From Acidobacteriota bacterium (GTDB taxonomy: Bacteria; Acidobacteriota; Holophagae; Acanthopleuribacterales; Acanthopleuribacteraceae), in NCBI GenBank assembly GCA_020439745.1, contig JAGQSC010000019.1, positions 434,001-498,000 of the forward strand: 64,000 nt of DNA, given 5' to 3'. A program made the translations under genes and the position numbers. Of this stretch, positions 1-64,000 are shown in pieces; the first letter of the stretch is position 1; the number at the start of each line of letters is the position of its first letter. The notes below the pieces were generated by a model, which made no database searches, was not told the origin of the DNA, and saw only the letters and a list, made by a program, of their open reading frames with translations.

Positions 1-96
1 CCACCAGGTAAAGCGGTCAAAAGGTGCCATTCCAGATACCACCAAAGCCGCGCAGATCAAACCTGCAAGGACAATGGGTTCCCGAAAATCAGCCAA
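1..96 (-). CDS. YjdF/DUF2238-like membrane protein, N-terminal fragment
   Basis: Partial gene running off the left edge. Translation of the complement from a TTG at 96 gives about 32 residues: a short polar N-terminus, one hydrophobic helix, and then the stretch SGMAPFDRFTWW. That motif resembles the start of the second segment in YjdF/DUF2238 integral membrane proteins, where a similar (S/A)xxxPxDRxTW motif follows the first helix. The start overlaps the korB stop by a few bases, so it is probably cotranscribed with korAB. The function of the family is unknown to me. The TTG start is chosen because no ATG or GTG lies in frame nearby. The ribosome site is weak, so the start is uncertain. Family assignment rests on this short motif alone. 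Confidence 0.45.
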   Translation of the reverse strand, partial: MADFREPIVLAGLICAALVVSGMAPFDRFTWW

Positions 97-1099
97 TGTC
101 CCAGGTCTCTCCGGCATGAAATAGCTTCTTCAGTGAGGCGTCTCCTTTGCGCTGCTTTGCTACCTTTATCTGATCGTGCAACATCGTTTCGTAAGTAGGT
201 CGCGCGATACGCTTGAACACACCAACTGGGACGGGATACGCGGGGTACTCCATGCTGGCCAACATGTTGGGATAAAACGGCGCGTGCTCCTTGGAATTGT
301 GAACCATCAGACCTTCAGGCGAGCTATCGCTGATTTTTTGCACAGTCAACCCAGAACCCGTGAAGAAGACTCCTTTCTTTTCCTCAGACCCGAAAATCAG
401 GGGTTCGCCATCCGCCAAGTGAATCATGTGGTCATCGCGGACTTTCCGATCATAGACGTCGTCAAAGACATCCTTATTGAAAATTACGCAGTTCTGCAGG
501 ATCTCCACAAACGAGGTTCCTTTGTGTTGTGCAGCCTCCATGAAGACCTCGGCCATGTGTTTGATATTGGCGTCATAGGTTCGCGCCACAAATGAGGCCT
601 CGGCAGCCAAAGCGACCCGAATTGGATTGATGGGATACTCGATGGCGCCATCGGGACTGGATTTCGTTTTCATGCCCTGATCCGAAGTGGGACTGTACTG
701 ACCCTTTGTCAATCCATAGACCTTATTGTTGAACAGAAGTATATTGACATCGATATTGCGACGCAACACATGCAGCAAGTGGTTGCCGCCTATGGACAGC
801 CCATCACCGTCTCCGGTTATCACCCAAACGCTGAGGTTCGGATTGGCCAGCTTCACGCCAGTGGCCAGTGCAGGCGCACGACCGTGAATGGTGTGAAACC
901 CGTAGGTGTTCATGTAGTATGGAAACCGGCTAGAACAGCCAATTCCCGATATGAACACAATATTTTCGCGAGGCACACCCAATTCGGCCATCACACCTTG
1001 AACCGCAGACAGGATGGCGTAGTCACCACAACCGGGGCACCACCTCACGATTTGATCAGACTGGAAATCCTTTTTTTGCAGGGTTGCTGATTCAGTCAT
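89..1099 (-). CDS. korB: 2-oxoglutarate:ferredoxin oxidoreductase, beta subunit
   Basis: A 336-residue thiamine-diphosphate subunit of a 2-oxoacid:ferredoxin oxidoreductase, which converts 2-oxoglutarate and CoA to succinyl-CoA, CO2 and reduced ferredoxin in the cytoplasm. The WCPGCG motif (residues 20-25) and further cysteines fit a beta subunit that ligates an Fe-S cluster. The GDGDG motif at 96-100, followed by a downstream NN pair, is the TPP/Mg-binding signature. The length is normal for KorB. It lies 9 bp downstream of korA on the same strand and is clearly cotranscribed. The substrate (2-oxoglutarate rather than pyruvate) is inferred from the two-subunit KorAB form with a fused gamma-alpha partner. 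Related 2-oxoacid enzymes cannot be fully excluded. Confidence 0.93.
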   Translation of the reverse strand: MTESATLQKKDFQSDQIVRWCPGCGDYAILSAVQGVMAELGVPRENIVFISGIGCSSRFPYYMNTYGFHTIHGRAPALATGVKLANPNLSVWVITGDGDGLSIGGNHLLHVLRRNIDVNILLFNNKVYGLTKGQYSPTSDQGMKTKSSPDGAIEYPINPIRVALAAEASFVARTYDANIKHMAEVFMEAAQHKGTSFVEILQNCVIFNKDVFDDVYDRKVRDDHMIHLADGEPLIFGSEEKKGVFFTGSGLTVQKISDSSPEGLMVHNSKEHAPFYPNMLASMEYPAYPVPVGVFKRIARPTYETMLHDQIKVAKQRKGDASLKKLFHAGETWDIG

Positions 1100-1108
1100 G
1101 CCTTTACC

Positions 1109-2941
1109 TCACTTCAAACCTTGGATGAATTCGCACAAATCGGACACCAAAAGAGGTTTGCCGCGAACCTGCTGATAAGGCGTTGTGGGAATATTGAACT
1201 GACCCTTAATCAACCAATCCAATTGACCTGTGTTGATTTCTGCCACTATGACCCGCTTGTACTGTCGCATGATGTCTTGCGTATTCGCCGGAAAAGGATT
1301 CAGGTAGCGGAAATGTGCTCCGGCCAATTTCACGCCGTGTTGGTTGAGCCATTCGACCGCCGTGAAGATGGAACCATAGGTTCCACCCCAACCCAGTATC
1401 AATGTGTCAGCAGTTTCATCACCGTAGACTTCCAGAGGAGGCACGTCATGGGCAATTCGAGCGACCTTCTCTTTTCGGTAATGGGTCATGCGTTCGTGGT
1501 TGTCGGGATCGTAGCTAATGTTGCCTTTTCCGTCGGATTTCTCCAATCCACCAATCCGGTGCTCAAGGCCGGCTGTACCAGGTACCGCCCATCCCCGTGC
1601 CAGCGTCTCAGGGTTTCGTTCGAAAGGAAGGAACTCGCTGTGAGCAGCCACATTTGAAACAGGTATATGGGGCAGGTCATTTTCGTCGGGAATCCGCCAG
1701 GGTTCCGCGCCATTGGCCAGGTACCCATCACTGAGAATAAACACGGGAACCATATACTTGGTGGCAATGCGAATAGACTCAATGGCATAGGTAAAACATT
1801 CCGCAGGTGTAGCCGGCGCCAAGATGACGACTGGCGAGTCACCGTTGCGGCCAAACATCGCCTGCAACAAGTCTGATTGTTCGGTTTTGGTAGGCATGCC
1901 CGTGGACGGACCCGCCCTTTGAACGTTAAGGATGACAAGCGGAAGTTCAGTCATGATGGCCAGGTTGATGGCTTCCGATTTCAGACATACGCCTGGTCCA
2001 GATGTGCCGGTAAGGGCTAGGCTGCCGGCAAAAGCCGCACCAATGGCAGCACAGACCGCCGCAATCTCGTCTTCGGCTTGAAACGTTTGGATATCGAAGT
2101 GGCGTAATGCGGCCAATTCGTGCAAGACATCTGATGCCGGTGTGATGGGGTACGATCCATAAAAAAGTGTCCGTTTCGCCAACTTGGCAGCCGCTGCGAA
2201 CCCGATGGCCGTGGCTTGGTTCCCAGTAATCGAACGGTACTTGCCCTTGGTAAGCGATGCAGGCGGAACGGAATAGGCGGTTGTGAAGATTTCTGTGGTA
2301 TCTGCATAACTATTGCCAGCAATCAATGCGAGGCGGTTGGCCGCGGCAATTTCCGGTCGCTTAGCGAATTTGCGATTGATCCAGTCCAAGGTGAGATTCA
2401 TGTTGCGATCGAATAAGTAATAGACGATGCCCAGTGCGTAGAAATTCTTACACCGGTCAGCTTCCTTCTTGGCCAATCCGGTCTCTTCGACGGCGCGGTG
2501 CGTGAGTTCCGTGATGGGAATCTTGATCACCCGATAGCGTTCAACCGATCCATCCTCAAGTGGATTGGTTTCGTAATCTGCCTTCTTGAGATTCGCCTTG
2601 CTAAAAGCGTCACTGTTGACAATCAACAATCCACCATTTTCCAAGTCATCAATATTTGCCTTTAGAGCCGCTGGATTCATGGCAATCAAAACGGAAGGTC
2701 GATCACCCGGCGTGTGAATATCGCGACTGGAGAAGTGGATCTGGAAACCGCTGACGCCGGGAACGGTTCCTGCCGGAGCGCGAATCTCCGCAGGAAAATC
2801 GGGAAACGTGGCGATATCATTGCCCAAATTGGCAGATGTCGTGGTGAACTGAGTACCCGTAAGCTGCATCCCATCACCAGAATCGCCACTAAACCTGACA
2901 ATGGCATTTTCTAGAAGTGTACGTTCCACTGTTTTTGACAT
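1109..2941 (-). CDS. korA: 2-oxoglutarate:ferredoxin oxidoreductase, fused gamma-alpha subunit
   Basis: A 610-residue protein with the gamma domain first ([14 protein letters not shown] near residues 17-30) and the alpha (pyrimidine-binding) domain after about residue 235 ([14 protein letters not shown], then [11 protein letters not shown]). This gamma-alpha fusion is typical of the KorAB type found in aerobic or microaerobic bacteria, where it can replace NAD-linked 2-oxoglutarate dehydrogenase or work in the reductive TCA cycle. It pairs with korB immediately downstream. The ATG at 2941 is preceded by an AAAGG element at suitable spacing. No separate ferredoxin-like delta subunit is encoded in the window, as expected for this two-subunit form. 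Confidence 0.94.
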
Positions 2942-3018
2942 GGGTGGCCTTTCTCGAAAGATATTCCTGCTCCCCTATCATCGCAATTCAAAGCGATGTT
3001 GAGAAGACCCAAGCTGAC

Positions 3019-4068
3019 TCAAGGAGACACATAGGTCAAGACCAAAGCGAGGTCTTCGGGTCCAATCCAATCATCACCTGTCAAATCGCCTTCACCGGAG
3101 TGCCAGCGGAGCAACAGCTCCGACACATCACTTCGATCCAATCGACCATCCTGATTCAAGTCCAGTTTGCCCAACTGAGACCAGTGATAAAGACCTCTAC
3201 AGGGAGCGGGGACGAAGGGAGATTGAGCCTGGCAATTCACAAAAAGTGTTTCCGATGCCAGTACGGGTTGCACCGATGCCAGGTTCGTGCCCGGCCCAAA
3301 AACCTGAATAGGACCCGATCCAACACTCGCCACCAGTCCATCGGAGTAACTTACCAAAGCAGCATCACCGTCCCACGCCACCGCGGTCGGGTTCACCGAT
3401 ACTTGATCGAATTGTTCCAATGTCTCGTCAACGGACAACCACAAATCGCCATTAGCGGCTGCCAACAAAATATTTTCACCGGAGCTGGCGAAAGCCACTA
3501 TATCCGATGGAATCTCAAAGGATTGCTGCCAACGGCCATCGCGCCAGATCCAAAGACCTGATTGGTTGCCGTCCTGGAACAGGGCCATCAAGGTACCGTC
3601 GTGAACCTGAGCATCGATCAACGAACCTTCGTGCAGGAATTGGGTGTCTCCTTGCCAGACCCCGTTCACCGTTACCGCAATCAACTCGTTATCCCACCAA
3701 AGTAATCGTCGAACATTTCCCTCGCCTTGAGGAAACACCTGCTCGACGTTCCACTGACTGAGATCAGAGACCTCTGCACTATAGATAAAGGGCGTGGAAA
3801 GGTTGTAAATGGAAACGGCTCCCGCCCACAACCGTTCGGACCGTAATAACAGCGCCGTGATTCGATGTTCCTCAAGACCTACGTGGTGACTGGTTCGCGT
3901 CTCCCAATCCACCTCAATAATGGATGTCTCCAAGCCCACGAAAAGACGGCCCTGTTCATACGTCAATGAAAGTGGCTGAATTCCGGCAGGCGACATAACC
4001 CGCACGCCGCTCAGGTCCTGGGCAAAAGCACCCCAAGCAGTTAGCATCCACCAAGTTCTAATCCACAT
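3019..4068 (-). CDS. Secreted beta-propeller-like protein with C-terminal dockerin-type repeat
   Basis: About 349 residues. The ATG at 4068 is preferred over the in-frame ATG at 4095 because it gives a clean signal peptide (two Arg/Trp-rich residues, hydrophobic run, GAFAQ cleavage). The middle has repeating aromatic and Gly/Asp-rich strands suggestive of a beta-propeller, but no family is recognised. The last 48 residues contain two calcium-loop segments, DLNQDGRLDRSD and DLTGDDWIGPED, which match a dockerin type I/EF-hand-like pair. It overlaps the end of rlpA by 11 bp and follows it on the same strand, so it is probably cotranscribed. The likely role is an extracellular or surface-anchored binding protein. 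The ligand is unknown. Confidence 0.7.
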   Translation of the reverse strand: MWIRTWWMLTAWGAFAQDLSGVRVMSPAGIQPLSLTYEQGRLFVGLETSIIEVDWETRTSHHVGLEEHRITALLLRSERLWAGAVSIYNLSTPFIYSAEVSDLSQWNVEQVFPQGEGNVRRLLWWDNELIAVTVNGVWQGDTQFLHEGSLIDAQVHDGTLMALFQDGNQSGLWIWRDGRWQQSFEIPSDIVAFASSGENILLAAANGDLWLSVDETLEQFDQVSVNPTAVAWDGDAALVSYSDGLVASVGSGPIQVFGPGTNLASVQPVLASETLFVNCQAQSPFVPAPCRGLYHWSQLGKLDLNQDGRLDRSDVSELLLRWHSGEGDLTGDDWIGPEDLALVLTYVSP

Positions 4069-4726
4069 GCAAAATCCAGCAGCCCAAATGTTCATCCTTC
4101 AACAGCTCACACAGCCTGTCAGCCTCTTGTTCACTCTTGAACTGGCCCAGCCTCACACGGTACAGGTTGTCATAGCGTTGTAGCTCGACAGGCACGCCAT
4201 AGTGTTCCAATCGCAGGTACACGTTTCGCGCCGCTTCGAAGGTCCCGAAACTCCCAACTTGCAGCGTCCAATAACCCTTGGTAGGTTTTCTCTCCATGGT
4301 CGCAGCATTGTGTAAGTAGATACTGACCCGCGCCGTTCCAGGCCCAATCATGCCCAATGCTCGGGCACCCCCTCGAGAAACGTCCAAAATCCGTCCCGCC
4401 ACAAAGGGGCCACGATCGTTGACGCGCAACACCGCCGTCTTCCCATTGTCGCGGTTGACCACCTTAATCACCGTACCAAATGGAAGTGTTTTGTGTGCTG
4501 CAGTCATGCCATCCATATCGTACCGTTCACCATTGGCTGTCTGGCGCCCATGAAAATCCGGTCCGTACCAAGACGCCGTTCCTTCCTGCAATAACTCGCC
4601 GGCCTCTGCACCTCTTAGGCTTATCGGCTTCTCACCTCGAAGCCTGATACTCCCATCCCGATGGACATCCTTACGACCACAGGTCACCAACAAACAACAG
4701 AAAACTGCGAGGCAAATGCGTTGCAT
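4058..4726 (-). CDS. rlpA: RlpA-like septal ring lipoprotein with SPOR domain
   Basis: A 222-residue lipoprotein. The ATG at 4726 is chosen because it places a signal peptide ending in the lipobox LVTC (Cys16) at the N-terminus; an upstream in-frame ATG at 4816 would bury it. After the lipobox, a double-psi beta-barrel domain carries GTASWYGPDFHGRQTANGE, AAHKTLPFGT and VNDRGPF, the residues used by RlpA lytic transglycosylases that act on peptidoglycan strands lacking stem peptides. A C-terminal SPOR domain (starting GYWTLQVGSFG) binds such denuded glycan at the division septum. The protein is therefore expected in the outer membrane or periplasm, at the septum. It is divergent from tatA. Confidence 0.9.
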   Translation of the reverse strand: MQRICLAVFCCLLVTCGRKDVHRDGSIRLRGEKPISLRGAEAGELLQEGTASWYGPDFHGRQTANGERYDMDGMTAAHKTLPFGTVIKVVNRDNGKTAVLRVNDRGPFVAGRILDVSRGGARALGMIGPGTARVSIYLHNAATMERKPTKGYWTLQVGSFGTFEAARNVYLRLEHYGVPVELQRYDNLYRVRLGQFKSEQEADRLCELLKDEHLGCWILHVD

Positions 4727-4861
4727 GGCAGAATTGTAGCGCTGATCGGTACCATTAAAGCAACTAGATAAACCCTTACAAGCCGCCAAGTGTCCTTCCT
4801 GGTAAGCCAGTTGCACGCGCGATTCATGGTAGACTGAGCTATCTGGACATGCGGGGGTCTT

Positions 4862-5056
4862 ATGCCGCTTTTCTTACCATCATTGGGTTTCACTGAGATA
4901 TTGGCTATCTCGGTATTGGTGATCGTGCTTTTTGGCGCCAAAAGACTGCCACAGATTGGTGCTGGCCTAGGCAAGGGCATTCGCAATTTCAAAGATAGTG
5001 TCACGGGTAAAGACGAAAAGAAGCTGGAAAAAAACGAAACCAAAGACGCTTCATGA
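4862..5056 (+). CDS. tatA: Sec-independent translocase TatA/TatE family protein
   Basis: 64 residues with the standard TatA layout: a short periplasmic N-terminus, a single transmembrane helix (about residues 10-24), the FGAKRLPQIG hinge, an amphipathic helix (GLGKGIRNFKDSV) and a charged, Lys/Glu-rich tail. TatA subunits oligomerise with TatB and TatC to export folded proteins with twin-arginine signals. The hydrogenase small subunit in this window has such a signal. A GGGGG tract sits at good spacing before the ATG. The stop overlaps the next gene's start (ATGA). No tatB or tatC is seen here, so the rest of the translocase must be elsewhere. Confidence 0.93.
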   Translation: MPLFLPSLGFTEILAISVLVIVLFGAKRLPQIGAGLGKGIRNFKDSVTGKDEKKLEKNETKDAS

Positions 5057-5472
5057 CGAACAGTCCATCACCCTGGAAGGTTTTGAACCTGATCTGGATG
5101 ATCATGCTCTTTTCCATGTTGCCGTACGCGCTCATTGTTCAATTTATGGGCGGTGAATCAAAACCGGGTTCGTTTGGAGAGTCGCTCGTATTGCCCTTGG
5201 GTTTTGTGGCCATCATGATGGCGGGATCCGCCTTGTTTATTCGGCGATTGCTTTTGGGCAAGAAGCGGTCAGGTCAACCCATGGACCAATACCGATCGGC
5301 CTGCATCATTTCTTGGGTCTTGATGGAAGCGCCGAGCCTTTTGGGCTTGGTGCTGGCATTCACCGGTGCCAACCGCTTGATGTTCTACGCGTTTCTCGGT
5401 CTTTCAATCGCCGGTATGGTAATCATGCGCCCTTCAAAACCAGAATTCGAACGGTTCTGCCAGTCGCGTTAG
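5053..5472 (+). CDS. Small integral membrane protein of unknown function
   Basis: 139 residues with four predicted transmembrane helices (about 10-29, 44-62, 78-97 and 102-118) and short charged loops. I do not recognise a family motif. The start overlaps the tatA stop as ATGA, so it is translationally coupled to tatA. Its end overlaps the end of the convergent gene by 4 bp. The coupling suggests a membrane-related role, but there is no functional evidence. Confidence 0.75.
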   Translation: MTNSPSPWKVLNLIWMIMLFSMLPYALIVQFMGGESKPGSFGESLVLPLGFVAIMMAGSALFIRRLLLGKKRSGQPMDQYRSACIISWVLMEAPSLLGLVLAFTGANRLMFYAFLGLSIAGMVIMRPSKPEFERFCQSR

Positions 5473-6791
5473 TTTTCCATGCGCTGGAGCTCATGGACCC
5501 TGTCCAACATTTTCTGTGCATGACGGAAATCCGGATCCAATTCCAATGCCATTGAATAGTAGTGTTCTGCTTGTTCCAGTTCACCCGCGTCCAGATAACC
5601 TTCGGCCAAGCTGTCATAGCCGTTCACGTAATGAGGGTGCACCTCAATGTTGAGTTGGAATATGGTGATAGCATCCTCGGCGCGATCGCGACTCAACAGG
5701 TCATACCCCAGTTTGTTGAGCTGGTCGGGACCAAAGTCATACGTATCCCGTTCACTGTCAGACATCTTTAGATACAGGTCGCGGGCGGCTTCGCCCCCTT
5801 CATAGATCGCCACGCGCAGTAAAGCATCGCGCAGTGAGCGCTTGTATCTTTGCCGACTCACACGCATCTCGCCCATGGTGACCGATCCGCGCACGGTGAG
5901 TTTATGACTATCCGTCTCCGTTTCACGCAACCCCTGGTATCCGCCCATAAATACTGAAACGCGGTCATCGACCTGGGTATCTTCGGTAACCATAATCGTC
6001 ATCTCGCCCATGGAATAACGCACGTCGGCATCCACATCGTTGAGCAATCGGTCGGATGCAGCGATCAGTGATTCACCCATCGAACCATTGAACTTCACCT
6101 TAGAGACGCGCAGATTTTGAAAGTCAAGTACCGTGAACTGTCCCATGTCCAGCTCCGCCTCAAGCTCCTTCATATCCACCTTGTTCGGTTCCAAACACTC
6201 CATGTTGAATTCGCCCATGCTCTGAGCCAGATCCAGTTTTTCCACGCTTAGACCCGTGAGGTCCATATGCGTATCGCTCATGCTGGACCTTAGCTTGACG
6301 CCAAGCACGCGATCCGACGGAAGGTGAATGTTCAGTTTGTTGTCGCCCAGATTATCCGCCTGATCGCCAAATATCAGACCCGGTAATGAACGCGTTGTGT
6401 CGAATTCAACCAGATACTCAATATAATCTCCACGGTCTTTCACATGCGTACTCAGTTTGTAGTTTGCCGTGTCATATTCGCCGTTGACCGTGATTTTGCC
6501 GGGATCGCCATCGGGAATGAATTTGACGCTCGCTTTGGACACGCGCGCGATCACCATAATTGGCTTCTTACCCACATCGTCAATACCCAGGCCTTCGTTC
6601 TCGGCATGCACAAAATCTTCAGTGGCTACATTTTCAAACTTGGGTTCCTCGGGTTTTGTAAAGACCACAAGCAGTGTCAAAGAGAGTCCAGCCAGCAGGA
6701 ACAGACCTATGATGCCTGCACAGCCAATCACCAGTTTCTTTAGACACGATCCACGCTTTTTAGCCAAAACACGCTCCTGCAACAAGCTCAT
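5469..6791 (-). CDS. Membrane-anchored adhesin-like (toastrack-type) beta protein with C-terminal TPR
   Basis: 440 residues. A basic N-terminus precedes one transmembrane helix (about residues 20-43). The central 300 residues are beta-rich with repeating SMG(E/D) phrases (DLAQSMGEF, KFNGSMGES, RYSMGEMTI, GSVTMGEMR), like the right-handed beta repeats of DUF4097/LiaF-C toastrack domains. The last 50 residues form one or two TPR units (VNGYDSLAEGYLDAGELEQA). The topology suggests a periplasmic domain sensing or scaffolding envelope components. The ATG at 6791 is used. An in-frame TTG at 6767 has a better ribosome site (AGGAG six bases upstream) and may be the real start. It is divergent from the TRAP transporter genes. 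No function can be assigned. Confidence 0.7.
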   Translation of the reverse strand: MSLLQERVLAKKRGSCLKKLVIGCAGIIGLFLLAGLSLTLLVVFTKPEEPKFENVATEDFVHAENEGLGIDDVGKKPIMVIARVSKASVKFIPDGDPGKITVNGEYDTANYKLSTHVKDRGDYIEYLVEFDTTRSLPGLIFGDQADNLGDNKLNIHLPSDRVLGVKLRSSMSDTHMDLTGLSVEKLDLAQSMGEFNMECLEPNKVDMKELEAELDMGQFTVLDFQNLRVSKVKFNGSMGESLIAASDRLLNDVDADVRYSMGEMTIMVTEDTQVDDRVSVFMGGYQGLRETETDSHKLTVRGSVTMGEMRVSRQRYKRSLRDALLRVAIYEGGEAARDLYLKMSDSERDTYDFGPDQLNKLGYDLLSRDRAEDAITIFQLNIEVHPHYVNGYDSLAEGYLDAGELEQAEHYYSMALELDPDFRHAQKMLDRVHELQRMEN

Positions 6792-6859
6792 TCCCTTAAA
6801 CGTAGGAATTGCCGATCTGTTTATAGCTCGTGATAGGATCGGCAGAAAAGGTGGAAATG

Positions 6860-7810
6860 ATGAAGAATTTTACACTGGCTGTCTGCGGACTGGCCATATT
6901 GAGTTGCGGAAAGACCGATGCGCCTCGATACATCAGTCTTGGTACAGCGCCCAGCGGGGGTGCCTTTTTTGTGGTTGGCGGCGCTATTGCTCAAACGGCC
7001 AGTGAGGCGCCCGGAAACCACTGGGTCGTCACGGCCGAAGCCACTAAAGGCACCCAGGAGAACATTCGCCGTATCGCTAAAGGAGAGTTGGAGTTCGCTC
7101 TGGCCAACGCATCTATCAGTTACTTCGCCGTTCGCGGAGAGGAGGGTTGGGACGCGTCACAACCCATTGCCAGCGTGATGACACTTGCACCCAATGTCGC
7201 CATGTTCATCACACCCAGTGCCTCAGGGATTCAGTCGATTGGTGATTTGCGTGGCAAACGCGTATGTGTGGGACCAGCCGGTGCAGGATTCGAATTCTTC
7301 ATCAAACCGCTCTTAAAAGCACATGGTCTGACTTATGACGACTTCACGCCGCTCAACAACACCCAAGATGGCGCTGTGGCGATGCTTGGCGACGGGTCGG
7401 CAGACGCGGCGTTTCTGGGCGGTGCCGTACCCACGGCCTCCATCACGCAGGCTTGCGCCTCACAGGACATCACTTTCATTCCATTTGACGACACAGCTCG
7501 TACCCAGTTGATCGAGGCGTATCCCTTTTTTCATGCAGCCGTAGTGCCTGCCGGAACCTATCGCGGTCAGGACCAAGCATTTGCGGGTCTCAATGTGGGA
7601 AGCATGCATCTGATTACCAGCCAGACGGCCGATGAAGACATGGTGTATCAGTTCACCAAAGCCATCTACGAAAATCGAGACGCCGTAACACAACGTCATC
7701 CAGCGGGTAAGGCAATCAACCCTAAAAACGCAGCTCGGAACCTGGGTATCCCGTATCATCCGGGCGCTGTGCGTTTCTATCGAGAAATAGGGATCTGGCC
7801 CGAGCCATAA
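6860..7810 (+). CDS. TAXI-family TRAP transporter solute-binding lipoprotein
   Basis: About 316 residues from the ATG at 6860, which has AGGTGG upstream and yields a signal peptide with lipobox AILSC. An adjacent ATG at 6857 and a GTG at 6830 are less likely. The mature part has the TAXI signature early (LGTAPSGGAFFVVGGAIA), then GTQENIRRIAKGELEFALANA, and the conserved LRGKRVCVGPAGAGFEFF. TAXI proteins deliver carboxylates such as glutamate or 2-oxoglutarate to a fused TRAP permease, which lies 5 bp downstream. Anchoring by a lipobox rather than free periplasmic export is a small departure from the common form. The substrate is not predictable from sequence. Confidence 0.88.
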   Translation: MKNFTLAVCGLAILSCGKTDAPRYISLGTAPSGGAFFVVGGAIAQTASEAPGNHWVVTAEATKGTQENIRRIAKGELEFALANASISYFAVRGEEGWDASQPIASVMTLAPNVAMFITPSASGIQSIGDLRGKRVCVGPAGAGFEFFIKPLLKAHGLTYDDFTPLNNTQDGAVAMLGDGSADAAFLGGAVPTASITQACASQDITFIPFDDTARTQLIEAYPFFHAAVVPAGTYRGQDQAFAGLNVGSMHLITSQTADEDMVYQFTKAIYENRDAVTQRHPAGKAINPKNAARNLGIPYHPGAVRFYREIGIWPEP

Positions 7811-7815
7811 CGCCC

Positions 7816-9735
7816 ATGCACCTTCTGGCCGCCCTACTCGGAATTGCACTAGCCGTCTTCACACTGGTGGAGGTGAATTATCCATTCCTCTCCACCCACG
7901 GCCAACTTTCCATGTTCGGCGGACTCGGACTGGTCTTGTGTTTCTGGCACAAACCCACCTTTTGGAAAGGCGAGAGAAGGGCCTGGACCCAATGGATGGA
8001 CATGGGACTTGTTGGCTTGGCGTGCCTGGTGTTTGGTTACATCTTCATCCAATCCGAGCCTCTATTTGACGGGTTATGGATCGACGGTGTGAGCTTGGGT
8101 AATCGGGCAGGTGTGGAGCATGCCATGGACATTGCGGCCGGGATAGTCGGTTTGTTCCTCGTACTTGAGGGCGCACGTCGCAGTGTCGGTTGGGCACTAC
8201 CCTTACTCTCACTGATCTTTCTCATGTACGCGTTCATTGGTCCCGAATTACCGTCTTGGTTCTTTCCTCACCGTGGCTACGGCTTGGGACGCGTCACCAG
8301 TCAGACCTTCCTTCACAGCCAAGGAGTGTTTGGTATTGCGCTGAGAGTGATGTTTACCTACGTGTTTCTGTTCATCCTGTTTGGTGCTCTGTTGGAAGCC
8401 ACTGGTACCACCGAAGTCATCATCAACTGGACGAGACGTATGTTTGCCGGATCAAGGGGTGCACCAGCCAAGGTTGCCGTATTGAGTAGTGGCCTGATGG
8501 GCTCGCTTTCAGGCAGTGCGGTTGCCAATACAGCCACCACAGGCACCTTTACCATTCCACTGATGAGGAGTTCGGGGTTCAAGCCGGAAACAGCCGCTGC
8601 CATTGAAGCGGCGGCAAGTTCTGGCGGCGCGCTTGTGCCCCCTGTCATGGGTGCCGGCGCCTATATGATGCTGGAACTCATCGATCCTCCAGTCACCTTC
8701 TTGGAAATCATTCGGGCTGCCATCATTCCCGCGGCCCTTTACTACTTCGCCATCTTGATGACTGTTCACTTCTGGTCAGGGAAAATTAATGCTCAAAGTG
8801 AAACGCAACAAGCTGAGAAGCCGGCTTTATTCGCGCTGCACCTCAGTGTCTTTCTGGGTGCCTTGCTCGTCCTGGTGGCTCTGTTAATTGCAGGGAGATC
8901 ACCCTTCCGCGCCGTATCCGTAGCCATGCTTTTTCTGATATTGATCGCTGCGGTACATCCCGAAACGCGTTTGAGTTGGCACAAACTGTACACATGCCTT
9001 CAACGAACGGCCGTGAATGCGATTCCCTTGATCGCTGCAGCAGCCTGTGTAGGCGTGATTATTGGTGTCGTGACGCTGACAGGGCTGGGAACCAAGCTGC
9101 CACAGGTTCTGATACCGCTGGGCCAGTCAAATCTGTTCTTGGCGCTCCTGATGATCATGGTGACCTCGTTGATTCTGGGAATGGGACTGCCCTCGGCGGT
9201 TTGTTATTTATTGTTGGCCACGTTTGTGGGCAGCGTGATCAAGACTTTAGGAGTTCCGCCGTTAGCGGGACATTTGTTTATCTTCTATTTTGGGCTCATG
9301 TCCATGGTGACACCGCCCGTTGCGTTGGCCGCGTTCGCTGCTGCTTCGATCGCAGGTAGCGGCCTCATGAAGACCAGCATGCTCGCATTTCGCTTCTCAC
9401 TGGTTGGCTTCGTTCTACCGTTTTTGTTTATTTACCAACCAGAACTCCTGATGATCAACGCTCATGGAACCATGGCGTCCATCGGTGAAATTGCGGGTGC
9501 CGTGTTGTGGGCGGCTCTGGGATGCGTGACACTCAGTGCCGCCTTGGCGGGGTATTGGAACCGCAATCTGAACACGCTAAGTCGCGCAGGTTTGGTATTG
9601 CTGTCTGCCTTATTCTTCATACCTATGGGGCCGTGGCTCCATCCCGCCATAGCCACCCATTGGACGGACCTCATCGGTTTAGTGGGGTTCGTATTCTTTT
9701 GGTGGACGCAAAGAGAACGTCTAGGAGGAACTTAA
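7816..9735 (+). CDS. TRAP transporter permease, 4TM/12TM fusion
   Basis: A 639-residue polytopic membrane protein in which the small DctQ-like domain (first ~150 residues) is fused to the large DctM-like domain. Recognisable segments are SGSAVANTATTGTFTIPLM and EAAASSGGALVPPVMGAGAYMM in the first half, and ILGMGLPSAVCYLLLATFVG and MSMVTPPVALAAFAAASIAG in the second, the pseudo-symmetric hairpins of TRAP and DASS carriers. The length is right for the TAXI-associated 4TM/12TM family. It uses the sodium or proton gradient to import the ligand captured by the adjacent binding lipoprotein, and sits 5 bp after it in one operon. Confidence 0.93.
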   Translation: MHLLAALLGIALAVFTLVEVNYPFLSTHGQLSMFGGLGLVLCFWHKPTFWKGERRAWTQWMDMGLVGLACLVFGYIFIQSEPLFDGLWIDGVSLGNRAGVEHAMDIAAGIVGLFLVLEGARRSVGWALPLLSLIFLMYAFIGPELPSWFFPHRGYGLGRVTSQTFLHSQGVFGIALRVMFTYVFLFILFGALLEATGTTEVIINWTRRMFAGSRGAPAKVAVLSSGLMGSLSGSAVANTATTGTFTIPLMRSSGFKPETAAAIEAAASSGGALVPPVMGAGAYMMLELIDPPVTFLEIIRAAIIPAALYYFAILMTVHFWSGKINAQSETQQAEKPALFALHLSVFLGALLVLVALLIAGRSPFRAVSVAMLFLILIAAVHPETRLSWHKLYTCLQRTAVNAIPLIAAAACVGVIIGVVTLTGLGTKLPQVLIPLGQSNLFLALLMIMVTSLILGMGLPSAVCYLLLATFVGSVIKTLGVPPLAGHLFIFYFGLMSMVTPPVALAAFAAASIAGSGLMKTSMLAFRFSLVGFVLPFLFIYQPELLMINAHGTMASIGEIAGAVLWAALGCVTLSAALAGYWNRNLNTLSRAGLVLLSALFFIPMGPWLHPAIATHWTDLIGLVGFVFFWWTQRERLGGT

Positions 9736-9737
9736 TC

Positions 9738-10292
9738 ATGGATGAAGCCGCTAAGAGTATGATCCGCAATCTGGAAGCAAAAACAGGTAAGACGATAGAC
9801 CAATTAGCACAACTCGTGCGCAAAAGCGGGTTGGCCAAACACAAAGATCAGGTTACTTTCCTGAAAGAAAAACACGGAATGACCCATGGCTATGCCAACT
9901 TAGTTGTGCTTTATGCCAAGGGCCACCCCGCCACCAGGGAATCACCTCAGTCAGAGTACTCACCCGACGATTGGTTTGTTGGAAAAGAGGCACTCAAACC
10001 GATTTACGAATCGCTGGTTGCCGCTGTGTCTGACATGGCTGATGACATTGAATGGGCACCCAAGAAGAGCTACATGAGTGTGCGACGATCGAAGCAATTC
10101 GCCATCATTCAGCCCAGTACGAAGACTCGACTGGATTTGGGTCTGAAGCTACCCGGTGAACCCACCACCCAACGCCTGGAGGCGTCGGGCAGTTTCAACA
10201 GCATGGTCAGCCATCGCGTTCGCATCTCCTCAATGGCGGAAGTTGATGCCGAATTACTGGCATGGGTACAGGACGCCTATCGCCAAGCATAA
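9738..10292 (+). CDS. DUF4287/DUF5655 domain protein
   Basis: 184 residues. The start at 9738 is set by AGGAGGA nine bases upstream. The N-terminal ~65 residues (helical, containing LEAKTGKTIDQ and FLKEKHGMTHGYANLVV) match DUF4287. The C-terminal ~110 residues (EALKPIYESLVAAVSDM, then PKKSYMSVRRSKQFAIIQP) match DUF5655, which occurs alone or as a tail on restriction or transport proteins. The function is unknown. It begins 2 bp after the TRAP permease stop and so shares its transcript, but this association is not obviously functional. It ends 19 bp from a convergent gene. Confidence 0.82.
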   Translation: MDEAAKSMIRNLEAKTGKTIDQLAQLVRKSGLAKHKDQVTFLKEKHGMTHGYANLVVLYAKGHPATRESPQSEYSPDDWFVGKEALKPIYESLVAAVSDMADDIEWAPKKSYMSVRRSKQFAIIQPSTKTRLDLGLKLPGEPTTQRLEASGSFNSMVSHRVRISSMAEVDAELLAWVQDAYRQA

Positions 10293-10311
10293 TATTCAAG
10301 CACAGAGTGAC

Positions 10312-10695
10312 TTAAAGCGAAGCTTCAAACGCTGAAAAGAACTTATCCAAATCGGCTTTGAGTTTCTTTTTATCGGTCACTTGTGAGGAACTGGCCGTGA
10401 CGACCACTTTCACTTCGCCAGCAACAGCATGCATGCTGATATGGAGTTTTGCTCCCCACGTGAACGCACTCACTTTGGTGCGCACCAGCATGGTGCCATC
10501 CGCTTTGGAAGATTCCTTGATCTTCCAATCATGACTGGCGCAAGCGGCCTGTGCAGCGCTCCATGCCTGATCAAATGACTTTTTGTAGCTCTTGCTGCGC
10601 ATATCCGATCCCGCGAATACCCACCCCGACATCGCAAAAAGTGCCATGAAAATGGACCATCGGGCTACCGATCCCATGGGCGCAACAACGTTCAT
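10312..10695 (-). CDS. Secreted or periplasmic small protein of unknown function
   Basis: 127 residues with a signal peptide (hydrophobic run RWSIFMALFAMSGWVFAGS, cleavage near residue 29). The mature ~98 residues read like the small alpha/beta domains of DUF3568 or DUF4864-type envelope proteins: KKSFDQAWSAAQAAC, then a strand DWKIKESSKADGTM and later KLHISMHAVAGEVKVVVTAS. The ATG overlaps the stop of the 58-codon gene upstream by 4 bp (ATGA), so the two are coupled. It is the last gene of the 12114-10312 envelope cluster. No catalytic motif is visible. Confidence 0.7.
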   Translation of the reverse strand: MNVVAPMGSVARWSIFMALFAMSGWVFAGSDMRSKSYKKSFDQAWSAAQAACASHDWKIKESSKADGTMLVRTKVSAFTWGAKLHISMHAVAGEVKVVVTASSSQVTDKKKLKADLDKFFSAFEASL

Positions 10696-10868
10696 GAGGC
10701 TTTGCGTCTCACCCGGGGTACCCGCTCCCGTTTGGCTTGTTGAATTAACCGCTGCAAAGCTGCCTCATCATACGAAAAATCGGGCTCTACCATCCTTTGA
10801 ATCAATCTCCGAAGGGGCCGTCTCATCACAAATAGGGCGATAACCGCTAACCCAACCAGACCCAACAT
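10692..10868 (-). CDS. 58-residue single-pass membrane protein
   Basis: A short gene between the DUF4410-like gene and the secreted protein at 10312. It has an N-terminal hydrophobic helix (MLGLVGLAVIALFVMRRPLR) followed by a basic, helical cytoplasmic tail ending in RRKAS. Support comes from an AGGAGG element 11 bases upstream of the ATG, an ATGA overlap with the downstream gene, and its position filling the gap in a same-strand cluster. The function is unknown. The small size and lack of homologue recognition keep confidence moderate. Confidence 0.55.
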   Translation of the reverse strand: MLGLVGLAVIALFVMRRPLRRLIQRMVEPDFSYDEAALQRLIQQAKRERVPRVRRKAS

Positions 10869-10937
10869 AGATCACATGCCTCCTATGTTCTTTTTTCGAC
10901 CAATCGGGCCAGAACATAAGCGAATGATGTGGGTTTT

Positions 10938-11612
10938 TTAGAAGGTGTCTTCATCCTCTTTTTGACGATCAACGTGCTCGGCTTCGGAGTCCTTGGGTCG
11001 TTTGTCCTGTTTTGGTTTCGTGCCTGCAGAATACAAGGCATCAAACCCCTTGCTAGCCACAGACTTAACCATTTTCTTCAACCACCCATTGTATTTGGAA
11101 CTGGATGTCGAGAAGTTAGAGCCGCTCACGATGCGATGATGAATCGCAACCAGTAATTCGCCAGTTTGAGCATCGCAAAACTTGAGATCTACGGCGACAC
11201 TGCCTTGACCCACGCCAAACCCAACGAAGTATTTCCCTCCCTCCGAACCCGTGCTGGCATCACATACGCGCCCCCGAACCACGACATCTCGCTCGGGCGA
11301 AAACTTGATTCTGTGAAGAAGCTCGCTTCTCAGGGTTTGAGGAGTCAAAGTTCCAATGGTGATGGCAAGATTCTGGTCGTCTTCATCTCTGCCGTCAGCG
11401 TCTTCTCCGATAAAGGTCGCTGTTGGCCACGCCTCATATTTCAAGGAGGCAGTTGACAGGTCAAACCCGGGTTTCACCCAAAGAAAATCTATCTGACTCG
11501 TTTTTCGGAACTCCAAGAGCTGATCGCTAAAATAGTCAAACTCCAAACGGCCCTCGTCAAAATAGGGAACTTCACTTTCGCCAAACGCTATGCAAAGTAA
11601 CAACAAAATCAT
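10938..11612 (-). CDS. DUF4410-like secreted protein
   Basis: 224 residues starting with a very short signal peptide (MILLLLCIAFGES). The centre carries the pattern DVVVRGRVCDASTGSEGGKYFVGFGVGQGSVAVDL, cut short here, which resembles DUF4410 envelope proteins (regulation of complex formation, glycine-rich strand, then a statement of increased gene dosage is not implied). The C-terminal ~35 residues are highly charged (KPKQDKRPKDSE) and probably disordered. It lies 13 bp after the outer-membrane barrel gene on the same strand. Its likely place is the periplasm or outer-membrane face. The family function is unknown. Confidence 0.65.
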   Translation of the reverse strand: MILLLLCIAFGESEVPYFDEGRLEFDYFSDQLLEFRKTSQIDFLWVKPGFDLSTASLKYEAWPTATFIGEDADGRDEDDQNLAITIGTLTPQTLRSELLHRIKFSPERDVVVRGRVCDASTGSEGGKYFVGFGVGQGSVAVDLKFCDAQTGELLVAIHHRIVSGSNFSTSSSKYNGWLKKMVKSVASKGFDALYSAGTKPKQDKRPKDSEAEHVDRQKEDEDTF

Positions 11613-11625
11613 GATCTGTGCCTTT

Positions 11626-12114
11626 CTAAAACGCGAATGTCAAACCGATTCGGACCAGAGAGACATTGAGGTTGAGGTTATTGAATTCAATGGAACCGTC
11701 GTTTGAGGATCCGGCCACAAAGTAGTCTCCTCGACCAAACAACCGGACATGGTCGCCAAAACGAAGCCCGAGTCCAGCAAAATGATTGATGCCATCTTCA
11801 TCTCTACGCCCTAATTCGATATGTCCGTAACCAGCACCTACAAAGAAATAGAACCAAGGATTTGCCACGAACTCATAACCGACATTCAGGGCCCAGAACT
11901 CATAGTCAGGGTAAGAACCCGAATCTACAGTAGCTTCCAGTTCAAGCGGCACATAAGACTGATTGCCCACCTGCCAGGCATATCCCATACCTGCAACCAT
12001 TTGGTCTCCAAAATTCGATAGATCGGATCCAGGCTGGCCATAACTTGCCGATAACCGAACTTCATTCGTCAAAGGTGCCCCAAACGCGAGCAGCCACAAA
12101 GACGCAATCATCAT
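11626..12114 (-). CDS. Small outer-membrane beta-barrel protein
   Basis: 162 residues: a short signal peptide (to about residue 16), then eight alternating strands with aromatic girdles (EVRLSASYGQPG, YEFWALNVGYEFVANPWFYFFVGAGYGHIE, cut here) and a terminal strand ending in phenylalanine (SLVRIGLTFAF), the usual BAM recognition signal. It resembles OmpA/OmpX-type eight-stranded barrels. A strong GGAGGGGGAG ribosome site precedes the ATG. It is the first gene of a four-gene minus-strand cluster encoding envelope proteins. Confidence 0.8.
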   Translation of the reverse strand: MMIASLWLLAFGAPLTNEVRLSASYGQPGSDLSNFGDQMVAGMGYAWQVGNQSYVPLELEATVDSGSYPDYEFWALNVGYEFVANPWFYFFVGAGYGHIELGRRDEDGINHFAGLGLRFGDHVRLFGRGDYFVAGSSNDGSIEFNNLNLNVSLVRIGLTFAF

Positions 12115-12244
12115 TTTTCTCCCCCTCCGGTTTGTTAGCTGCCTTACTAAATTTGGCAGTATGTGGTTTTTAACACATGATCAAGCAAGAAATCAAAACA
12201 ATCCAACCATAGATCGCCACTCGCATGAGACCGAACGCATCGGA

Positions 12245-13603
12245 TCAAAGGGATTGGACCCGATCGACAAAGCTTGCTTGGAGTGTTGATTGGTGCCGGT
12301 GCTCGCCATGTCGTACCCACCACTGTCCTGACTTCACTGTGCCCATAAGCATTTGAGGGTCAAAGGCATACACCCAGGTAGCCAGTCTCGAGGAATCTCT
12401 GGTGGCCATCAACGGGTGCCCACTGTCCAGAATCAATGCGTCAAACGGCAGGCCCACCGAAAAGAAACTTCGATCAAAATGGCCAGTCGCTCTGCGGCCG
12501 CCCATCAGTGCTTGTGTAAACATCCAGGACGCACTGTCGGTGACCCCATTGCGGCAAAACACATTTCGTTTTTCCTGCAGTAACCGCTGGCCGTAATCCA
12601 GCCAACGCAACTCCTCGGCAGGATTCAAGCCCACGTGGCTATCGCTGCCAATACACCAATGGCCTCCGCCCTTTTGATACGCATGCATGGGAAAAAAACC
12701 ATCGCCAAGATTCGCTTCCGTGGTGGGACAGATCACCACATTGGCTTGCGATTGGCAAAGCGCCTTGACCTCATGGTCTTGAATATGTGTGGCGTGGACC
12801 AAACTGAACCAGGGTCCCACATCCACATTGTTCACGAGCCACTCTACGGGCCTGGCGCCCCACATAGATAGACAATCGTCCACTTCGGACTGTTGTTCCG
12901 AGATGTGCAGGTGACGCACCATGCGTTCAGGCACATGACTGAACAGGTCGATCACTTCGCGTCGACCCGCCGCGCGCAACGAGTGGAGCCCCATCCCCAA
13001 CTCAGCATCAAATTGAGGGACCACGGCGATCAGATCATCAATGAACCGGCGATAGGCAGCCACGTCCTGAAACAGAAACCGGCGCTGATGATCTTTAGCG
13101 GGTGCACCAAAACCACCCAGCCTGTAATACACCGGAACCAGGACCAAGTGGATGCCGGCATCACGCGCAGCTTCACATAACGCCACTGCCATCTTGATTT
13201 GGGGCTCGTAGTGACTGCCGTCCTTGTTGTGATGCAGATAGTGAAATTCCACGACCGTGGTATATCCAAACCGTAACATTTGTCCATACAACCAGCCCGC
13301 TATGGCTTTCACCTGCTCCACATCTACATTCAGTGCCAATTGATACATTGATTCGCGCCAAGACCAGAAATCGTCTTCTGTGTTTCCAGCCGCGTGCTCC
13401 GCCAAACCGGCCATGGCGTATTGAAAGGCATGTGAGTGCCCATTGACCAAGCCAGGAATCGCGAATCCCGCCACACGTTCGATGACCTCGCGCTGGGAAG
13501 TTGATTGGACACCTGCGATACGTCCATGTTCGTCCACGGAAACGACACCTGGACTCATCCAACCGTTCTCGGTCAAAACCCCATCAAAGACCCAGTCCTT
13601 CAT
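12245..13603 (-). CDS. hutF: Formimidoylglutamate deiminase
   Basis: 452 residues of the amidohydrolase superfamily. HutF hydrolyses N-formimino-L-glutamate to N-formylglutamate and ammonia in the five-step histidine degradation route. Metal and substrate residues are visible: VNGHSHAFQYAMAG (metal HxH), HLHISEQ, VHATHIQDHE and IGSDSHVGLNP (metal Asp). The ATG at 13603 is chosen because it begins the composite beta-sandwich domain (MKDWVFDG); the longer in-frame extension to 13762 reads like noncoding sequence. No other hut gene is within the window, so the partner HutG and upstream hutHUI must lie elsewhere. It is divergent from pyrB. Confidence 0.9.
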   Translation of the reverse strand: MKDWVFDGVLTENGWMSPGVVSVDEHGRIAGVQSTSQREVIERVAGFAIPGLVNGHSHAFQYAMAGLAEHAAGNTEDDFWSWRESMYQLALNVDVEQVKAIAGWLYGQMLRFGYTTVVEFHYLHHNKDGSHYEPQIKMAVALCEAARDAGIHLVLVPVYYRLGGFGAPAKDHQRRFLFQDVAAYRRFIDDLIAVVPQFDAELGMGLHSLRAAGRREVIDLFSHVPERMVRHLHISEQQSEVDDCLSMWGARPVEWLVNNVDVGPWFSLVHATHIQDHEVKALCQSQANVVICPTTEANLGDGFFPMHAYQKGGGHWCIGSDSHVGLNPAEELRWLDYGQRLLQEKRNVFCRNGVTDSASWMFTQALMGGRRATGHFDRSFFSVGLPFDALILDSGHPLMATRDSSRLATWVYAFDPQMLMGTVKSGQWWVRHGEHRHQSTLQASFVDRVQSL

Positions 13604-13619
13604 GCCCAAAGCATAACCC

Positions 13620-13662
13620 AACCCAGCGGAGGGGATTAGCTTTTTTGCGAAGCTGCTGGGTT
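13620..13662. promoter_or_regulatory. Extended hairpin in the hutF/pyrB divergent region
   Basis: AACCCAGC (13620-13627) and AGCTT (13638-13642) together pair with the continuous AAGCTGCTGGGTT (13650-13662), giving 13 bp of stem interrupted by a 10-base one-sided bulge, with loop TTTTGCG. It lies in the hutF 5' leader when read on the minus strand and about 125 bases upstream of pyrB on the plus strand. It could be an RNA leader element or a protein operator. No consensus riboswitch is recognised. Confidence 0.4.
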
Positions 13663-13785
13663 GTCCCAATGCCACCCCAGTGTTAGGATGTGGCTTCGGG
13701 GCCGCGCCACCTGTTTGTTTGTGTGCACCACGCGCGACCCGAGTCTCATGCGACACCCACATCGCATTACCGAGGTAACAAAATC

Positions 13786-14715
13786 ATGGGCAGTTTTTCG
13801 GGCCGCCACATCATTGATACGGCGGATCTCGCAACCGAGGAGATCCTGCATCTGGTAGAAATTGCCAATCAGCTACAAGACATGGGCCGCGACAAGGCGC
13901 GCCATGTCGCTGCCGGCAAAGTACTCGCAACTTTGTTTTGGGAACCATCCACCCGTACACGGCTCAGTTTCGAATCAGCCATGTTTCGCCTGGGCGGACA
14001 TGTGCTGGGATTCTCCGAAGCAGCCAGCACATCAGTGGCCAAGGGGGAGACCCTGGCCGACACCATCCAGACCGTCGCGCTTTACAGCGATATCATTGCC
14101 ATGCGGCACCCACTGGAAGGCTCGGCATTTGCCGCGAGCACCTACAGCCGGATCCCAGTGATCAATGGCGGCGATGGTGCCCACCTTCATCCCACACAGA
14201 CCTTGGGTGACACCTACACGCTACTCAAAGAAAAGGGCCGCCTTGAAGGACTGCGGATCGGTTTTCTGGGTGACCTGTTATTCGGCCGTACCGTCCACAC
14301 CTTCGCGAGGCTGTTAGCCCGATTCGGTGCTGAAATGCAGTTTTTCGCACCAGAGGGGTTGAACATACCCGAATACGTTCGGGACAGTTTGGAATCAGCC
14401 GGCGCGAACTTCAAGGAACGAGAATGGCGCTTAGAGAGCATTGAAGACTTGGATGTCCTGTACGTCACACGACTTCAAAAGGAACGCTTCTTCAGTGAAG
14501 AGGAGTATTTGAGGCGCAAGAATTCGTACATCATCAACAAAGAAGCACTCAGCAAAGCCAAACCCGACATACTGATTCTGCACCCTCTGCCTCGCAACGA
14601 GGAAATTTCGGTGGATGTAGACCCCCTACCCAATGCGGGCTATTTCCGACAGGCTGAGTATGGCCTGCAGATGCGCATGGCTTTGATCGCCGCGTGTTTG
14701 GGGGTGGTGGCATGA
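13786..14715 (+). CDS. pyrB: Aspartate carbamoyltransferase, catalytic subunit
   Basis: 309 residues. It joins carbamoyl phosphate and aspartate to N-carbamoylaspartate, the first committed step of pyrimidine synthesis. The carbamoyl-phosphate loop reads FWEPSTRTRLSFESA. HPTQTLGDTYTL and HPLPRNEEISVDVD supply further active-site residues, and RMALI closes the C-terminal helix. The ATG at 13786 follows GAGGT at proper spacing. The in-frame upstream extension to 13690 is not supported. It is directly followed by pyrI with overlapping start and stop, the arrangement of class B (E. coli-type) allosteric ATCases. Confidence 0.96.
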   Translation: MGSFSGRHIIDTADLATEEILHLVEIANQLQDMGRDKARHVAAGKVLATLFWEPSTRTRLSFESAMFRLGGHVLGFSEAASTSVAKGETLADTIQTVALYSDIIAMRHPLEGSAFAASTYSRIPVINGGDGAHLHPTQTLGDTYTLLKEKGRLEGLRIGFLGDLLFGRTVHTFARLLARFGAEMQFFAPEGLNIPEYVRDSLESAGANFKEREWRLESIEDLDVLYVTRLQKERFFSEEEYLRRKNSYIINKEALSKAKPDILILHPLPRNEEISVDVDPLPNAGYFRQAEYGLQMRMALIAACLGVVA

Positions 14716-15143
14716 TGAGAATCGAGCGGATTACAAACGGAATCGTACTGGACCATATCAAGGCTGGGGTAGGAATTGAGATCCTTAAGCTGTTTCCGAC
14801 AGAACTACTGCGAACCAAGATTGACTATGCTTCTTACGTCGACAGTCCGAGCATGCACGTGAAGGACATTATTAAGATTGAAAATGTGGATGTGAACCCA
14901 GCCACCTTACTCAAATTGGCCCTGCTATCCCCTTCCATTACCATCTCCATCATCCGAAACGGTCATGTCCAAAGCAAGATGACCCCTGAAATTCCACCCC
15001 TGGTTGAAGGCGTCCTCACCTGTACCAATCCCAAATGCATTACGCTTCTTGAAAGCTACCTCTCCAGCCGCTTTCACGTTTCTTGGAATGCGGACGGTCG
15101 TATCAGGAAACAATGCGCCTATTGCGAACACATCATTCGATAA
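14712..15143 (+). CDS. pyrI: Aspartate carbamoyltransferase, regulatory subunit
   Basis: 143 residues. It binds CTP or ATP in the N-terminal allosteric domain ([16 protein letters not shown]) and docks on PyrB through the C-terminal zinc domain. The four zinc cysteines are present as CTNPKC and CAYC, separated by about 22 residues. The start lies within ATGATGA overlapping the pyrB stop; either ATG (14712 or 14715) could be used. It gives feedback inhibition of pyrimidine synthesis. It is followed 10 bp later by the acyl-CoA dehydrogenase-type gene hbd. Confidence 0.95.
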
Positions 15144-15153
15144 GGAGAACAAT

Positions 15154-16002
15154 GTGACTTTACGTACGATTGGCGTTGTCGGCGCCGGCACCATGGGCAA
15201 CGGTATTGCCCACGTTTTTGCGCAGGCCGGATTCAACGTAATTTTGAACGACATCAAAGATGAGTTTGTCGCCAAAGGCATGGGTACCATTACCAAGAAT
15301 CTGCAACGCAACGTGGACAAGGGTCGCGCTACAGAAGCAGATCGCGACAGCGTTTTGGCACGAATCACTTGCTCGACGAATTTGAACGATCTCGCAGCTT
15401 GCGATTTGGTGGTGGAAGCCATCATCGAACAACTAGACATCAAACTTGAGCTGTTTCGAAAATTGGATGCCATTCTTCCCCAACACGCGATCCTGGCGTC
15501 CAACACTTCCTCCATTTCGATCACGAAATTAGCAGCAGTCACCCAACGCGCTGATCGTTTTATTGGCATGCATTTCATGAACCCCGTTCCCGTCATGAAG
15601 CTGGTGGAGATCATCCGCGGAATCGCCACGTCCGATGCATGCACCAAGACCATTGCGACACTCACCGAAACCCTTGGCAAAGTACCCGTTGAGGTGAATG
15701 ACTTCCCCGGATTCATCAGCAATCGCGTGCTTCTTCCGATGATTAACGAAGCCATTTTTGCGCTTTACGAAGGTGTAGCCACCAAAGAGGCAATCGACGA
15801 AGTTATGAAGCTGGGCATGAACCACCCCATGGGACCATTGACTTTGGCCGACTTCATAGGATTGGACACATGCTTGTTCATCATGCGCGTGCTTCATGAC
15901 GGCTTGGGCGACGACAAGTACCGTCCATGCCCGTTGTTGGTGAAGATGGTGGATGCTGGCTACCTGGGCCGAAAGAGCGGACGCGGTTTTTATGAGTATT
16001 GA
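15154..16002 (+). CDS. hbd: 3-hydroxybutyryl-CoA dehydrogenase
   Basis: 282 residues. It oxidises or reduces 3-hydroxyacyl-CoA/acetoacetyl-CoA with NAD(P). The Rossmann motif [20 protein letters not shown] is at the N-terminus, the catalytic His is in [16 protein letters not shown], and the C-terminal dimer domain has [20 protein letters not shown] and [18 protein letters not shown]. It lacks the enoyl-CoA hydratase fusion, as expected for the short Hbd/PaaH type. The start is GTG at 15154 with AAGGAG seven bases upstream, 10 bp after pyrI. The product fits beta-oxidation or butyrate/PHB-type metabolism and could serve the AtuA genes downstream. Confidence 0.93.
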
Positions 16003-16037
16003 TAGAATGGGCTGCGGCTTTTAGCCGGTGACACAAC

Positions 16038-16697
16038 ATGAACGATAAACCAAAAATTAAGGTACACAAGGCAGATAGCGAAGCTGCAAGGCTGAGAAGT
16101 GGTCTGTTGATTAGTACCGATGACAGCGGCCGCGAACGGTACCGAACCCATTGTGACCGTTGCGAAACCAACCTCACTTTGCGCATGGCTCCCAAAGTGG
16201 GTGACGCCATATTATGCCGCGTATGCCGGGAAATCGAAGCGGTTGGCAAGCCCGGCACGGTGGTGGTGTATGAGAAGAAGAAGCGACGTTTCCGCACCCC
16301 TTGCGATGAATGCGGGACTGAAGTGGTTGTTTCGTTCCTACCTAAACAGGATCGGCCTTTTACGTGTGCCGCATGCCATCAGGCCAAACCACCCGAAGCA
16401 GTTGAAGAAATCACTGAAACGGCACCCAAGCCCAAACGCCACTACCGGGTACGCTGTGGTGTGTGCAGAACCGAAATGCGCCTTAGGTTCAAACCCAATC
16501 CCGGAGAACGGCTCTTGTGCACCGATTGCTTCGAAAAAGCGTCCACGGCCAAGACCAAAACGCGCCCAAGGTTGATGTACAACATCCAATGCGTTCGTTG
16601 TGGCCGAAAACAGACACTGGATGTGGTGCCGCGTGACCCAGATAACGCGCTGTGCACAAACTGCATGGAGATCATGCGCGCCAAGAGACGGAGATGA
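16038..16697 (+). CDS. Protein with four tandem zinc-ribbon modules
   Basis: 219 residues, very basic. Four similar ~45-residue modules follow one another, each with a CxxC pair, a hydrophobic strand, Pro and basic residues, and a second CxxC: CDRC...CRVC, CDEC...CAAC, CGVC...CTDC, CVRC...CTNC. Each module begins with an RYR/RFR/HYR/MYN-type strand. The linker after module two is Pro/Glu-rich. No enzymatic domain is attached. Such ribbons often bind nucleic acid or other proteins; that role is inference. It sits between hbd and atuA on the same strand, ending 1 bp before atuA, so it is cotranscribed with metabolic genes. Confidence 0.75.
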   Translation: MNDKPKIKVHKADSEAARLRSGLLISTDDSGRERYRTHCDRCETNLTLRMAPKVGDAILCRVCREIEAVGKPGTVVVYEKKKRRFRTPCDECGTEVVVSFLPKQDRPFTCAACHQAKPPEAVEEITETAPKPKRHYRVRCGVCRTEMRLRFKPNPGERLLCTDCFEKASTAKTKTRPRLMYNIQCVRCGRKQTLDVVPRDPDNALCTNCMEIMRAKRRR

Positions 16698-16698
16698 G

Positions 16699-18051
16699 AT
16701 GACACGAACCATTCGCATCGGCAACGGCCAAGGATTTTGGGGGGATAGCGTTGACGCACCCATGCGCATGGTCCAAGGCGGACCGCTGGACTATCTAACT
16801 TTGGACTATTTGGCGGAAGTAACCATGTCCATCATGCAACGCCAGAAAATGAAGAGTCCCGACAAGGGATATGCCAGTGATTTCGTGCGTTTTATCGATC
16901 GAATCCTGCCCGATTTGGTAAAGCGAGGCGTTAAAGTCATCGCCAATGCAGGCGGTGTCAATCCAAAGGCCTGCCAGCAGGCCATCGTCAATTCAGTCCG
17001 GCGCCACGGCATCAGCGGTATGAAAATCGCCATCGTTCACGGCGACAACATCATGGATCGATTGGACGAGTTTCGCGAACGAGGCGAACACTTGGCAAAC
17101 ATGGATACAGGCGAGAGCCTGTTTGCCAAACCTCGCGAGATCCTATCCGCCAACGTGTATATGCCCACGCAACCCATGGTCGATGCGCTAGCCACGGGTG
17201 CACAAATCGTCATAACCGGCCGAGGCACAGATCCAGGACTTGTGCTGGCACCCATCATGTACGAGTTCGGCTGGTCGACCCCTGATCAATTGGCCTTGGG
17301 CACCATAGCCGGCCATATCCTGGAGTGTGGCGCACAATCGACAGGCGGTAACTTCACCCGCTGGCGTGAGGTACCTGACATGGACGATCTCGGTTACCCC
17401 ATTGCTGAAGTCAGCGAAGAAGGTCGCGTCACCATCACCAAACACGAAGCAACCGGTGGCATGGTGACGGTGGATACGGTTTCAGAACAGTTACTCTACG
17501 AGATGGGCGACCCCAAGAACTACATCACGCCAGACTGCGTGGCCGATTTCACTTCGATCCAGCTCAGCCCATCAGGTCAAGATCGAGTGACGGTGACGGG
17601 CGTGAAAGGCCAGCCTCATACGCCATTTCTCAAAGTATCGATCTCTTACCTGGACGGTTACAAAGCGACTGGTCAATTGACCATCTCGGGACCCGATGCG
17701 TACGAGAAGGCCCAGAAATGTGCGGACATTGTGTGGCGCCGCTTGAAACGTGCTGGCTTCACCTATGAGGACACACTCACAGAATACTTAGGTGTGGGCG
17801 TGTGTCATGAGGGCATCGTCCCTCAAGCGACGAGCGCGCCCGAAGTGGTGCTGCGTTTGGCCGTAAAAGACCATAATCGCGACGCCGTGGACCGGTTCGG
17901 ACAGGAGATCGCGCCCCTAGTGACCAGCGGCCCACCAGGGGTGACAGGTTTCGCCGGGGGACGTCCTAAACCCCAAGAAATTGTGGCCTATTGGCCAGCA
18001 CTGATTCGGCGAGAACTGATCGAAAGCCATGTCGACGTGGTGGAGGTGTAA
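16699..18051 (+). CDS. atuA: AtuA-family (DUF1446) acyclic terpene utilisation protein
   Basis: 450 residues. Typical AtuA/DUF1446 features are the opening IRIGNGQGFWGDS, LDYLAEVTMS, the glycine-rich ANAGGVNPKACQQ and ITGRGTDPGLVLAP. In Pseudomonas, atuA is needed for growth on citronellol and related acyclic terpenes, but its biochemical step is not settled, and the family is much wider than that pathway. The ATG at 16699 follows the previous stop by 1 bp; a longer upstream reading would overlap the zinc-ribbon gene. Its small partner follows 1 bp later. Association with hbd suggests acyl-CoA or branched-acid metabolism. Confidence 0.88.
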   Translation: MTRTIRIGNGQGFWGDSVDAPMRMVQGGPLDYLTLDYLAEVTMSIMQRQKMKSPDKGYASDFVRFIDRILPDLVKRGVKVIANAGGVNPKACQQAIVNSVRRHGISGMKIAIVHGDNIMDRLDEFRERGEHLANMDTGESLFAKPREILSANVYMPTQPMVDALATGAQIVITGRGTDPGLVLAPIMYEFGWSTPDQLALGTIAGHILECGAQSTGGNFTRWREVPDMDDLGYPIAEVSEEGRVTITKHEATGGMVTVDTVSEQLLYEMGDPKNYITPDCVADFTSIQLSPSGQDRVTVTGVKGQPHTPFLKVSISYLDGYKATGQLTISGPDAYEKAQKCADIVWRRLKRAGFTYEDTLTEYLGVGVCHEGIVPQATSAPEVVLRLAVKDHNRDAVDRFGQEIAPLVTSGPPGVTGFAGGRPKPQEIVAYWPALIRRELIESHVDVVEV

Positions 18052-18052
18052 G

Positions 18053-18388
18053 GTGAAACGCATCAGTCTGGCAAGCTTCTGCCACGCGCGGTCTGGCGAT
18101 AAGGGTGACGGTTCTAACGTGGGCCTGATCGCCTACACCCATGCCGGTTACGACATTATTCAAAGTCAAGTGACCGCCGAACGCGTCAAACAACACTTCC
18201 ACGCCATTTGCCGAGGTCCAGTGGATCGCTACGAAGTACCCAATCTGTTAGCGCTCAACTTCATCTTGCACGATAGCCTGGGCGGCGGTGGTTCCCAATC
18301 GGTGAAAACAGACGCCCAAGGCAAGACGCACGGCATGGGCATCCTCTCGATGAACGTCGAGGTACCCGATGATTTCGAAGGATTGTGA
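18053..18388 (+). CDS. AtuA-associated small protein (AtuA C-terminal-like ferredoxin-fold domain)
   Basis: 111 residues matching the domain that is fused to the C-terminus of AtuA in some bacteria and separate in others. Markers are ARSGDKGDGSNVGLIAY near the N-terminus and LGGGGSQSVKTDAQGKTHG near the C-terminus. The start is GTG at 18053, with GGAGG in the tail of atuA and a 1-bp gap, which indicates translational coupling and a stoichiometric complex with AtuA. Function follows AtuA and is otherwise unknown. Confidence 0.85.
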   Translation: MKRISLASFCHARSGDKGDGSNVGLIAYTHAGYDIIQSQVTAERVKQHFHAICRGPVDRYEVPNLLALNFILHDSLGGGGSQSVKTDAQGKTHGMGILSMNVEVPDDFEGL

Positions 18389-18422
18389 TAAGCTCCTGGC
18401 ACGTTAATCGAGGGAAAACATC

Positions 18423-19277
18423 ATGATCGCGGGGTTCCCGGTACAAAAATGTGCCGTTTTGGCCGACCCCCGGCCGAAGAACAAAACAAAGACGATTATG
18501 AAGGCCATGTCGCTGTTCGAGCGGCAGTGTGCCGAGCTGGGCCTGAGTTACGAATCATTTATCGGCGTTCCCCTATCTGAGATTAGCCCTTCAGATGATG
18601 TAGACGTGTTTGTGGTCTTAGGTGGCGACGGTACAATGATCCACTATGCCGGGCCACTGAGCCATTTTGGGATCCCCTTCTATGGTCTGAACTACGGTCA
18701 TGTAGGGTTCATGATGAACACCGTTGAACCTCAGATGGAACGCAACCTCGCAAGGCTTGCCAATGGCGCCTTTGGCATGTGGCAGTTCCCTTTGCTAGAG
18801 GTTGACGCCACTGATCTGAAAGGCAACCCCCATCACGGATATGGACTCAACGATATTTACTTACAGCGCATGACGTCTCAGACTTGTAAGCTGCGGTTGT
18901 CGATCAACAAGGTGCCCTTGGCCTTCAACCCTGTGTTGTGTGATGGGGTGATTGTTTCCAACCCCCTTGGGTCCACCGCCTATTCGTTTAACGTCACCGG
19001 CTCCGTGGTCTCCATCGACTGCAAGGCCTTGACGTTGACGCCCATCGCCGCGAACCGTACCTGCCCCATCAAGAGCCTGATACTGCCCATGGATGCCACG
19101 ATCGAGATCGAAGTCTTAGAGCCCACCAAACGAAAAGTTCTAATCGTCAGCGACGCGACCAACCATGGCAACATAGCGCGAGCAGAAATCAAGGCCAGCC
19201 CCAAAACGGTGCGTTTGTGCTTCAGCACCGACACCTCGAACCTGCCCCTCGCCTTGGTCAACAAATGCAAGATCTAG
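18423..19277 (+). CDS. nadK: NAD kinase
   Basis: 284 residues. It phosphorylates NAD to NADP in the cytoplasm. The GGDGTMIH motif (about residues 69-76) provides the catalytic Asp, NDIYL follows, and DGVIVSNPLGSTAYSFN is the substrate-binding DGxxxxxPxGSTAY signature. The conserved TPIAANRTCP segment is also present. The length is normal. GAGGG precedes the ATG. It lies 34 bp after the AtuA partner and may be on the same transcript or have its own promoter. Confidence 0.93.
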   Translation: MIAGFPVQKCAVLADPRPKNKTKTIMKAMSLFERQCAELGLSYESFIGVPLSEISPSDDVDVFVVLGGDGTMIHYAGPLSHFGIPFYGLNYGHVGFMMNTVEPQMERNLARLANGAFGMWQFPLLEVDATDLKGNPHHGYGLNDIYLQRMTSQTCKLRLSINKVPLAFNPVLCDGVIVSNPLGSTAYSFNVTGSVVSIDCKALTLTPIAANRTCPIKSLILPMDATIEIEVLEPTKRKVLIVSDATNHGNIARAEIKASPKTVRLCFSTDTSNLPLALVNKCKI

Positions 19278-19335
19278 GAACCCAATAAATGCTGGTGTAT
19301 GTCGGGACATCACAGTCACGACTCCACGAAGTTGC

Positions 19336-19352
19336 ACGACGCGTCGTATAAT
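19336..19352 (+). promoter_or_regulatory. Candidate promoter -10 with adjacent 12-bp palindrome
   Basis: A perfect TATAAT at 19347-19352 lies 44 bases upstream of the protease start. It is abutted by the 12-bp perfect palindrome ACGACGCGTCGT (19336-19347), which could be an operator. No good -35 is present at 17 bases, so activation by a bound factor or a poor -35 would be needed. Confidence 0.4.
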
Positions 19353-19395
19353 CGAGACCTTGAGCCCTTTTTAGAGATGCGTGAGGAGATTCGTC

Positions 19396-21516
19396 ATGAA
19401 ATGGATTTGTGTCGCTATTGGTGCCTGCCTACAATCTATCGCCTTCGCTCAAACGGCCCCGCTTGACCAAGAGGTCGTAGCCGTGACTGTTGATTCAGGC
19501 CCTATCGTGAACCGCATTGCTACACGTGGCGTCATCTTTTCACACCTGATTGAGGTACCCGAAGCGACATGGATCCGAATTCTCTTCGATGAAATCGTGT
19601 TAGGTGAGGGTGCGGCGCCATCCGTAATACGCATGTTGTCCCTTAGCGACGGAAGTGTATTCCAGATGAACGCCACACATCTCAGTCAGTGGCAAAATTC
19701 ATCGTGTTACTTCAACGGCGACGCAGTGTTGCTTGAAGTCATAACCGACCCAGGAGCCTCACCAAGTCACCTCAAGATATCTCGCGTACTTGCGGGTCCA
19801 CCACCGGTACAGCGATCCATCTGCGGGCCAACTGACGACCGTGTTCTTTCTGCCGACGATCGGGTAGGTCGAATCGTACCTATCGGGTGTACCGGGTGGC
19901 TGTTCAACGACACCAACCACTGCTTCCTGACTGCGGGTCACTGCACTGGCAGCACGGCAGAAATTATGGAATTCAACGTGCCCCTATCCACATCCGGTGG
20001 TTCGATTCAGCACCCTGGCCCAGATGATCAATACGCGATTGATCCTGCATCTGTGCAATCCAATGGCGGCCAAGGCATTGGCAACGACTGGGCTTATCTG
20101 GGTTGTTTTGCCAATCCCAATACCAATCTCACCCCCTTCGAAGCACAAGGCGTAGCATTCAATCTGACGCTGCCTCCGCCTGTGGCCGGTGACATCACCA
20201 TAACCGGATACGGAACGACCGATGGCGTACTAGCGCCGCTGACCTGGAACCAAGTCCAAAAAACACACACCGGTCCATTTACCGGACATGCCGGTACCAG
20301 CCTGCAGTACGCCACAGATACGACTGGCGGAAATTCAGGATCACCGATCCTACATGTGCAAACCGATTCCGCGATTGGTATCCACACCCATGCTGGCTGT
20401 AACACGGGTGGTGGCGAAAATAACGGCACTGCCAGCGAGCATGCCGATCTCCAACTGGCCCTGGCCAATCCTACAGGTGTATGTAAACCCCTACTGTTCA
20501 CATTTCCCAACGGTATTCCCGAATTTCTGATGCCAGGACCCACAACGATTCGGGTTGAGGTCACGGGCCAGGGTGAAGGGCTGCCCATGTCCGGTACGGG
20601 ACAAGTTCACTACGACTTAGGTGATGGCGGTGGTACGCAAACCATTTCCATGACTGAAGTGGCTCCAAACGTTTACGATGCAGCATTACCGGAAGTACCC
20701 TGTGGTACCTCCATTAAGATCGATTTTTCCAGTGAAACGACGCTTGGTGACCGTTATTATGCCGTCCATTCTACCGATCCGCTCGGATTTGACTTGATTG
20801 TGGCCGATATCGGTTCATCTAGTTTTTCCGATGACTTTGAGACCGACATGGGTTGGTCTGTGACGGGCGATGCCACTGCTGGCATTTGGGAAAGAGCGGT
20901 CCCATCTGGCGGAGGCGAGCGAGGGGACCCACCGACCGACGCTGATGGTTCTGGATTCTGTTTTGTGACGGAAGATGGACCGGGCAACACCGATGTGGAC
21001 GGAGGAACAACCATACTCACCTCACCAACGATGGATGCCACCGCAGGATCAGGCGACGCACTATTGGTTTACTGGCTCTGGTATTCATCTCATTTGGGAA
21101 CACAGGACGACCTGTTCCTTGTCGAGATATCCGACGATAATGGCGGTTCTTGGCAAACGCTGCAGTCCATTGGTCCCATGGGACCCGAGACCATGGGCGG
21201 ATGGACACACAAGTCCTTCGCGATCGGTGATTTCGTCACACCTACCAACCAAGTGCGGGTGCGTTTTCAGGCGATTGATACGGGCACCGGATCAGTGGTA
21301 GAAGCGGGTGTAGACGGCGTGCATGTCCTGTACTGTGACACAAGCGTGCCCTGTCCGGGTGACTTGAACGGCGATAACATCATCGATCCAGCAGATCTGT
21401 TCGAGATGTTCCCTCTGTGGGTGAGTAGCGGACCCTTGGGTGACTTGAATGTGGACGGGAAGGTGAGCATGGAAGATTTTGTGATCCTCGGCGGCCTTTA
21501 TGGGCCGTGCCCCTGA
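19396..21516 (+). CDS. Secreted trypsin-like serine protease with C-terminal dockerin-type repeat
   Basis: 706 residues. The ATG at 19396 has AGGAG at good spacing and starts a clean signal peptide (to AFAQ). The peptidase domain shows the triad: His in CFLTAGHC, Asp in GNDWAYLGCF, and Ser in GGNSGSPIL. A beta-sandwich region follows (about 380-480), then a CBM/MAM-like jelly-roll segment (DDFETDMGWSVTGDATAGIWE). The last ~55 residues hold two calcium-loop segments (DLNGDNIIDPADLF and DLNVDGKVSMEDF), a dockerin-like pair. It is probably extracellular. Substrate and the cohesin partner, if any, are unknown. Confidence 0.85.
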   Translation: MKWICVAIGACLQSIAFAQTAPLDQEVVAVTVDSGPIVNRIATRGVIFSHLIEVPEATWIRILFDEIVLGEGAAPSVIRMLSLSDGSVFQMNATHLSQWQNSSCYFNGDAVLLEVITDPGASPSHLKISRVLAGPPPVQRSICGPTDDRVLSADDRVGRIVPIGCTGWLFNDTNHCFLTAGHCTGSTAEIMEFNVPLSTSGGSIQHPGPDDQYAIDPASVQSNGGQGIGNDWAYLGCFANPNTNLTPFEAQGVAFNLTLPPPVAGDITITGYGTTDGVLAPLTWNQVQKTHTGPFTGHAGTSLQYATDTTGGNSGSPILHVQTDSAIGIHTHAGCNTGGGENNGTASEHADLQLALANPTGVCKPLLFTFPNGIPEFLMPGPTTIRVEVTGQGEGLPMSGTGQVHYDLGDGGGTQTISMTEVAPNVYDAALPEVPCGTSIKIDFSSETTLGDRYYAVHSTDPLGFDLIVADIGSSSFSDDFETDMGWSVTGDATAGIWERAVPSGGGERGDPPTDADGSGFCFVTEDGPGNTDVDGGTTILTSPTMDATAGSGDALLVYWLWYSSHLGTQDDLFLVEISDDNGGSWQTLQSIGPMGPETMGGWTHKSFAIGDFVTPTNQVRVRFQAIDTGTGSVVEAGVDGVHVLYCDTSVPCPGDLNGDNIIDPADLFEMFPLWVSSGPLGDLNVDGKVSMEDFVILGGLYGPCP

Positions 21517-21649
21517 TGACTGCGGTCAGCGGTCAGAAAATCATACCTAGCGACTCAAGATTCGGCGAGATCTTTTCCTGCATCAATCATGTTGTCAATC
21601 AAGATCCTTTCCGCTAGCCTTCGGGAGAACAAAACCCAACGAGGAAACC

Positions 21650-22009
21650 TTGAACCCAGTCTTTCGTTATCTGGCACCTATTTTTCTTCTCCTGGCGGTT
21701 AGCTGTTCGCAGTCGCCAAAGGTCCCTCATTTTGCCCGTGGCCTGAATGTTAGCGTCGATCGGCCTATCACGCTTGTCTGTCAATACGGCGAACAATCCT
21801 ACGGCACGATGGCCTTTCCCAACCTCGAGTTCTTTGCGCAAGAATACGCTATCTTTCTGGATGCCTACAAAGATCACCGACAATACACCGCAAAAAGTGG
21901 CATTGTGGTTCATGCAGACTTGATCGAAGGCTTCATGGTACGGCACAAAGGGGTGCTTTTGTACTCAGAAGGCAACGTTGATTCCATCATGGAAATGGAA
22001 TTCGACTAA
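21650..22009 (+). CDS. Small lipoprotein of unknown function
   Basis: 119 residues starting at TTG 21650, five bases after a GAGG element. The N-terminus is a signal peptide with lipobox LAVSC (Cys near 19). The mature part of ~100 residues has no recognised motif; it is rich in aromatic residues and ends in a glutamate-rich tail. No ATG occurs in the first stretch that would keep the lipobox, which supports the TTG start. It ends 4 bp from the convergent GMC oxidoreductase gene. Confidence 0.65.
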   Translation: MNPVFRYLAPIFLLLAVSCSQSPKVPHFARGLNVSVDRPITLVCQYGEQSYGTMAFPNLEFFAQEYAIFLDAYKDHRQYTAKSGIVVHADLIEGFMVRHKGVLLYSEGNVDSIMEMEFD

Positions 22010-22013
22010 TTCC

Positions 22014-23603
22014 TCAACCAAGGTCGGATTGAATCCAACCTGCCGCTCGTTCTGCGATCATCGCAACCACAGCGTTGGGATGACCACGTGGTACGGTGGG
22101 CATCACGGAGGCATCCGCCACCCATAGCCCCTCAAATCCACGTAACTTAAGTCTGGAATCCACCACTGAATGGCTTGTGGAACCCATGCTGCAGGTGCTG
22201 CTGGGATGGTAGACCGTCTGGATTTGTTCCGCAGCATAACTGAGCAGTTCATCTTCGGTGGTCACGTCCGAACCGGGTCGCAGCTCACCCAGGTTCTGAG
22301 CCGCCAAGGGCATGGTTCCGGCAATGTCCCGCGCCAGACTTACGCCCCCCCACAAGACGCGTGCGTCAATCCCCTCTGGATCGGTAAGCAGGCCGAAATC
22401 GATTTTCGGGGCGATGTGCGGGTCATCACTTTGAAGCGTCACTTGCCCTCGGGATTTGGGGGCAACCACAGCGGCCCCGATGGAGAAGGCGTGAATTGTG
22501 GGCGGCTCCAGCAAATCACTGCGATGTTCAAACGGCAGAAAAATAAGCTCCAAGTCAGGTGCGGAAACGTGGCCTGGCACAATCTGAGTAAAAGCGATGC
22601 CTTCAGCACCGTTGGAAGCAAGCATACCTTTCTTCAGGACCAAGTAACGCAACACATTCATAAGCGATTCGGCCTTGAGCAAGGTGTCCTGGCTACTGGA
22701 CTTGAAAACCATCGGAAGGATGGGATGTTCCTGCAACTGTTTGCCTACTTGTGGCAGGTCCTTCACAACATCAATCCCAAATGGACCGAGTTCGGCTTGC
22801 GGACCCAAGCCCGAAAGTAGCAGAAGCTGCGGTGATGCCAATGCACCTGCCGTCAACGCGACCCCTCGTGATTGGTAGGTGGTGTCGACCCCACCGCGAC
22901 GCACTTTTACACCGCTTACCGTGCGATTCTCGATGACCAGCCTGACCACGTGCGCGTCTGTCATGACGTTTAGATTCTTCCGCCGCATCGCCGGCTTCAG
23001 AAAGGCGTCATAGCAACTGAACCGTCGCCCATCCTTGTGCGCCAGTTCGGCCACCCAAGCGCCTTGATAAGCACGTCCATTGTATTCTGGGTCGTTTCCC
23101 AATCCCACCTTGCGCGAAGCGACCACAAAATCACGGGTTAAGGAACGGGCGTTGCGGTTTGGGGTGACAAACATGGGACCGGTTCGCCCGCGGTCCGAAC
23201 CGCCCTCATCACCCAAGAGGCATTCCATGGATTTGAATACGGGCGCCACGTCTTCCCATGCCCAACCCTCAGCACCCATGTCTCGCCATCCATCGAAATC
23301 CGCGGGATGACACCACTGATGGATCATGGCATTCATGTTGGCACAACCACCGAGCATTTTCCCTCGCGGCGTAAAGATCCGACGTCCGCCGGCACCATCC
23401 TGCGGTTCTGACTCAAAATGCCAGTCCACCTCGCTCTTGAACAGCTTCGCGAAACCTGCAGGCACAGAGATAAAACGGTTCTTGGGAAACCCACCCGCCT
23501 CCAGTAGCAGCACCTTCAACTTCCCGCTCATCGTCAAACGATCGGCCAAAACGCAGCCGGCAGTCCCAGCCCCAACAATAATCACATCGTAGGATTCGCT
23601 CAT
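22014..23603 (-). CDS. GMC-family FAD-dependent oxidoreductase (choline dehydrogenase-like)
   Basis: 529 residues of the glucose-methanol-choline family. The FAD-binding motif DVIIVGAGTAGCVLADRL opens the protein. GGCANMNAMIHQWC is GMC signature 1, and the second signature lies around TAGALASPQLLLLSG. The catalytic His is in YHPSSTCSMG, and the C-terminal GLWVADASVMPTVPRGHPN supplies the second active-site residue. It oxidises an alcohol to an aldehyde with FAD. The substrate cannot be told from the sequence, and the betaine pathway partner betB is not nearby. The gene stands alone between a convergent lipoprotein gene and the kinase. Confidence 0.9.
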   Translation of the reverse strand: MSESYDVIIVGAGTAGCVLADRLTMSGKLKVLLLEAGGFPKNRFISVPAGFAKLFKSEVDWHFESEPQDGAGGRRIFTPRGKMLGGCANMNAMIHQWCHPADFDGWRDMGAEGWAWEDVAPVFKSMECLLGDEGGSDRGRTGPMFVTPNRNARSLTRDFVVASRKVGLGNDPEYNGRAYQGAWVAELAHKDGRRFSCYDAFLKPAMRRKNLNVMTDAHVVRLVIENRTVSGVKVRRGGVDTTYQSRGVALTAGALASPQLLLLSGLGPQAELGPFGIDVVKDLPQVGKQLQEHPILPMVFKSSSQDTLLKAESLMNVLRYLVLKKGMLASNGAEGIAFTQIVPGHVSAPDLELIFLPFEHRSDLLEPPTIHAFSIGAAVVAPKSRGQVTLQSDDPHIAPKIDFGLLTDPEGIDARVLWGGVSLARDIAGTMPLAAQNLGELRPGSDVTTEDELLSYAAEQIQTVYHPSSTCSMGSTSHSVVDSRLKLRGFEGLWVADASVMPTVPRGHPNAVVAMIAERAAGWIQSDLG

Positions 23604-23694
23604 GGTTTGCTCTCAAGAAAACGTAAACGCAGTCTGCGCTCGCAGTCCCTTCAAGTCAACAGGAACCGTTAAGATCCGATCAGATACGGCGTTC

Positions 23695-25962
23695 TCAAGG
23701 GCACATCTCTGACCAAGCACGCACCTGTTTCGCCATGGGGTCTGTGCTGGTACCAAAAAGATTGAGGCTTTCGGCAATGTGCGTCTTGGCCTGAACACAG
23801 TCCGATGATTTGATGAAGCACAGTCCCAAAACCCCGTGACATCGGGCAAGATCGGAATGATCGGGGTTTTGAACACTCGCTTGGGACAACCACTCAAGGA
23901 GTCTGAGCTTACCGACATCGGGTCGACCTAATAGCGCATCGCACCAGGCGGCGTTGATCATCACCGAGGGTTCAAGGTCTGGAGCCTGTACCTGTTGTTC
24001 GAGCATGAGACGAGCCCGTTGCAACAGGCCATCGGCATCATGGACTCGATTCAGAAACAGGTAACACAGCGCTAACTTGTTCAAAGCGGCAGGAATAGTC
24101 TTGGGGTCCTTCTCGGGATCTTCGTCCAGGACGCGCAAGCAGTCTTGATAGATTTCTGCCGCTTCTGACCACTGTTCCGTGACCATGCGCACGCCGCCCA
24201 GATTGAACAATGCACGAACGATGCTCGAATCGCCTGTGGGCATGATTCGTTTTCGCAGTTCATAGGTTTCCAAAAAGAGTCGTTCCGCATCGGCAAAGCG
24301 ACCTTGTTGATACCGCAAATAGCCGAAGTTGTTGAGCACCAAGGCGACCTGAGGATGAGCATCACCATAGATTTCCCGAGTCAATGCCAGCGATTCCTGA
24401 ATATTTGACGCTCCCGCATCATATTCTTTGAGGTTTGACTGACTCCGACCCAGATTGAATAGTGCATCGGCAAGAGCTTCCCGCTGGTCCAACTTTCGTG
24501 CCTGATCAACAACGCGTTCAAAGCAAGACTTGGCCACTTCATGATCGCCCCGTGCTTCTGCAACCTTGCCTTTGCCTACCCACAGTTCTGCCAAGTGGAG
24601 TTGAGATGAATCGTTTTGATGCATCATGGCTTCGGCTTCATTAATTAAGGCCCACGCGCGCTCAATTTGGCCTCGTTTATGTTCGACCATCGCTAGACGG
24701 ACCAGAGAAATCGAAAGTCCTTTGTCTTCGATTTCGCGTTGCATGCGTACTGCTTCGGTCAACAACTGTAGGGCCTTTTCGTTTTCATCGTTCATGCGGT
24801 TGACATGACCCAATACAGACATCATGCGGGCGCGGGTAGCCGGTTGGCGCGTGAGTTGTGTGGCAATTTCTTCGGAAGCCACGTCCAGAACATCCCTGAC
24901 CGACCTGCCCATCCGGCTCGCGGCATAGGGATCAGCCTCCTCAAAAAGCGCAATCAGAAACTGAGCAAACTCGTCGGACTGATCGCGAGCAATAAGAGCT
25001 TGTCGCTGTTGCGCCAGGGCATGTCGGTAGCCCAGTAATGAAGCGGCCAACCCAACTACCAAACTCACCAGAGTCAGGGTCAATAAGAACCGTTGACGAC
25101 GGCGTCGCGGCTTATCACAGATATGCGACAACCTCTGCTGCACCTCTTGTGCGCGAGGTCGCAGCGACACATCGGTCGCTTTCATGTCCTCCATCAGTCG
25201 CGCCAGTTCCCGATCCGTGTGAATCACGGGAAGGGTCTCTCCATTCATCGCACGCCAAAGAAGTTGCTCGGGGGCGATTCCCTTGGGATAAGGCAGTGTG
25301 CCACTAAAAAGCCACTGAAAGACAAGACCCATGGAATAGATATCGCTGGCGGGCGTCACTGCTTCGCCTCGCGCCTGCTCGGGGCTCATAAACATGGGCG
25401 TACCCACCACAAATCCCTGTTTGGTCCGAAAAACCCCACTGGGAAGCCGGTCCGGCTTGGGAACGTCAAATTCGGTGGCGGTCACGGCCAGGGGATCCAC
25501 CAACGTACGAGCTAGGCCAAAGTCAAGGATCTTCGCGTGACCCTCTGGGGTAATCATGATGTTAGCCGGCTTGAGATCGCGGTGTACCACCTGAACTCGG
25601 TGGGCTGCCGCCAACGCGTCCATGAGTTCGCTGGCGATGTTGAGTTTGGCTGAATCGTCTAAATGCGCCTGTCTCCGCTGCAAATTGTCGCCCGCCACCA
25701 GCTCAAGCACGATGTAGTCGCCCGAATCGTCATGAATCAGATCGTAGATGCGGCATAAGCCTGGATGTTCGAGCTTTGAAAGCGTGCGTGCCTCGCGTAG
25801 GAATCGAGCACGAGCCGCATCGTCAATACGGGTGCGATCCAGCACAGCTTTGACCGCAACCTTGCGTTCCAGTTCGGCATCGTAGCCCACGTAGACGGCA
25901 CCCATACCGCCTTCGCCAATCTTGTCAATCAGCCGTATCCGTCCAATCTGGGATCCCAACAT
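23695..25962 (-). CDS. Membrane-anchored Ser/Thr protein kinase with TPR domain
   Basis: 755 residues. The Hanks-type kinase domain (about 8-270) has the Gly loop IGEGGMGAVYVG, VAVKAVLD (Lys), VVHRDLKPANIM (catalytic loop), DFGLA and GTPMFMSPEQARG. A transmembrane helix follows at about 295-315 (LLTLTLVSLVVGLAASLLG), and the rest is a long run of TPR repeats. The kinase is cytoplasmic and the TPR array is predicted on the periplasmic side. The ATG at 25962 has GAGG eight bases upstream; the GTG at 25971 is less likely. It is a clear paralogue of the kinase at 41116. Its substrate is unknown. Confidence 0.9.
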   Translation of the reverse strand: MLGSQIGRIRLIDKIGEGGMGAVYVGYDAELERKVAVKAVLDRTRIDDAARARFLREARTLSKLEHPGLCRIYDLIHDDSGDYIVLELVAGDNLQRRQAHLDDSAKLNIASELMDALAAAHRVQVVHRDLKPANIMITPEGHAKILDFGLARTLVDPLAVTATEFDVPKPDRLPSGVFRTKQGFVVGTPMFMSPEQARGEAVTPASDIYSMGLVFQWLFSGTLPYPKGIAPEQLLWRAMNGETLPVIHTDRELARLMEDMKATDVSLRPRAQEVQQRLSHICDKPRRRRQRFLLTLTLVSLVVGLAASLLGYRHALAQQRQALIARDQSDEFAQFLIALFEEADPYAASRMGRSVRDVLDVASEEIATQLTRQPATRARMMSVLGHVNRMNDENEKALQLLTEAVRMQREIEDKGLSISLVRLAMVEHKRGQIERAWALINEAEAMMHQNDSSQLHLAELWVGKGKVAEARGDHEVAKSCFERVVDQARKLDQREALADALFNLGRSQSNLKEYDAGASNIQESLALTREIYGDAHPQVALVLNNFGYLRYQQGRFADAERLFLETYELRKRIMPTGDSSIVRALFNLGGVRMVTEQWSEAAEIYQDCLRVLDEDPEKDPKTIPAALNKLALCYLFLNRVHDADGLLQRARLMLEQQVQAPDLEPSVMINAAWCDALLGRPDVGKLRLLEWLSQASVQNPDHSDLARCHGVLGLCFIKSSDCVQAKTHIAESLNLFGTSTDPMAKQVRAWSEMCP

Positions 25963-26328
25963 ATTAGGCACCTCAATTTGGATTGTGCGTTTGTTTCCAA
26001 AGGGTTTCAGTATAGCTTGGAACCGAAACCAAAACTGATGTTGGGACTAGGGGGTCCAATATTGAATGCGAATGGGTTCAACCATTCTTGATTGCATTTG
26101 TCCCGGGGAAGCCGCGCCTATGGGGTTTCTTTGTAAATATTTCACCGATCTGGCGTTGAGTGACGGCCAACCGTAGCCATGAACTTAACACCAACGATCG
26201 ATGATTTCCTACGGAAGCACTATTCCACCGAAAACGAAGTGAGCTCCACTGGGACCACGGTGCCGGTGGTCCAACCGCCATTGAGGCTATTGGCCAACCC
26301 TATGTTCGTGGGCGACATGGCATCGCAA
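25963..26328. other. Intergenic region, 366 bp, no confident gene
   Basis: Between the kinase start and a small secreted-protein gene. It should hold the promoter of the kinase. The only candidate gene is a 58-codon plus-strand ORF, listed separately. I see no RNA gene, repeat or clear terminator. Confidence 0.6.
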
Positions 26329-26355
26329 TTACCGGAGCCACAGCCCACCTGATTC
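26179..26355 (+). CDS. Possible 58-residue protein
   Basis: An ATG-started ORF with a polar N-terminus (MNLTPTIDDFLRKHYSTE) and a Pro-rich tail ending QLPEPQPT. It overlaps the 3' end of the minus-strand gene at 26329 by 27 bp and has no ribosome site. The amino-acid composition is plausible for a protein, but nothing else supports it. Confidence 0.2.
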
Positions 26356-26637
26356 ATCTCGATAGAAGCGTAGGAAGTAGGTGATCGGCGCCGTGGCTGT
26401 CATTGTGACCGTGATCGAAGGCCAGGTGTCGGTGAGCATGAAGGTCACCTGGTTTGAGAGCGGCGCAATCTCGTTACCCATATCGTCTACCAGAATGGCG
26501 CTCACATACCATGTCCCATTGGGCCAATTGAGAACCCCCACATTGTTGATGGTACCGAAGAAAGAAATATTGTCCACTTGCGCCATCAGGGGTTGTGCCA
26601 CATTAACCATAAACACAAGGCACAGTAGATGCTTCAT
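26329..26637 (-). CDS. Small secreted protein of unknown function
   Basis: 102 residues. The ATG at 26637 follows AGGAGG closely and begins a signal peptide (MKHLLCLVFMVNVAQPLMAQ). The mature ~82 residues look like a single beta-sandwich (WYVSAILVDDMGNEI, PSITVTMTATAPITYFLRFY). No family is recognised. It lies 48 bp downstream of the acetyltransferase on the same strand but has its own good ribosome site. Confidence 0.65.
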   Translation of the reverse strand: MKHLLCLVFMVNVAQPLMAQVDNISFFGTINNVGVLNWPNGTWYVSAILVDDMGNEIAPLSNQVTFMLTDTWPSITVTMTATAPITYFLRFYRDESGGLWLR

Positions 26638-26685
26638 AGGGTCCTCCTGCTTCAAAGCCAAAGTATCACTACTAACTCGACGCGT

Positions 26686-27222
26686 TCAATTTGCATCGTT
26701 GTGAAGCGTTGCAAACATCACATGGTCGGTTTGCAGGTCACTGCCCAGCACAAAGGCTTTGGTGCCTACCTGTTGAAATCCGTTTTTCTTGTAAAAGGCG
26801 ATCGCGCGGGCATTGCGTTCCCATACGCCCAACCATAACGAGGTCGCGCCGCGCTTCACGGCTTCCCTCTTACCTGCTTCCATCAGAGTATGGGCCAGTC
26901 CACCACCAATCTGCATGCGGTCCACATAAAAGCGCACCAGTTCGTGCGACTCGCAGTCGCCCACACAGTCGGGCCTTTCAGCATTGCGGATATGTAGGTA
27001 CCCAAGGGGTGCGTTCGCATGTTCCGCCAACATGAAGAATCCAAGTTCATCGTTTAACTCATTCATGATCCTTTGCAGTTCAAAAGCAACATCCAGATAG
27101 GCCTTTAGATCGTCGGGATGATTGTCTGCTGCAAACGCATCGTGGAAGGTTTGCCGTCCAAACACGGCGATCGTCGGGGCATCAGCGCCAGTAGCGAGCC
27201 GAATATGAATGTCTTTAGCCAC
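26686..27222 (-). CDS. GNAT-family N-acetyltransferase
   Basis: 178 residues. The GTG at 27222 is chosen: it has GGAG upstream, overlaps the preceding acetyltransferase by 8 bp and begins the GNAT fold (KDIHIRLATGAD). Motif A reads RMQIGGGLAHTLMEAG (acetyl-CoA pyrophosphate loop), and motif B ends in ARAIAFYKKNGFQQVG. It transfers acetyl from acetyl-CoA to an amine. The acceptor is unknown. It closes the long minus-strand run that begins with hypA. Confidence 0.82.
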   Translation of the reverse strand: MAKDIHIRLATGADAPTIAVFGRQTFHDAFAADNHPDDLKAYLDVAFELQRIMNELNDELGFFMLAEHANAPLGYLHIRNAERPDCVGDCESHELVRFYVDRMQIGGGLAHTLMEAGKREAVKRGATSLWLGVWERNARAIAFYKKNGFQQVGTKAFVLGSDLQTDHVMFATLHNDAN

Positions 27223-27766
27223 CAGCTGACTCCGGGGCTGGCAAGCGATACAAAACATGACGCTTGAGGGGATGTCCTTTCTCAATCAAGGGATGATCGA
27301 AATCAAACTCATAGGTCATGCCAATCTTTTCCATTACCCTCCGCGAGGCCGTGTTGGCGGGCGTCGTGAACGCGAGTATCTCTTTGAGTGCCAAGGTCTG
27401 AAACCCGTATTCGGCTGCCGCCAATGCCGCCTCGGTCGCTAGGCCACGTCCCCAATGCGCACGTGCCACACGCCAGCCTATCTCTACGCACGGTGTGAAA
27501 TGCGCCTCAAAACGCGGCACCATCAACCCGGTGAACCCCACAAACGCATGATCCATCTGTGTTTCCAACGCCCATAACCCAAATCCGTGTCGCTCAAAGT
27601 GGCTCTGCATGCGGTCCATCAAGTCTTTCGTCTGATCGCGTGTGAGCGGCGAAGGATAGTAACGCATCACTTCTGGATCCGCATTGATGGCTGCAAACGG
27701 CACTAGGTCATCAGGTACCCAGCGACGCATGACCAGGCGTTCCGTCTCAATAACCATCTGTTTCAT
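27215..27766 (-). CDS. RimJ/RimL-type GNAT acetyltransferase
   Basis: 183 residues with the RimJ/RimL arrangement: ETERLVMRRWVPDDL at the N-terminus, WRVARAHWGRGLATEAALAA (motif A) and NTASRRVMEKIGM (motif B). These enzymes acetylate N-terminal or small-molecule amines; the target is unknown. The start overlaps the hydrolase stop as ATGA and the end overlaps the next acetyltransferase by 8 bp, so the three genes are translationally linked. Confidence 0.85.
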   Translation of the reverse strand: MKQMVIETERLVMRRWVPDDLVPFAAINADPEVMRYYPSPLTRDQTKDLMDRMQSHFERHGFGLWALETQMDHAFVGFTGLMVPRFEAHFTPCVEIGWRVARAHWGRGLATEAALAAAEYGFQTLALKEILAFTTPANTASRRVMEKIGMTYEFDFDHPLIEKGHPLKRHVLYRLPAPESAGG

Positions 27767-28521
27767 ACTAATTCGGCATCGGCCTCAGCATGGTAGTGGG
27801 ACCAGGCACCTTCTTCCTGGGCCAAGCGCTTGGCGATGATCATAAGCGCAATGGGGTTATGCCCCAATCCTTGATGGCTGCCCGGAACACGGATGTTCTC
27901 ACTGGTTTTGCTCTCCTCTTCCAAACAACTCTTCCAGCTGACGATGCCATCCGATTTGGTGTAGATGGACGTGGTAGGTACCGGAGGCGGCGTACGCATG
28001 CGCGCAAACACGGATCTATCCACAGACTGTAATTTGTATCCGTTGAGTGCCTCATATAGCCAACGTACATTGGTTGCCGTGATCGGGTCGCGAAAGGGAC
28101 TGCCAAGCGTGATCACCATACGAATATGCTCAGGAAACGCTCGGGCAATCTCGCGAGCATAGACGCCGCCCAAACTCCAACCCACCAAGCTCACTTTTTG
28201 TCCATGGCGACGGTGGATGGCATCCAGGTGCTGAATGACCCCAGTCTCCACGTCCAACCCATCTTCGGGATGGAAGTGATCGCCAAAATTGATGCCTTGC
28301 TCCCAACCATAGACGGTATAACCCATGGCTTTCAGATATCGACGCAATGGTTTGGTAACCAAGTCGCCTGTCATAAAACCGGGCAGAACCATGACTGGAT
28401 GGCCGTCACCCTTGGGCGCTTTTTTCAGGAGCGGATAACTGGCGTAATAGCTGCCCAACTCGAATATCCATCTGCCTTCCAGTATGAGATTCCACAGGGA
28501 CGGTGGTTCAATCGGTTCCAT
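27763..28521 (-). CDS. Alpha/beta-hydrolase (lipase-like)
   Basis: About 252 residues. The nucleophile elbow is VGWSLGGVYARE. The Asp is likely in YTKSDGIVSW and the His in GSHQGLGHNP, so the triad is complete. The oxyanion region is VLPGFMTGD. It resembles small lipases/PGAP1-like hydrolases. The start is uncertain: ATG 28521 has GGAG upstream, and ATG 28536 is also in frame. The coding overlap with the wax-ester synthase gene and the shared strand suggest a joint role in neutral-lipid turnover. That is inference. Confidence 0.8.
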   Translation of the reverse strand: MEPIEPPSLWNLILEGRWIFELGSYYASYPLLKKAPKGDGHPVMVLPGFMTGDLVTKPLRRYLKAMGYTVYGWEQGINFGDHFHPEDGLDVETGVIQHLDAIHRRHGQKVSLVGWSLGGVYAREIARAFPEHIRMVITLGSPFRDPITATNVRWLYEALNGYKLQSVDRSVFARMRTPPPVPTTSIYTKSDGIVSWKSCLEEESKTSENIRVPGSHQGLGHNPIALMIIAKRLAQEEGAWSHYHAEADAELV

Positions 28522-29923
28522 GTGCTTCTGCTCCATGTGCCTGAACGGCGGATTCCAGCTCGTTGGCCGACTCACGTAAGAGTCGCGCAAACACGTCAAG
28601 GTCGGGCATGACCCTAGGCGAGCTCATTGGGCTGATCGTCAAAAGATCGCCATAACTAAATACGACGATGGTCAAGCCCACACCGTCAACAATAGGTGCC
28701 ATCCCCATGGAAGCTATCATGCGGTGTCCCGCCAAATAGAGAGGAATCCTAGGACCCGGTACGTTGGTGATCACACAATTGAACAGGGGCCGATGGCGTT
28801 TCGCCAGCTCCGTTCGCGTATAAAGACGAGCCGCTTGGCCAGCCACCCCATAAGGCACCAATTCACTGTATTCCATGATCAAATTGGCATTGGCCGCCTT
28901 GTGATTGGTTTTGGCATGTGCCATGTTGCGTTGAATTTGGCACAGGCGTTCGATGGGATCTTCAATCTGACTGGCCAATTCCACCAAGGTGGCATCCACC
29001 TGATTACCCAGATCCTGACGCTGCGTCGACTTGCGCGTTGAGATGGGGACCATAGCTACCAGTGGTGCTTCGGGCAGCGACTCGCGTTGTAATAGGTAAT
29101 GCCGCAATGCGCCCGCACAAATCGCCAACACTACATCGTTCAACGTGCACTTCATCAAGTCCTTGAGGGCTTTGACCCTTCGCAGGTCGAGCACCGCCGT
29201 ATTCCAGAGCCTGCTTCTGTCAACGGGCTGGTTGAAGGGCACGTGAGGCGCGCGAAAGGGAACGGCCATCTCTCGCCGCAGGACCCGCGAAAACGTACCC
29301 GATTGCAACGTGGCACGTGCCGTCTCTAGCAAAATCGACGGCAACTTGAAGGGTCGCCGCACAAAATCGGCAGCACTGTGAGCCATTAACTCCAGATCCG
29401 AAGGAATCGGTTTGGCCGCCTTGATTTCGGGCGCATCTCCGTTCGGTTGAATGGGCTGGGCATCGAAGAGCACACTCATAATGGTGTTCCCCGAACCACC
29501 ATCAATCGCTGCATGGTGGATTTTGCTGATAATCGCCGTGGACTGAGCGGGCACTTGCGGAATGTTGTTCAAACCTTCAACAAACACAAACTCCCACAAA
29601 GGTCGGTCACGATCCAGTGTCTGAGCAAACAGACGCGAACACAGTCGGCGCAATTCCCGCCAACCACCAGGTGCAGGCAGTGCCGTATGGTGTAGGTGAT
29701 CATCCAAACGAAAGTGGGGGTCGTCTACCCAAAATGGCCGATCCACAGACAGGGGTACATTCACCAGCTTCTGGCGAAAGGTCCGTAACTTGGACATTCT
29801 TTGGGCCAAGACGAGTCGGAAGTCGTCGAACTTCAGCGCACCCTCAAAAATACACAAGCTCCCCACGTGCATGGGCATATGGGGTTGTTCCAAATACAAG
29901 AATGCAGCATCCAAACCAGACAT
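28508..29923 (-). CDS. Wax ester synthase/diacylglycerol acyltransferase (WS/DGAT)
   Basis: 471 residues from ATG 29923, which begins MSGLDAAFLYLE as in the family. The catalytic HHxxxDG motif is present as IHHAAIDGGSG. The C-terminal domain has the conserved NVPGPRIPLYLAG. WS/DGAT enzymes make wax esters or triacylglycerol from acyl-CoA and an alcohol or diacylglycerol, on the cytoplasmic membrane face. The start lacks a clear ribosome site, so an upstream non-ATG start (up to 30004) is possible. It is followed by an overlapping lipase-like gene. Confidence 0.88.
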   Translation of the reverse strand: MSGLDAAFLYLEQPHMPMHVGSLCIFEGALKFDDFRLVLAQRMSKLRTFRQKLVNVPLSVDRPFWVDDPHFRLDDHLHHTALPAPGGWRELRRLCSRLFAQTLDRDRPLWEFVFVEGLNNIPQVPAQSTAIISKIHHAAIDGGSGNTIMSVLFDAQPIQPNGDAPEIKAAKPIPSDLELMAHSAADFVRRPFKLPSILLETARATLQSGTFSRVLRREMAVPFRAPHVPFNQPVDRSRLWNTAVLDLRRVKALKDLMKCTLNDVVLAICAGALRHYLLQRESLPEAPLVAMVPISTRKSTQRQDLGNQVDATLVELASQIEDPIERLCQIQRNMAHAKTNHKAANANLIMEYSELVPYGVAGQAARLYTRTELAKRHRPLFNCVITNVPGPRIPLYLAGHRMIASMGMAPIVDGVGLTIVVFSYGDLLTISPMSSPRVMPDLDVFARLLRESANELESAVQAHGAEAHGTD

Positions 29924-29993
29924 GGCTTGCAGTGAAGGGTTACTTTTGATCAGATCGAGCACAATCACCAACTTAACACAAACAGAGGGTTCG

Positions 29994-30611
29994 CTACAGA
30001 CCAAGTAACATCACTGCTAATCCGGTGATCACAATCCCGAATCCGGTTGTGACATGGCTCGACAATAGGTGTTTCAATCTACGACCTCTTTCGATGCCCA
30101 ATGAAGCCAGCGAAACCTGGCTGACCATCATGGCGATGGTGATCACACCAAAGAGCAGGCCCACACCAATAATCGCGAACCAACCAAATGCGTAGGCCAA
30201 AAACATCAATGGAATCAGAGGTTCGCAGGGCCCCAAGACCAACGTTAGCACCAGAGCAGCTCCGAATCGCCGGCGGGTATGATGACCGCGGTCAGCCAGA
30301 TTGCGCCACCCCCAAACGGTATAGGCCAATCCAAAGCCAATCAATAAGAGGCCTGCCACAAAGCCCCGCTGATTCTCAAACCAAGCAGCCTGACTTAACG
30401 AAATACCCAACAACACACCCACACAGCCAATGAGCACGCTGCCACCCACATGCCCCATTCCAGCTAGCACAGTCATCCAAAGGCGCTTCCTGGACGGCCA
30501 ACCCTGAGCCGTAGACAGCTGCACCAGGGGAATCCAATGGTCAGGGGCCAGCGCGTGAAGTGCCGCAATCAATGACGTCGAAATGTAAAGAGCCCATAAT
30601 GATCCACTCAC
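29994..30611 (-). CDS. NicO/UreH-like nickel transporter
   Basis: 205 residues with about six transmembrane helices. The first carries HALAPDHW, which fits the HX4DH metal signature of nickel/cobalt permeases and their NicO/UreH-like relatives. Further conserved stretches are GMGHVGGS and LGPCEPLIPLMF. The GTG at 30611 is set by AGGAGGT at ideal spacing, 10 bp after hypE; a longer reading would run into hypE. Position at the end of the hyp operon strongly supports nickel supply for hydrogenase. A TauE/SafE-like exporter is the main alternative. Confidence 0.78.
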   Translation of the reverse strand: MSGSLWALYISTSLIAALHALAPDHWIPLVQLSTAQGWPSRKRLWMTVLAGMGHVGGSVLIGCVGVLLGISLSQAAWFENQRGFVAGLLLIGFGLAYTVWGWRNLADRGHHTRRRFGAALVLTLVLGPCEPLIPLMFLAYAFGWFAIIGVGLLFGVITIAMMVSQVSLASLGIERGRRLKHLLSSHVTTGFGIVITGLAVMLLGL

Positions 30612-30621
30612 GGCATACCTC

Positions 30622-31647
30622 CTAACAAATCCGCGGTAGCGGTTCACCGACCGGCAAGTCCAGCACCCGCTGCGTACCAAACCGTGTGTTGATGACGACA
30701 CCCACGCCCTCGTCGTGGATTTCACCGATGATGGCTGACTGCCGCCCCAAAGGATGAGACTGCCATGCACGAAGCACTGCATCTGCGCCCTCTGGCGCTA
30801 TGGCGAGAACCAGCTTGCCTTCGTTTGCCACATTCATGGCATCGATACCCAACATCTCGCAGGCACCACGCACACTCTCCCTGATTGGGATCTGTGCCTC
30901 ATGAAGCTGGATGAAGGTGTGGCTGGCCTGGGCAAATTCATGGAGGACCGCAACCAGTCCACCACGTGTCGCGTCCCGGCAGGCATGCACCGCTCCCTTG
31001 CCCTGGTCAACAGCTAACTGAACCAGGTCAAAAAGCGCGGCGCAGTCGCTGGTTACATCCGTTTCAAATGACAGGCCTTCCCGCTGAGACATGACGGCAA
31101 TGCCATGGTCGCCTAATGTGCCACTTACGATCAAAAGATCGCCGGGCCTTATGCGATGCACGGAAAGGGCAGGACCCTGCAAGATGCCCAATCCCGTCGT
31201 GTTGATATAAATCTTGTCGGCTTTCCCGCGAGGAACCACTTTGGTATCACCGGCGACAATCTGAACGCCTGCATCATCGGCAGCTTCGCGCATGGAAGCC
31301 ACGATCACTCGCAGATCCACCATAGAGAACCCTTCCTCCAGGATGAAACCAGCGGTGACATAGCGAGGTGTGGCACCGCTGACCGCCACATCGTTAACCG
31401 TTCCATAGATGGCAAGCGTGCCGATATTGCCGCCGGGAAAGAAGATCGGGTCCACCACAAAGCAGTCGGTGCTCACGGCCCATTGGTTCGGCAAGACAGC
31501 CGCGTCGTCTCTGCAACGCAAAAGGGGATTGTCAAAGGCGGCGAGAAACATGTCATCAATCAATTGGCCCATGGCCATTCCACCCGCACCATGGACCATT
31601 TGTACCTGATCGTATTTCAGTCTGGGAACAGGACAAACGAATTTCAT
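30622..31647 (-). CDS. hypE: Hydrogenase maturation protein HypE
   Basis: 341 residues of the PurM/AIR-synthase-like family. HypE dehydrates the carbamoyl group that HypF puts on its C-terminal cysteine to make thiocyanate, the source of the CN ligands on hydrogenase iron. The C-terminus ends PRIC, exactly the required terminal Cys. The N-terminal [15 protein letters not shown] and the DDAAVL motif are present. The ATG at 31647 overlaps the hypD stop as ATGA. Confidence 0.96.
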
Positions 31648-32735
31648 GGTGGCACCGCCCCATATTGGTAATAGGCCGCGCAGGCCCCCTCTGACGACAC
31701 CATGGTGGCACCTAGGGGGTGTTGCGGCGTGCATTGTGTCCCAAATGCCGGACAGTCATAGGGTTTCAGTTGACCTCTCAAAACCAATCCGCTCTGGCAG
31801 ACCTCCGGTTCATGCACGTCCAGATGTCCCAACTCAAAACGGGAAGCCGCATCAAAATCCTTAAATGCGTCGCGCAAAGCAAGCCCACTCAGTGGAATTG
31901 GGCCAATCCCCCGCCAGTTCCGGTCCGTAATCTCAAACACATCCTGAACCCGCTTCTGTGCCAGCGTGTTACCCGTGGCCCGCACTGAACGGGCATACTG
32001 ATTCTCAACGTCGCAACGACCCTCTTCCAGTTGCGAGACCAGCATGCACAGACCTTCCAGGACGTCGGTGGGTTCAAATCCCGTCGCGACGATCGGTACC
32101 TTGTATTGGGCCGCAATAGGTTCATAAGGTTCCGTTCCCATGATGGTGCACACGTGACCGGCCGCCAGATATCCTTGAACCCGGTTATCACTTGCCGCCA
32201 ACAATGCCGTCATTGCAGGCGGTACAAGCACGTGAGAAACCAGGACGGAGAAATTGGTCAATCCCTCCGCCTTTGCCTGCCACACAGCCATCGCATTGGT
32301 GGGCGCGGTCGTTTCAAAACCCACCGCAAAAAACACGACTTGCTTGTGGGGAAGCTTCCTTGCCAAAGCAACTGCATCAAGCGGTGAATAGACGATGCGT
32401 ACGTCACCACCCTGTGACTTCACGGTCATCAGATCACTATTCGAGCCCGGTACACGCAACATGTCACCAAAACTGGTGAACACCACGTCCGGCCTGGCCG
32501 CCAGAATAATTGCCTTGTCCAATAATTCGAGCGGCGTGACACAAACCGGGCAGCCGGGACCATGGACTAATTCAATCTTCGACGGAATCATCTGCTGGAT
32601 ACCGTGTTTGACAATGGCATGGGTTTGGCCACCGCATACCTCCATCACCACCCACGAATGGTGCGTGATTCGATGGAGGCGATCTACCAAACCCCTGACC
32701 AACTGTGGGTCGCGAAATTCATCGACGTATTTCAT
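31644..32735 (-). CDS. hypD: Hydrogenase maturation protein HypD
   Basis: 363 residues. HypD binds a [4Fe-4S] cluster and, with HypC, carries the Fe(CN)2CO unit. Its motifs are visible: [26 protein letters not shown], the [13 protein letters not shown] segment, and C-terminal cysteines in [17 protein letters not shown] (shortened here). The start at 32735 overlaps the hypC stop as ATGA. Normal length. Confidence 0.96.
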
Positions 32736-32974
32736 GGCCCATCCTCCAAGTGTTCCGCCCAACTTCTAAGCACATCTAGAGATTCTTGCGCCGACTTCGC
32801 GTCCATGAGGCTGATGGCGAATCCAGCATGAACAATCACGTAATCACCCACTTGAGCTTCGGGCGTGTATTCCAGACATATCTGTCTGCGCGTGCCGCCG
32901 TAGTCGATACACGCCATCAATACGTCTCGTTCCACGCCGCGTGAGATAACTTTGCCTGGAATGGCTAGGCACAT
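32732..32974 (-). CDS. hypC: Hydrogenase maturation chaperone HypC
   Basis: 80 residues starting [11 protein letters not shown]; the N-terminal Cys2 is the residue that binds iron and later contacts the large-subunit precursor. [14 protein letters not shown] is the conserved OB-fold part. It overlaps hypF by 10 bp and hypD by 4 bp, so it is fully coupled. Confidence 0.97.
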
Positions 32975-35238
32975 AGAACCCTCCCCGCTTCAATTTGGGC
33001 CGCTGCAACTGCGACCTGACCCAACGCAATGCCCCCGTCATTGGGCGGTACCTGACGGTGCGTGAAGACGTCGAATCCCGCAGCTTCCAAACCAGAGACC
33101 ATACTCTCCGTGAAGAGTTCGTTTTGGAAGACACCACCCGTCAAGCCTACGCGAAAACATCCGGTTAAATCGCGTGCCAATTCACAGGCTCTCACCCAAT
33201 AGGCCGCCAATGTTTCATGAAACGCTCGAGCCAGATGCGGCACGTTATGACGTAACTGTACAACCGGCTCCAAAAGCGGTTTCAGGGGAAGCGCTTCTAA
33301 GTGATGCAACTCGAAAGGCCAGGGATCGACTCGTGATACGTCACGTGCGATCATCTCCAGTTCAATCGCCGCTTGTGCTTCGTACGTAGCAGTCAAACGA
33401 ATACCGAGCATTGCGGCAACACCGTCGAACAACCGACCACAGGACGACGTAAGTGGCGCATGGAGCCCTTTAGCCATCATATGTGACCATGTTCCAATTT
33501 TATTGTCGTCAATTTGACACGTGAAGGGATGATCCATCCAACGGTCCGGTACCAGATGCCTGAGATACGCAATCGCCATTCTTTGTGGCTCTTTGATGGC
33601 ACGTTCACCGCCCGGCATGGGTACCGGTTCTAACCATGCCAGTCGCTCAAAATCCCTGGCGTTTCCGAATAAGAGTTCGCCCCCCCATATAGTGTCATCC
33701 AACCCATATCCGGTTCCATCCAGAACCACACCCAGGATCGGTTCTTCAATGTGATGTTCAGCCATTAATGAAGCTAGATGAGCGTGGTGATGCTGCACTT
33801 CAACACGTGGCAGCGTTTGGGCCCGCGCCCACTTGGCTGTCAGGTATTCGGGATGAAGGTCGCAGGCAACCACAGCGGGTTCAATCTCCAGGATCTCCTG
33901 CAAATGCGAGGTGCACTCTAGAAAGAAGGCGAAACTCTGGGCATGGTCTTGATCACCCAAGTGCTGCGATAGGAACACGCAGTCATCACGCGCCAAGGCA
34001 CTTGTGGCCTTGAATTGGCCACCACATGCAAGAATATTCACGGGAACGCCGCGTTTCAAAAAGACGGGTTCGGGAACGTAGCCCCTTGCCCTGCGGATAA
34101 GTACTTCACCCCGGCTTGTCATGTTGACCACGGAGTCGTCACAACGGGCTACAATGTCGCGATTGTGGAGCAGAAAGCCATCGCACAATCCTTTCAATCG
34201 AGCCTTGGCCTCATCGATTTCAGTGGCAATCGGTTCGTCACTCAGGTTGCCGCTGGTCATGACCAACGCATCCAAACCCTGATCAAAAAGCAACTGGTGA
34301 AGGGGTGTGTATGGCAACATGAGTCCCAACTTGGACTGGCCCGGAGCCACCCCATCACAAAAATCGTCATGCCTGGGCAACAAGACAATGGGTGCCTTCG
34401 GATCAGCCAGTACGGTTTTGGATTCTGGAGTCAGACAACACAGTTTTTCCGCAATCTTTAGGTCGGCGACCATCACAGCAAACGGTTTGTGTTCTCTCCC
34501 TTTACCGGTGCGCAGCTTAGCGATGGCGCGGGAGTTGCGAGGGTCAGCCGCCAAATGGAATCCACCCAAACCTCTAATCGCTAAGACACGGCCTTGTCTT
34601 AGGAGGTCTGCGGCGATCGCAAATACGCCCTTCCGCAGGGGTGGTGAGCCCTCCGCTTCGAGCCATACGTGGGGACCACAATTTGGGCATGCGACCGGTT
34701 GCGCATGAAAACGACGATTCGAAGGATTCATATACTCGCGTTTGCAGAAGTCACACATGGCAAATGCAGCCAAGGAAGTGTAAGGACGATCGTAGGGAAT
34801 CTGCCTGATGATCGTGAACCTGGGGCCGCAATTGGTGCAATTGATAAACGGGTACGCAAATCTGGGATCGAGCGGCGTATGAAGTTCATTCAAACAGTCG
34901 TCACACATGGCTACATCGGGGGATATGAGTGTTCGCGGCATTTGATCGTGAGTCGTTGCGACGATGACAAAATCAGAGTTACCCAAAGGCTCCAAAGGAG
35001 ACATGTCAATGGCAACGATTCGCGCAAGCCGCGGGAGCTCGCCCTGTAACCTGCTCACAAACTTTGCGACGCGTTCGGAATCGCCTTCAGCTTCAATGGT
35101 GACACCCAGGGCACCGTTATTGACGAATCCCGTCAATTGCTCTTCCTGCGCCAGGCGAAATACAAACGGTCGAAAGCCGACCCCTTGTACCATCCCCTTC
35201 ACTTGAAGGCGTATCCGTTCGATCAATGCCATGGGCAT
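32965..35238 (-). CDS. hypF: Carbamoyltransferase HypF
   Basis: About 757 residues in the usual order: acylphosphatase domain (GMVQGVGFRPFVFRLA), two zinc fingers (CDDC...CTNC and CDFC...CPNC), a YrdC-like domain (KGREHKPFAVMV), and the Kae1-like carbamoyltransferase domain with the metal motif VQHHHAHLASLM and the DGTGYGLD site. It moves carbamoyl phosphate onto the HypE cysteine. The ATG at 35238 follows an AGGGGG element; ATG 35232 two codons later is equally possible. The start is nested in the hypB 3' end. Confidence 0.95.
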   Translation of the reverse strand: MPMALIERIRLQVKGMVQGVGFRPFVFRLAQEEQLTGFVNNGALGVTIEAEGDSERVAKFVSRLQGELPRLARIVAIDMSPLEPLGNSDFVIVATTHDQMPRTLISPDVAMCDDCLNELHTPLDPRFAYPFINCTNCGPRFTIIRQIPYDRPYTSLAAFAMCDFCKREYMNPSNRRFHAQPVACPNCGPHVWLEAEGSPPLRKGVFAIAADLLRQGRVLAIRGLGGFHLAADPRNSRAIAKLRTGKGREHKPFAVMVADLKIAEKLCCLTPESKTVLADPKAPIVLLPRHDDFCDGVAPGQSKLGLMLPYTPLHQLLFDQGLDALVMTSGNLSDEPIATEIDEAKARLKGLCDGFLLHNRDIVARCDDSVVNMTSRGEVLIRRARGYVPEPVFLKRGVPVNILACGGQFKATSALARDDCVFLSQHLGDQDHAQSFAFFLECTSHLQEILEIEPAVVACDLHPEYLTAKWARAQTLPRVEVQHHHAHLASLMAEHHIEEPILGVVLDGTGYGLDDTIWGGELLFGNARDFERLAWLEPVPMPGGERAIKEPQRMAIAYLRHLVPDRWMDHPFTCQIDDNKIGTWSHMMAKGLHAPLTSSCGRLFDGVAAMLGIRLTATYEAQAAIELEMIARDVSRVDPWPFELHHLEALPLKPLLEPVVQLRHNVPHLARAFHETLAAYWVRACELARDLTGCFRVGLTGGVFQNELFTESMVSGLEAAGFDVFTHRQVPPNDGGIALGQVAVAAAQIEAGRVLCA

Positions 35239-35879
35239 AGCCCCCTTGACAGGTGGTAAGCGTTGGCCCGGACCTGGATATGGTCCACCCATGGACGCAA
35301 GAGGTTTTGGTCCTGGTCATTGACTTGCAAAACACTGATCAATGGATTCAAACGCTGGGCGTCGCGCCGGGCCTGCTCCAAATCAAACGATACGAAAGGT
35401 AACAAATCCGTCTTGCTAATAAGTAGGACATCGGCCGCCAAGACCGCCACCGGGTATTTCGCCAGTTTATCCGCGCCCTCTGCCACACTGAGCACCAACA
35501 CCCTCAGATGAGCACCAATGGGACAACTGGTTGGACACACCAGATTACCTACGTTTTCCACGAACACAAAGGGAACCCGATCCAAGTTTTCGTCAGGAAT
35601 CGCATGTAAATCTCTCGCTTCAAGATGGCACCGATTCGATGTGTCTATGTGCATGGTCCACTTGCAGTTAGGGTCAAAATCGGTGTGGTCGTGGAAACTG
35701 GACATCTCTCCATTGACGACGCCACATGGACCCATGAGAGGAATCGATGCTCGGATCAGTGAAGTCTTGCCACATCCAGGGGATCCGAGCAACTCAACCA
35801 CGTAACACTGGTGGGTATCAAAGTGCCGGCGTTGCGCGCTGGCATGAAGTTGCGTTTGATGCTTCAATGACCATTTCAT
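35223..35879 (-). CDS. hypB: Hydrogenase nickel-incorporation GTPase HypB (operon copy)
   Basis: 218 residues. The P-loop is LLGSPGCGKTSLI. The internal metal site is kept as CHLE plus the Cys of VENVGNLVCPTSC. The guanine-specificity motif reads SKTD instead of the usual NKxD. The N-terminus lacks the CxxCGC and His-rich stretch used by E. coli-type HypB to bind nickel tightly. This is the copy in the hypABFCDE operon, overlapping hypA as ATGA. Another HypB gene with the metal-binding N-terminus is divergent at 36300. Confidence 0.94.
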   Translation of the reverse strand: MKWSLKHQTQLHASAQRRHFDTHQCYVVELLGSPGCGKTSLIRASIPLMGPCGVVNGEMSSFHDHTDFDPNCKWTMHIDTSNRCHLEARDLHAIPDENLDRVPFVFVENVGNLVCPTSCPIGAHLRVLVLSVAEGADKLAKYPVAVLAADVLLISKTDLLPFVSFDLEQARRDAQRLNPLISVLQVNDQDQNLLRPWVDHIQVRANAYHLSRGLCPWH

Positions 35880-36211
35880 TCAACCACCTCGATAAACAAA
35901 AGGCGCACGTCATCACCCCCTCGAAATTTCACCCGATCCGATTGGCATTGAGGACAACACGACCAAGCTTGATCGGACTGAAATTCAGTTTTGCAGTTCG
36001 CGCATTCGGCTTGCCTCAACCCCGTGGCCACGGTCAATGTGGCTTCCTCCAGCAGCGTGCCCAGTTTTGCGACGCCGAAACCGTATTGCAACGCATGTAC
36101 CACCACACCACTCAACACGCCCACCTCCACCCCGACCTCGCTGATCTTCTGATCGGGAGCTTGTCTGGCCACTTCGGCCACAATTTGTTGGGCAACGCCT
36201 AGTTCGTGCAT
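35876..36211 (-). CDS. hypA: Hydrogenase nickel-incorporation protein HypA
   Basis: 111 residues. The N-terminal MHELG is the nickel site (His2). The zinc domain has CANC and CPQC pairs. HypA works with HypB to insert nickel into the large subunit. It is the first gene of the long minus-strand operon, 88 bp from the divergent hypB paralogue. The ribosome site is weak. Confidence 0.95.
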   Translation of the reverse strand: MHELGVAQQIVAEVARQAPDQKISEVGVEVGVLSGVVVHALQYGFGVAKLGTLLEEATLTVATGLRQAECANCKTEFQSDQAWSCCPQCQSDRVKFRGGDDVRLLFIEVVE

Positions 36212-36243
36212 AATATCGGAGTAGAAGATCCTTTAATACACAT

Positions 36244-36259
36244 CTATATTGCAATATAG
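36244..36259. promoter_or_regulatory. 16-bp perfect palindrome between divergent hypA and hypB2
   Basis: CTATATTGCAATATAG is a perfect dyad centred 32 bases upstream of hypA and 48 bases upstream of the hypB2 start. It sits where a regulator could control both arms of the hydrogenase locus. The AT-rich halves could also contain promoter -10 elements. It does not match the FNR consensus that I know. Confidence 0.45.
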
Positions 36260-36299
36260 GTCTCGCAACGCGAGTTGCCAATCAATTCAGGAGGCAAAT

Positions 36300-36953
36300 A
36301 TGTGTCGCGATTGCGGCTGTTCCAGCCAACCCGAGGACCACAGCGATGTGCTGCTGGCACGAAACGATCATCAGGCACAACATAACCGGCACCACTTCGA
36401 CCATTCCCACACGCTCTGCATCAATCTAATGGGTGCCCCAGGATGCGGTAAAACCCGGATGCTGGAACGAATGGCACCCGAACTGGAAGGCCTATTGGTG
36501 GTAGAAGGTGATCTGAGCGGCGAACTGGATGCACAGCGCATGCGGCGCGTGGGTATTCCCGCCATTCAGATCCAAACGGGCCAAGCCTGCCATTTGGATG
36601 CCCATATGGTGCACGAAGCGCTCCATCAACTCGATGATACGCCACGCTTACTGATCGTGGAGAACGTGGGCAACCTCGCATGCCCCGCCGATTTCGATCT
36701 GGGCGAGCATCTTCGCGTGGTCGCTGTGAGCGTCACCGAGGGCGACACCAAGCCAGAAAAATATCCAGCTATTTTTGCGGGAGCCGATGCGGTGGTCCTG
36801 ACCAAGTTGGACCTGTTGCCCCACGTCCGCTTCTCTGTGGAATCGTTTTGGCACCGTGTCAAAGCGCTCAACCCGAGCGCTCACACTTTTGAGATCGGCG
36901 CTGACCAAGACATCGCCCCGCTGGCCACTTGGATCAAAAATAACATTACATGA
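36300..36953 (+). CDS. hypB: Second HypB paralogue with Cys/His-rich metal-binding N-terminus
   Basis: 217 residues. It begins MCRDCGC, the CxxCGC nickel motif, followed by a His-rich stretch (HNRHHFDHSH). The P-loop is LMGAPGCGKTRML, the second metal site is CHLD plus the Cys of VENVGNLACPAD, and the guanine motif reads TKLD. AGGAGG lies eight bases before the ATG at 36300. It is the first gene on the plus strand, upstream of the hydrogenase structural genes, and so likely co-regulated with them. It is probably the main nickel-storing HypB, while the operon copy lacks these residues. Confidence 0.93.
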   Translation: MCRDCGCSSQPEDHSDVLLARNDHQAQHNRHHFDHSHTLCINLMGAPGCGKTRMLERMAPELEGLLVVEGDLSGELDAQRMRRVGIPAIQIQTGQACHLDAHMVHEALHQLDDTPRLLIVENVGNLACPADFDLGEHLRVVAVSVTEGDTKPEKYPAIFAGADAVVLTKLDLLPHVRFSVESFWHRVKALNPSAHTFEIGADQDIAPLATWIKNNIT

Positions 36954-37035
36954 TCATCTAATCTTGCTTTTGGCCTTTTTGAAACCTATGTTGAAGGATG
37001 GGTAACAAGGCCTCCGGCCGAGAAGGGAGTTCACC

Positions 37036-38136
37036 ATGACCGATCCTTCTATCTGGGGAATCATGGCTCAGAAGGGCTATTCACGCCGTGATTTCTTGCA
37101 GTTTTGTACATATGCGGCGGCCCTCTCCGGATTGCAAAGTAACGCGGTAGCAGAGGTCGCCCAACAGTTCACCACCAAACCGAGGCCTCCAGTCGTCTGG
37201 CTCCATTTCCAGGAGTGCACCTGCTGCAGCGAGAGCTTTATCCGCGCATCGCACCCCATTGTTGCTGACGTCCTTCTGGACACCCTCTCGCTGGACTATA
37301 CCGAAACGCTTCAGGCAGCCGCTGGTCACCAGGCCGAGGCCTGCCTGCATGAAACCATGCGCGACCACCACGGTGATTACATTTTGCTGGTGGAAGGATC
37401 CGTGCCTATGAGTGCGGATGGTGTCTATTGCACCATTGGCGGACGGTCGGCTGAAGATATTTTGAAAGAAGCTGCGGAAGGTGCTGCAGCAATTGTCGCC
37501 TGGGGAAGCTGTGCCTCCAATGGATGCATTCAGGCAGCACGCCCCAATCCCACCAATGCGACACCGATCCATAAGATCCTCAATCGACCGGTGATTAACG
37601 TGCCCGGCTGTCCACCGATTGCCGATGTGATGACGGGCGTGGTCACACACCTATTGGTGTACGGACGCGCTCCGGAACTGGACAGTCGCGGCCGGCCGCG
37701 CTCCTTCTATGGACGACGGGTCCACGACACCTGCTATCGCCGTCCCTACTACGATGCCGGTCTGTTTGTGGCGTCCTGGGACGATGAGAATGCCCGTCGC
37801 GGTTATTGCCTTTACAAGATGGGCTGCAGAGGACCCGTCACTTACAACGCATGCGGCGTCACCAAATGGAATGAAGGCACCAGTTTCCCTATTCAGTCGG
37901 GCCACGGATGCATCGGGTGTAGTGAGGCCGGATTCTGGGACAACGGGCCATTCTATCAACATCTAGCGGCATTTCCCGGATTTGGTATCGAGGCCACCGC
38001 TGACAAGGTGGGCACCGTGGCAACAGTCGCCACGGCCGGTGCCCTGGGCGCACATGCTGTTTGGACCAATGTCCGAAAACACAAAGCGATCAAGGCAACC
38101 ATAGACGAATCCGTCAACGTAACCAGTGATTCGTAA
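37036..38136 (+). CDS. hyaA: Membrane-bound [NiFe] hydrogenase small subunit, oxygen-tolerant type
   Basis: 366 residues with a twin-arginine signal (SRRDFLQF) for Tat export. The proximal-cluster region reads CTCCSES and GSCASNGC, so both supernumerary cysteines (Cys19 and Cys120 of mature E. coli Hyd-1 numbering) are there, which in studied enzymes support a [4Fe-3S] cluster and function in air. The medial and distal cluster motif GHGCIGCSEAGFWD is present. A C-terminal hydrophobic helix (GTVATVATAGALGAHAVW) anchors it. AAGGGAG precedes the ATG. Confidence 0.95.
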   Translation: MTDPSIWGIMAQKGYSRRDFLQFCTYAAALSGLQSNAVAEVAQQFTTKPRPPVVWLHFQECTCCSESFIRASHPIVADVLLDTLSLDYTETLQAAAGHQAEACLHETMRDHHGDYILLVEGSVPMSADGVYCTIGGRSAEDILKEAAEGAAAIVAWGSCASNGCIQAARPNPTNATPIHKILNRPVINVPGCPPIADVMTGVVTHLLVYGRAPELDSRGRPRSFYGRRVHDTCYRRPYYDAGLFVASWDDENARRGYCLYKMGCRGPVTYNACGVTKWNEGTSFPIQSGHGCIGCSEAGFWDNGPFYQHLAAFPGFGIEATADKVGTVATVATAGALGAHAVWTNVRKHKAIKATIDESVNVTSDS

Positions 38137-38145
38137 GGAGGGCGT

Positions 38146-39864
38146 ATGGCACGCATTGTCGTCGATCCCGTAACCCGTATCGAAGGGCACTTGCGCATTG
38201 AGGCAACCGTAGAAAACGGCGTGATCACCGATGCCTACAGTGCGGGCACCATGGTGCGAGGTTTTGAGATTATCTTGCGGGGCAGAGACCCCCGCGATGC
38301 TTGGGCCTTCGCCGAGCGGGCCTGTGGTGTGTGCACCACCGTGCATGCATTGGCCTCGGTACGCAGTGTGGAAGACGCCTTGGACATACACATTCCCCCC
38401 AACGCGGAACTCATTCGCAACCTGATGTACTGCACGCAGATGGTCCAGGACCACGTGGTTCACTTCTATCATCTGCATGCACTGGATTGGGTGGATGTGG
38501 TCAACGCCCTTTCAGCCGACCCCACCGAAACCTCTGCTCTTGCCAAGTCCATTTCGCGCTGGCCGAAAACCTCGCCCCAATACTTCGCGGACGTTCAAAA
38601 TCGCATCAAGCGATTTGTGGAGAGCGGACAGCTGGGTATCTTCAAGAACGGTTACTGGGGACATCCACAATACAAATTACCCCCAGCAGCCAACCTGATG
38701 GCCGTGGCCCACTATCTGGAAGCCCTTGAATGGCAAAAAGAACTGGTGAAAATCCACGCCATATTTGGTGGCAAGAACCCGCACCCAAACTATCTTGTTG
38801 GCGGCGTACCCTGCTCGATTAACCTAGACGAAGTCAACGCCATTAACACAGAACGCCTGAACCACGTGGGTTATCTAATCAAAGGTGCCATAGATATCGT
38901 GGAGCAGATGTATTTGCCCGACCTTCTGGCAATTGCCAGTTACTATAAGGACTGGGCCGCGATCGGCGGCGGATTGAGTAACTACCTTGTCTATGGCGAC
39001 TTGCCCATGAACGGGGTCCGAGATGTCGACCAATTCAAATTTCCACGCGGCGCCATTCTGGATCGCAATCTGAACGAAGTCCACGAAGTCAATGGACGCG
39101 ACGAAGGTGAAATCAAGGAGTACATCAGCCATTCCTGGTATCGCTATTCTGTGGGTGATGACACCGGACTTCACCCGTTTGACGGGGAAACCGAATTCAA
39201 TTACACCGGTCCCAAACCACCTTATGAACACTTGAATGTGGATGAGAAGTATTCATGGCTGAAGACCCCGCGCTGGAAAGACCACCCCATGGAAGTGGGT
39301 CCTCTGGCACGCATGTTGGTGGCCTATGCCCATGGCCGAGATGATGTGAAAGAAGTGGTCCATGAAGCGTTGGGACACTTGGGTGTGGGCGTAGAAGCGC
39401 TTTTCTCCACGTTAGGTCGCACCGCGGCTCGCGGTTTGGAGACAAGGCTGGCCGTGCATTGGATGAAAGAGTTCTACGACGACCTGATCACGCACATCAA
39501 GTCCGGCGACACACGCACGTTCACCCAGGATATGTGGGAACCGGAAACCTGGCCTGACGTGGCTGAAGGGGTGGGCATGTCGGAGGCACCCAGAGGCGCA
39601 CTGGCTCACTGGATTCGTATCAAAGATCGCAAGATCGATAACTACCAGCTCGTGGTACCCACCACCTGGAATGCTTCGCCTCGAGATGCGAATGGGCAGC
39701 GATCGGCCTATGAATCCTCGCTACTTGGCACCCCGGTCGCTCATATCGACCAACCCCTGGAAATCCTGCGCACCATTCATTCGTTCGATCCATGCCTGGC
39801 TTGTGCGGTTCATCTCTATGATCCCCACGGCAATCACCTGGGACGTTTTCACGTGGAAGCCTAA
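38146..39864 (+). CDS. hyaB: [NiFe] hydrogenase large subunit
   Basis: 572 residues. The first nickel motif is [10 protein letters not shown] and the second is DPCLACAVH. The family opening is [14 protein letters not shown]. After DPCLACAVH there is a 16-residue C-terminal extension ([16 protein letters not shown]) to be removed by the maturation protease after nickel insertion. H2 is split to protons and electrons at the NiFe(CN)2CO site. It is 9 bp after the small subunit and travels with it through Tat. Confidence 0.97.
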
Positions 39865-39873
39865 GGGGGAATT

Positions 39874-40572
39874 ATGTCGATCACCCTCACGAGCCCCAGT
39901 TACAAACGCATTTATGTTTGGGAAATACCGGTTCGATTGTTTCACTGGCTGAATGCAGCCAGTTTAATCGTGCTTATGGCAACCGGTTATCTGATCGGCC
40001 ACCCGGCCACGTTGAGCCATAGTGCCGAGGCCTATCAACAATACTGGTTTGGCAACGTTCGATTCATCCATTTTGTTGCCGGTTATGTGTTCATGTTGAA
40101 TTTGCTGATACGTTTCTATTGGGGATTGGTGGGCAATCGCTACGCGCGCCTGCGCACGTTTTTTCCCAAAACCAAGGCGGAGATTCGCGAGTTGTGGGAA
40201 GTACTGCGCGTGGACATCTTTGAATTCGACAGGACCGCACATCCCACGGTTGGTCACAATCAATTGGCTAGTCTGTCTTACCTGATTCTATTCGTATTCA
40301 GCGTGTTTCAGATTGCCACGGGATTCGGTCTGTACGCGGCCATGAGTGACGGCTGGGTGGCATCACTATTTGGCTGGGTTGTCCCAGTGCTTGGAGGAGA
40401 TGGCGCGACGCGCGTGTGGCACCACGGAGCGATGTGGTTCTTTGTTCTGTTCACGTTGGTTCATATCTATATCGTGGCTTATCACGACTATGTTGAAGGA
40501 CGGGGTACCACATCGTCCATGGTGGGTGGCTGGAAATTTGAACGAGAGGACGTGCTTGACCGAAAAGATTGA
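39874..40572 (+). CDS. hyaC: Ni/Fe-hydrogenase b-type cytochrome subunit
   Basis: 232 residues with four transmembrane helices and the histidines that bind two b haems: FHWLNAASL, FIHFVAGY, and later RVWHHGAMWF and LVHIYIVAYHDYVE. It receives electrons from the small subunit distal cluster and passes them to quinone. The order small-large-cytochrome b-protease is that of group 1 uptake hydrogenases. Confidence 0.95.
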   Translation: MSITLTSPSYKRIYVWEIPVRLFHWLNAASLIVLMATGYLIGHPATLSHSAEAYQQYWFGNVRFIHFVAGYVFMLNLLIRFYWGLVGNRYARLRTFFPKTKAEIRELWEVLRVDIFEFDRTAHPTVGHNQLASLSYLILFVFSVFQIATGFGLYAAMSDGWVASLFGWVVPVLGGDGATRVWHHGAMWFFVLFTLVHIYIVAYHDYVEGRGTTSSMVGGWKFEREDVLDRKD

Positions 40573-41038
40573 TGTCTTGATTGTGGGCCTAGGCAATCTC
40601 ATCTTGGGTGACGAAGGTGTGGGCGTACACGCAGCTCGTAGGCTCGCTAAGGAAGACCTGCCCGACCGTGTTGCGGTTTTGGACGGCGGCTCGGGTGGCT
40701 TCCATTTGCTGGGTCCACTCACCGATGCGGATTGTCTGATCATCATGGACGCCGCATTGGACGATCAACCCCCAGGAACCGTGCAACACATCAGGCCCCG
40801 TTATGCCAGTGACTATCCCTCAAGCTTATCGGCTCATGACATTGGGTTGAAGGACATGTTGGAAGCCATCCACTTGTTGGACGGTCAAGTGGAGACCGAC
40901 CTCTTCACCGTGAGCATTGAAACACCCAAAACACTGAGTTTGGACCTGACACCACCCGTCCAATCGGGCATGGATGAGCTCATTCACCAAGTGAAACGTT
41001 GTCTGGCTTCTAGGTGCAAAAACGCCATGTCCCAATAA
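40556..41038 (+). CDS. hyaD: Hydrogenase maturation endopeptidase
   Basis: 160 residues. It clips the large-subunit tail after nickel insertion. Nickel-sensing residues of the HybD/HyaD family are present: Glu in ILGDEGVGVHAARRL, Asp in VLDGGSGG and His in SAHDIGLKDML. The start is TTG at 40556 with AGAGGA five bases upstream, overlapping the cytochrome gene by 17 bp. No ATG or GTG in frame retains the N-terminal strand. Confidence 0.9.
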   Translation: MTEKIDVLIVGLGNLILGDEGVGVHAARRLAKEDLPDRVAVLDGGSGGFHLLGPLTDADCLIIMDAALDDQPPGTVQHIRPRYASDYPSSLSAHDIGLKDMLEAIHLLDGQVETDLFTVSIETPKTLSLDLTPPVQSGMDELIHQVKRCLASRCKNAMSQ

Positions 41039-41058
41039 TGGAGGGCGTACCAAAATCC

Positions 41059-41103
41059 CAGGGCTCACGCCCTGCGCTACAGTACATGGTCCCTTTCGGG
41101 ACC
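41059..41103. terminator. Two tandem hairpins between convergent genes
   Basis: CAGGGC-TCAC-GCCCTG (41059-41074) and GGTCCC-TTTC-GGGACC (41088-41103) are two perfect six-base stems in the 77-bp gap between hyaD and the kinase gene. Neither has a strong T-tract, so they may be a weak bidirectional terminator or a dispersed extragenic palindrome. Their sequence style resembles REP-like elements found in many copies in some genomes. Confidence 0.45.
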
Positions 41104-41115
41104 TAATCCCAAAAC

Positions 41116-43590
41116 TCATTGCGTTTCAAACAGTTCGGCGGCCAGGGAGTCTGCGCGGGCTGTATCGGCTTGGTCGCGGACCGACTGGACCAAGTCCTCT
41201 GCGATTTCCTTCCAGTCGGCGTGCGCCTTGCCCACATAGGTTTCGAAACCCTTAAGCGCCTCGGTGAGCAAGGTTTCCACTGCCTTGTAGTCTTTTTGTT
41301 GGTTTTTCACGCGGGCTAGAGTGCGTTGGGCGTGAACCAGTTCTAAAGGTGCGTTATCGCAACGCGTCATCACGACCAACAACAGGTCTTCGGCCTCGGT
41401 CAACCGTCCCTTCTCCATCAAGATCGACGCATGGGTGACCCCTGCCCTTAACGTATTGGGGTGTGTCGTCCCAAACAATCGTTCGGTTAAAGGATAAACC
41501 CGTTCACTCAAAGCGTAGGATTCATCCACTAACCCAGCCGACCTCAGCACCCCTACCAGGCGCCGTTGTGTCTCCAAGGTATCAGGGTGTTCCGGACCCA
41601 GAGCCACGATCTGGCGCTCATTCACCTTCCGGTACCCATCGATCGCTGACTGTGCATCGCCTTGGTACTCGAGCACGCTGGATACGACAAATTGAGCTTT
41701 CAGCGTCAGAGGATGATCACGCCCGTAGGCAGCGCTTGCACGTTCCGCCACCAGATTTGCCTGTTGTGAGGCGGTGACAAAGTCGCGCATATTGATGGCC
41801 AACACCGCTCGGTTCATCATAAATGCCAACGTATCAGGATGGGCAATACCGTACACCGTTTGTGCGGATGCCACGATTCGGTCCATGAGCGGAACCACTT
41901 CATCCATGCGGCCCTGTTGCACCAACACACCCACCAGGTTCTGGCGTGTGTTCAGATTATCAGGGTGGTCTTCACCGTGGATCTCATCGAACACGGTCAA
42001 GGCACCGCGAAACAAGCGCTCCGCCTCGGCAAAATTGCCCTGATAGTAGTATACCGATCCCAGTTCTTGCTGGAGCGCAGCCTTGGTCTCCCTTTCAAGC
42101 GGATCTACTCGACCGTGTGTCTCCAACAGCCCTTCCAACAAACGCTTAGCCTGATCAAAGGCCCCTGTCTTGATGAGGATCTGCGCCTTGAGTCGCCTAC
42201 TGGCCTGCGTATCGGGGTGGTCGGAACCAAGTTGCGATTCGCGCTCCCCAATGACTTCATCCACTTTTTGCAGGGCTTGTTCGTAGTTACCATCAGCAGT
42301 GAGAACTTTTGCCAATAAGTGAAGTGTTTCAAGCGTTCTGAGATCCGTTTCGCCCAGTTTCGCTTTGCGAGACTTGTAGGCGAGATCTACATGCGTTCCC
42401 GCCCGTTCGGTTTCGCCCAGTGCCTCGTAAATGTCCGCAAAGGTATGATGAATACTGGCGCGAACCTGTTCGTCCTGAACAGACTCAAGCCGTTCCTCCG
42501 CATTGCTCAAGGCATCTATGATCGAAACGTCACGTCCTTTGGCTCGCGGATTAGCTGCCGTCAATACATCGTGCATAAATAGTCGCGTCATTTCCGACTC
42601 GTGGGCGGCCATCTCTGCCACATGCTTTTCCCGCGTAGCCACAAAAAAGCCCCAACTGGACACAGCGGTTCCCACAAGCAATGAACCGATAGCAAGCCCC
42701 CAAAGCCACCTGCGCACGCGCCGTTTCGGCTTGTCGATCAACCAAAGAACACGATCGAGTACTTCACGGGCTCGCGGTCGCTGCACGGCGTCAGGGTTCT
42801 TCATATCCTCGACTAAACGGGCCAGATCTCGTTCCAATCCCACGACCGGTCGCGTTTCTGCGCTCATAGTCTTCCATAAGAGCTGCGCTCTACTCAGCTC
42901 CGCGTCGTGGGGCAACTCCTCCATGAACATCCACTGCAGCAAAAGCCCAAAAGCATAAACGTCACTGGCAACCGTCAATCGGTCACCTCTCGCCTGTTCG
43001 GGGCTCATGAACATAGGCGTGCCCATCACATAGCCCTTACGGGTCTTGAAGACACCGGGCACGTCTTCCGACGAACTGTCATCGTGCGACAACGTGACCG
43101 TTGGGGCATTGGCATCCACCACCGATTGGGCCAGTCCGAAATCGAGAATCTTCACCTGGCCATGAGAAGTCACCATAATGTTGTCGGGCTTCAAATCGCG
43201 ATGGACAATGTTCAAAGTGTGGGCGGCCAAAAGTGCATCCGCGATCTGCGCGGCAATACCCAACTTCACATCCCGCGTTAATCCTCGAGCTACCTGACGA
43301 GTGAGGCTCTCCCCTTGCACCAGTTCCATCACAATGAAGTCGGCCAGATCACTGCGAATAAAGTCGTACACGCGGCAAATATGGGGGTGCTCAATTTGGG
43401 ACAGGACGACCGCTTCTCGCTCAAGCCGACCTTTGGCATCATCATCCAAGCGGTATCGATCACTCAACGCCTTGACCGCAACCTTACGCTTTAGGTCTTC
43501 ATCGAATCCTTCATAGACTTCGCCCATCCCGCCAGACCCAATCACGGCAACAATGCGAATACGCCCCACATGTTGACCCACCAAGCTCAT
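41116..43590 (-). CDS. Membrane-anchored Ser/Thr protein kinase with long TPR domain
   Basis: 824 residues. The kinase domain has VIGSGGMGEVYEG, VAVKALSD, VHRDLKPDNIM, DFGLAQ and GTPMFMSPEQARG. A transmembrane helix (about 305-327, WLWGLAIGSLLVGTAVSSWG) follows. The rest is an array of about ten Kinesin-light-chain-like TPRs, recognisable from repeats of LGxxHPDTL-type phrases (LGSDHPDT, YGIAHPDTLAF, LGPEHPDTLET, FGTTHPNTLRA). The ATG at 43590 has GGAG at good spacing. It is a paralogue of the kinase at 23695. It lies 52 bp after the receiver/PPDK-like gene. Confidence 0.9.
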   Translation of the reverse strand: MSLVGQHVGRIRIVAVIGSGGMGEVYEGFDEDLKRKVAVKALSDRYRLDDDAKGRLEREAVVLSQIEHPHICRVYDFIRSDLADFIVMELVQGESLTRQVARGLTRDVKLGIAAQIADALLAAHTLNIVHRDLKPDNIMVTSHGQVKILDFGLAQSVVDANAPTVTLSHDDSSSEDVPGVFKTRKGYVMGTPMFMSPEQARGDRLTVASDVYAFGLLLQWMFMEELPHDAELSRAQLLWKTMSAETRPVVGLERDLARLVEDMKNPDAVQRPRAREVLDRVLWLIDKPKRRVRRWLWGLAIGSLLVGTAVSSWGFFVATREKHVAEMAAHESEMTRLFMHDVLTAANPRAKGRDVSIIDALSNAEERLESVQDEQVRASIHHTFADIYEALGETERAGTHVDLAYKSRKAKLGETDLRTLETLHLLAKVLTADGNYEQALQKVDEVIGERESQLGSDHPDTQASRRLKAQILIKTGAFDQAKRLLEGLLETHGRVDPLERETKAALQQELGSVYYYQGNFAEAERLFRGALTVFDEIHGEDHPDNLNTRQNLVGVLVQQGRMDEVVPLMDRIVASAQTVYGIAHPDTLAFMMNRAVLAINMRDFVTASQQANLVAERASAAYGRDHPLTLKAQFVVSSVLEYQGDAQSAIDGYRKVNERQIVALGPEHPDTLETQRRLVGVLRSAGLVDESYALSERVYPLTERLFGTTHPNTLRAGVTHASILMEKGRLTEAEDLLLVVMTRCDNAPLELVHAQRTLARVKNQQKDYKAVETLLTEALKGFETYVGKAHADWKEIAEDLVQSVRDQADTARADSLAAELFETQ

Positions 43591-43642
43591 AAGCTGCTCC
43601 TGGCCCACATTCTATCTGTAATTGCTTGGATCGCCGAAATAT

Positions 43643-48187
<4,545 letters not shown>

Positions 48188-48191
<4 letters not shown>

Positions 48192-48697
48192 GGAGGCGCC
48201 TGTCCTGCATAGGTCTCTGTGGCTTCGTCTACGACATCTAATACGATGCCAGCTCGTTCAAATAATGCTTGTGTATCCTGCCCAGCGTGATAACGCTTCA
48301 TGGCCACTACGCGTGCAATGCCCACCGACGCGATTAACATGGCACAGGTGCGACAGGGTTCCATGGTGCAGTAAAGGGTTGTGCCCTCTAGAGGAATGCC
48401 ATAGCGGGCGGCCTGACAGATGGCATTCTGTTCCGCATGAATGGTGCGGGTGCAATGCATTTTTACGTCACCGGCATCGTCCATCACACGCTTCATGAGA
48501 TGGCCCACTTCGTCGCAATGCTCAATGCCCGGAGGTGATCCCACATATCCGGTGCAAACAATGCGCTTGTCTTTGACAATCAGGCAACCCGATCGGCCCC
48601 GATTACAAGTGGCGCGCTTGGAAACCTCGCGAACCAGTGAAAGAAAATAGTCATCCCAACTGGGGCGCTGGTGTGGTTGGTCAACAGCATCATTCAT
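48188..48697 (-). CDS. comEB: dCMP deaminase (ComEB-like)
   Basis: 169 residues of the zinc cytidine/deoxycytidylate deaminase family. HAEQNAICQAAR supplies the zinc His and proton-shuttling Glu, and MEPCRTCAML the two zinc cysteines. It converts dCMP to dUMP for thymidylate synthesis. The family is also called ComEB in competence operons; no other com gene is here. It is the first gene of the run comEB-yheU-gdhA-receiver/PPDK. Confidence 0.92.
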
Positions 48698-48808
48698 ATA
48701 TCCAACTCACCCCCATCATAGCGCATGCGCCTCCCATTTGGACGTTTGTACTTGAAGCTTTTCACACTTTTGCTAAGGTGATCGCAAATAGCCCCGACAG
48801 GATTCGCC

Positions 48809-49732
48809 ATGTTCGTTTTGTTCCTATATGTTTTTGTCGTTTCGTTGCCCAAACAAGACTTTGTCGTGCTTTCCAATCGAGACGGTCAACCCGACCTCTA
48901 TCGCGTGCAACTGCCCGAGCAGACCTGGCACCGGCTCACCCACAGCGAGGAGCCCGAGTTTTATCCAAAGGCCAACGAAGCGGGTGATCTCATCTTCACC
49001 ACTCCCATCGATGGACAGGCAGAACTAGTACTAATCACATCGAAGGGGGTCCGCCGTCAACTAACCCGCAGTGAAGATGGATTTGAAGTCATGGAGCCGT
49101 TTTTCGGACCCGGTCCGCTGATTACTTACAACCGCATCAGCACCAATTTGAGGGACGAGCACGCCACAGCTGTGAGCGGCGAGATCTGGACCTGCACCCG
49201 CGACGGTAACAGCCACTCGCTGCTCTTGAAACGCGACGGCTTGGACTTCAACCCAGTCATACGCGGTGCCTACCTACTCACCGTGTCCAACGACTTCAAA
49301 ACGTATTTCGACCACCCATTATCCCTATATGCAACCCACCTGAAAACCATGGAAACCCAAAAGCTAACCGATGGTTTCGAAGCGCATGGCAGTTGGTTCG
49401 ATGATGCGAGCTGGTTAGCGATCCATTACAACAGCGGTGAAGGCGATCCCCGGCCCACCAATGTGTATCTGATCAAGCGCGCAGAGACCCCCGATCAATG
49501 GCAACCCATTGGCAAACCCGAATGGGGCGAGGATGTTCGCCTCCCCAATGCGGACGCCAGTGGCCGTTATGTTTTGATGACGGCGCGTGCAAAAAAACCA
49601 GATTCAGAAGCCACCCATGCCATGGCCAGTTACCAGGGCTATCAGATCTGGATTTATGACCGGGAAAAGGGTACCCACCAGGAACTCAGTTCAGCAGAAC
49701 ACGCCGTCGAAGGTGCCTGGTTCATACCTTAG
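48809..49732 (+). CDS. Secreted TolB-like beta-propeller protein
   Basis: 307 residues. A short signal peptide (MFVLFLYVFVVSLPKQ) is followed by repeated blades in the TolB/PD40 style: VVLSNRDGQPDLYRV, LTHSEEPEFYPKAN, LIFTTPIDGQAELVLI, VNVYLIKR-like strands and a final IWIYDREKGTHQELS. The propeller probably binds other proteins or glycans in the periplasm. No partner is indicated. It ends 9 bp before the AlkD-like gene. Confidence 0.75.
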   Translation: MFVLFLYVFVVSLPKQDFVVLSNRDGQPDLYRVQLPEQTWHRLTHSEEPEFYPKANEAGDLIFTTPIDGQAELVLITSKGVRRQLTRSEDGFEVMEPFFGPGPLITYNRISTNLRDEHATAVSGEIWTCTRDGNSHSLLLKRDGLDFNPVIRGAYLLTVSNDFKTYFDHPLSLYATHLKTMETQKLTDGFEAHGSWFDDASWLAIHYNSGEGDPRPTNVYLIKRAETPDQWQPIGKPEWGEDVRLPNADASGRYVLMTARAKKPDSEATHAMASYQGYQIWIYDREKGTHQELSSAEHAVEGAWFIP

Positions 49733-49741
49733 GAGTTCCCC

Positions 49742-50449
49742 GTGACCATAACCGAAATCATGGATCAACTCAAAACCATGGGTAGCCCACAAACTGCATC
49801 CATGCTGGCCAAACACGGCGCGCCCGAAAACATGTTCGGTGTCAAAGTGGCGGACCTCAAGAAAATCCTCAAACGCATCAAGAACGATCAGGCTATGGCT
49901 GAAGCGCTGTTCGATACGGGCAACGGCGATGCCATGTACCTTGCCACCCTGGCTGCTGATGCCCGCAAAGCCACGCCAGAGCTACTTACACGCTGGGCCG
50001 AGTCATCGACCTGGTACATGGTAAACGAATACGGCATTGCCGGTGTGGCTGCCGAAGGACCTCACGGTTGGTCGTTGGGCTTGACTTGGATTGAAAGTGA
50101 TCTGGAACAAGTGGCCACCACAGGATGGGCCACCTTAGCCGGCGTAGTGGCTGTGGCTGAAGATGATGAGTTGGATCATCAGGCGATAAGCGCACTTTTG
50201 GATCGTGTAGCCGAAGAACTGCATCGTTGCCCCAACCGTGTGCGATACACCATGAACGGATTCGTCATTGGTGTAGGCTGTTACGTACCTGCACTCAGCG
50301 CCAAAGCCCGCCAGATCGGCGAGCAACTGGGCAAAGTTAAGGTGGACATGGGGGGTACGGCATGCAAAGTGCCCTCAGCGCCTGAATACATCGACAAAGT
50401 GGTCCAAATGGGGCGCCTGGGCAAGAAACGCAAAACCGTCCGTTGTTAA
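49742..50449 (+). CDS. AlkD-like DNA alkylation repair protein
   Basis: 235 residues of HEAT-like helices. Markers are MFGVKVADLKKILKRIK, the WYMVNEYGIAGVAAEGPHGW segment, and a conserved Asp/Trp set typical of AlkD/AlkC-like glycosylases that remove N3- and N7-alkylpurines by flipping bases out without intercalation. The start is GTG at 49742 with AGGAG six bases upstream. A lysine-rich C-terminus may contact DNA. Activity of this subgroup is not proven, so the name is by family. Confidence 0.82.
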   Translation: MTITEIMDQLKTMGSPQTASMLAKHGAPENMFGVKVADLKKILKRIKNDQAMAEALFDTGNGDAMYLATLAADARKATPELLTRWAESSTWYMVNEYGIAGVAAEGPHGWSLGLTWIESDLEQVATTGWATLAGVVAVAEDDELDHQAISALLDRVAEELHRCPNRVRYTMNGFVIGVGCYVPALSAKARQIGEQLGKVKVDMGGTACKVPSAPEYIDKVVQMGRLGKKRKTVRC

Positions 50450-50490
50450 TGTGGATGACGTAGTGTTACAAGGCCGAGAAATGAGGGAGT

Positions 50491-50522
50491 GCGCTAGCGA
50501 CCATGCAAAGGTCATGTAGCGC
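50491..50522. repeat. Imperfect hairpin in the 50450-50614 gap
   Basis: GCGCTA (50491-50496) pairs with TAGCGC (50517-50522), and inside it GACC (50499-50502) pairs with GGTC (50510-50513). There is no T-tract. It may be a weak terminator for the gene upstream or part of the ankyrin gene leader. Confidence 0.35.
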
Positions 50523-50614
50523 TACGTAAAAGCAGTGTTTGCCTAAGATTGTGTTGGAAAAGTGAGTGTGGGCGCGTTGAATAGGATGTACATCCAAATC
50601 ATAAGAGGTGACCC

Positions 50615-52039
50615 ATGGCCCAGCATGCAACTGTCCAATCACCCTGCCACCAGTCCTGGTCCAAAATGACCGGCTCATCCACCCGACGATTCTGCAAGCA
50701 CTGCGAAAAACACGTCCATTGGATCGACGCCCTCGATCCCCGGGAGTTGCAATGGCTGGTACGAAAAAACCAAGGTAATTTGTGTGTGCGTTTCAACCAG
50801 GCACCCAAATACCCATGGACCACCCAACAAGAACAGGCTCCCGCCTATCATTGGCTACGCCGATCAGGGGTCGCATTGGGCCTGGCTGCTTTTGCACTGG
50901 GCGCATCCGCACAGGATCACGTGATCCACGGCTTCATTACCAGCGAGACACCCAAGGCCATCAACCACCTAACATCAACGGTAACGCTGCGTTTCGAAAA
51001 TGGTACAGAGTTCCAAACGGTACCCGACCTGACGGGTCACTTTCGCATTGAAACCACACAATCAGGACCTTTTGACCTTACCGTCGAAAACAACTCGAAT
51101 CTTGAAACCGCCGTCAAGGGAACCTTGGATGCATTCAGTCACCAAATCGAATTGCAGGTGCCGGCCGTCAGAATGATGGGCACCTACTCCGGACCCCATC
51201 CCATTTATCAATTGACGACCACGTCTCATTTGCGCACGGCTGGCCCCGAAACGAGTCCTTTGGTCAAGGCCATTGCCGACCGCAACCTAGACGAGGTCCA
51301 ACGCCTTCTTGACTCGGGCTTGTCGGTCCATGAACGCACAAAATATGGCGATACCCTCCTCATGGTGAGTTTTCGCAGCCTTGAAATTGCTGACTTACTC
51401 ATCAGCCGCGGCGCGGATGTCAACGCACAAAACGATTTCGGCGTTTCGGTCCTGAGCTTCTCGCTGCTTGGCAGTTCCGAGCTCACCCTGAGTTTGCTCG
51501 ATCAGGGTGCAAACCCGAATCTTCCAGACGATCAAGGGATCACGCCGCTGATGATCGCAGCCCTCAATGGCGACCTCACCGTTTTTGAGGCGATGTTGGA
51601 CCGGGGAGGCACGTGGACGGCTAAGGACCACTATGGCCAAGGCCTACTCCATTACGCGGCCATGACCCAAGAAACCCAGTCTACGGACGTCATCGAGAAA
51701 CTGGCCCATGCCAACCAGATCAATCTCAATGAGAAGGACATCTGGGGTGAAACAGCCCTGATGAAGGCCGCGCTCATGGGCAGGTCAGATACCGTCAAAG
51801 TTCTGATTCAAGCAGGATCAGAGACCGATCATCGCAATCTGTGGGGGCACGATGCCGCGCTTTTGGCCAGTTTCGGATCCAATTTGGAAACGCTTGCCCT
51901 GTTGGCCCCGATTAGCGACAACCTGCCAGACCATGCAGGTCACAGCCACTATGACCATCTGGAATACGACTACCTGATGGTTCGATTCGACGAGATGATG
52001 CGCGGCGTTACAGACATATCGAATCCATCAAGCCTCTAA
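50615..52039 (+). CDS. Membrane-anchored ankyrin-repeat protein with N-terminal Cys motif
   Basis: 474 residues. A cytoplasmic N-terminus carries FCKHCEKHVHWIDAL and later GNLCVRF, a CxxC...C pattern seen at the start of some envelope proteins with carboxypeptidase-like domains. A transmembrane helix spans about 85-100. Then a carboxypeptidase-regulatory-like beta domain (VIHGFITSETPKA to PFDLTV) and, from about residue 205, six or seven ankyrin repeats (DEVQRLLDSGLSVHER, ADVNAQNDFGVSVLS, GITPLMIAALNGD, ETALMKAALMGRSDTVKV). The ankyrin array is predicted to be periplasmic. AAGAGGTGA precedes the ATG. The partner is unknown. Confidence 0.8.
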   Translation: MAQHATVQSPCHQSWSKMTGSSTRRFCKHCEKHVHWIDALDPRELQWLVRKNQGNLCVRFNQAPKYPWTTQQEQAPAYHWLRRSGVALGLAAFALGASAQDHVIHGFITSETPKAINHLTSTVTLRFENGTEFQTVPDLTGHFRIETTQSGPFDLTVENNSNLETAVKGTLDAFSHQIELQVPAVRMMGTYSGPHPIYQLTTTSHLRTAGPETSPLVKAIADRNLDEVQRLLDSGLSVHERTKYGDTLLMVSFRSLEIADLLISRGADVNAQNDFGVSVLSFSLLGSSELTLSLLDQGANPNLPDDQGITPLMIAALNGDLTVFEAMLDRGGTWTAKDHYGQGLLHYAAMTQETQSTDVIEKLAHANQINLNEKDIWGETALMKAALMGRSDTVKVLIQAGSETDHRNLWGHDAALLASFGSNLETLALLAPISDNLPDHAGHSHYDHLEYDYLMVRFDEMMRGVTDISNPSSL

Positions 52040-52130
52040 CTCCTGGCTGCGTTGATTGTAAAAGTGGTTGAAAAAGTGCGTTTAAGCGCTACGATGAAAA
52101 CCATTAGATGTACCTCCACCTGAGGGGGAA

Positions 52131-52161
52131 TAAAAGGCCACCGGGACTTTGCCCGGTGGCC
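52131..52161 (-). terminator. Rho-independent terminator of the cys operon
   Basis: GGCCACCGGG and CCCGGTGGCC form a perfect 10-bp stem with a six-base loop (52136-52161). On the minus strand it is followed by TTTTATT. It lies 33 bp after the cysK stop and should end the cysH-cysK transcript. Confidence 0.93.
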
Positions 52162-52194
52162 GATCCATTTTCATCGCACACGACCAAGCTTTAA

Positions 52195-53154
52195 TCAGAT
52201 TTCGGCGAGGACGGGTTCAGGTAGATCGGTGAACAGGACCGTGCTCAGATAGCGTTCGCCGTTGCTGGGAACGATGGCCACAACGCGAAGACCCGCACCA
52301 CTGCCAGTTTCAGATGCGAGTTCGCGGGCGACCCTACGGGCTGCATGGACAATGGCGCCCGTACTAATGCCCACCAACAAGCCGTACTTCGTGGCTAAGC
52401 TACGAGAAGTTGCGATGGCGTCGTCCAGGCTACTGGTTTTCACCTCATCGATCAGGTCGGTGTCGAGGATGGACGGCACAAAACCTGCCCCGATGCCCTG
52501 AATCTTATGCGGACCAGGTGCACCACCGCTTAACACAGGCGACTCCACCGGCTCCACGGCGACCAGTTTGATGTTGGGTAGTTTTTCGCGTAGGAACTTG
52601 CCAGCCCCGGCAAAAGTGCCACCTGTCCCAACCCCTGCCACAAAGGCCGATAGTTGGCCATCCGTATCTCGCAGGATTTCCGGTCCCGTGGTGCGGTAAT
52701 GAATCTCCACATTGGCCGGATTATCAAATTGAAGTGCCCGGAAGGCACCTTCCTTCTCAGCAATCTGATTAGCCACCTCAATAGCACCCTTCATGCCCTT
52801 AGCGCCCGGGGTCAGCACCAACTCAGCGCCATAGGCAAGTAATATCCGCCGCCGTTCCAGACTCATGGTGTCGGGCATGGTGAGCTTCAGGCGGTAACCT
52901 TTGGAGGCGGCAATCATGGCCAGGCCAATCCCGGTGTTACCGCTGGTTGCCTCGACGATCAGGTCGCCGGGTTTCAGTTTTCCTTTTCGTTCCGCATCCT
53001 CAATTACACCTAACGCCAGTCGGTCCTTGACGCTGCCGCCGGGGTTCTGGAACTCCAGTTTCACGAGCACTTCAGCCGTTTCTTTAGATGCGGCATCCAG
53101 ACGCACCAGAGGGGTGTTACCAATCACTTGATCCACACGATCGTAAATATTCAT
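52195..53154 (-). CDS. cysK: Cysteine synthase A
   Basis: 319 residues. The PLP enzyme that makes cysteine from O-acetylserine and sulfide. The PLP lysine is in NPGGSVKDRLAL, TSGNTGIGLAM is the substrate/phosphate loop, and VAGVGTGGTFAGAG binds the PLP phosphate. It is the last gene of the cys operon and its product is the final reaction, incorporating the sulfide made by the genes upstream. Confidence 0.95.
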   Translation of the reverse strand: MNIYDRVDQVIGNTPLVRLDAASKETAEVLVKLEFQNPGGSVKDRLALGVIEDAERKGKLKPGDLIVEATSGNTGIGLAMIAASKGYRLKLTMPDTMSLERRRILLAYGAELVLTPGAKGMKGAIEVANQIAEKEGAFRALQFDNPANVEIHYRTTGPEILRDTDGQLSAFVAGVGTGGTFAGAGKFLREKLPNIKLVAVEPVESPVLSGGAPGPHKIQGIGAGFVPSILDTDLIDEVKTSSLDDAIATSRSLATKYGLLVGISTGAIVHAARRVARELASETGSGAGLRVVAIVPSNGERYLSTVLFTDLPEPVLAEI

Positions 53155-53167
53155 GTTTGCTCCTTGT

Positions 53168-53908
53168 TCATGAAATACGGGTTTGCGCGACCGGCTGAGT
53201 CAGCACGGTTACGGTTGGGCCCACAACGATGGTGGCGGGCGATTCAAAGTTAAGTGTTCCTTGTTCCAGATCACTGAGTGTACCAATCCATTGACTTTGT
53301 TGGGGAAGGGTCGCATGGCTGATGACGGCAACAGGTGTCCAGGCAGCGCGGCCATGGCGTCGCAAAGCATGTGCCACATCCGTGATGGCCGCCGCACCCA
53401 TCAGAATAACGGCCGTATCCACCCGCGCAGCTGCTTCCAAATCTGCAGGTGGAAGTCCCTTGCCGCGTTGTGCGGTAAATACACCAAACGAGGCTGCGAG
53501 ACCGCGATAGGTGAGCGGAATCCCTGCCGCGGCTGGTGCCGCAACGACCGAGCTCAGACCGGGTACGACCTCGTAGCTGATCCCTTCCGAGATGAGCACG
53601 GCAATTTCCTCGCCACCTCGGCCGTATACAAAAGGATCGCCGCCCTTAAGACGCACCACATGCATGCCTTTTCGAGCACGTTGCACCATGACATCCATGA
53701 TCATGCCTTGCGTCGCTGCCTGATCACGGCCCGGCCGTTTACCGACAAACACGCGTTCGCAGGTTTCGGGGCAATAATCCAACACGGCCGGGTCGATCAA
53801 ACGGTCATACAGCACGCAATCGGCCTGTTGCAAAACGGAGACCGCACGCAAGGTCAATAGGTCTGCTGCGCCGGGCCCAGCGCCCACCAACGAAACAAAT
53901 CCCATCAT
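53168..53908 (-). CDS. cobA: Uroporphyrinogen-III C-methyltransferase
   Basis: 246 residues. It methylates uroporphyrinogen III twice with SAM to precorrin-2, the start of siroheme synthesis. Motifs: SLVGAGPGAADLLTLRA, DRLIDPAVL, VRLKGGDPFVYGRGGEE and YEVVPGLSSV. It is a stand-alone CysG C-terminal domain. It overlaps the precorrin-2 dehydrogenase gene as ATGA. Siroheme is the cofactor of the sulfite reductase encoded upstream in the same operon. Confidence 0.93.
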   Translation of the reverse strand: MMGFVSLVGAGPGAADLLTLRAVSVLQQADCVLYDRLIDPAVLDYCPETCERVFVGKRPGRDQAATQGMIMDVMVQRARKGMHVVRLKGGDPFVYGRGGEEIAVLISEGISYEVVPGLSSVVAAPAAAGIPLTYRGLAASFGVFTAQRGKGLPPADLEAAARVDTAVILMGAAAITDVAHALRRHGRAAWTPVAVISHATLPQQSQWIGTLSDLEQGTLNFESPATIVVGPTVTVLTQPVAQTRIS

Positions 53909-54483
53909 GACATCACCTCGGACGCAGCCTGCCGCACCAACCTAGCCATATCTTCCGCTTGCGACGTTTCTTTTAGTCGACTCAGGCATTTTGGAACCAG
54001 GTGGCGCCAAAAAGCGCGCCGTTCTTCGAACGTGTCAAAACGGCGCTGGACCTGTGGACGCAGTGCGCCCAATAGAGTAGCCAGGTGTGCCACTTTGTCC
54101 GTCAGGATTTCTTGGCCAATGCGGTCGCGGATCCACTGCGCTAAGACAGGACTCGTGCCTGAGCTGGACACGGCCACTTCAACCGGACCTCTCGTCACTT
54201 TGGCGGGGAAAAAAAAGTCACAGTCGGACGGTACGTCGGCCACATTGACGAGAATCCCTTTCTGCTTTGCGTATTGATGTGCTTTTCGGTTGGAGTTCAC
54301 ATCTGCCGCGGCGACCACCAACGAAATACCCTTGAAATCATCCTCCTTTAGCTCAGGTCCGGCCACATGGCTTACGCAATAACCTGCCTTTTGAAGCAGT
54401 TCGATTTTGCTGTCTGCCATGGGACCCGTTCCCACAATTAGGGCCCGCCTACCGCGCGGCTGTAACACGATGCTCAAACTCAT
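53905..54483 (-). CDS. cysG: Precorrin-2 dehydrogenase/sirohydrochlorin ferrochelatase
   Basis: About 192 residues, like Met8 or the N-terminal half of CysG. It oxidises precorrin-2 to sirohydrochlorin with NAD and may insert iron. The Rossmann loop is ALIVGTGPMADSKIELL, with later VAAADVNSN, NVADVPSDCDFFFPA and EVAVSSSGTSPVLA. The ATG at 54483 has AGGAG at good spacing; the ATG at 54489 is too close to it. The 5' end overlaps the sulfite reductase gene by 35 bp. Confidence 0.88.
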   Translation of the reverse strand: MSLSIVLQPRGRRALIVGTGPMADSKIELLQKAGYCVSHVAGPELKEDDFKGISLVVAAADVNSNRKAHQYAKQKGILVNVADVPSDCDFFFPAKVTRGPVEVAVSSSGTSPVLAQWIRDRIGQEILTDKVAHLATLLGALRPQVQRRFDTFEERRAFWRHLVPKCLSRLKETSQAEDMARLVRQAASEVMS

Positions 54484-56227
54484 GTTCATACTCCTTGTAG
54501 GGCACAGTCTTGGCCATCAGATCAGCCGTGTCACCGTGACCGCTGAACAGTTCCACCAGGCCGCTGGTGCCCAACCTGCGGTTGAAGGTGCCCAGACTCT
54601 CCCCGTCCACAGCACTCTTGCGATAGGCCTGAAACAACAGGTTCAACAGTTGCGTCACCCGCTCTTTTGGCACCGATCGCAAATACTCCTTGCCTTCCAA
54701 GCGGAGTGGTCGTCCTTGATGGCGGCCGTCCTCGGTGCCGCCAAACTTGAACTGGTACCGGTTCAAACCGGAACCCACCAGGCCAATAGCTTTGGTACCT
54801 GGGCGAAAGCACTGACGTTCACAGCCGGTGACACCGATCGACGTGACAAGATCACCCCACCCCAAAGCCTCCAATTCATCGATCAGTTGGGGTTCGAATT
54901 TCTCGCTGTCGGTGTAGGCCAAGCGACAAGTGTCACGTCCCACGCACGCACCCGATTGCAGCCTCAGCCTCGAATAGGGTTGACCATATCGCTGGCCGTA
55001 ACCATGTACGACCAGCAATGATTCGAAATCCCGTGTCGCCTGATTTGGCACGCCATGAAACACCAGATCCTGATTGGCTGTGATCGAAACCGAGACGGGA
55101 AACGATGCCAATAGTTGGCCCACCAAACGCAGCAATTGGCCGTTCGGGCTCGAATCGATGAGCCGACCGTTTTCCACGAACATACCAAAATCCAGTTGCT
55201 CGCCATGTCGCATCCATCCGTGGTGTAAATGTCGCGCACCCACATCTGGTAAGCCGCGTAATGAGCCGAGCCTAATGCCACTTCGGTCACTCACTTGCTT
55301 GCGGAACCATTCGATCCCTTGACTGCGAATGAGGTACTTGAGCCGCGCATGATGGCGCTGCTCACGATTGCCCCAATCGCGATGGACGCCCACAATAGCG
55401 TTCGCGACCTGCCTCAGTTGCCCACGATCAATCCGTGCCAATGGCAAGGCCAACATGGAGGCGGTGGATTTGCCCAGTTTTTCGCCTTGGCCCCCGCCTA
55501 CCCATACCCACACTCGTTCTCCGTGAGACTCAAGGTCGGGGGTAAAACCGAGATCATGCGTTCGGACTTCGACACAATTGTCCAGAACCAGCTCATCCCC
55601 CTGCCGTGTGATCGCACCCACCCCAATCTTGAATTTGCGGTTCAAGAGTTGGGGCCCATAGTCAAATCGGGGACCCGAATCCTCAACTGCGTTGGGGTCG
55701 ATGGCAAACACCTCAATGAATGGCGCCAAGGGTAACTCAAACCACTGAGCGAGATCACGGGCCACGTCGTTTGCTGGGAATGGGCCCCTATGTGCCAAGG
55801 GGCACGACATCACATTGCGCACGTTGTCGCCGCAGGCATTCAAGCTGCGCAGCCCCGACTCGGCAGCCGCTTTGACAATGGCCAATACCCCGGGTTTGTC
55901 CACCCAGTGAAACTGAATTGCTTGCCGGGTCGTCAACCGCAAGGATGCCTCGCCTTGAGGATTAATGGCGTGTTTCCTTGCCAGATCATCGAGTAGTTGC
56001 CACTGGTTGTAAGAGAGTGGACCCCCACCAGGAACAGCCAGTCGAATCATGTACATCCAGTCCTTTTCGCGTCCCGATTGGGCACGGTTGAACTGCATAT
56101 AGATACCGTGTGACTTGGCGACCTGTTCCAGATCCTCCTCAATATCGGGACGCTCAAAGTCGCGAAAGGCTTCGGTCAAGCCGCCATTCAGGCCACGTTC
56201 GGCCTTAATACGTTCCACATCACTCAT
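54449..56227 (-). CDS. sir: Sulfite reductase, siroheme/[4Fe-4S] haemoprotein
   Basis: 592 residues with the duplicated ferredoxin-like halves of the nitrite/sulfite reductase family. The cluster/siroheme ligands are CVGRDTC and CERQC within GVTGCERQCFRP, which align with the usual Cx5C and Cx3C. Arg/Lys anion-binding residues occur in RLTTRQAIQFHW and NACGDNVRNVMSCP. It reduces sulfite to sulfide with six electrons. Location between cysN and siroheme genes favours sulfite over nitrite. No flavoprotein partner (cysJ) is seen, so ferredoxin is the likely donor. Confidence 0.92.
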   Translation of the reverse strand: MSDVERIKAERGLNGGLTEAFRDFERPDIEEDLEQVAKSHGIYMQFNRAQSGREKDWMYMIRLAVPGGGPLSYNQWQLLDDLARKHAINPQGEASLRLTTRQAIQFHWVDKPGVLAIVKAAAESGLRSLNACGDNVRNVMSCPLAHRGPFPANDVARDLAQWFELPLAPFIEVFAIDPNAVEDSGPRFDYGPQLLNRKFKIGVGAITRQGDELVLDNCVEVRTHDLGFTPDLESHGERVWVWVGGGQGEKLGKSTASMLALPLARIDRGQLRQVANAIVGVHRDWGNREQRHHARLKYLIRSQGIEWFRKQVSDRSGIRLGSLRGLPDVGARHLHHGWMRHGEQLDFGMFVENGRLIDSSPNGQLLRLVGQLLASFPVSVSITANQDLVFHGVPNQATRDFESLLVVHGYGQRYGQPYSRLRLQSGACVGRDTCRLAYTDSEKFEPQLIDELEALGWGDLVTSIGVTGCERQCFRPGTKAIGLVGSGLNRYQFKFGGTEDGRHQGRPLRLEGKEYLRSVPKERVTQLLNLLFQAYRKSAVDGESLGTFNRRLGTSGLVELFSGHGDTADLMAKTVPYKEYEHEFEHRVTAAR

Positions 56228-57791
56228 GGCGACCTCCGTCTAAATGGCGAGCCACAATCAGTGCAGCCTCTTCCGGGCTGACCAGATGTCGATTGATGGA
56301 AATCCGACCTTCCGCAACCCGGACCTTTTGGTCGTCGTCCATCTCTTCAAACACCACAGCCCAGGTGCTATCCCCGGGGTGAGGGTGGGTCCATAATGCG
56401 ATCACGCCCACACTACGAACAGCCAGATCCACCGACTCTGGATGCTCACGGCCCGTCAACACCAAAGCAGGCTTCGAGTGGCGCGCAAGTAATGCTTGAA
56501 GTACCCGCGCAAAAACGGTGACATCGGCCTCTCCACGGATGGTAACACTGGGCGGTAACCCAGACTTGAGATCGGAATCAAGATCCGTAACCATGCCCGC
56601 AGCCAGTGTGTGGTTGTCCACCGGGTCGATCAGGATAAAGCTGCCCGTCGTTTTGTTGTCGACATAGCGTTCGATGGGAATAGCGCGATGCATCTTCAGC
56701 TGGACCAAACCCAGTTCGTTGAGTTCCAGCCGATCTGCGGCTCGTGTATTGAGACTATCCACGTCCAGCACGTGATCGATGCGCTCCACGATGGCTGCCA
56801 ACCCGGAGGCAGCACTCTTCAGCCAGACATGTTGGCCTGGTTGGAGCGGTTCTGAATGGAACCAAACCAGTCGAGCTTGTAACCGATCGGTCAGTTTAGG
56901 CGGCAAATGGTGATGAACAAGCAGATGGCCGCGACTCACGTCTAGGTCTCGATCAAAGGTCAAGGTAACGGCTGTATCTGCGTCCACGCGTTCTGCCCCG
57001 CCCCGCGCCGTAGCAATGGAGGCAACCCGAGCTCCTTGACCGCTTGGCATGACCAGAACCTCGTCTCCCACAGCGATGTGCCCAGACGCAACGGTTCCAG
57101 AGATTCCGCGATAGCCCTCTGAACGTGCGATCCACTGAACGGGCATGCGGAACGCCTGGGTTTTTCTGTCCCTATTCAGAGGTATGGCTTCCAACGCTTC
57201 CAGAAGGGTAGGTCCTTGGTACCAGCCCATCGATGCACCGCGCACCACCACGTTGTCGCCCTTCAATGCCGAAACCGGAATGGTGATGGCGTCCGTCTTA
57301 CCCAGCGAAGCCAGGTATCGTCCGAAGTCATCTTCAAGCCGTTGAAACACCGATTGACGGTAATCCACCAAGTCCATTTTGTTGACCACCACAATCAAGT
57401 GCGCCGTGTTCATGGTGCTGGCAATCAAGGCATGCCTGCGGCTCTGATCACGAATACCTCTTTGCGCATCGAGCAGAATCACCGCGCAATCGGAGTCCGA
57501 TGCTGCCGTCGCCATGTTGCGCGTGTAAGCGGCATGGCCCGGTGAGTCCGCCAATACAATCCTACGTTCCGACGTGTTCAAGTAGCGAAAAGCGACATCG
57601 ATGGTGATCCCCTGTTCGCGTTCGGCTCGCAGCCCATCGGTCAATCGCGACAGATCCAATTCACCCTTATGTTCCAATTGTTTCAATTGATCAGAAGCCA
57701 CGTTTTGGGTTTCGTACAGCAGTCGTCCAATCAACGTGCTTTTGCCATCGTCTACACTACCTGCGGTCGATACCCTCAATACATCACGCAT
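56220..57791 (-). CDS. cysN: Sulfate adenylyltransferase, GTPase subunit
   Basis: 523 residues, EF-Tu-like. The G1 loop is GSVDDGKSTLIGRLL, G3 is DSPGH, G4 is NKMD. GTP hydrolysis drives APS formation by CysD. There is no C-terminal APS kinase (CysC) fusion. It overlaps the sulfite reductase gene by 8 bp and starts 9 bp after cysD. Confidence 0.96.
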   Translation of the reverse strand: MRDVLRVSTAGSVDDGKSTLIGRLLYETQNVASDQLKQLEHKGELDLSRLTDGLRAEREQGITIDVAFRYLNTSERRIVLADSPGHAAYTRNMATAASDSDCAVILLDAQRGIRDQSRRHALIASTMNTAHLIVVVNKMDLVDYRQSVFQRLEDDFGRYLASLGKTDAITIPVSALKGDNVVVRGASMGWYQGPTLLEALEAIPLNRDRKTQAFRMPVQWIARSEGYRGISGTVASGHIAVGDEVLVMPSGQGARVASIATARGGAERVDADTAVTLTFDRDLDVSRGHLLVHHHLPPKLTDRLQARLVWFHSEPLQPGQHVWLKSAASGLAAIVERIDHVLDVDSLNTRAADRLELNELGLVQLKMHRAIPIERYVDNKTTGSFILIDPVDNHTLAAGMVTDLDSDLKSGLPPSVTIRGEADVTVFARVLQALLARHSKPALVLTGREHPESVDLAVRSVGVIALWTHPHPGDSTWAVVFEEMDDDQKVRVAEGRISINRHLVSPEEAALIVARHLDGGRHE

Positions 57792-57800
57792 GAATTCCTC

Positions 57801-58703
57801 CTAAAAATAGCCCGCTTGTTTCTTGCGTTCCATGGCGTCATCCGAGCCTTGGTCTATGAGGCGTCCGCCCCGTTCAGATGTCGTCGCTGCCTGAACTTCG
57901 GCAATCACCTCGTCCAGATTCGCGGCATGTGATGGATGCGCCGCGGTACACGGCACACAACCCAGTGTGCGGAAGCGACAGGAAATCCAGTGTTCCTCCC
58001 CTTCTAGTCGGTGATGCAGTGGATGGTTCTCAAGGGGAAGCCACTGCTGATTCACTCGCTTCAAAGGTCGCTCTTTCGCAAAGTAAAGCGGCACCAAAGG
58101 GAGTGATTCCCGCCGCAGGTATTGCCAAATATCGCGTTCGGTCCAATTAGAAAGCGGAAAGACGCGGACCGACTCACCTTGTTTCAATCGCGAATTCCAC
58201 AGTTTCCACAGTTCGGGACGTTGATTGCGGGGATCCCACTGTCCGTGTTGGTCACGAAACGAGAAGATGCGCTCCTTGGCGCGTGACTTTTCTTCGTCCC
58301 GCCGCGCACCGCCAATGGCCGCATCGAACGCATGCTTGCGCAACGCTTCAAGCAGGGGTTGCGTTTTGAGTTGGGCACAGCAGGCATCGGTCCCGAGATC
58401 GAGTGGATTGGCACCTGCTTCAATGGCCATTTCATTCCGCGCCACAATAAGCCTTACACCGTATTGGCGCGCCATTTCGTCGCGAAACGCGATCATCTCC
58501 GGGAACTTGTAACCCGTATCCACATGCAACAGAGGGAAAGGAATCGACGCTGGCGCAAATGCCTTTTTGGCCAGATGCAGGAGCACGGTGGAGTCTTTAC
58601 CCACTGAATACAGCAGAACCGGCTTTTGAAATTCAGCCGCCACTTCTCTGAGGATATGGATGGCTTCGTCTTCCAGCGCATCAATGTGCGACGTGGTCAA
58701 CAT
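57801..58703 (-). CDS. cysD: Sulfate adenylyltransferase, catalytic subunit
   Basis: 300 residues of the PP-loop ATP pyrophosphatase family (YSVGKDSTVLLHLAK), with GGARRDEEKSRAKER and FPLSNWTERDIWQYL. With CysN it makes adenosine 5'-phosphosulfate from ATP and sulfate. It overlaps the DUF2061 gene by 23 bp. Confidence 0.96.
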   Translation of the reverse strand: MLTTSHIDALEDEAIHILREVAAEFQKPVLLYSVGKDSTVLLHLAKKAFAPASIPFPLLHVDTGYKFPEMIAFRDEMARQYGVRLIVARNEMAIEAGANPLDLGTDACCAQLKTQPLLEALRKHAFDAAIGGARRDEEKSRAKERIFSFRDQHGQWDPRNQRPELWKLWNSRLKQGESVRVFPLSNWTERDIWQYLRRESLPLVPLYFAKERPLKRVNQQWLPLENHPLHHRLEGEEHWISCRFRTLGCVPCTAAHPSHAANLDEVIAEVQAATTSERGGRLIDQGSDDAMERKKQAGYF

Positions 58704-58896
58704 GCTTCACCTCTCTTGTTTGAATTCGGGTCCAAATCCGCTCGTGTGCCACAAACAATCCGATTTTGGCCACGGCTTCCAGACCGCCAATCGACAGCGA
58801 TAACCGCCAATCTCCTGTAGCGACGAAGGCAACCAGCGCGGTGGTGGTTGTAGCCCAGATCCGCCAGCTAATCGCTTTGACCATTGACATCCACAT
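58681..58896 (-). CDS. DUF2061 membrane protein
   Basis: 71 residues with two hydrophobic helices. VKAISWRIWATTTTALVAF and LSIGGLEAVAKIGLFVAHERIW are the DUF2061 pattern. Members often sit beside cysH/cysD/cysN but have no known activity; a role in sulfate or sulfite handling at the membrane is guessed from context. The start is 3 bp after cysH; a second ATG three codons in is possible. Confidence 0.85.
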   Translation of the reverse strand: MWMSMVKAISWRIWATTTTALVAFVATGDWRLSLSIGGLEAVAKIGLFVAHERIWTRIQTREVKHVDHVAH

Positions 58897-58899
58897 GGT

Positions 58900-59637
58900 T
58901 CACCGCACCAACGGATTGGCCAGCACACGGCCCTCATGCCAATGAAGCCCGCACTCGGACTGTTCGTGGCGTTCCCACCACCAACGTCCACTGCGTTCAT
59001 CGTCACCTTCTGCAACCGGTCGGGTGCAAGGTGCGCAACCAATGGACAGATATCCCTGAGCATGGAGTGGATGAACGGGCGTGCCTCGGTCGGCAACCCA
59101 TGACTCAACCATGGGCCGCGTCCAATCCCACAAGGGCGCGATTTTGATGCCGTCAAACGAGTGATCGTGCGCCACCACCCGTACATCCGATCGCCATGGA
59201 CTCATATCGCGCCGAAGACCTGTAATCCAAGCGCGTTTTCCCGCTAATGCGCGACGCAGGGGCATCACCTTACGCACCGCGCAGCACGCTCGGCGTGCGG
59301 TGACACTCTGTCTAAACCCGAGTGGGCCCCATTCCGACAAGTGCTTTTCTAGCGATTCATGTTCTGGTGTGATCACTCGGATCTTGAGACCTAGCTGATT
59401 TTGCGTTTGGTCGATCAGCGTTTGCGTTTCTTCGTAAAGGCGCCCTGTATCCAAAGTCACGATGTCGATGTTCAAGCGGAGATCCGCTATCACCTGGGCC
59501 ACTAACTGGTCTTCCAGACCCAAAGACGTGGCAAAAACCAGGTCATGACCAAAAGTACGGCTTGACCACTGCAAAATTTCTCCAACGGACAGTTTGGAAA
59601 TCTGTGGTTCCCAACTAGCTACTTCTTCCATGTCCAA
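58900..59637 (-). CDS. cysH: Adenylylsulfate reductase-type CysH
   Basis: 245 residues. PP-loop fold with FATSLGLEDQLVAQ and TLDTGRLYEET. The CC pair in RRACCAVRK and the CxxC in IGCAPCTRP bind a [4Fe-4S] cluster, a feature of thioredoxin-dependent enzymes that reduce APS rather than PAPS. The catalytic Cys is in SECGLHW. No cysC (APS kinase) is in the operon, which agrees with direct APS reduction to sulfite. It is the first structural gene after the attenuator. The ATG at 59637 or 59631 may be used. Confidence 0.93.
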   Translation of the reverse strand: MDMEEVASWEPQISKLSVGEILQWSSRTFGHDLVFATSLGLEDQLVAQVIADLRLNIDIVTLDTGRLYEETQTLIDQTQNQLGLKIRVITPEHESLEKHLSEWGPLGFRQSVTARRACCAVRKVMPLRRALAGKRAWITGLRRDMSPWRSDVRVVAHDHSFDGIKIAPLWDWTRPMVESWVADRGTPVHPLHAQGYLSIGCAPCTRPVAEGDDERSGRWWWERHEQSECGLHWHEGRVLANPLVR

Positions 59638-59740
59638 ATACCTCCCAAAATCGGGGCCTAAGCCCGAGTTGCGCTTTTTTGGGGTAGGACGAGGTCGCTC
59701 GAATCAAGAACCGTTTAAGGTGGGAAAGGAAGCGCTCAAA

Positions 59741-59779
59741 ATGAAAAACGCCTTCCCCGTGTTGATCCGAGGAAGGCGT
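59741..59779 (-). terminator. Intrinsic terminator of the cysteine attenuator
   Basis: On the minus strand ACGCCTTCC (59779-59771) pairs with GGAAGGCGT (59756-59748), 9 bp with a 14-base loop, and is followed by TTTTTCATTTT. It lies 25 bases after the leader stop codon and 104 bases before cysH. Its first arm can instead pair with the leader (see attenuator). Confidence 0.85.
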
Positions 59780-59840
59780 CGTTTATCTCTTTGGATGAAC
59801 GACTTAAGCCGCGCCGACCTCGTCCTCGGTACAAGGACAA
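59748..59840 (-). promoter_or_regulatory. Ribosome-mediated cysteine attenuator: three alternative pairings
   Basis: Reading the minus strand, segment 1 (UUGUCCUU over Cys-Cys-Pro-Cys codons) pairs with segment 2 (GAGGACGA) as an 8-bp pause hairpin at 59840-59820. Segment 2 (CCGAGGA at 59829-59823, then GGCG at 59815-59812) can instead pair with segment 3 (UCCUCGG at 59773-59767 and CGCC at 59778-59775). Segment 3 overlaps the first arm of the terminator, whose second arm is segment 4. These are the three mutually exclusive structures of a trp-type attenuator. Stalling at the first Cys codons would leave segment 2 free and favour antitermination of the cys operon. Confidence 0.75.
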
Positions 59841-59893
59841 CAACACACGGCCATCATCTGACTGGAATTAAAAAATGTGTGTTGTTTGGTCAT
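59804..59893 (-). CDS. Cysteine-rich leader peptide of the cys operon
   Basis: A 29-residue ORF with ATG at 59893 and TAA at 59804-59806. GGAG lies seven bases upstream. Residues 17-21 read Cys-Cys-Cys-Pro-Cys, all Cys encoded by TGT, and the remainder (MTKQHTFFNSSQMMAV before, TEDEVGAA after) has no protein character. It lies 32 bp after the metL stop and is followed by an intrinsic terminator and cysH. Position, codon content and RNA structures all fit a leader peptide that senses Cys-tRNA rather than a functional protein. Confidence 0.8.
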   Translation of the reverse strand: MTKQHTFFNSSQMMAVCCCPCTEDEVGAA

Positions 59894-59915
59894 CAGGTCA
59901 CTCCGTAATGGCGAA

Positions 59916-59944
59916 AACTTAGTTTCAAAACGCACAGCTGTCAA
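59916..59944 (-). promoter_or_regulatory. Promoter of the cys leader and operon
   Basis: A consensus -35 TTGACA (59944-59939) is followed after exactly 17 bases by TAAGTT (59921-59916), a partial -10. The -35 lies inside the last codons of the metL gene. Expected transcription start is near 59909, giving a 5' leader of about 16 bases before the leader-peptide ATG. Confidence 0.65.
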
Positions 59945-62213
59945 GTTCAAACGGTACATTGAATCGTTCATCGGAACCACCAAGTGGGCCGCACTCTTGA
60001 GATAAGCCCCTTTTTTCCAGCAGATTAACGATGTCTAACATCAGGCCTGCGGCGGTGGCATCTGGCCCCAGACCAGGGCCCGCTAGTATGATCGGACTCG
60101 GTAAGCGTTGGGTGCGCAGTTCCAAATAAACATCACCAGGAGCTGCACGGGAAACGGGATCGGACTCGGGAATTTCTTCAATCGAAAGTTCGATTTGACC
60201 GTCAGAAGCCAAAGACCCCAGCATCGTGGGTCGGCAGCCCCTTTCGACTGCATGTTCCACGAAACGCTGAATGCGGCTATCCATCATGGACCCAAAGGGA
60301 CCAAAGCTTTCCAGATCGAACGGCTTGAAGCGAATATGATGGTTCATTGCCTGAAAGCCGCACATCCGCGCGATCAAGATCCACCGCTGCAGGGCACCAA
60401 AGCCGCGAACCGTTTCGCTTGAGGAGGGATCCAGAAGTCCCGTTTCTCGAGCTTCCATGATGAGATCCGAGAACTGTTCGCCCTTCAAAAGGCGGGACCA
60501 GAGCCAGGAATGGAAGCCACACAGGACGCCTCGAATGGAATGAATGCTGTCACCGGTATCCAGCAGGCTTCTCAACCGATTGAGCACCCCAACAGCACCA
60601 GTACCTTCGGTATAGACACGTACCTGGTGGCGTTGCTGGACACGCAGCAACTGTTCATAGTCCGACCATTTACCAGCCAAAGGAGCCATGTTTGCGGTCA
60701 CCAAATCAAAACCTTGCTCCAACCAACCGACATACTCGGCTACTGTCGCATTGTCCCGTGTATCGACCAAGACCTTGTGCCGACCGCCGACGATCTGGGC
60801 ACGCCGAACCCATTGTGTGACCGTCTGATGGTGCTCATATGGTTCCCATTCATCAGGGTCCATGCCTTGTGGCTCAAAGGCGCTTTCCCGATCACCAATT
60901 ACGCCTAACAACCGGAACGGAAGTCGTTCATAGCGTTGCTGGTAAAGGGTAAATCCCTCCAATAAGGAAGCCGCTGTTGCCCCATCACCTAAAACCAGCA
61001 CTTGCAAGTGATCCGGTTCCACGAGGCACTCATGTGCAAGTGACACGAGTACTTGAGCGTGATCCCCCAACACCGAAACCCATGACTCGGTTTCTCCCTG
61101 ATGGGACACCAAGCCGTGGAAACCTTTGGATCTGAGCGCTGCTTCAAGCACGCTGATATCGACCCGGCCCACCGCAAAAACGGCACTCCGCGCCGCATTT
61201 AGGTCCATGTACCCACCCGCTTGTGCCACGGTTTCCAACACAGCGTCGGCATCTGCACGCTTGACCAAAAGCTCCAAATGATCACCTTGTTGGACAACGC
61301 CTAGCACCAAATCGGGAACGTCGTTCACAGGCTGCTTGATGCGGATAAGACCAAGGTCCGTTAGCGCCGTGATCACTGGCTTCTCCTGATGGGCATCGGC
61401 ACGAACCACAGATCCGAACCCGTTGGGACGGTAACTGTTACCCAAACTCAGGGGAATACCCCGATCCATGACCGGTCGTACCGATTGAGGATGAACCACA
61501 CCCGTACCTAATCGAGCCAAACGATCAAGCGCGCTATAACTGATTTCTGGAATACGTTCAGCATGGGGAATCTGATCGGGATCAGCTGTCAAAACGCCAT
61601 CGGTATCTGACCAAATAGCCAGCTTGGTAGCCTTTAGGACAGCCGCCACAATGGAAGCCGAATAGTCGCTGCCGTTGCGTCCCAACGTCCGTCTTGCTCC
61701 TTGAGGGCTCGAAGCCACATATCCCTGCGCCAACCACAGTTGTTGGGGTCCAGAAATGGCTGCGGTAACAGCGTCCGACGTGGAGGTCCAATCGACCCGC
61801 CCCTGGTCATCGAGCCAGATCAGTTCAGCCGAGTCGAGCAGTTTGGCGGCCACACCCTGTTGTTGCAAAAGACAGTGCAGCAAATGGGCGGACCAATATT
61901 CTCCGCGAGATAACCAGGCATCTGCTCTTTCTCCTTCGCATACTGCAAGGTTGAGCTTCTGAAATTCCTGATCCCAATAGGTTTCCAGCGTTAAACCCAA
62001 GTCGTTGCTGAGTTGCCTTAACCGCCCGGCCAGCGATTGGATCCCCTCACCCTGCTCAAACAACTGGATGATGGCGTCGGTTACGCCAGAAGGCGCCGAA
62101 ACAACCACTAAGACTCGGTGTGGTTTGGGTCGACCTATGGCCGCCGAGACACGGAGAAACCCACTGGCATTAGCCAGGCTGGACCCTCCGTATTTGTGGA
62201 CCTCAAAGCTCAC
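59925..62213 (-). CDS. metL: Aspartokinase fused to a degenerate homoserine dehydrogenase domain
   Basis: 762 residues. The aspartokinase half looks intact: KYGGSSLA, VVVSAPSGVTDAI, SRGEYWSAHLL, GRNGSDYSASIV, WSDTDGVLTADP, and ACT-like regulatory segments. The C-terminal half aligns with MetL/ThrA homoserine dehydrogenase along its length, but key sites differ: the nucleotide loop is LVLGDGATAAS (not GxGxxG), VTANK is VTANM, VGAGLP is TGAVGV, and the catalytic EPDPRDDLxGxDxxRK stretch is LDPSSSETVRGFGALQR. It probably has lost dehydrogenase activity. The start is GTG 62213, overlapping the metB stop. Confidence 0.85.
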   Translation of the reverse strand: MSFEVHKYGGSSLANASGFLRVSAAIGRPKPHRVLVVVSAPSGVTDAIIQLFEQGEGIQSLAGRLRQLSNDLGLTLETYWDQEFQKLNLAVCEGERADAWLSRGEYWSAHLLHCLLQQQGVAAKLLDSAELIWLDDQGRVDWTSTSDAVTAAISGPQQLWLAQGYVASSPQGARRTLGRNGSDYSASIVAAVLKATKLAIWSDTDGVLTADPDQIPHAERIPEISYSALDRLARLGTGVVHPQSVRPVMDRGIPLSLGNSYRPNGFGSVVRADAHQEKPVITALTDLGLIRIKQPVNDVPDLVLGVVQQGDHLELLVKRADADAVLETVAQAGGYMDLNAARSAVFAVGRVDISVLEAALRSKGFHGLVSHQGETESWVSVLGDHAQVLVSLAHECLVEPDHLQVLVLGDGATAASLLEGFTLYQQRYERLPFRLLGVIGDRESAFEPQGMDPDEWEPYEHHQTVTQWVRRAQIVGGRHKVLVDTRDNATVAEYVGWLEQGFDLVTANMAPLAGKWSDYEQLLRVQQRHQVRVYTEGTGAVGVLNRLRSLLDTGDSIHSIRGVLCGFHSWLWSRLLKGEQFSDLIMEARETGLLDPSSSETVRGFGALQRWILIARMCGFQAMNHHIRFKPFDLESFGPFGSMMDSRIQRFVEHAVERGCRPTMLGSLASDGQIELSIEEIPESDPVSRAAPGDVYLELRTQRLPSPIILAGPGLGPDATAAGLMLDIVNLLEKRGLSQECGPLGGSDERFNVPFELDSCAF

Positions 62214-63385
62214 TGGACGCCTCGCAAATAGACGGTATGGGGGGCGTCCAAAGCGGCATTCAGATCTCGAGTCAAATCGAGAGGATCTTCAATGCCCACT
62301 GAAAGTCGAATGAGTTGATCGCTGATGCCTGCTAACGCTCTACTTCCAGCATCCATAGCAGCATGGGTCATGGTAGCGGGATGGGCCACTAGGCTTTCCA
62401 CCCCGCCTAACGACTCGGCCAATGAAAAACAGTTCAATCGACGGATGAACGCAGCAAGGTCAGCTTGACCACCTTCCAATTCGAAACTCACCATGCCACC
62501 AAATCCCGTTTGCTGAGATGCAGCCACTTGATGACCCACGTGATCGTGAAATCCCGGGAAATAGACCTGTCGTACCCGTGGATGGCGGCGCAGGCAGTTC
62601 GCCACTTCAATGGCATTTTCGCAGTGTATGCGCATTCTTGCCGACAGCGTGCGCAGTCCGCGTAACGTGAGATAGCTATCAAACGGAGAGCCTGTGATGC
62701 CCAGGCAGTTGGCCCACCAAATTAATTGCTCTCCAAGTTCAGTAGATCGGGCCACAACAGCCCCGCCCACAACATCGCTATGCCCATTGATGTACTTGGT
62801 GGTGCTGTGCACGACGATGTCGGCCCCCAACCGCAGCGGTTGCTGGAGTTCGGGCGACAAAAACGTGTTATCGACGACCACCAGGGCGTCCACTGCTCGC
62901 GCTGCCTGAACGACAGCGGTGATATCGGTGATTCTCAACAATGGGTTGCTGGGGGTTTCTACCCAGAACATGCGGGGCTTCTTGATTCGGCAGGACCCCA
63001 GCACCAACGGATCGGTCAAATCGGCGAACATCACCTGGAAATGGCCCTTCTTTGCCAGATGGGTAAAAAGGCGGTGGGTACCGCCATAACAGTCCATGGA
63101 AACCACCAGCAAGTCTTCGGATTCCAGCAAATGGGTACATAGCGTCACCGCAGCCATGCCAGTGGCTGTTATCACGGCTCGCTGACCGCCTTCCAAGGCG
63201 GCAAGTGTTTCGCCAAGCACATCGCGGGTAGGATTGCCGGAACGGGTGTAGTCGTAGGGCCGTTTGACGTTGAAGTCTTCAAAGGTGTAGTTGCTCGATA
63301 GATAGAGCGGTGGAATCACGGCTCCGTGCTGGGTATCGGTTTCGATCCCATGACGGACCGCTTGGGTAGCCAGACTAACTTTCAT
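62210..63385 (-). CDS. metB: Cystathionine gamma-synthase/O-succinylhomoserine (thiol)-lyase
   Basis: 391 residues of the Cys/Met-metabolism PLP family. YDYTRSGNPTRD (phosphate-binding Tyr/Arg), VVVDNTFLSPELQQP (Asp on the pyridine N) and HSTTKYINGHSDVVGG (PLP Lys) are visible. It condenses an O-acylhomoserine with cysteine to cystathionine. It could also use sulfide directly. GGAGG precedes the ATG at 63385. It overlaps metX by 11 bp and metL by 4 bp. Confidence 0.92.
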   Translation of the reverse strand: MKVSLATQAVRHGIETDTQHGAVIPPLYLSSNYTFEDFNVKRPYDYTRSGNPTRDVLGETLAALEGGQRAVITATGMAAVTLCTHLLESEDLLVVSMDCYGGTHRLFTHLAKKGHFQVMFADLTDPLVLGSCRIKKPRMFWVETPSNPLLRITDITAVVQAARAVDALVVVDNTFLSPELQQPLRLGADIVVHSTTKYINGHSDVVGGAVVARSTELGEQLIWWANCLGITGSPFDSYLTLRGLRTLSARMRIHCENAIEVANCLRRHPRVRQVYFPGFHDHVGHQVAASQQTGFGGMVSFELEGGQADLAAFIRRLNCFSLAESLGGVESLVAHPATMTHAAMDAGSRALAGISDQLIRLSVGIEDPLDLTRDLNAALDAPHTVYLRGVQ

Positions 63386-64000
63386 GATTCCTCCACGTTC
63401 TCACCCCACGAAAACACCGTTTCACATGAGGTTGCAGCACCTGACGCAGGATGGCATTGATCGTTTCCGGTTCCTTCAAGAACGCGTCGTGTCCGTATCT
63501 CGAAGAGAACTCAAAAACCGTTACGGGACAAGCGGCCTGGTGCGCGAAATGGGTCATCTGATCCGAGGGCACCAATTGATCCTCGCGAACCGATACCAGT
63601 GCGACGGGGACACGAAGAGACTTCGGGTCCACGAAATGGCGATCAATGGCGTTAGAGAGCGCCACAAACGAGTCCCCACTAAATCGCTCTGCAAAACGTT
63701 CACCACAGTGCTGCAGGTAGCTGGCCACTGATGCGAGGTCATCTGAAACGTCGGCACTGTTGAATCGCTGGTTGAATTCTCGCTGTGTGCGGTAGGTGGT
63801 CATGGCCAACGCACGAGCCAACACGACGCCCTTTTGCTCGTAACCCGCATCACGCGCCAGTTTCACGATCGATTGCTGAATCCAGCGAAGCGATAACGCA
63901 CTGGCGGTGGCCCGATTACTGGCCGAAACAGCGATCACCTGATGGACAGCGTGCGGGTACAGGTCCGCAAACGCCAACCCCACCATACCCCCAAACGAGG
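63375..64000 (-). CDS. metX: Homoserine O-acyltransferase (MetX-type), C-terminal part
   Basis: Runs off the right edge; the nucleophile elbow SFGGMVGLAFA is at the very end of the window, so only the part after the catalytic Ser is present (about 208 residues). It has the alpha/beta-hydrolase MetX features ARALAMTTYRTQREF (shortened here), an Asp in SVREDQLVPS and His in SSRYGHDAFL. It activates homoserine with acetyl- or succinyl-CoA. The GGMVGLAFA form and pairing with metB resemble the succinyl-CoA-using MetX of Xanthomonas type, but this is not decisive. First gene of the met part of the transcript as seen here. Confidence 0.88.
   Translation of the reverse strand, partial: SFGGMVGLAFADLYPHAVHQVIAVSASNRATASALSLRWIQQSIVKLARDAGYEQKGVVLARALAMTTYRTQREFNQRFNSADVSDDLASVASYLQHCGERFAERFSGDSFVALSNAIDRHFVDPKSLRVPVALVSVREDQLVPSDQMTHFAHQAACPVTVFEFSSRYGHDAFLKEPETINAILRQVLQPHVKRCFRGVRTWRNHES

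Follow-up and report, generated by a model that had tools for sequence, protein, structure and literature searches.

Two HypB proteins beside a single [NiFe] hydrogenase in an acidobacterium: a possible sharing of the work of one HypB

Introduction

Among described HypB proteins, that of E. coli has a Cys-motif N-terminus, an intact GTPase core, and a hydrophobic pair, Leu-78/Val-80, which is needed for HypA binding (PMC3287977). Its N-terminal high-affinity site, CXXCGC, is called unique to E. coli HypB in a review (PMC7055735). The HypBs of A. fulgidus, M. jannaschii, and H. pylori (2wsm, 2hf8, 4lps) have no Cys-motif N-terminus. The functional role of Asp-66 and Arg-75 of the A. fulgidus protein is taken here from PMC3262836, which also gives Asp-72 and Lys-148 as required for HypB dimerisation and NKxA as the G4 motif.

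Two HypBs per organism have been described for Synechocystis (HypB1/HypB2; PMC4517062) and for Cupriavidus necator (hypA1B1F1/hypA2B2F2). In both, hypA is also duplicated, whereas the acidobacterial genome treated here has two HypBs with one HypA and one [NiFe] hydrogenase large subunit. Both hypB genes lie in one cluster of the window, by which we mean the whole stretch of 64,000 nucleotides analysed.

The gene cluster

29994..30782, minus strand: membrane protein, longest frame 262 aa
30622..31734, minus strand: hypE, longest frame
31644..32762, minus strand: hypD
32732..32974, minus strand: hypC
32965..35292, minus strand: hypF, longest frame, likely start nearer 35238
35223..35879, minus strand: hypB1 (operon copy), 218 aa, ATGA overlap with hypA
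35876..36211, minus strand: hypA, 111 aa, family match, the sole HypA match of the genome
36300..36953, plus strand: hypB2 (divergent copy), 217 aa, AGGAGG five bases 5′ of the ATG
37036..38136, plus strand: hydrogenase small subunit, family match
38146..39864, plus strand: [NiFe] hydrogenase large subunit, family match, the only one of the genome
39874..40572, plus strand: hydrogenase b-type cytochrome, family match
40346..41038, plus strand: hydrogenase maturation protease, longest frame, domain from about residue 77

The minus-strand genes run hypA-hypB1-hypF-hypC-hypD-hypE, and hypB2 heads the hydrogenase structural genes in the opposite direction, its end lying 82 bases from the start of the small-subunit gene, which has the same orientation. 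A sequence-only reading of this DNA had set an "operon copy" against the other; hypB1 does stand in an operon-like run, but so does hypB2. A promoter/terminator scan returned one promoter-like and two terminator-like sites, which is chance level; none of the latter falls within the 82 bases that separate hypB2 from the small-subunit gene. A second HypB at one locus is rare, being found by script count at 1/79 HypB-bearing loci of at least 10 kb.

Comparison set

The HypB comparison comprises 139 rows, including the two from the window, and conservation was counted against 135 others, one of which (L086_2) is a clipped duplicate of the HypA-adjacent copy of genome G004. The 80 genome-contig loci were selected with patterns for the P-loop and ENVGNLVC and ordered by their similarity to HypB1, so that part of the conservation at these two motifs follows from the selection itself; the columns for Asp-66 and for docking fall outside them. 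Three hits without a P-loop match and two rows shorter than 170 aa were removed. A tree of 72 rows omits 67 of the 139.

Both proteins are HypBs

HypB1 and HypB2 score 169.3 and 233.4 bits with TIGR00073 (HypB), above the curated cut-off of 121.2 bits, and they are the only two HypB matches in the genome, which bears out the two HypB genes of the sequence-only reading. They are 36% identical over 187 aligned residues, and for both, 2wsm, 2hf8, and 4lps are the best PDB sequence and fold matches. A UreG identity was rejected, since TIGR00101 gives 35.8 and 21.6 bits against a cut-off of 204.2 and there is no urease alpha match.

35763..35786, minus strand: hypB1 P-loop GSPGCGKT, residues 32-39
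35706..35708, minus strand: hypB1 Glu58 at the A. fulgidus Asp-66 position, by alignment
35679..35681, minus strand: hypB1 Asp67 at the Arg-75 position, by alignment
35625..35630, minus strand: hypB1 Cys84-His85, metal-site residues, by alignment
35535..35537, minus strand: hypB1 Cys115, metal-site residue, by alignment
36303..36320, plus strand: hypB2 Cys2-Cys7 motif CRDCGC, from the sequence
36333..36341, plus strand: hypB2 Glu12-Asp13-His14 at the usual site of the HypA-docking pair, by alignment
36588..36593, plus strand: hypB2 Cys97-His98, metal-site residues, by alignment
36681..36683, plus strand: hypB2 Cys128, metal-site residue, by alignment

As had been read from the letters alone, both copies retain the P-loop (PGCGKT in each) and the Cys-His...Cys site of the GTPase domain, C84/H85/C115 in HypB1 and C97/H98/C128 in HypB2. 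The dimerisation pair equivalent to Asp-72/Lys-148 is also present in both (D64/K141 and D77/K154). The G4 residues are K156/D158 in HypB1 and K169/D171 in HypB2, within the SKTD and TKLD that the same reading had pointed out as substitutions in NKxD. These are there, but they are nothing unusual, as the first letter varies across the family (N in 67/139, T in 49/139, and S in 12/139 rows by a rough pattern count that includes both window rows); the idea that they mark an altered nucleotide choice was dismissed, the variation being ordinary for HypB.

Read from the ATG at 36300, HypB2 begins MCRDCGCS, with Cys2, 5, and 7, and has seven His before the P-loop, as claimed for the divergent copy. 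The E. coli-type CXXCGC motif, a putative nickel site, occurs in HypB2 only. HypB1 was held to lack both this motif and His residues; the motif is indeed absent, but four His stand within the 31 residues ahead of the P-loop. Absence of the motif is common (57/139 rows, HypB1 counted). Its presence in 82/139 rows runs contrary to its being unique to E. coli, as far as the motif goes.

In its Cys-motif N-terminus and intact GTPase core, HypB2 resembles E. coli HypB, and its switch I is intact (D71 for Asp-66, R80 for Arg-75). HypB1 has neither canonical residue: Glu58 occupies a position that is Asp in 135/135 other rows, and Asp67 takes the place of Arg-75. The switch-I helix is also missing from its predicted structure, and in these respects HypB1 differs from the A. 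fulgidus, M. jannaschii, and H. pylori proteins. Given Glu58 and Asp67, we do not claim that HypB1 would switch like a canonical HypB. Its single-chain model has the HypB fold with confidence (pLDDT 93.2) and matches 2hf8_B with Z 28.8 and rmsd 1.6 over 203 aligned residues.

HypB1 is the most divergent sequence of the set, with the longest branch of all rows (3.26; 2.86 in the 72-row tree), and it departs from 11 of the 50 columns with conservation of at least 90%, more than any other row does. Yet 22 of the 23 columns that do not vary among the 135 others are preserved in it, although it shares only about 36-39% identity with its relatives; free decay would not be expected to leave such a pattern. 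Some of the divergence may reflect evolutionary rate in general, since further proteins encoded in the cluster also diverge to some extent: mean identity is 30.0% for HypA (31-37% among the rest), 47.6% for HypE (51-64%), and 42.7% for HypF (45-56%).

HypA docking

The docking pair, at A. fulgidus positions 4/6, equivalent to E. coli 78/80, is hydrophobic in 131/135 other rows. HypB2, unlike E. coli HypB, lacks it, having Glu12/His14 and no hydrophobic residue nearby; a docking stretch devoid of hydrophobic residues is found in 0/135 others, and only the Cys-motif HypB of G004 has a single one. HypB1 begins at the second docking position, too late for a pair in the usual place; that its Met1/Trp3/Leu5 perhaps substitute for the pair is a guess. 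Loss of the pair from whichever copy lies apart from hypA did not hold as a rule outside this family: in G044 (two HypBs, one HypA), L074 is off register by one but has a hydrophobic pair if the shift is allowed.

Related loci and phylogeny

A parallel in layout is G004 (locus L063, same family), in which the HypA-adjacent HypB has no Cys motif and an opposite-strand HypB has it. The HypA-adjacent copy of G004 keeps the docking pair, whereas HypB1 does not in the usual place. About 7.6 kb of other genes separate hypA from the second hypB there, the hydrogenase is of a different type, and the genome carries large-subunit genes at two loci as well as two HypA matches, against one each here. In G002, which has a single HypB, Cys motif and docking pair are combined in one protein.

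The phylogeny of both copies, proposed earlier as a check, does not place HypB1. In the 72-row tree, HypB2 falls beside the Cys-motif HypB of G004, weakly (88/89, not starred), and the grouping with G004 is seen for HypB2 only. The trees set HypB1 next to L064 (genome G267); its placement is still not settled when either copy is omitted, and long-branch attraction is likely. AU tests rejected neither HypB1 with HypB2 (p 0.381), nor HypB1 with the HypA-adjacent copy of G004 (p 0.234), nor both with the Cys-motif copy of G004 (p 0.317). The pair may have originated by recent duplication. Toward this point a GKT-to-CH spacing of 44 in both copies and in 0/135 others, and PGCGKT in both and in 1/135 others; against it, HypB1 and HypB2 share only two rare residues, whereas HypB1 shares seven with L064 and HypB2 seven with L152, and the trees place HypB1 beside L064.

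Nickel enzymes of the genome

A search of the genome for hydrogenase, HypA, and urease gave a single [NiFe] large subunit, a single HypA match, and no urease alpha match. A scheme of two hydrogenase systems, each with its own HypB, was rejected on these grounds, as was urease as a partner. These counts argue against each copy having its own nickel enzyme, including the case, named in the sequence-only reading as its refutation, of one copy belonging to a different metalloenzyme system. The leading idea is therefore still that the copies divide the labour or form a mixed dimer. The HypA score, 79.0 bits against an NCBIfam cut-off of 88.1, was dropped as a sign of co-evolution, as 6 of the 12 genomes checked have no HypA above the cut-off.

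How the two copies may work

We tentatively favour, at somewhat less than an even chance, a joint role for the two copies: each would serve the one hydrogenase, with the tasks of a single ordinary HypB split between them, possibly in a mixed dimer. The earlier proposal of a division of labour or heterodimer thus survives, but not as a simple split between nickel storage and GTP-dependent insertion, because the GTPase switch, too, is better preserved in the Cys-motif HypB2. HypB2, encoded at the head of the structural genes, would capture nickel and operate the GTP switch, and the second subunit would be HypB1, whose translation would go together with that of HypA and HypF. HypB1 may pair with HypB2 over the retained dimer face and share the interface metal site, and contact with HypA might be made differently, as both copies lack the usual hydrophobic pair. 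In favour of shared work, we count the two HypBs for one large subunit and one HypA, the retained invariant residues of HypB1, the docking stretch of HypB2 without hydrophobic residues, the intact hypB1 frame with its ATGA overlap, the confident HypB fold, the Asp-72/Lys-148 pair retained in both copies, and the example of G004, which pairs a Cys-motif copy with a motif-less, docking-pair copy where G002 combines both. Against it stand the want of a docking pair in the usual place of HypB1, although its gene adjoins hypA, and the fact that the outline is seen in two genomes only, of one family, with G044 deviating. Moreover, the two HypBs of G004 could be explained otherwise, since that genome has two loci for hydrogenase.

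A strong rival, itself somewhat improbable in our estimate, is that HypB1 is redundant or decaying: a HypB2 homodimer alone would mature the hydrogenase, and HypB1 would persist mainly through its position between hypA and hypF. The long branch, the broken conserved columns, and the altered switch I speak for this, whereas the retained invariant residues, the open frame overlapping hypA, and the confident fold speak against it; nor is it obvious that HypB2 would suffice, having no docking pair, which E. coli HypB needs (PMC3287977). Independent homodimers, with HypB2 acting through its N-terminal site when nickel is scarce and HypB1 as a simple HypB when it is ample, would agree with how common motif-less HypBs are and with the dimer pair and metal site in both copies. 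However, the Glu at the otherwise invariant Asp and the Asp for Arg-75 make an ordinary GTP-driven HypB1 homodimer doubtful, the usual docking pair is missing from both, and we consider this distinctly unlikely. UreG, a relative of HypB, serves urease, and by that precedent one copy, most likely HypB1, could serve another nickel enzyme. The extra Synechocystis copies are held in PMC4517062 to act probably on other metalloproteins. Both hypB genes lie within the hydrogenase cluster, though, and the search, which covered hydrogenase and urease, gave one large subunit and no urease alpha; this explanation is very improbable.

Returning to shared work, its strictest form would be an obligate asymmetric heterodimer, with HypB2 as the nickel-charged, GTP-switching half, HypB1 as the switch-I-altered half made with HypA, and one joint nickel site at the interface; we regard this as unlikely. 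Ffh-FtsY is a paralogous pair of the same GTPase class, and an obligate HypB1:HypB2 heterodimer would be such a pair in nickel delivery. If the features of HypB are indeed spread over two proteins for one hydrogenase, each step of nickel transfer (HypB N-terminal site, GTPase-domain site, HypA, hydrogenase) could be removed singly. Should HypB1 prove dispensable, the locus would be an example of a decaying maturation GTPase within an otherwise complete cluster.

The membrane protein at 29994..30782, for which a family search at E 0.001 gave no matches, is possibly a nickel permease of the NiCoT/HupE type. A homologue of it adjoins hypE in G004.

Gene arrangement

The genome holding the window (5.1 Mb, 65 contigs, 97% complete) looks like one of the Acidobacteriota, class Holophagae, and belongs to one family with six other genomes of the comparison set. 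The features discussed here are:

35876-36211, - strand: hypA, heading the hyp run
35223-35879, - strand: hypB1, between hypA and hypF
36300-36953, + strand: hypB2, starting 88 bases from hypA
29994-30782, - strand: membrane protein closing the hyp operon, matching no family of Pfam or NCBIfam at E 0.001
23695-25971, - strand: long protein on one side of the cluster, frame only
41116-43608, - strand: long protein on the other side, frame only

The minus-strand order is hypA, hypB1, hypF, hypC, hypD, hypE and the membrane protein, with the listed frames overlapping each other; hypA and hypB1 have an ATGA in common. On the plus strand, hypB2 has an AGGAGG five bases 5′ of its ATG and is followed, 82 bases 3′, by the hydrogenase small subunit, the large subunit, a b-type cytochrome and a protease. 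In this layout hypB2 stands at the head of the structural genes, and both copies lie inside operon-like runs. The sequence-only reading, which set an operon copy against a divergent one, was right about the opposite strands; hypB2, too, has an operon-like run of its own.

Two unlike HypB proteins

As described in PMC7055735 and PMC12134894, HypB is a nickel-binding protein that forms dimers with GTP and acts together with HypA. Both copies were aligned, residue by residue, with 135 other HypB rows from the collected loci. HypB2 keeps all 23 columns that are invariant in those rows and HypB1 keeps 22, the sole break being Glu58 where A. fulgidus has Asp-66, the residue of switch I that occupies the gamma-phosphate pocket of the apo form (PMC3262836). 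In the same source Arg-75 contacts the alpha-phosphate; HypB1 has Asp67 there, and the other rows have Arg (127/135), Lys (5) or Thr (3). The intermolecular salt bridge Asp-72/Lys-148, described there as required for dimerisation, is retained in HypB1 as D64 and K141. HypB1 departs from 11 of the 50 columns with at least 90% conservation, more than any other row does; the next rows break 9, 8 and 8, followed by HypB2 with 7. Within 35523-35726 (- strand), HypB1 carries additional Cys and His residues inside or close to switch I (C52, H63, H65, C72 and H77) and Cys119 close to the metal ligand Cys115; they may reflect drift or a further metal site.

AlphaFold gives confident models of both copies (mean pLDDT 93.2 for HypB1 and 93.5 for HypB2), and solved HypBs are the best structure matches of both: against 2hf8_B, HypB1 gives Z 28.8 (rmsd 1.6, 203 aligned) and HypB2 Z 29.8 (rmsd 1.2, 201 aligned). 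The HypB2 model has a helix at 76-83, within switch I; that of HypB1 has none from residue 50 to 87, its pLDDT falling to 73 over 61-70.

HypA binding requires a hydrophobic pair, Tyr-4/Leu-6 in A. fulgidus HypB and Leu-78/Val-80 in E. coli HypB; the L78A and V80A variants of the latter failed to restore hydrogenase (PMC3287977). Residues from the set V, I, L, M, F, Y and W fill both of the exact positions in 128 of the 135 other rows; when a shift within six residues is allowed, 131 have the pair, three have two such residues at another spacing and one, the Cys-motif HypB of the same-family genome G004, has a single one. The corresponding stretch of HypB2, QPEDHS, has zero. HypB1 starts at the pair's second position, with no other ATG, GTG or TTG upstream in frame before a stop. 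That Met1, Trp3 and Leu5 of HypB1 substitute as docking residues is a guess.

Weighing the explanations

We tentatively favour, over the rivals, the view that HypB1 and HypB2 share the work on one hydrogenase, possibly via putative mixed dimers: HypB2 has the nickel-type N-terminus and an intact switch, and HypB1, its switch altered, retains a dimer face and metal ligands. Redundancy or decay of HypB1 seems to us unlikely, albeit a serious candidate. Separate homodimers serving different nickel supply we consider improbable.

The HypB family profile TIGR00073 matches twice in the window genome, which has one [NiFe] large subunit and one HypA; a search of this genome gave no match for urease alpha. 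Beside these counts, service of another nickel enzyme by one copy appears very improbable. With HypB1 as the query and a limit of E 1e-12, 175 of 396 genomes in the phylum sample gave a match; two matches came from eight of these, the window genome included. Six of the eight have two HypA matches, the window genome and G044 one. Of 79 HypB-bearing loci of at least 10 kb, one (L063, in G004) was found to carry two HypBs.

Two HypBs per organism are already known. Cupriavidus reportedly has two. So does Synechocystis (PMC4517062). Among the papers listed by searches of the open literature, we found none on two hypB genes split thus in one cluster.

Origin and relatives

Compared with ten HypBs from related clusters, HypB1 has a mean identity of 30.7% and HypB2 of 40.0%, the ten averaging 42-50% with one another; HypA, HypE and HypF of the cluster, too, fall a little short of their relatives. 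The phylogeny that the sequence-only reading had proposed places HypB1 on the longest branch and gives conflicting signals: common spacing and a P-loop Cys speak for sisterhood of the copies, shared rare residues and trees for other partners. None of the alternative HypB1 placements is rejected by AU tests. HypB2 adjoins the Cys-motif HypB of G004 in a 72-row tree (support 88/89, below our mark for well-supported branches). No near orthologue of HypB1 was found among the genome contigs by single-sequence patterns; its best identity was 43% among the best 80 of 547 confirmed loci (alignment-based search), about 42% among the phylum-sample matches listed, and no plasmid match exceeded 39.1% among the best 15 of 139 rows.

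Within the family, G004, which has two hydrogenase loci, shows the same outline as the window genome: its HypA-adjacent HypB is without the Cys motif and its Cys-motif HypB, on the opposite strand, has a reduced docking pair. The HypA-adjacent copy of G004 keeps the pair (I/L), but that of the window, HypB1, does not. G044, outside the family, departs from this pattern, and a rule would need more than two genomes. In G002 the only HypB (L077:9413-10270) combines a long N-terminus rich in Cys and His with a complete docking pair, and in the same-genus G001 neither HypB nor large subunit was found. In same-family G003, a one-contig genome, locus L171 (G003:C1:4843000-4862900) has HypC, D, E and F beside a hydrogenase large subunit and a protease; no HypA match was found in this 20 kb region. 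No HypB was found in G003, which gave no HypB2 match at E 0.001 and only weak TIGR00073 matches, the best at 1.8e-5.

Neighbouring genes

The membrane protein has one sub-threshold Pfam match and contains HALAPDH, a stretch reminiscent of NiCoT/HupE-type nickel permeases; in G004, a homologue with 36% identity adjoins hypE (L172:3780-4427). The two long flanking proteins are presumably serine/threonine kinases with repeat-rich C-terminal parts.
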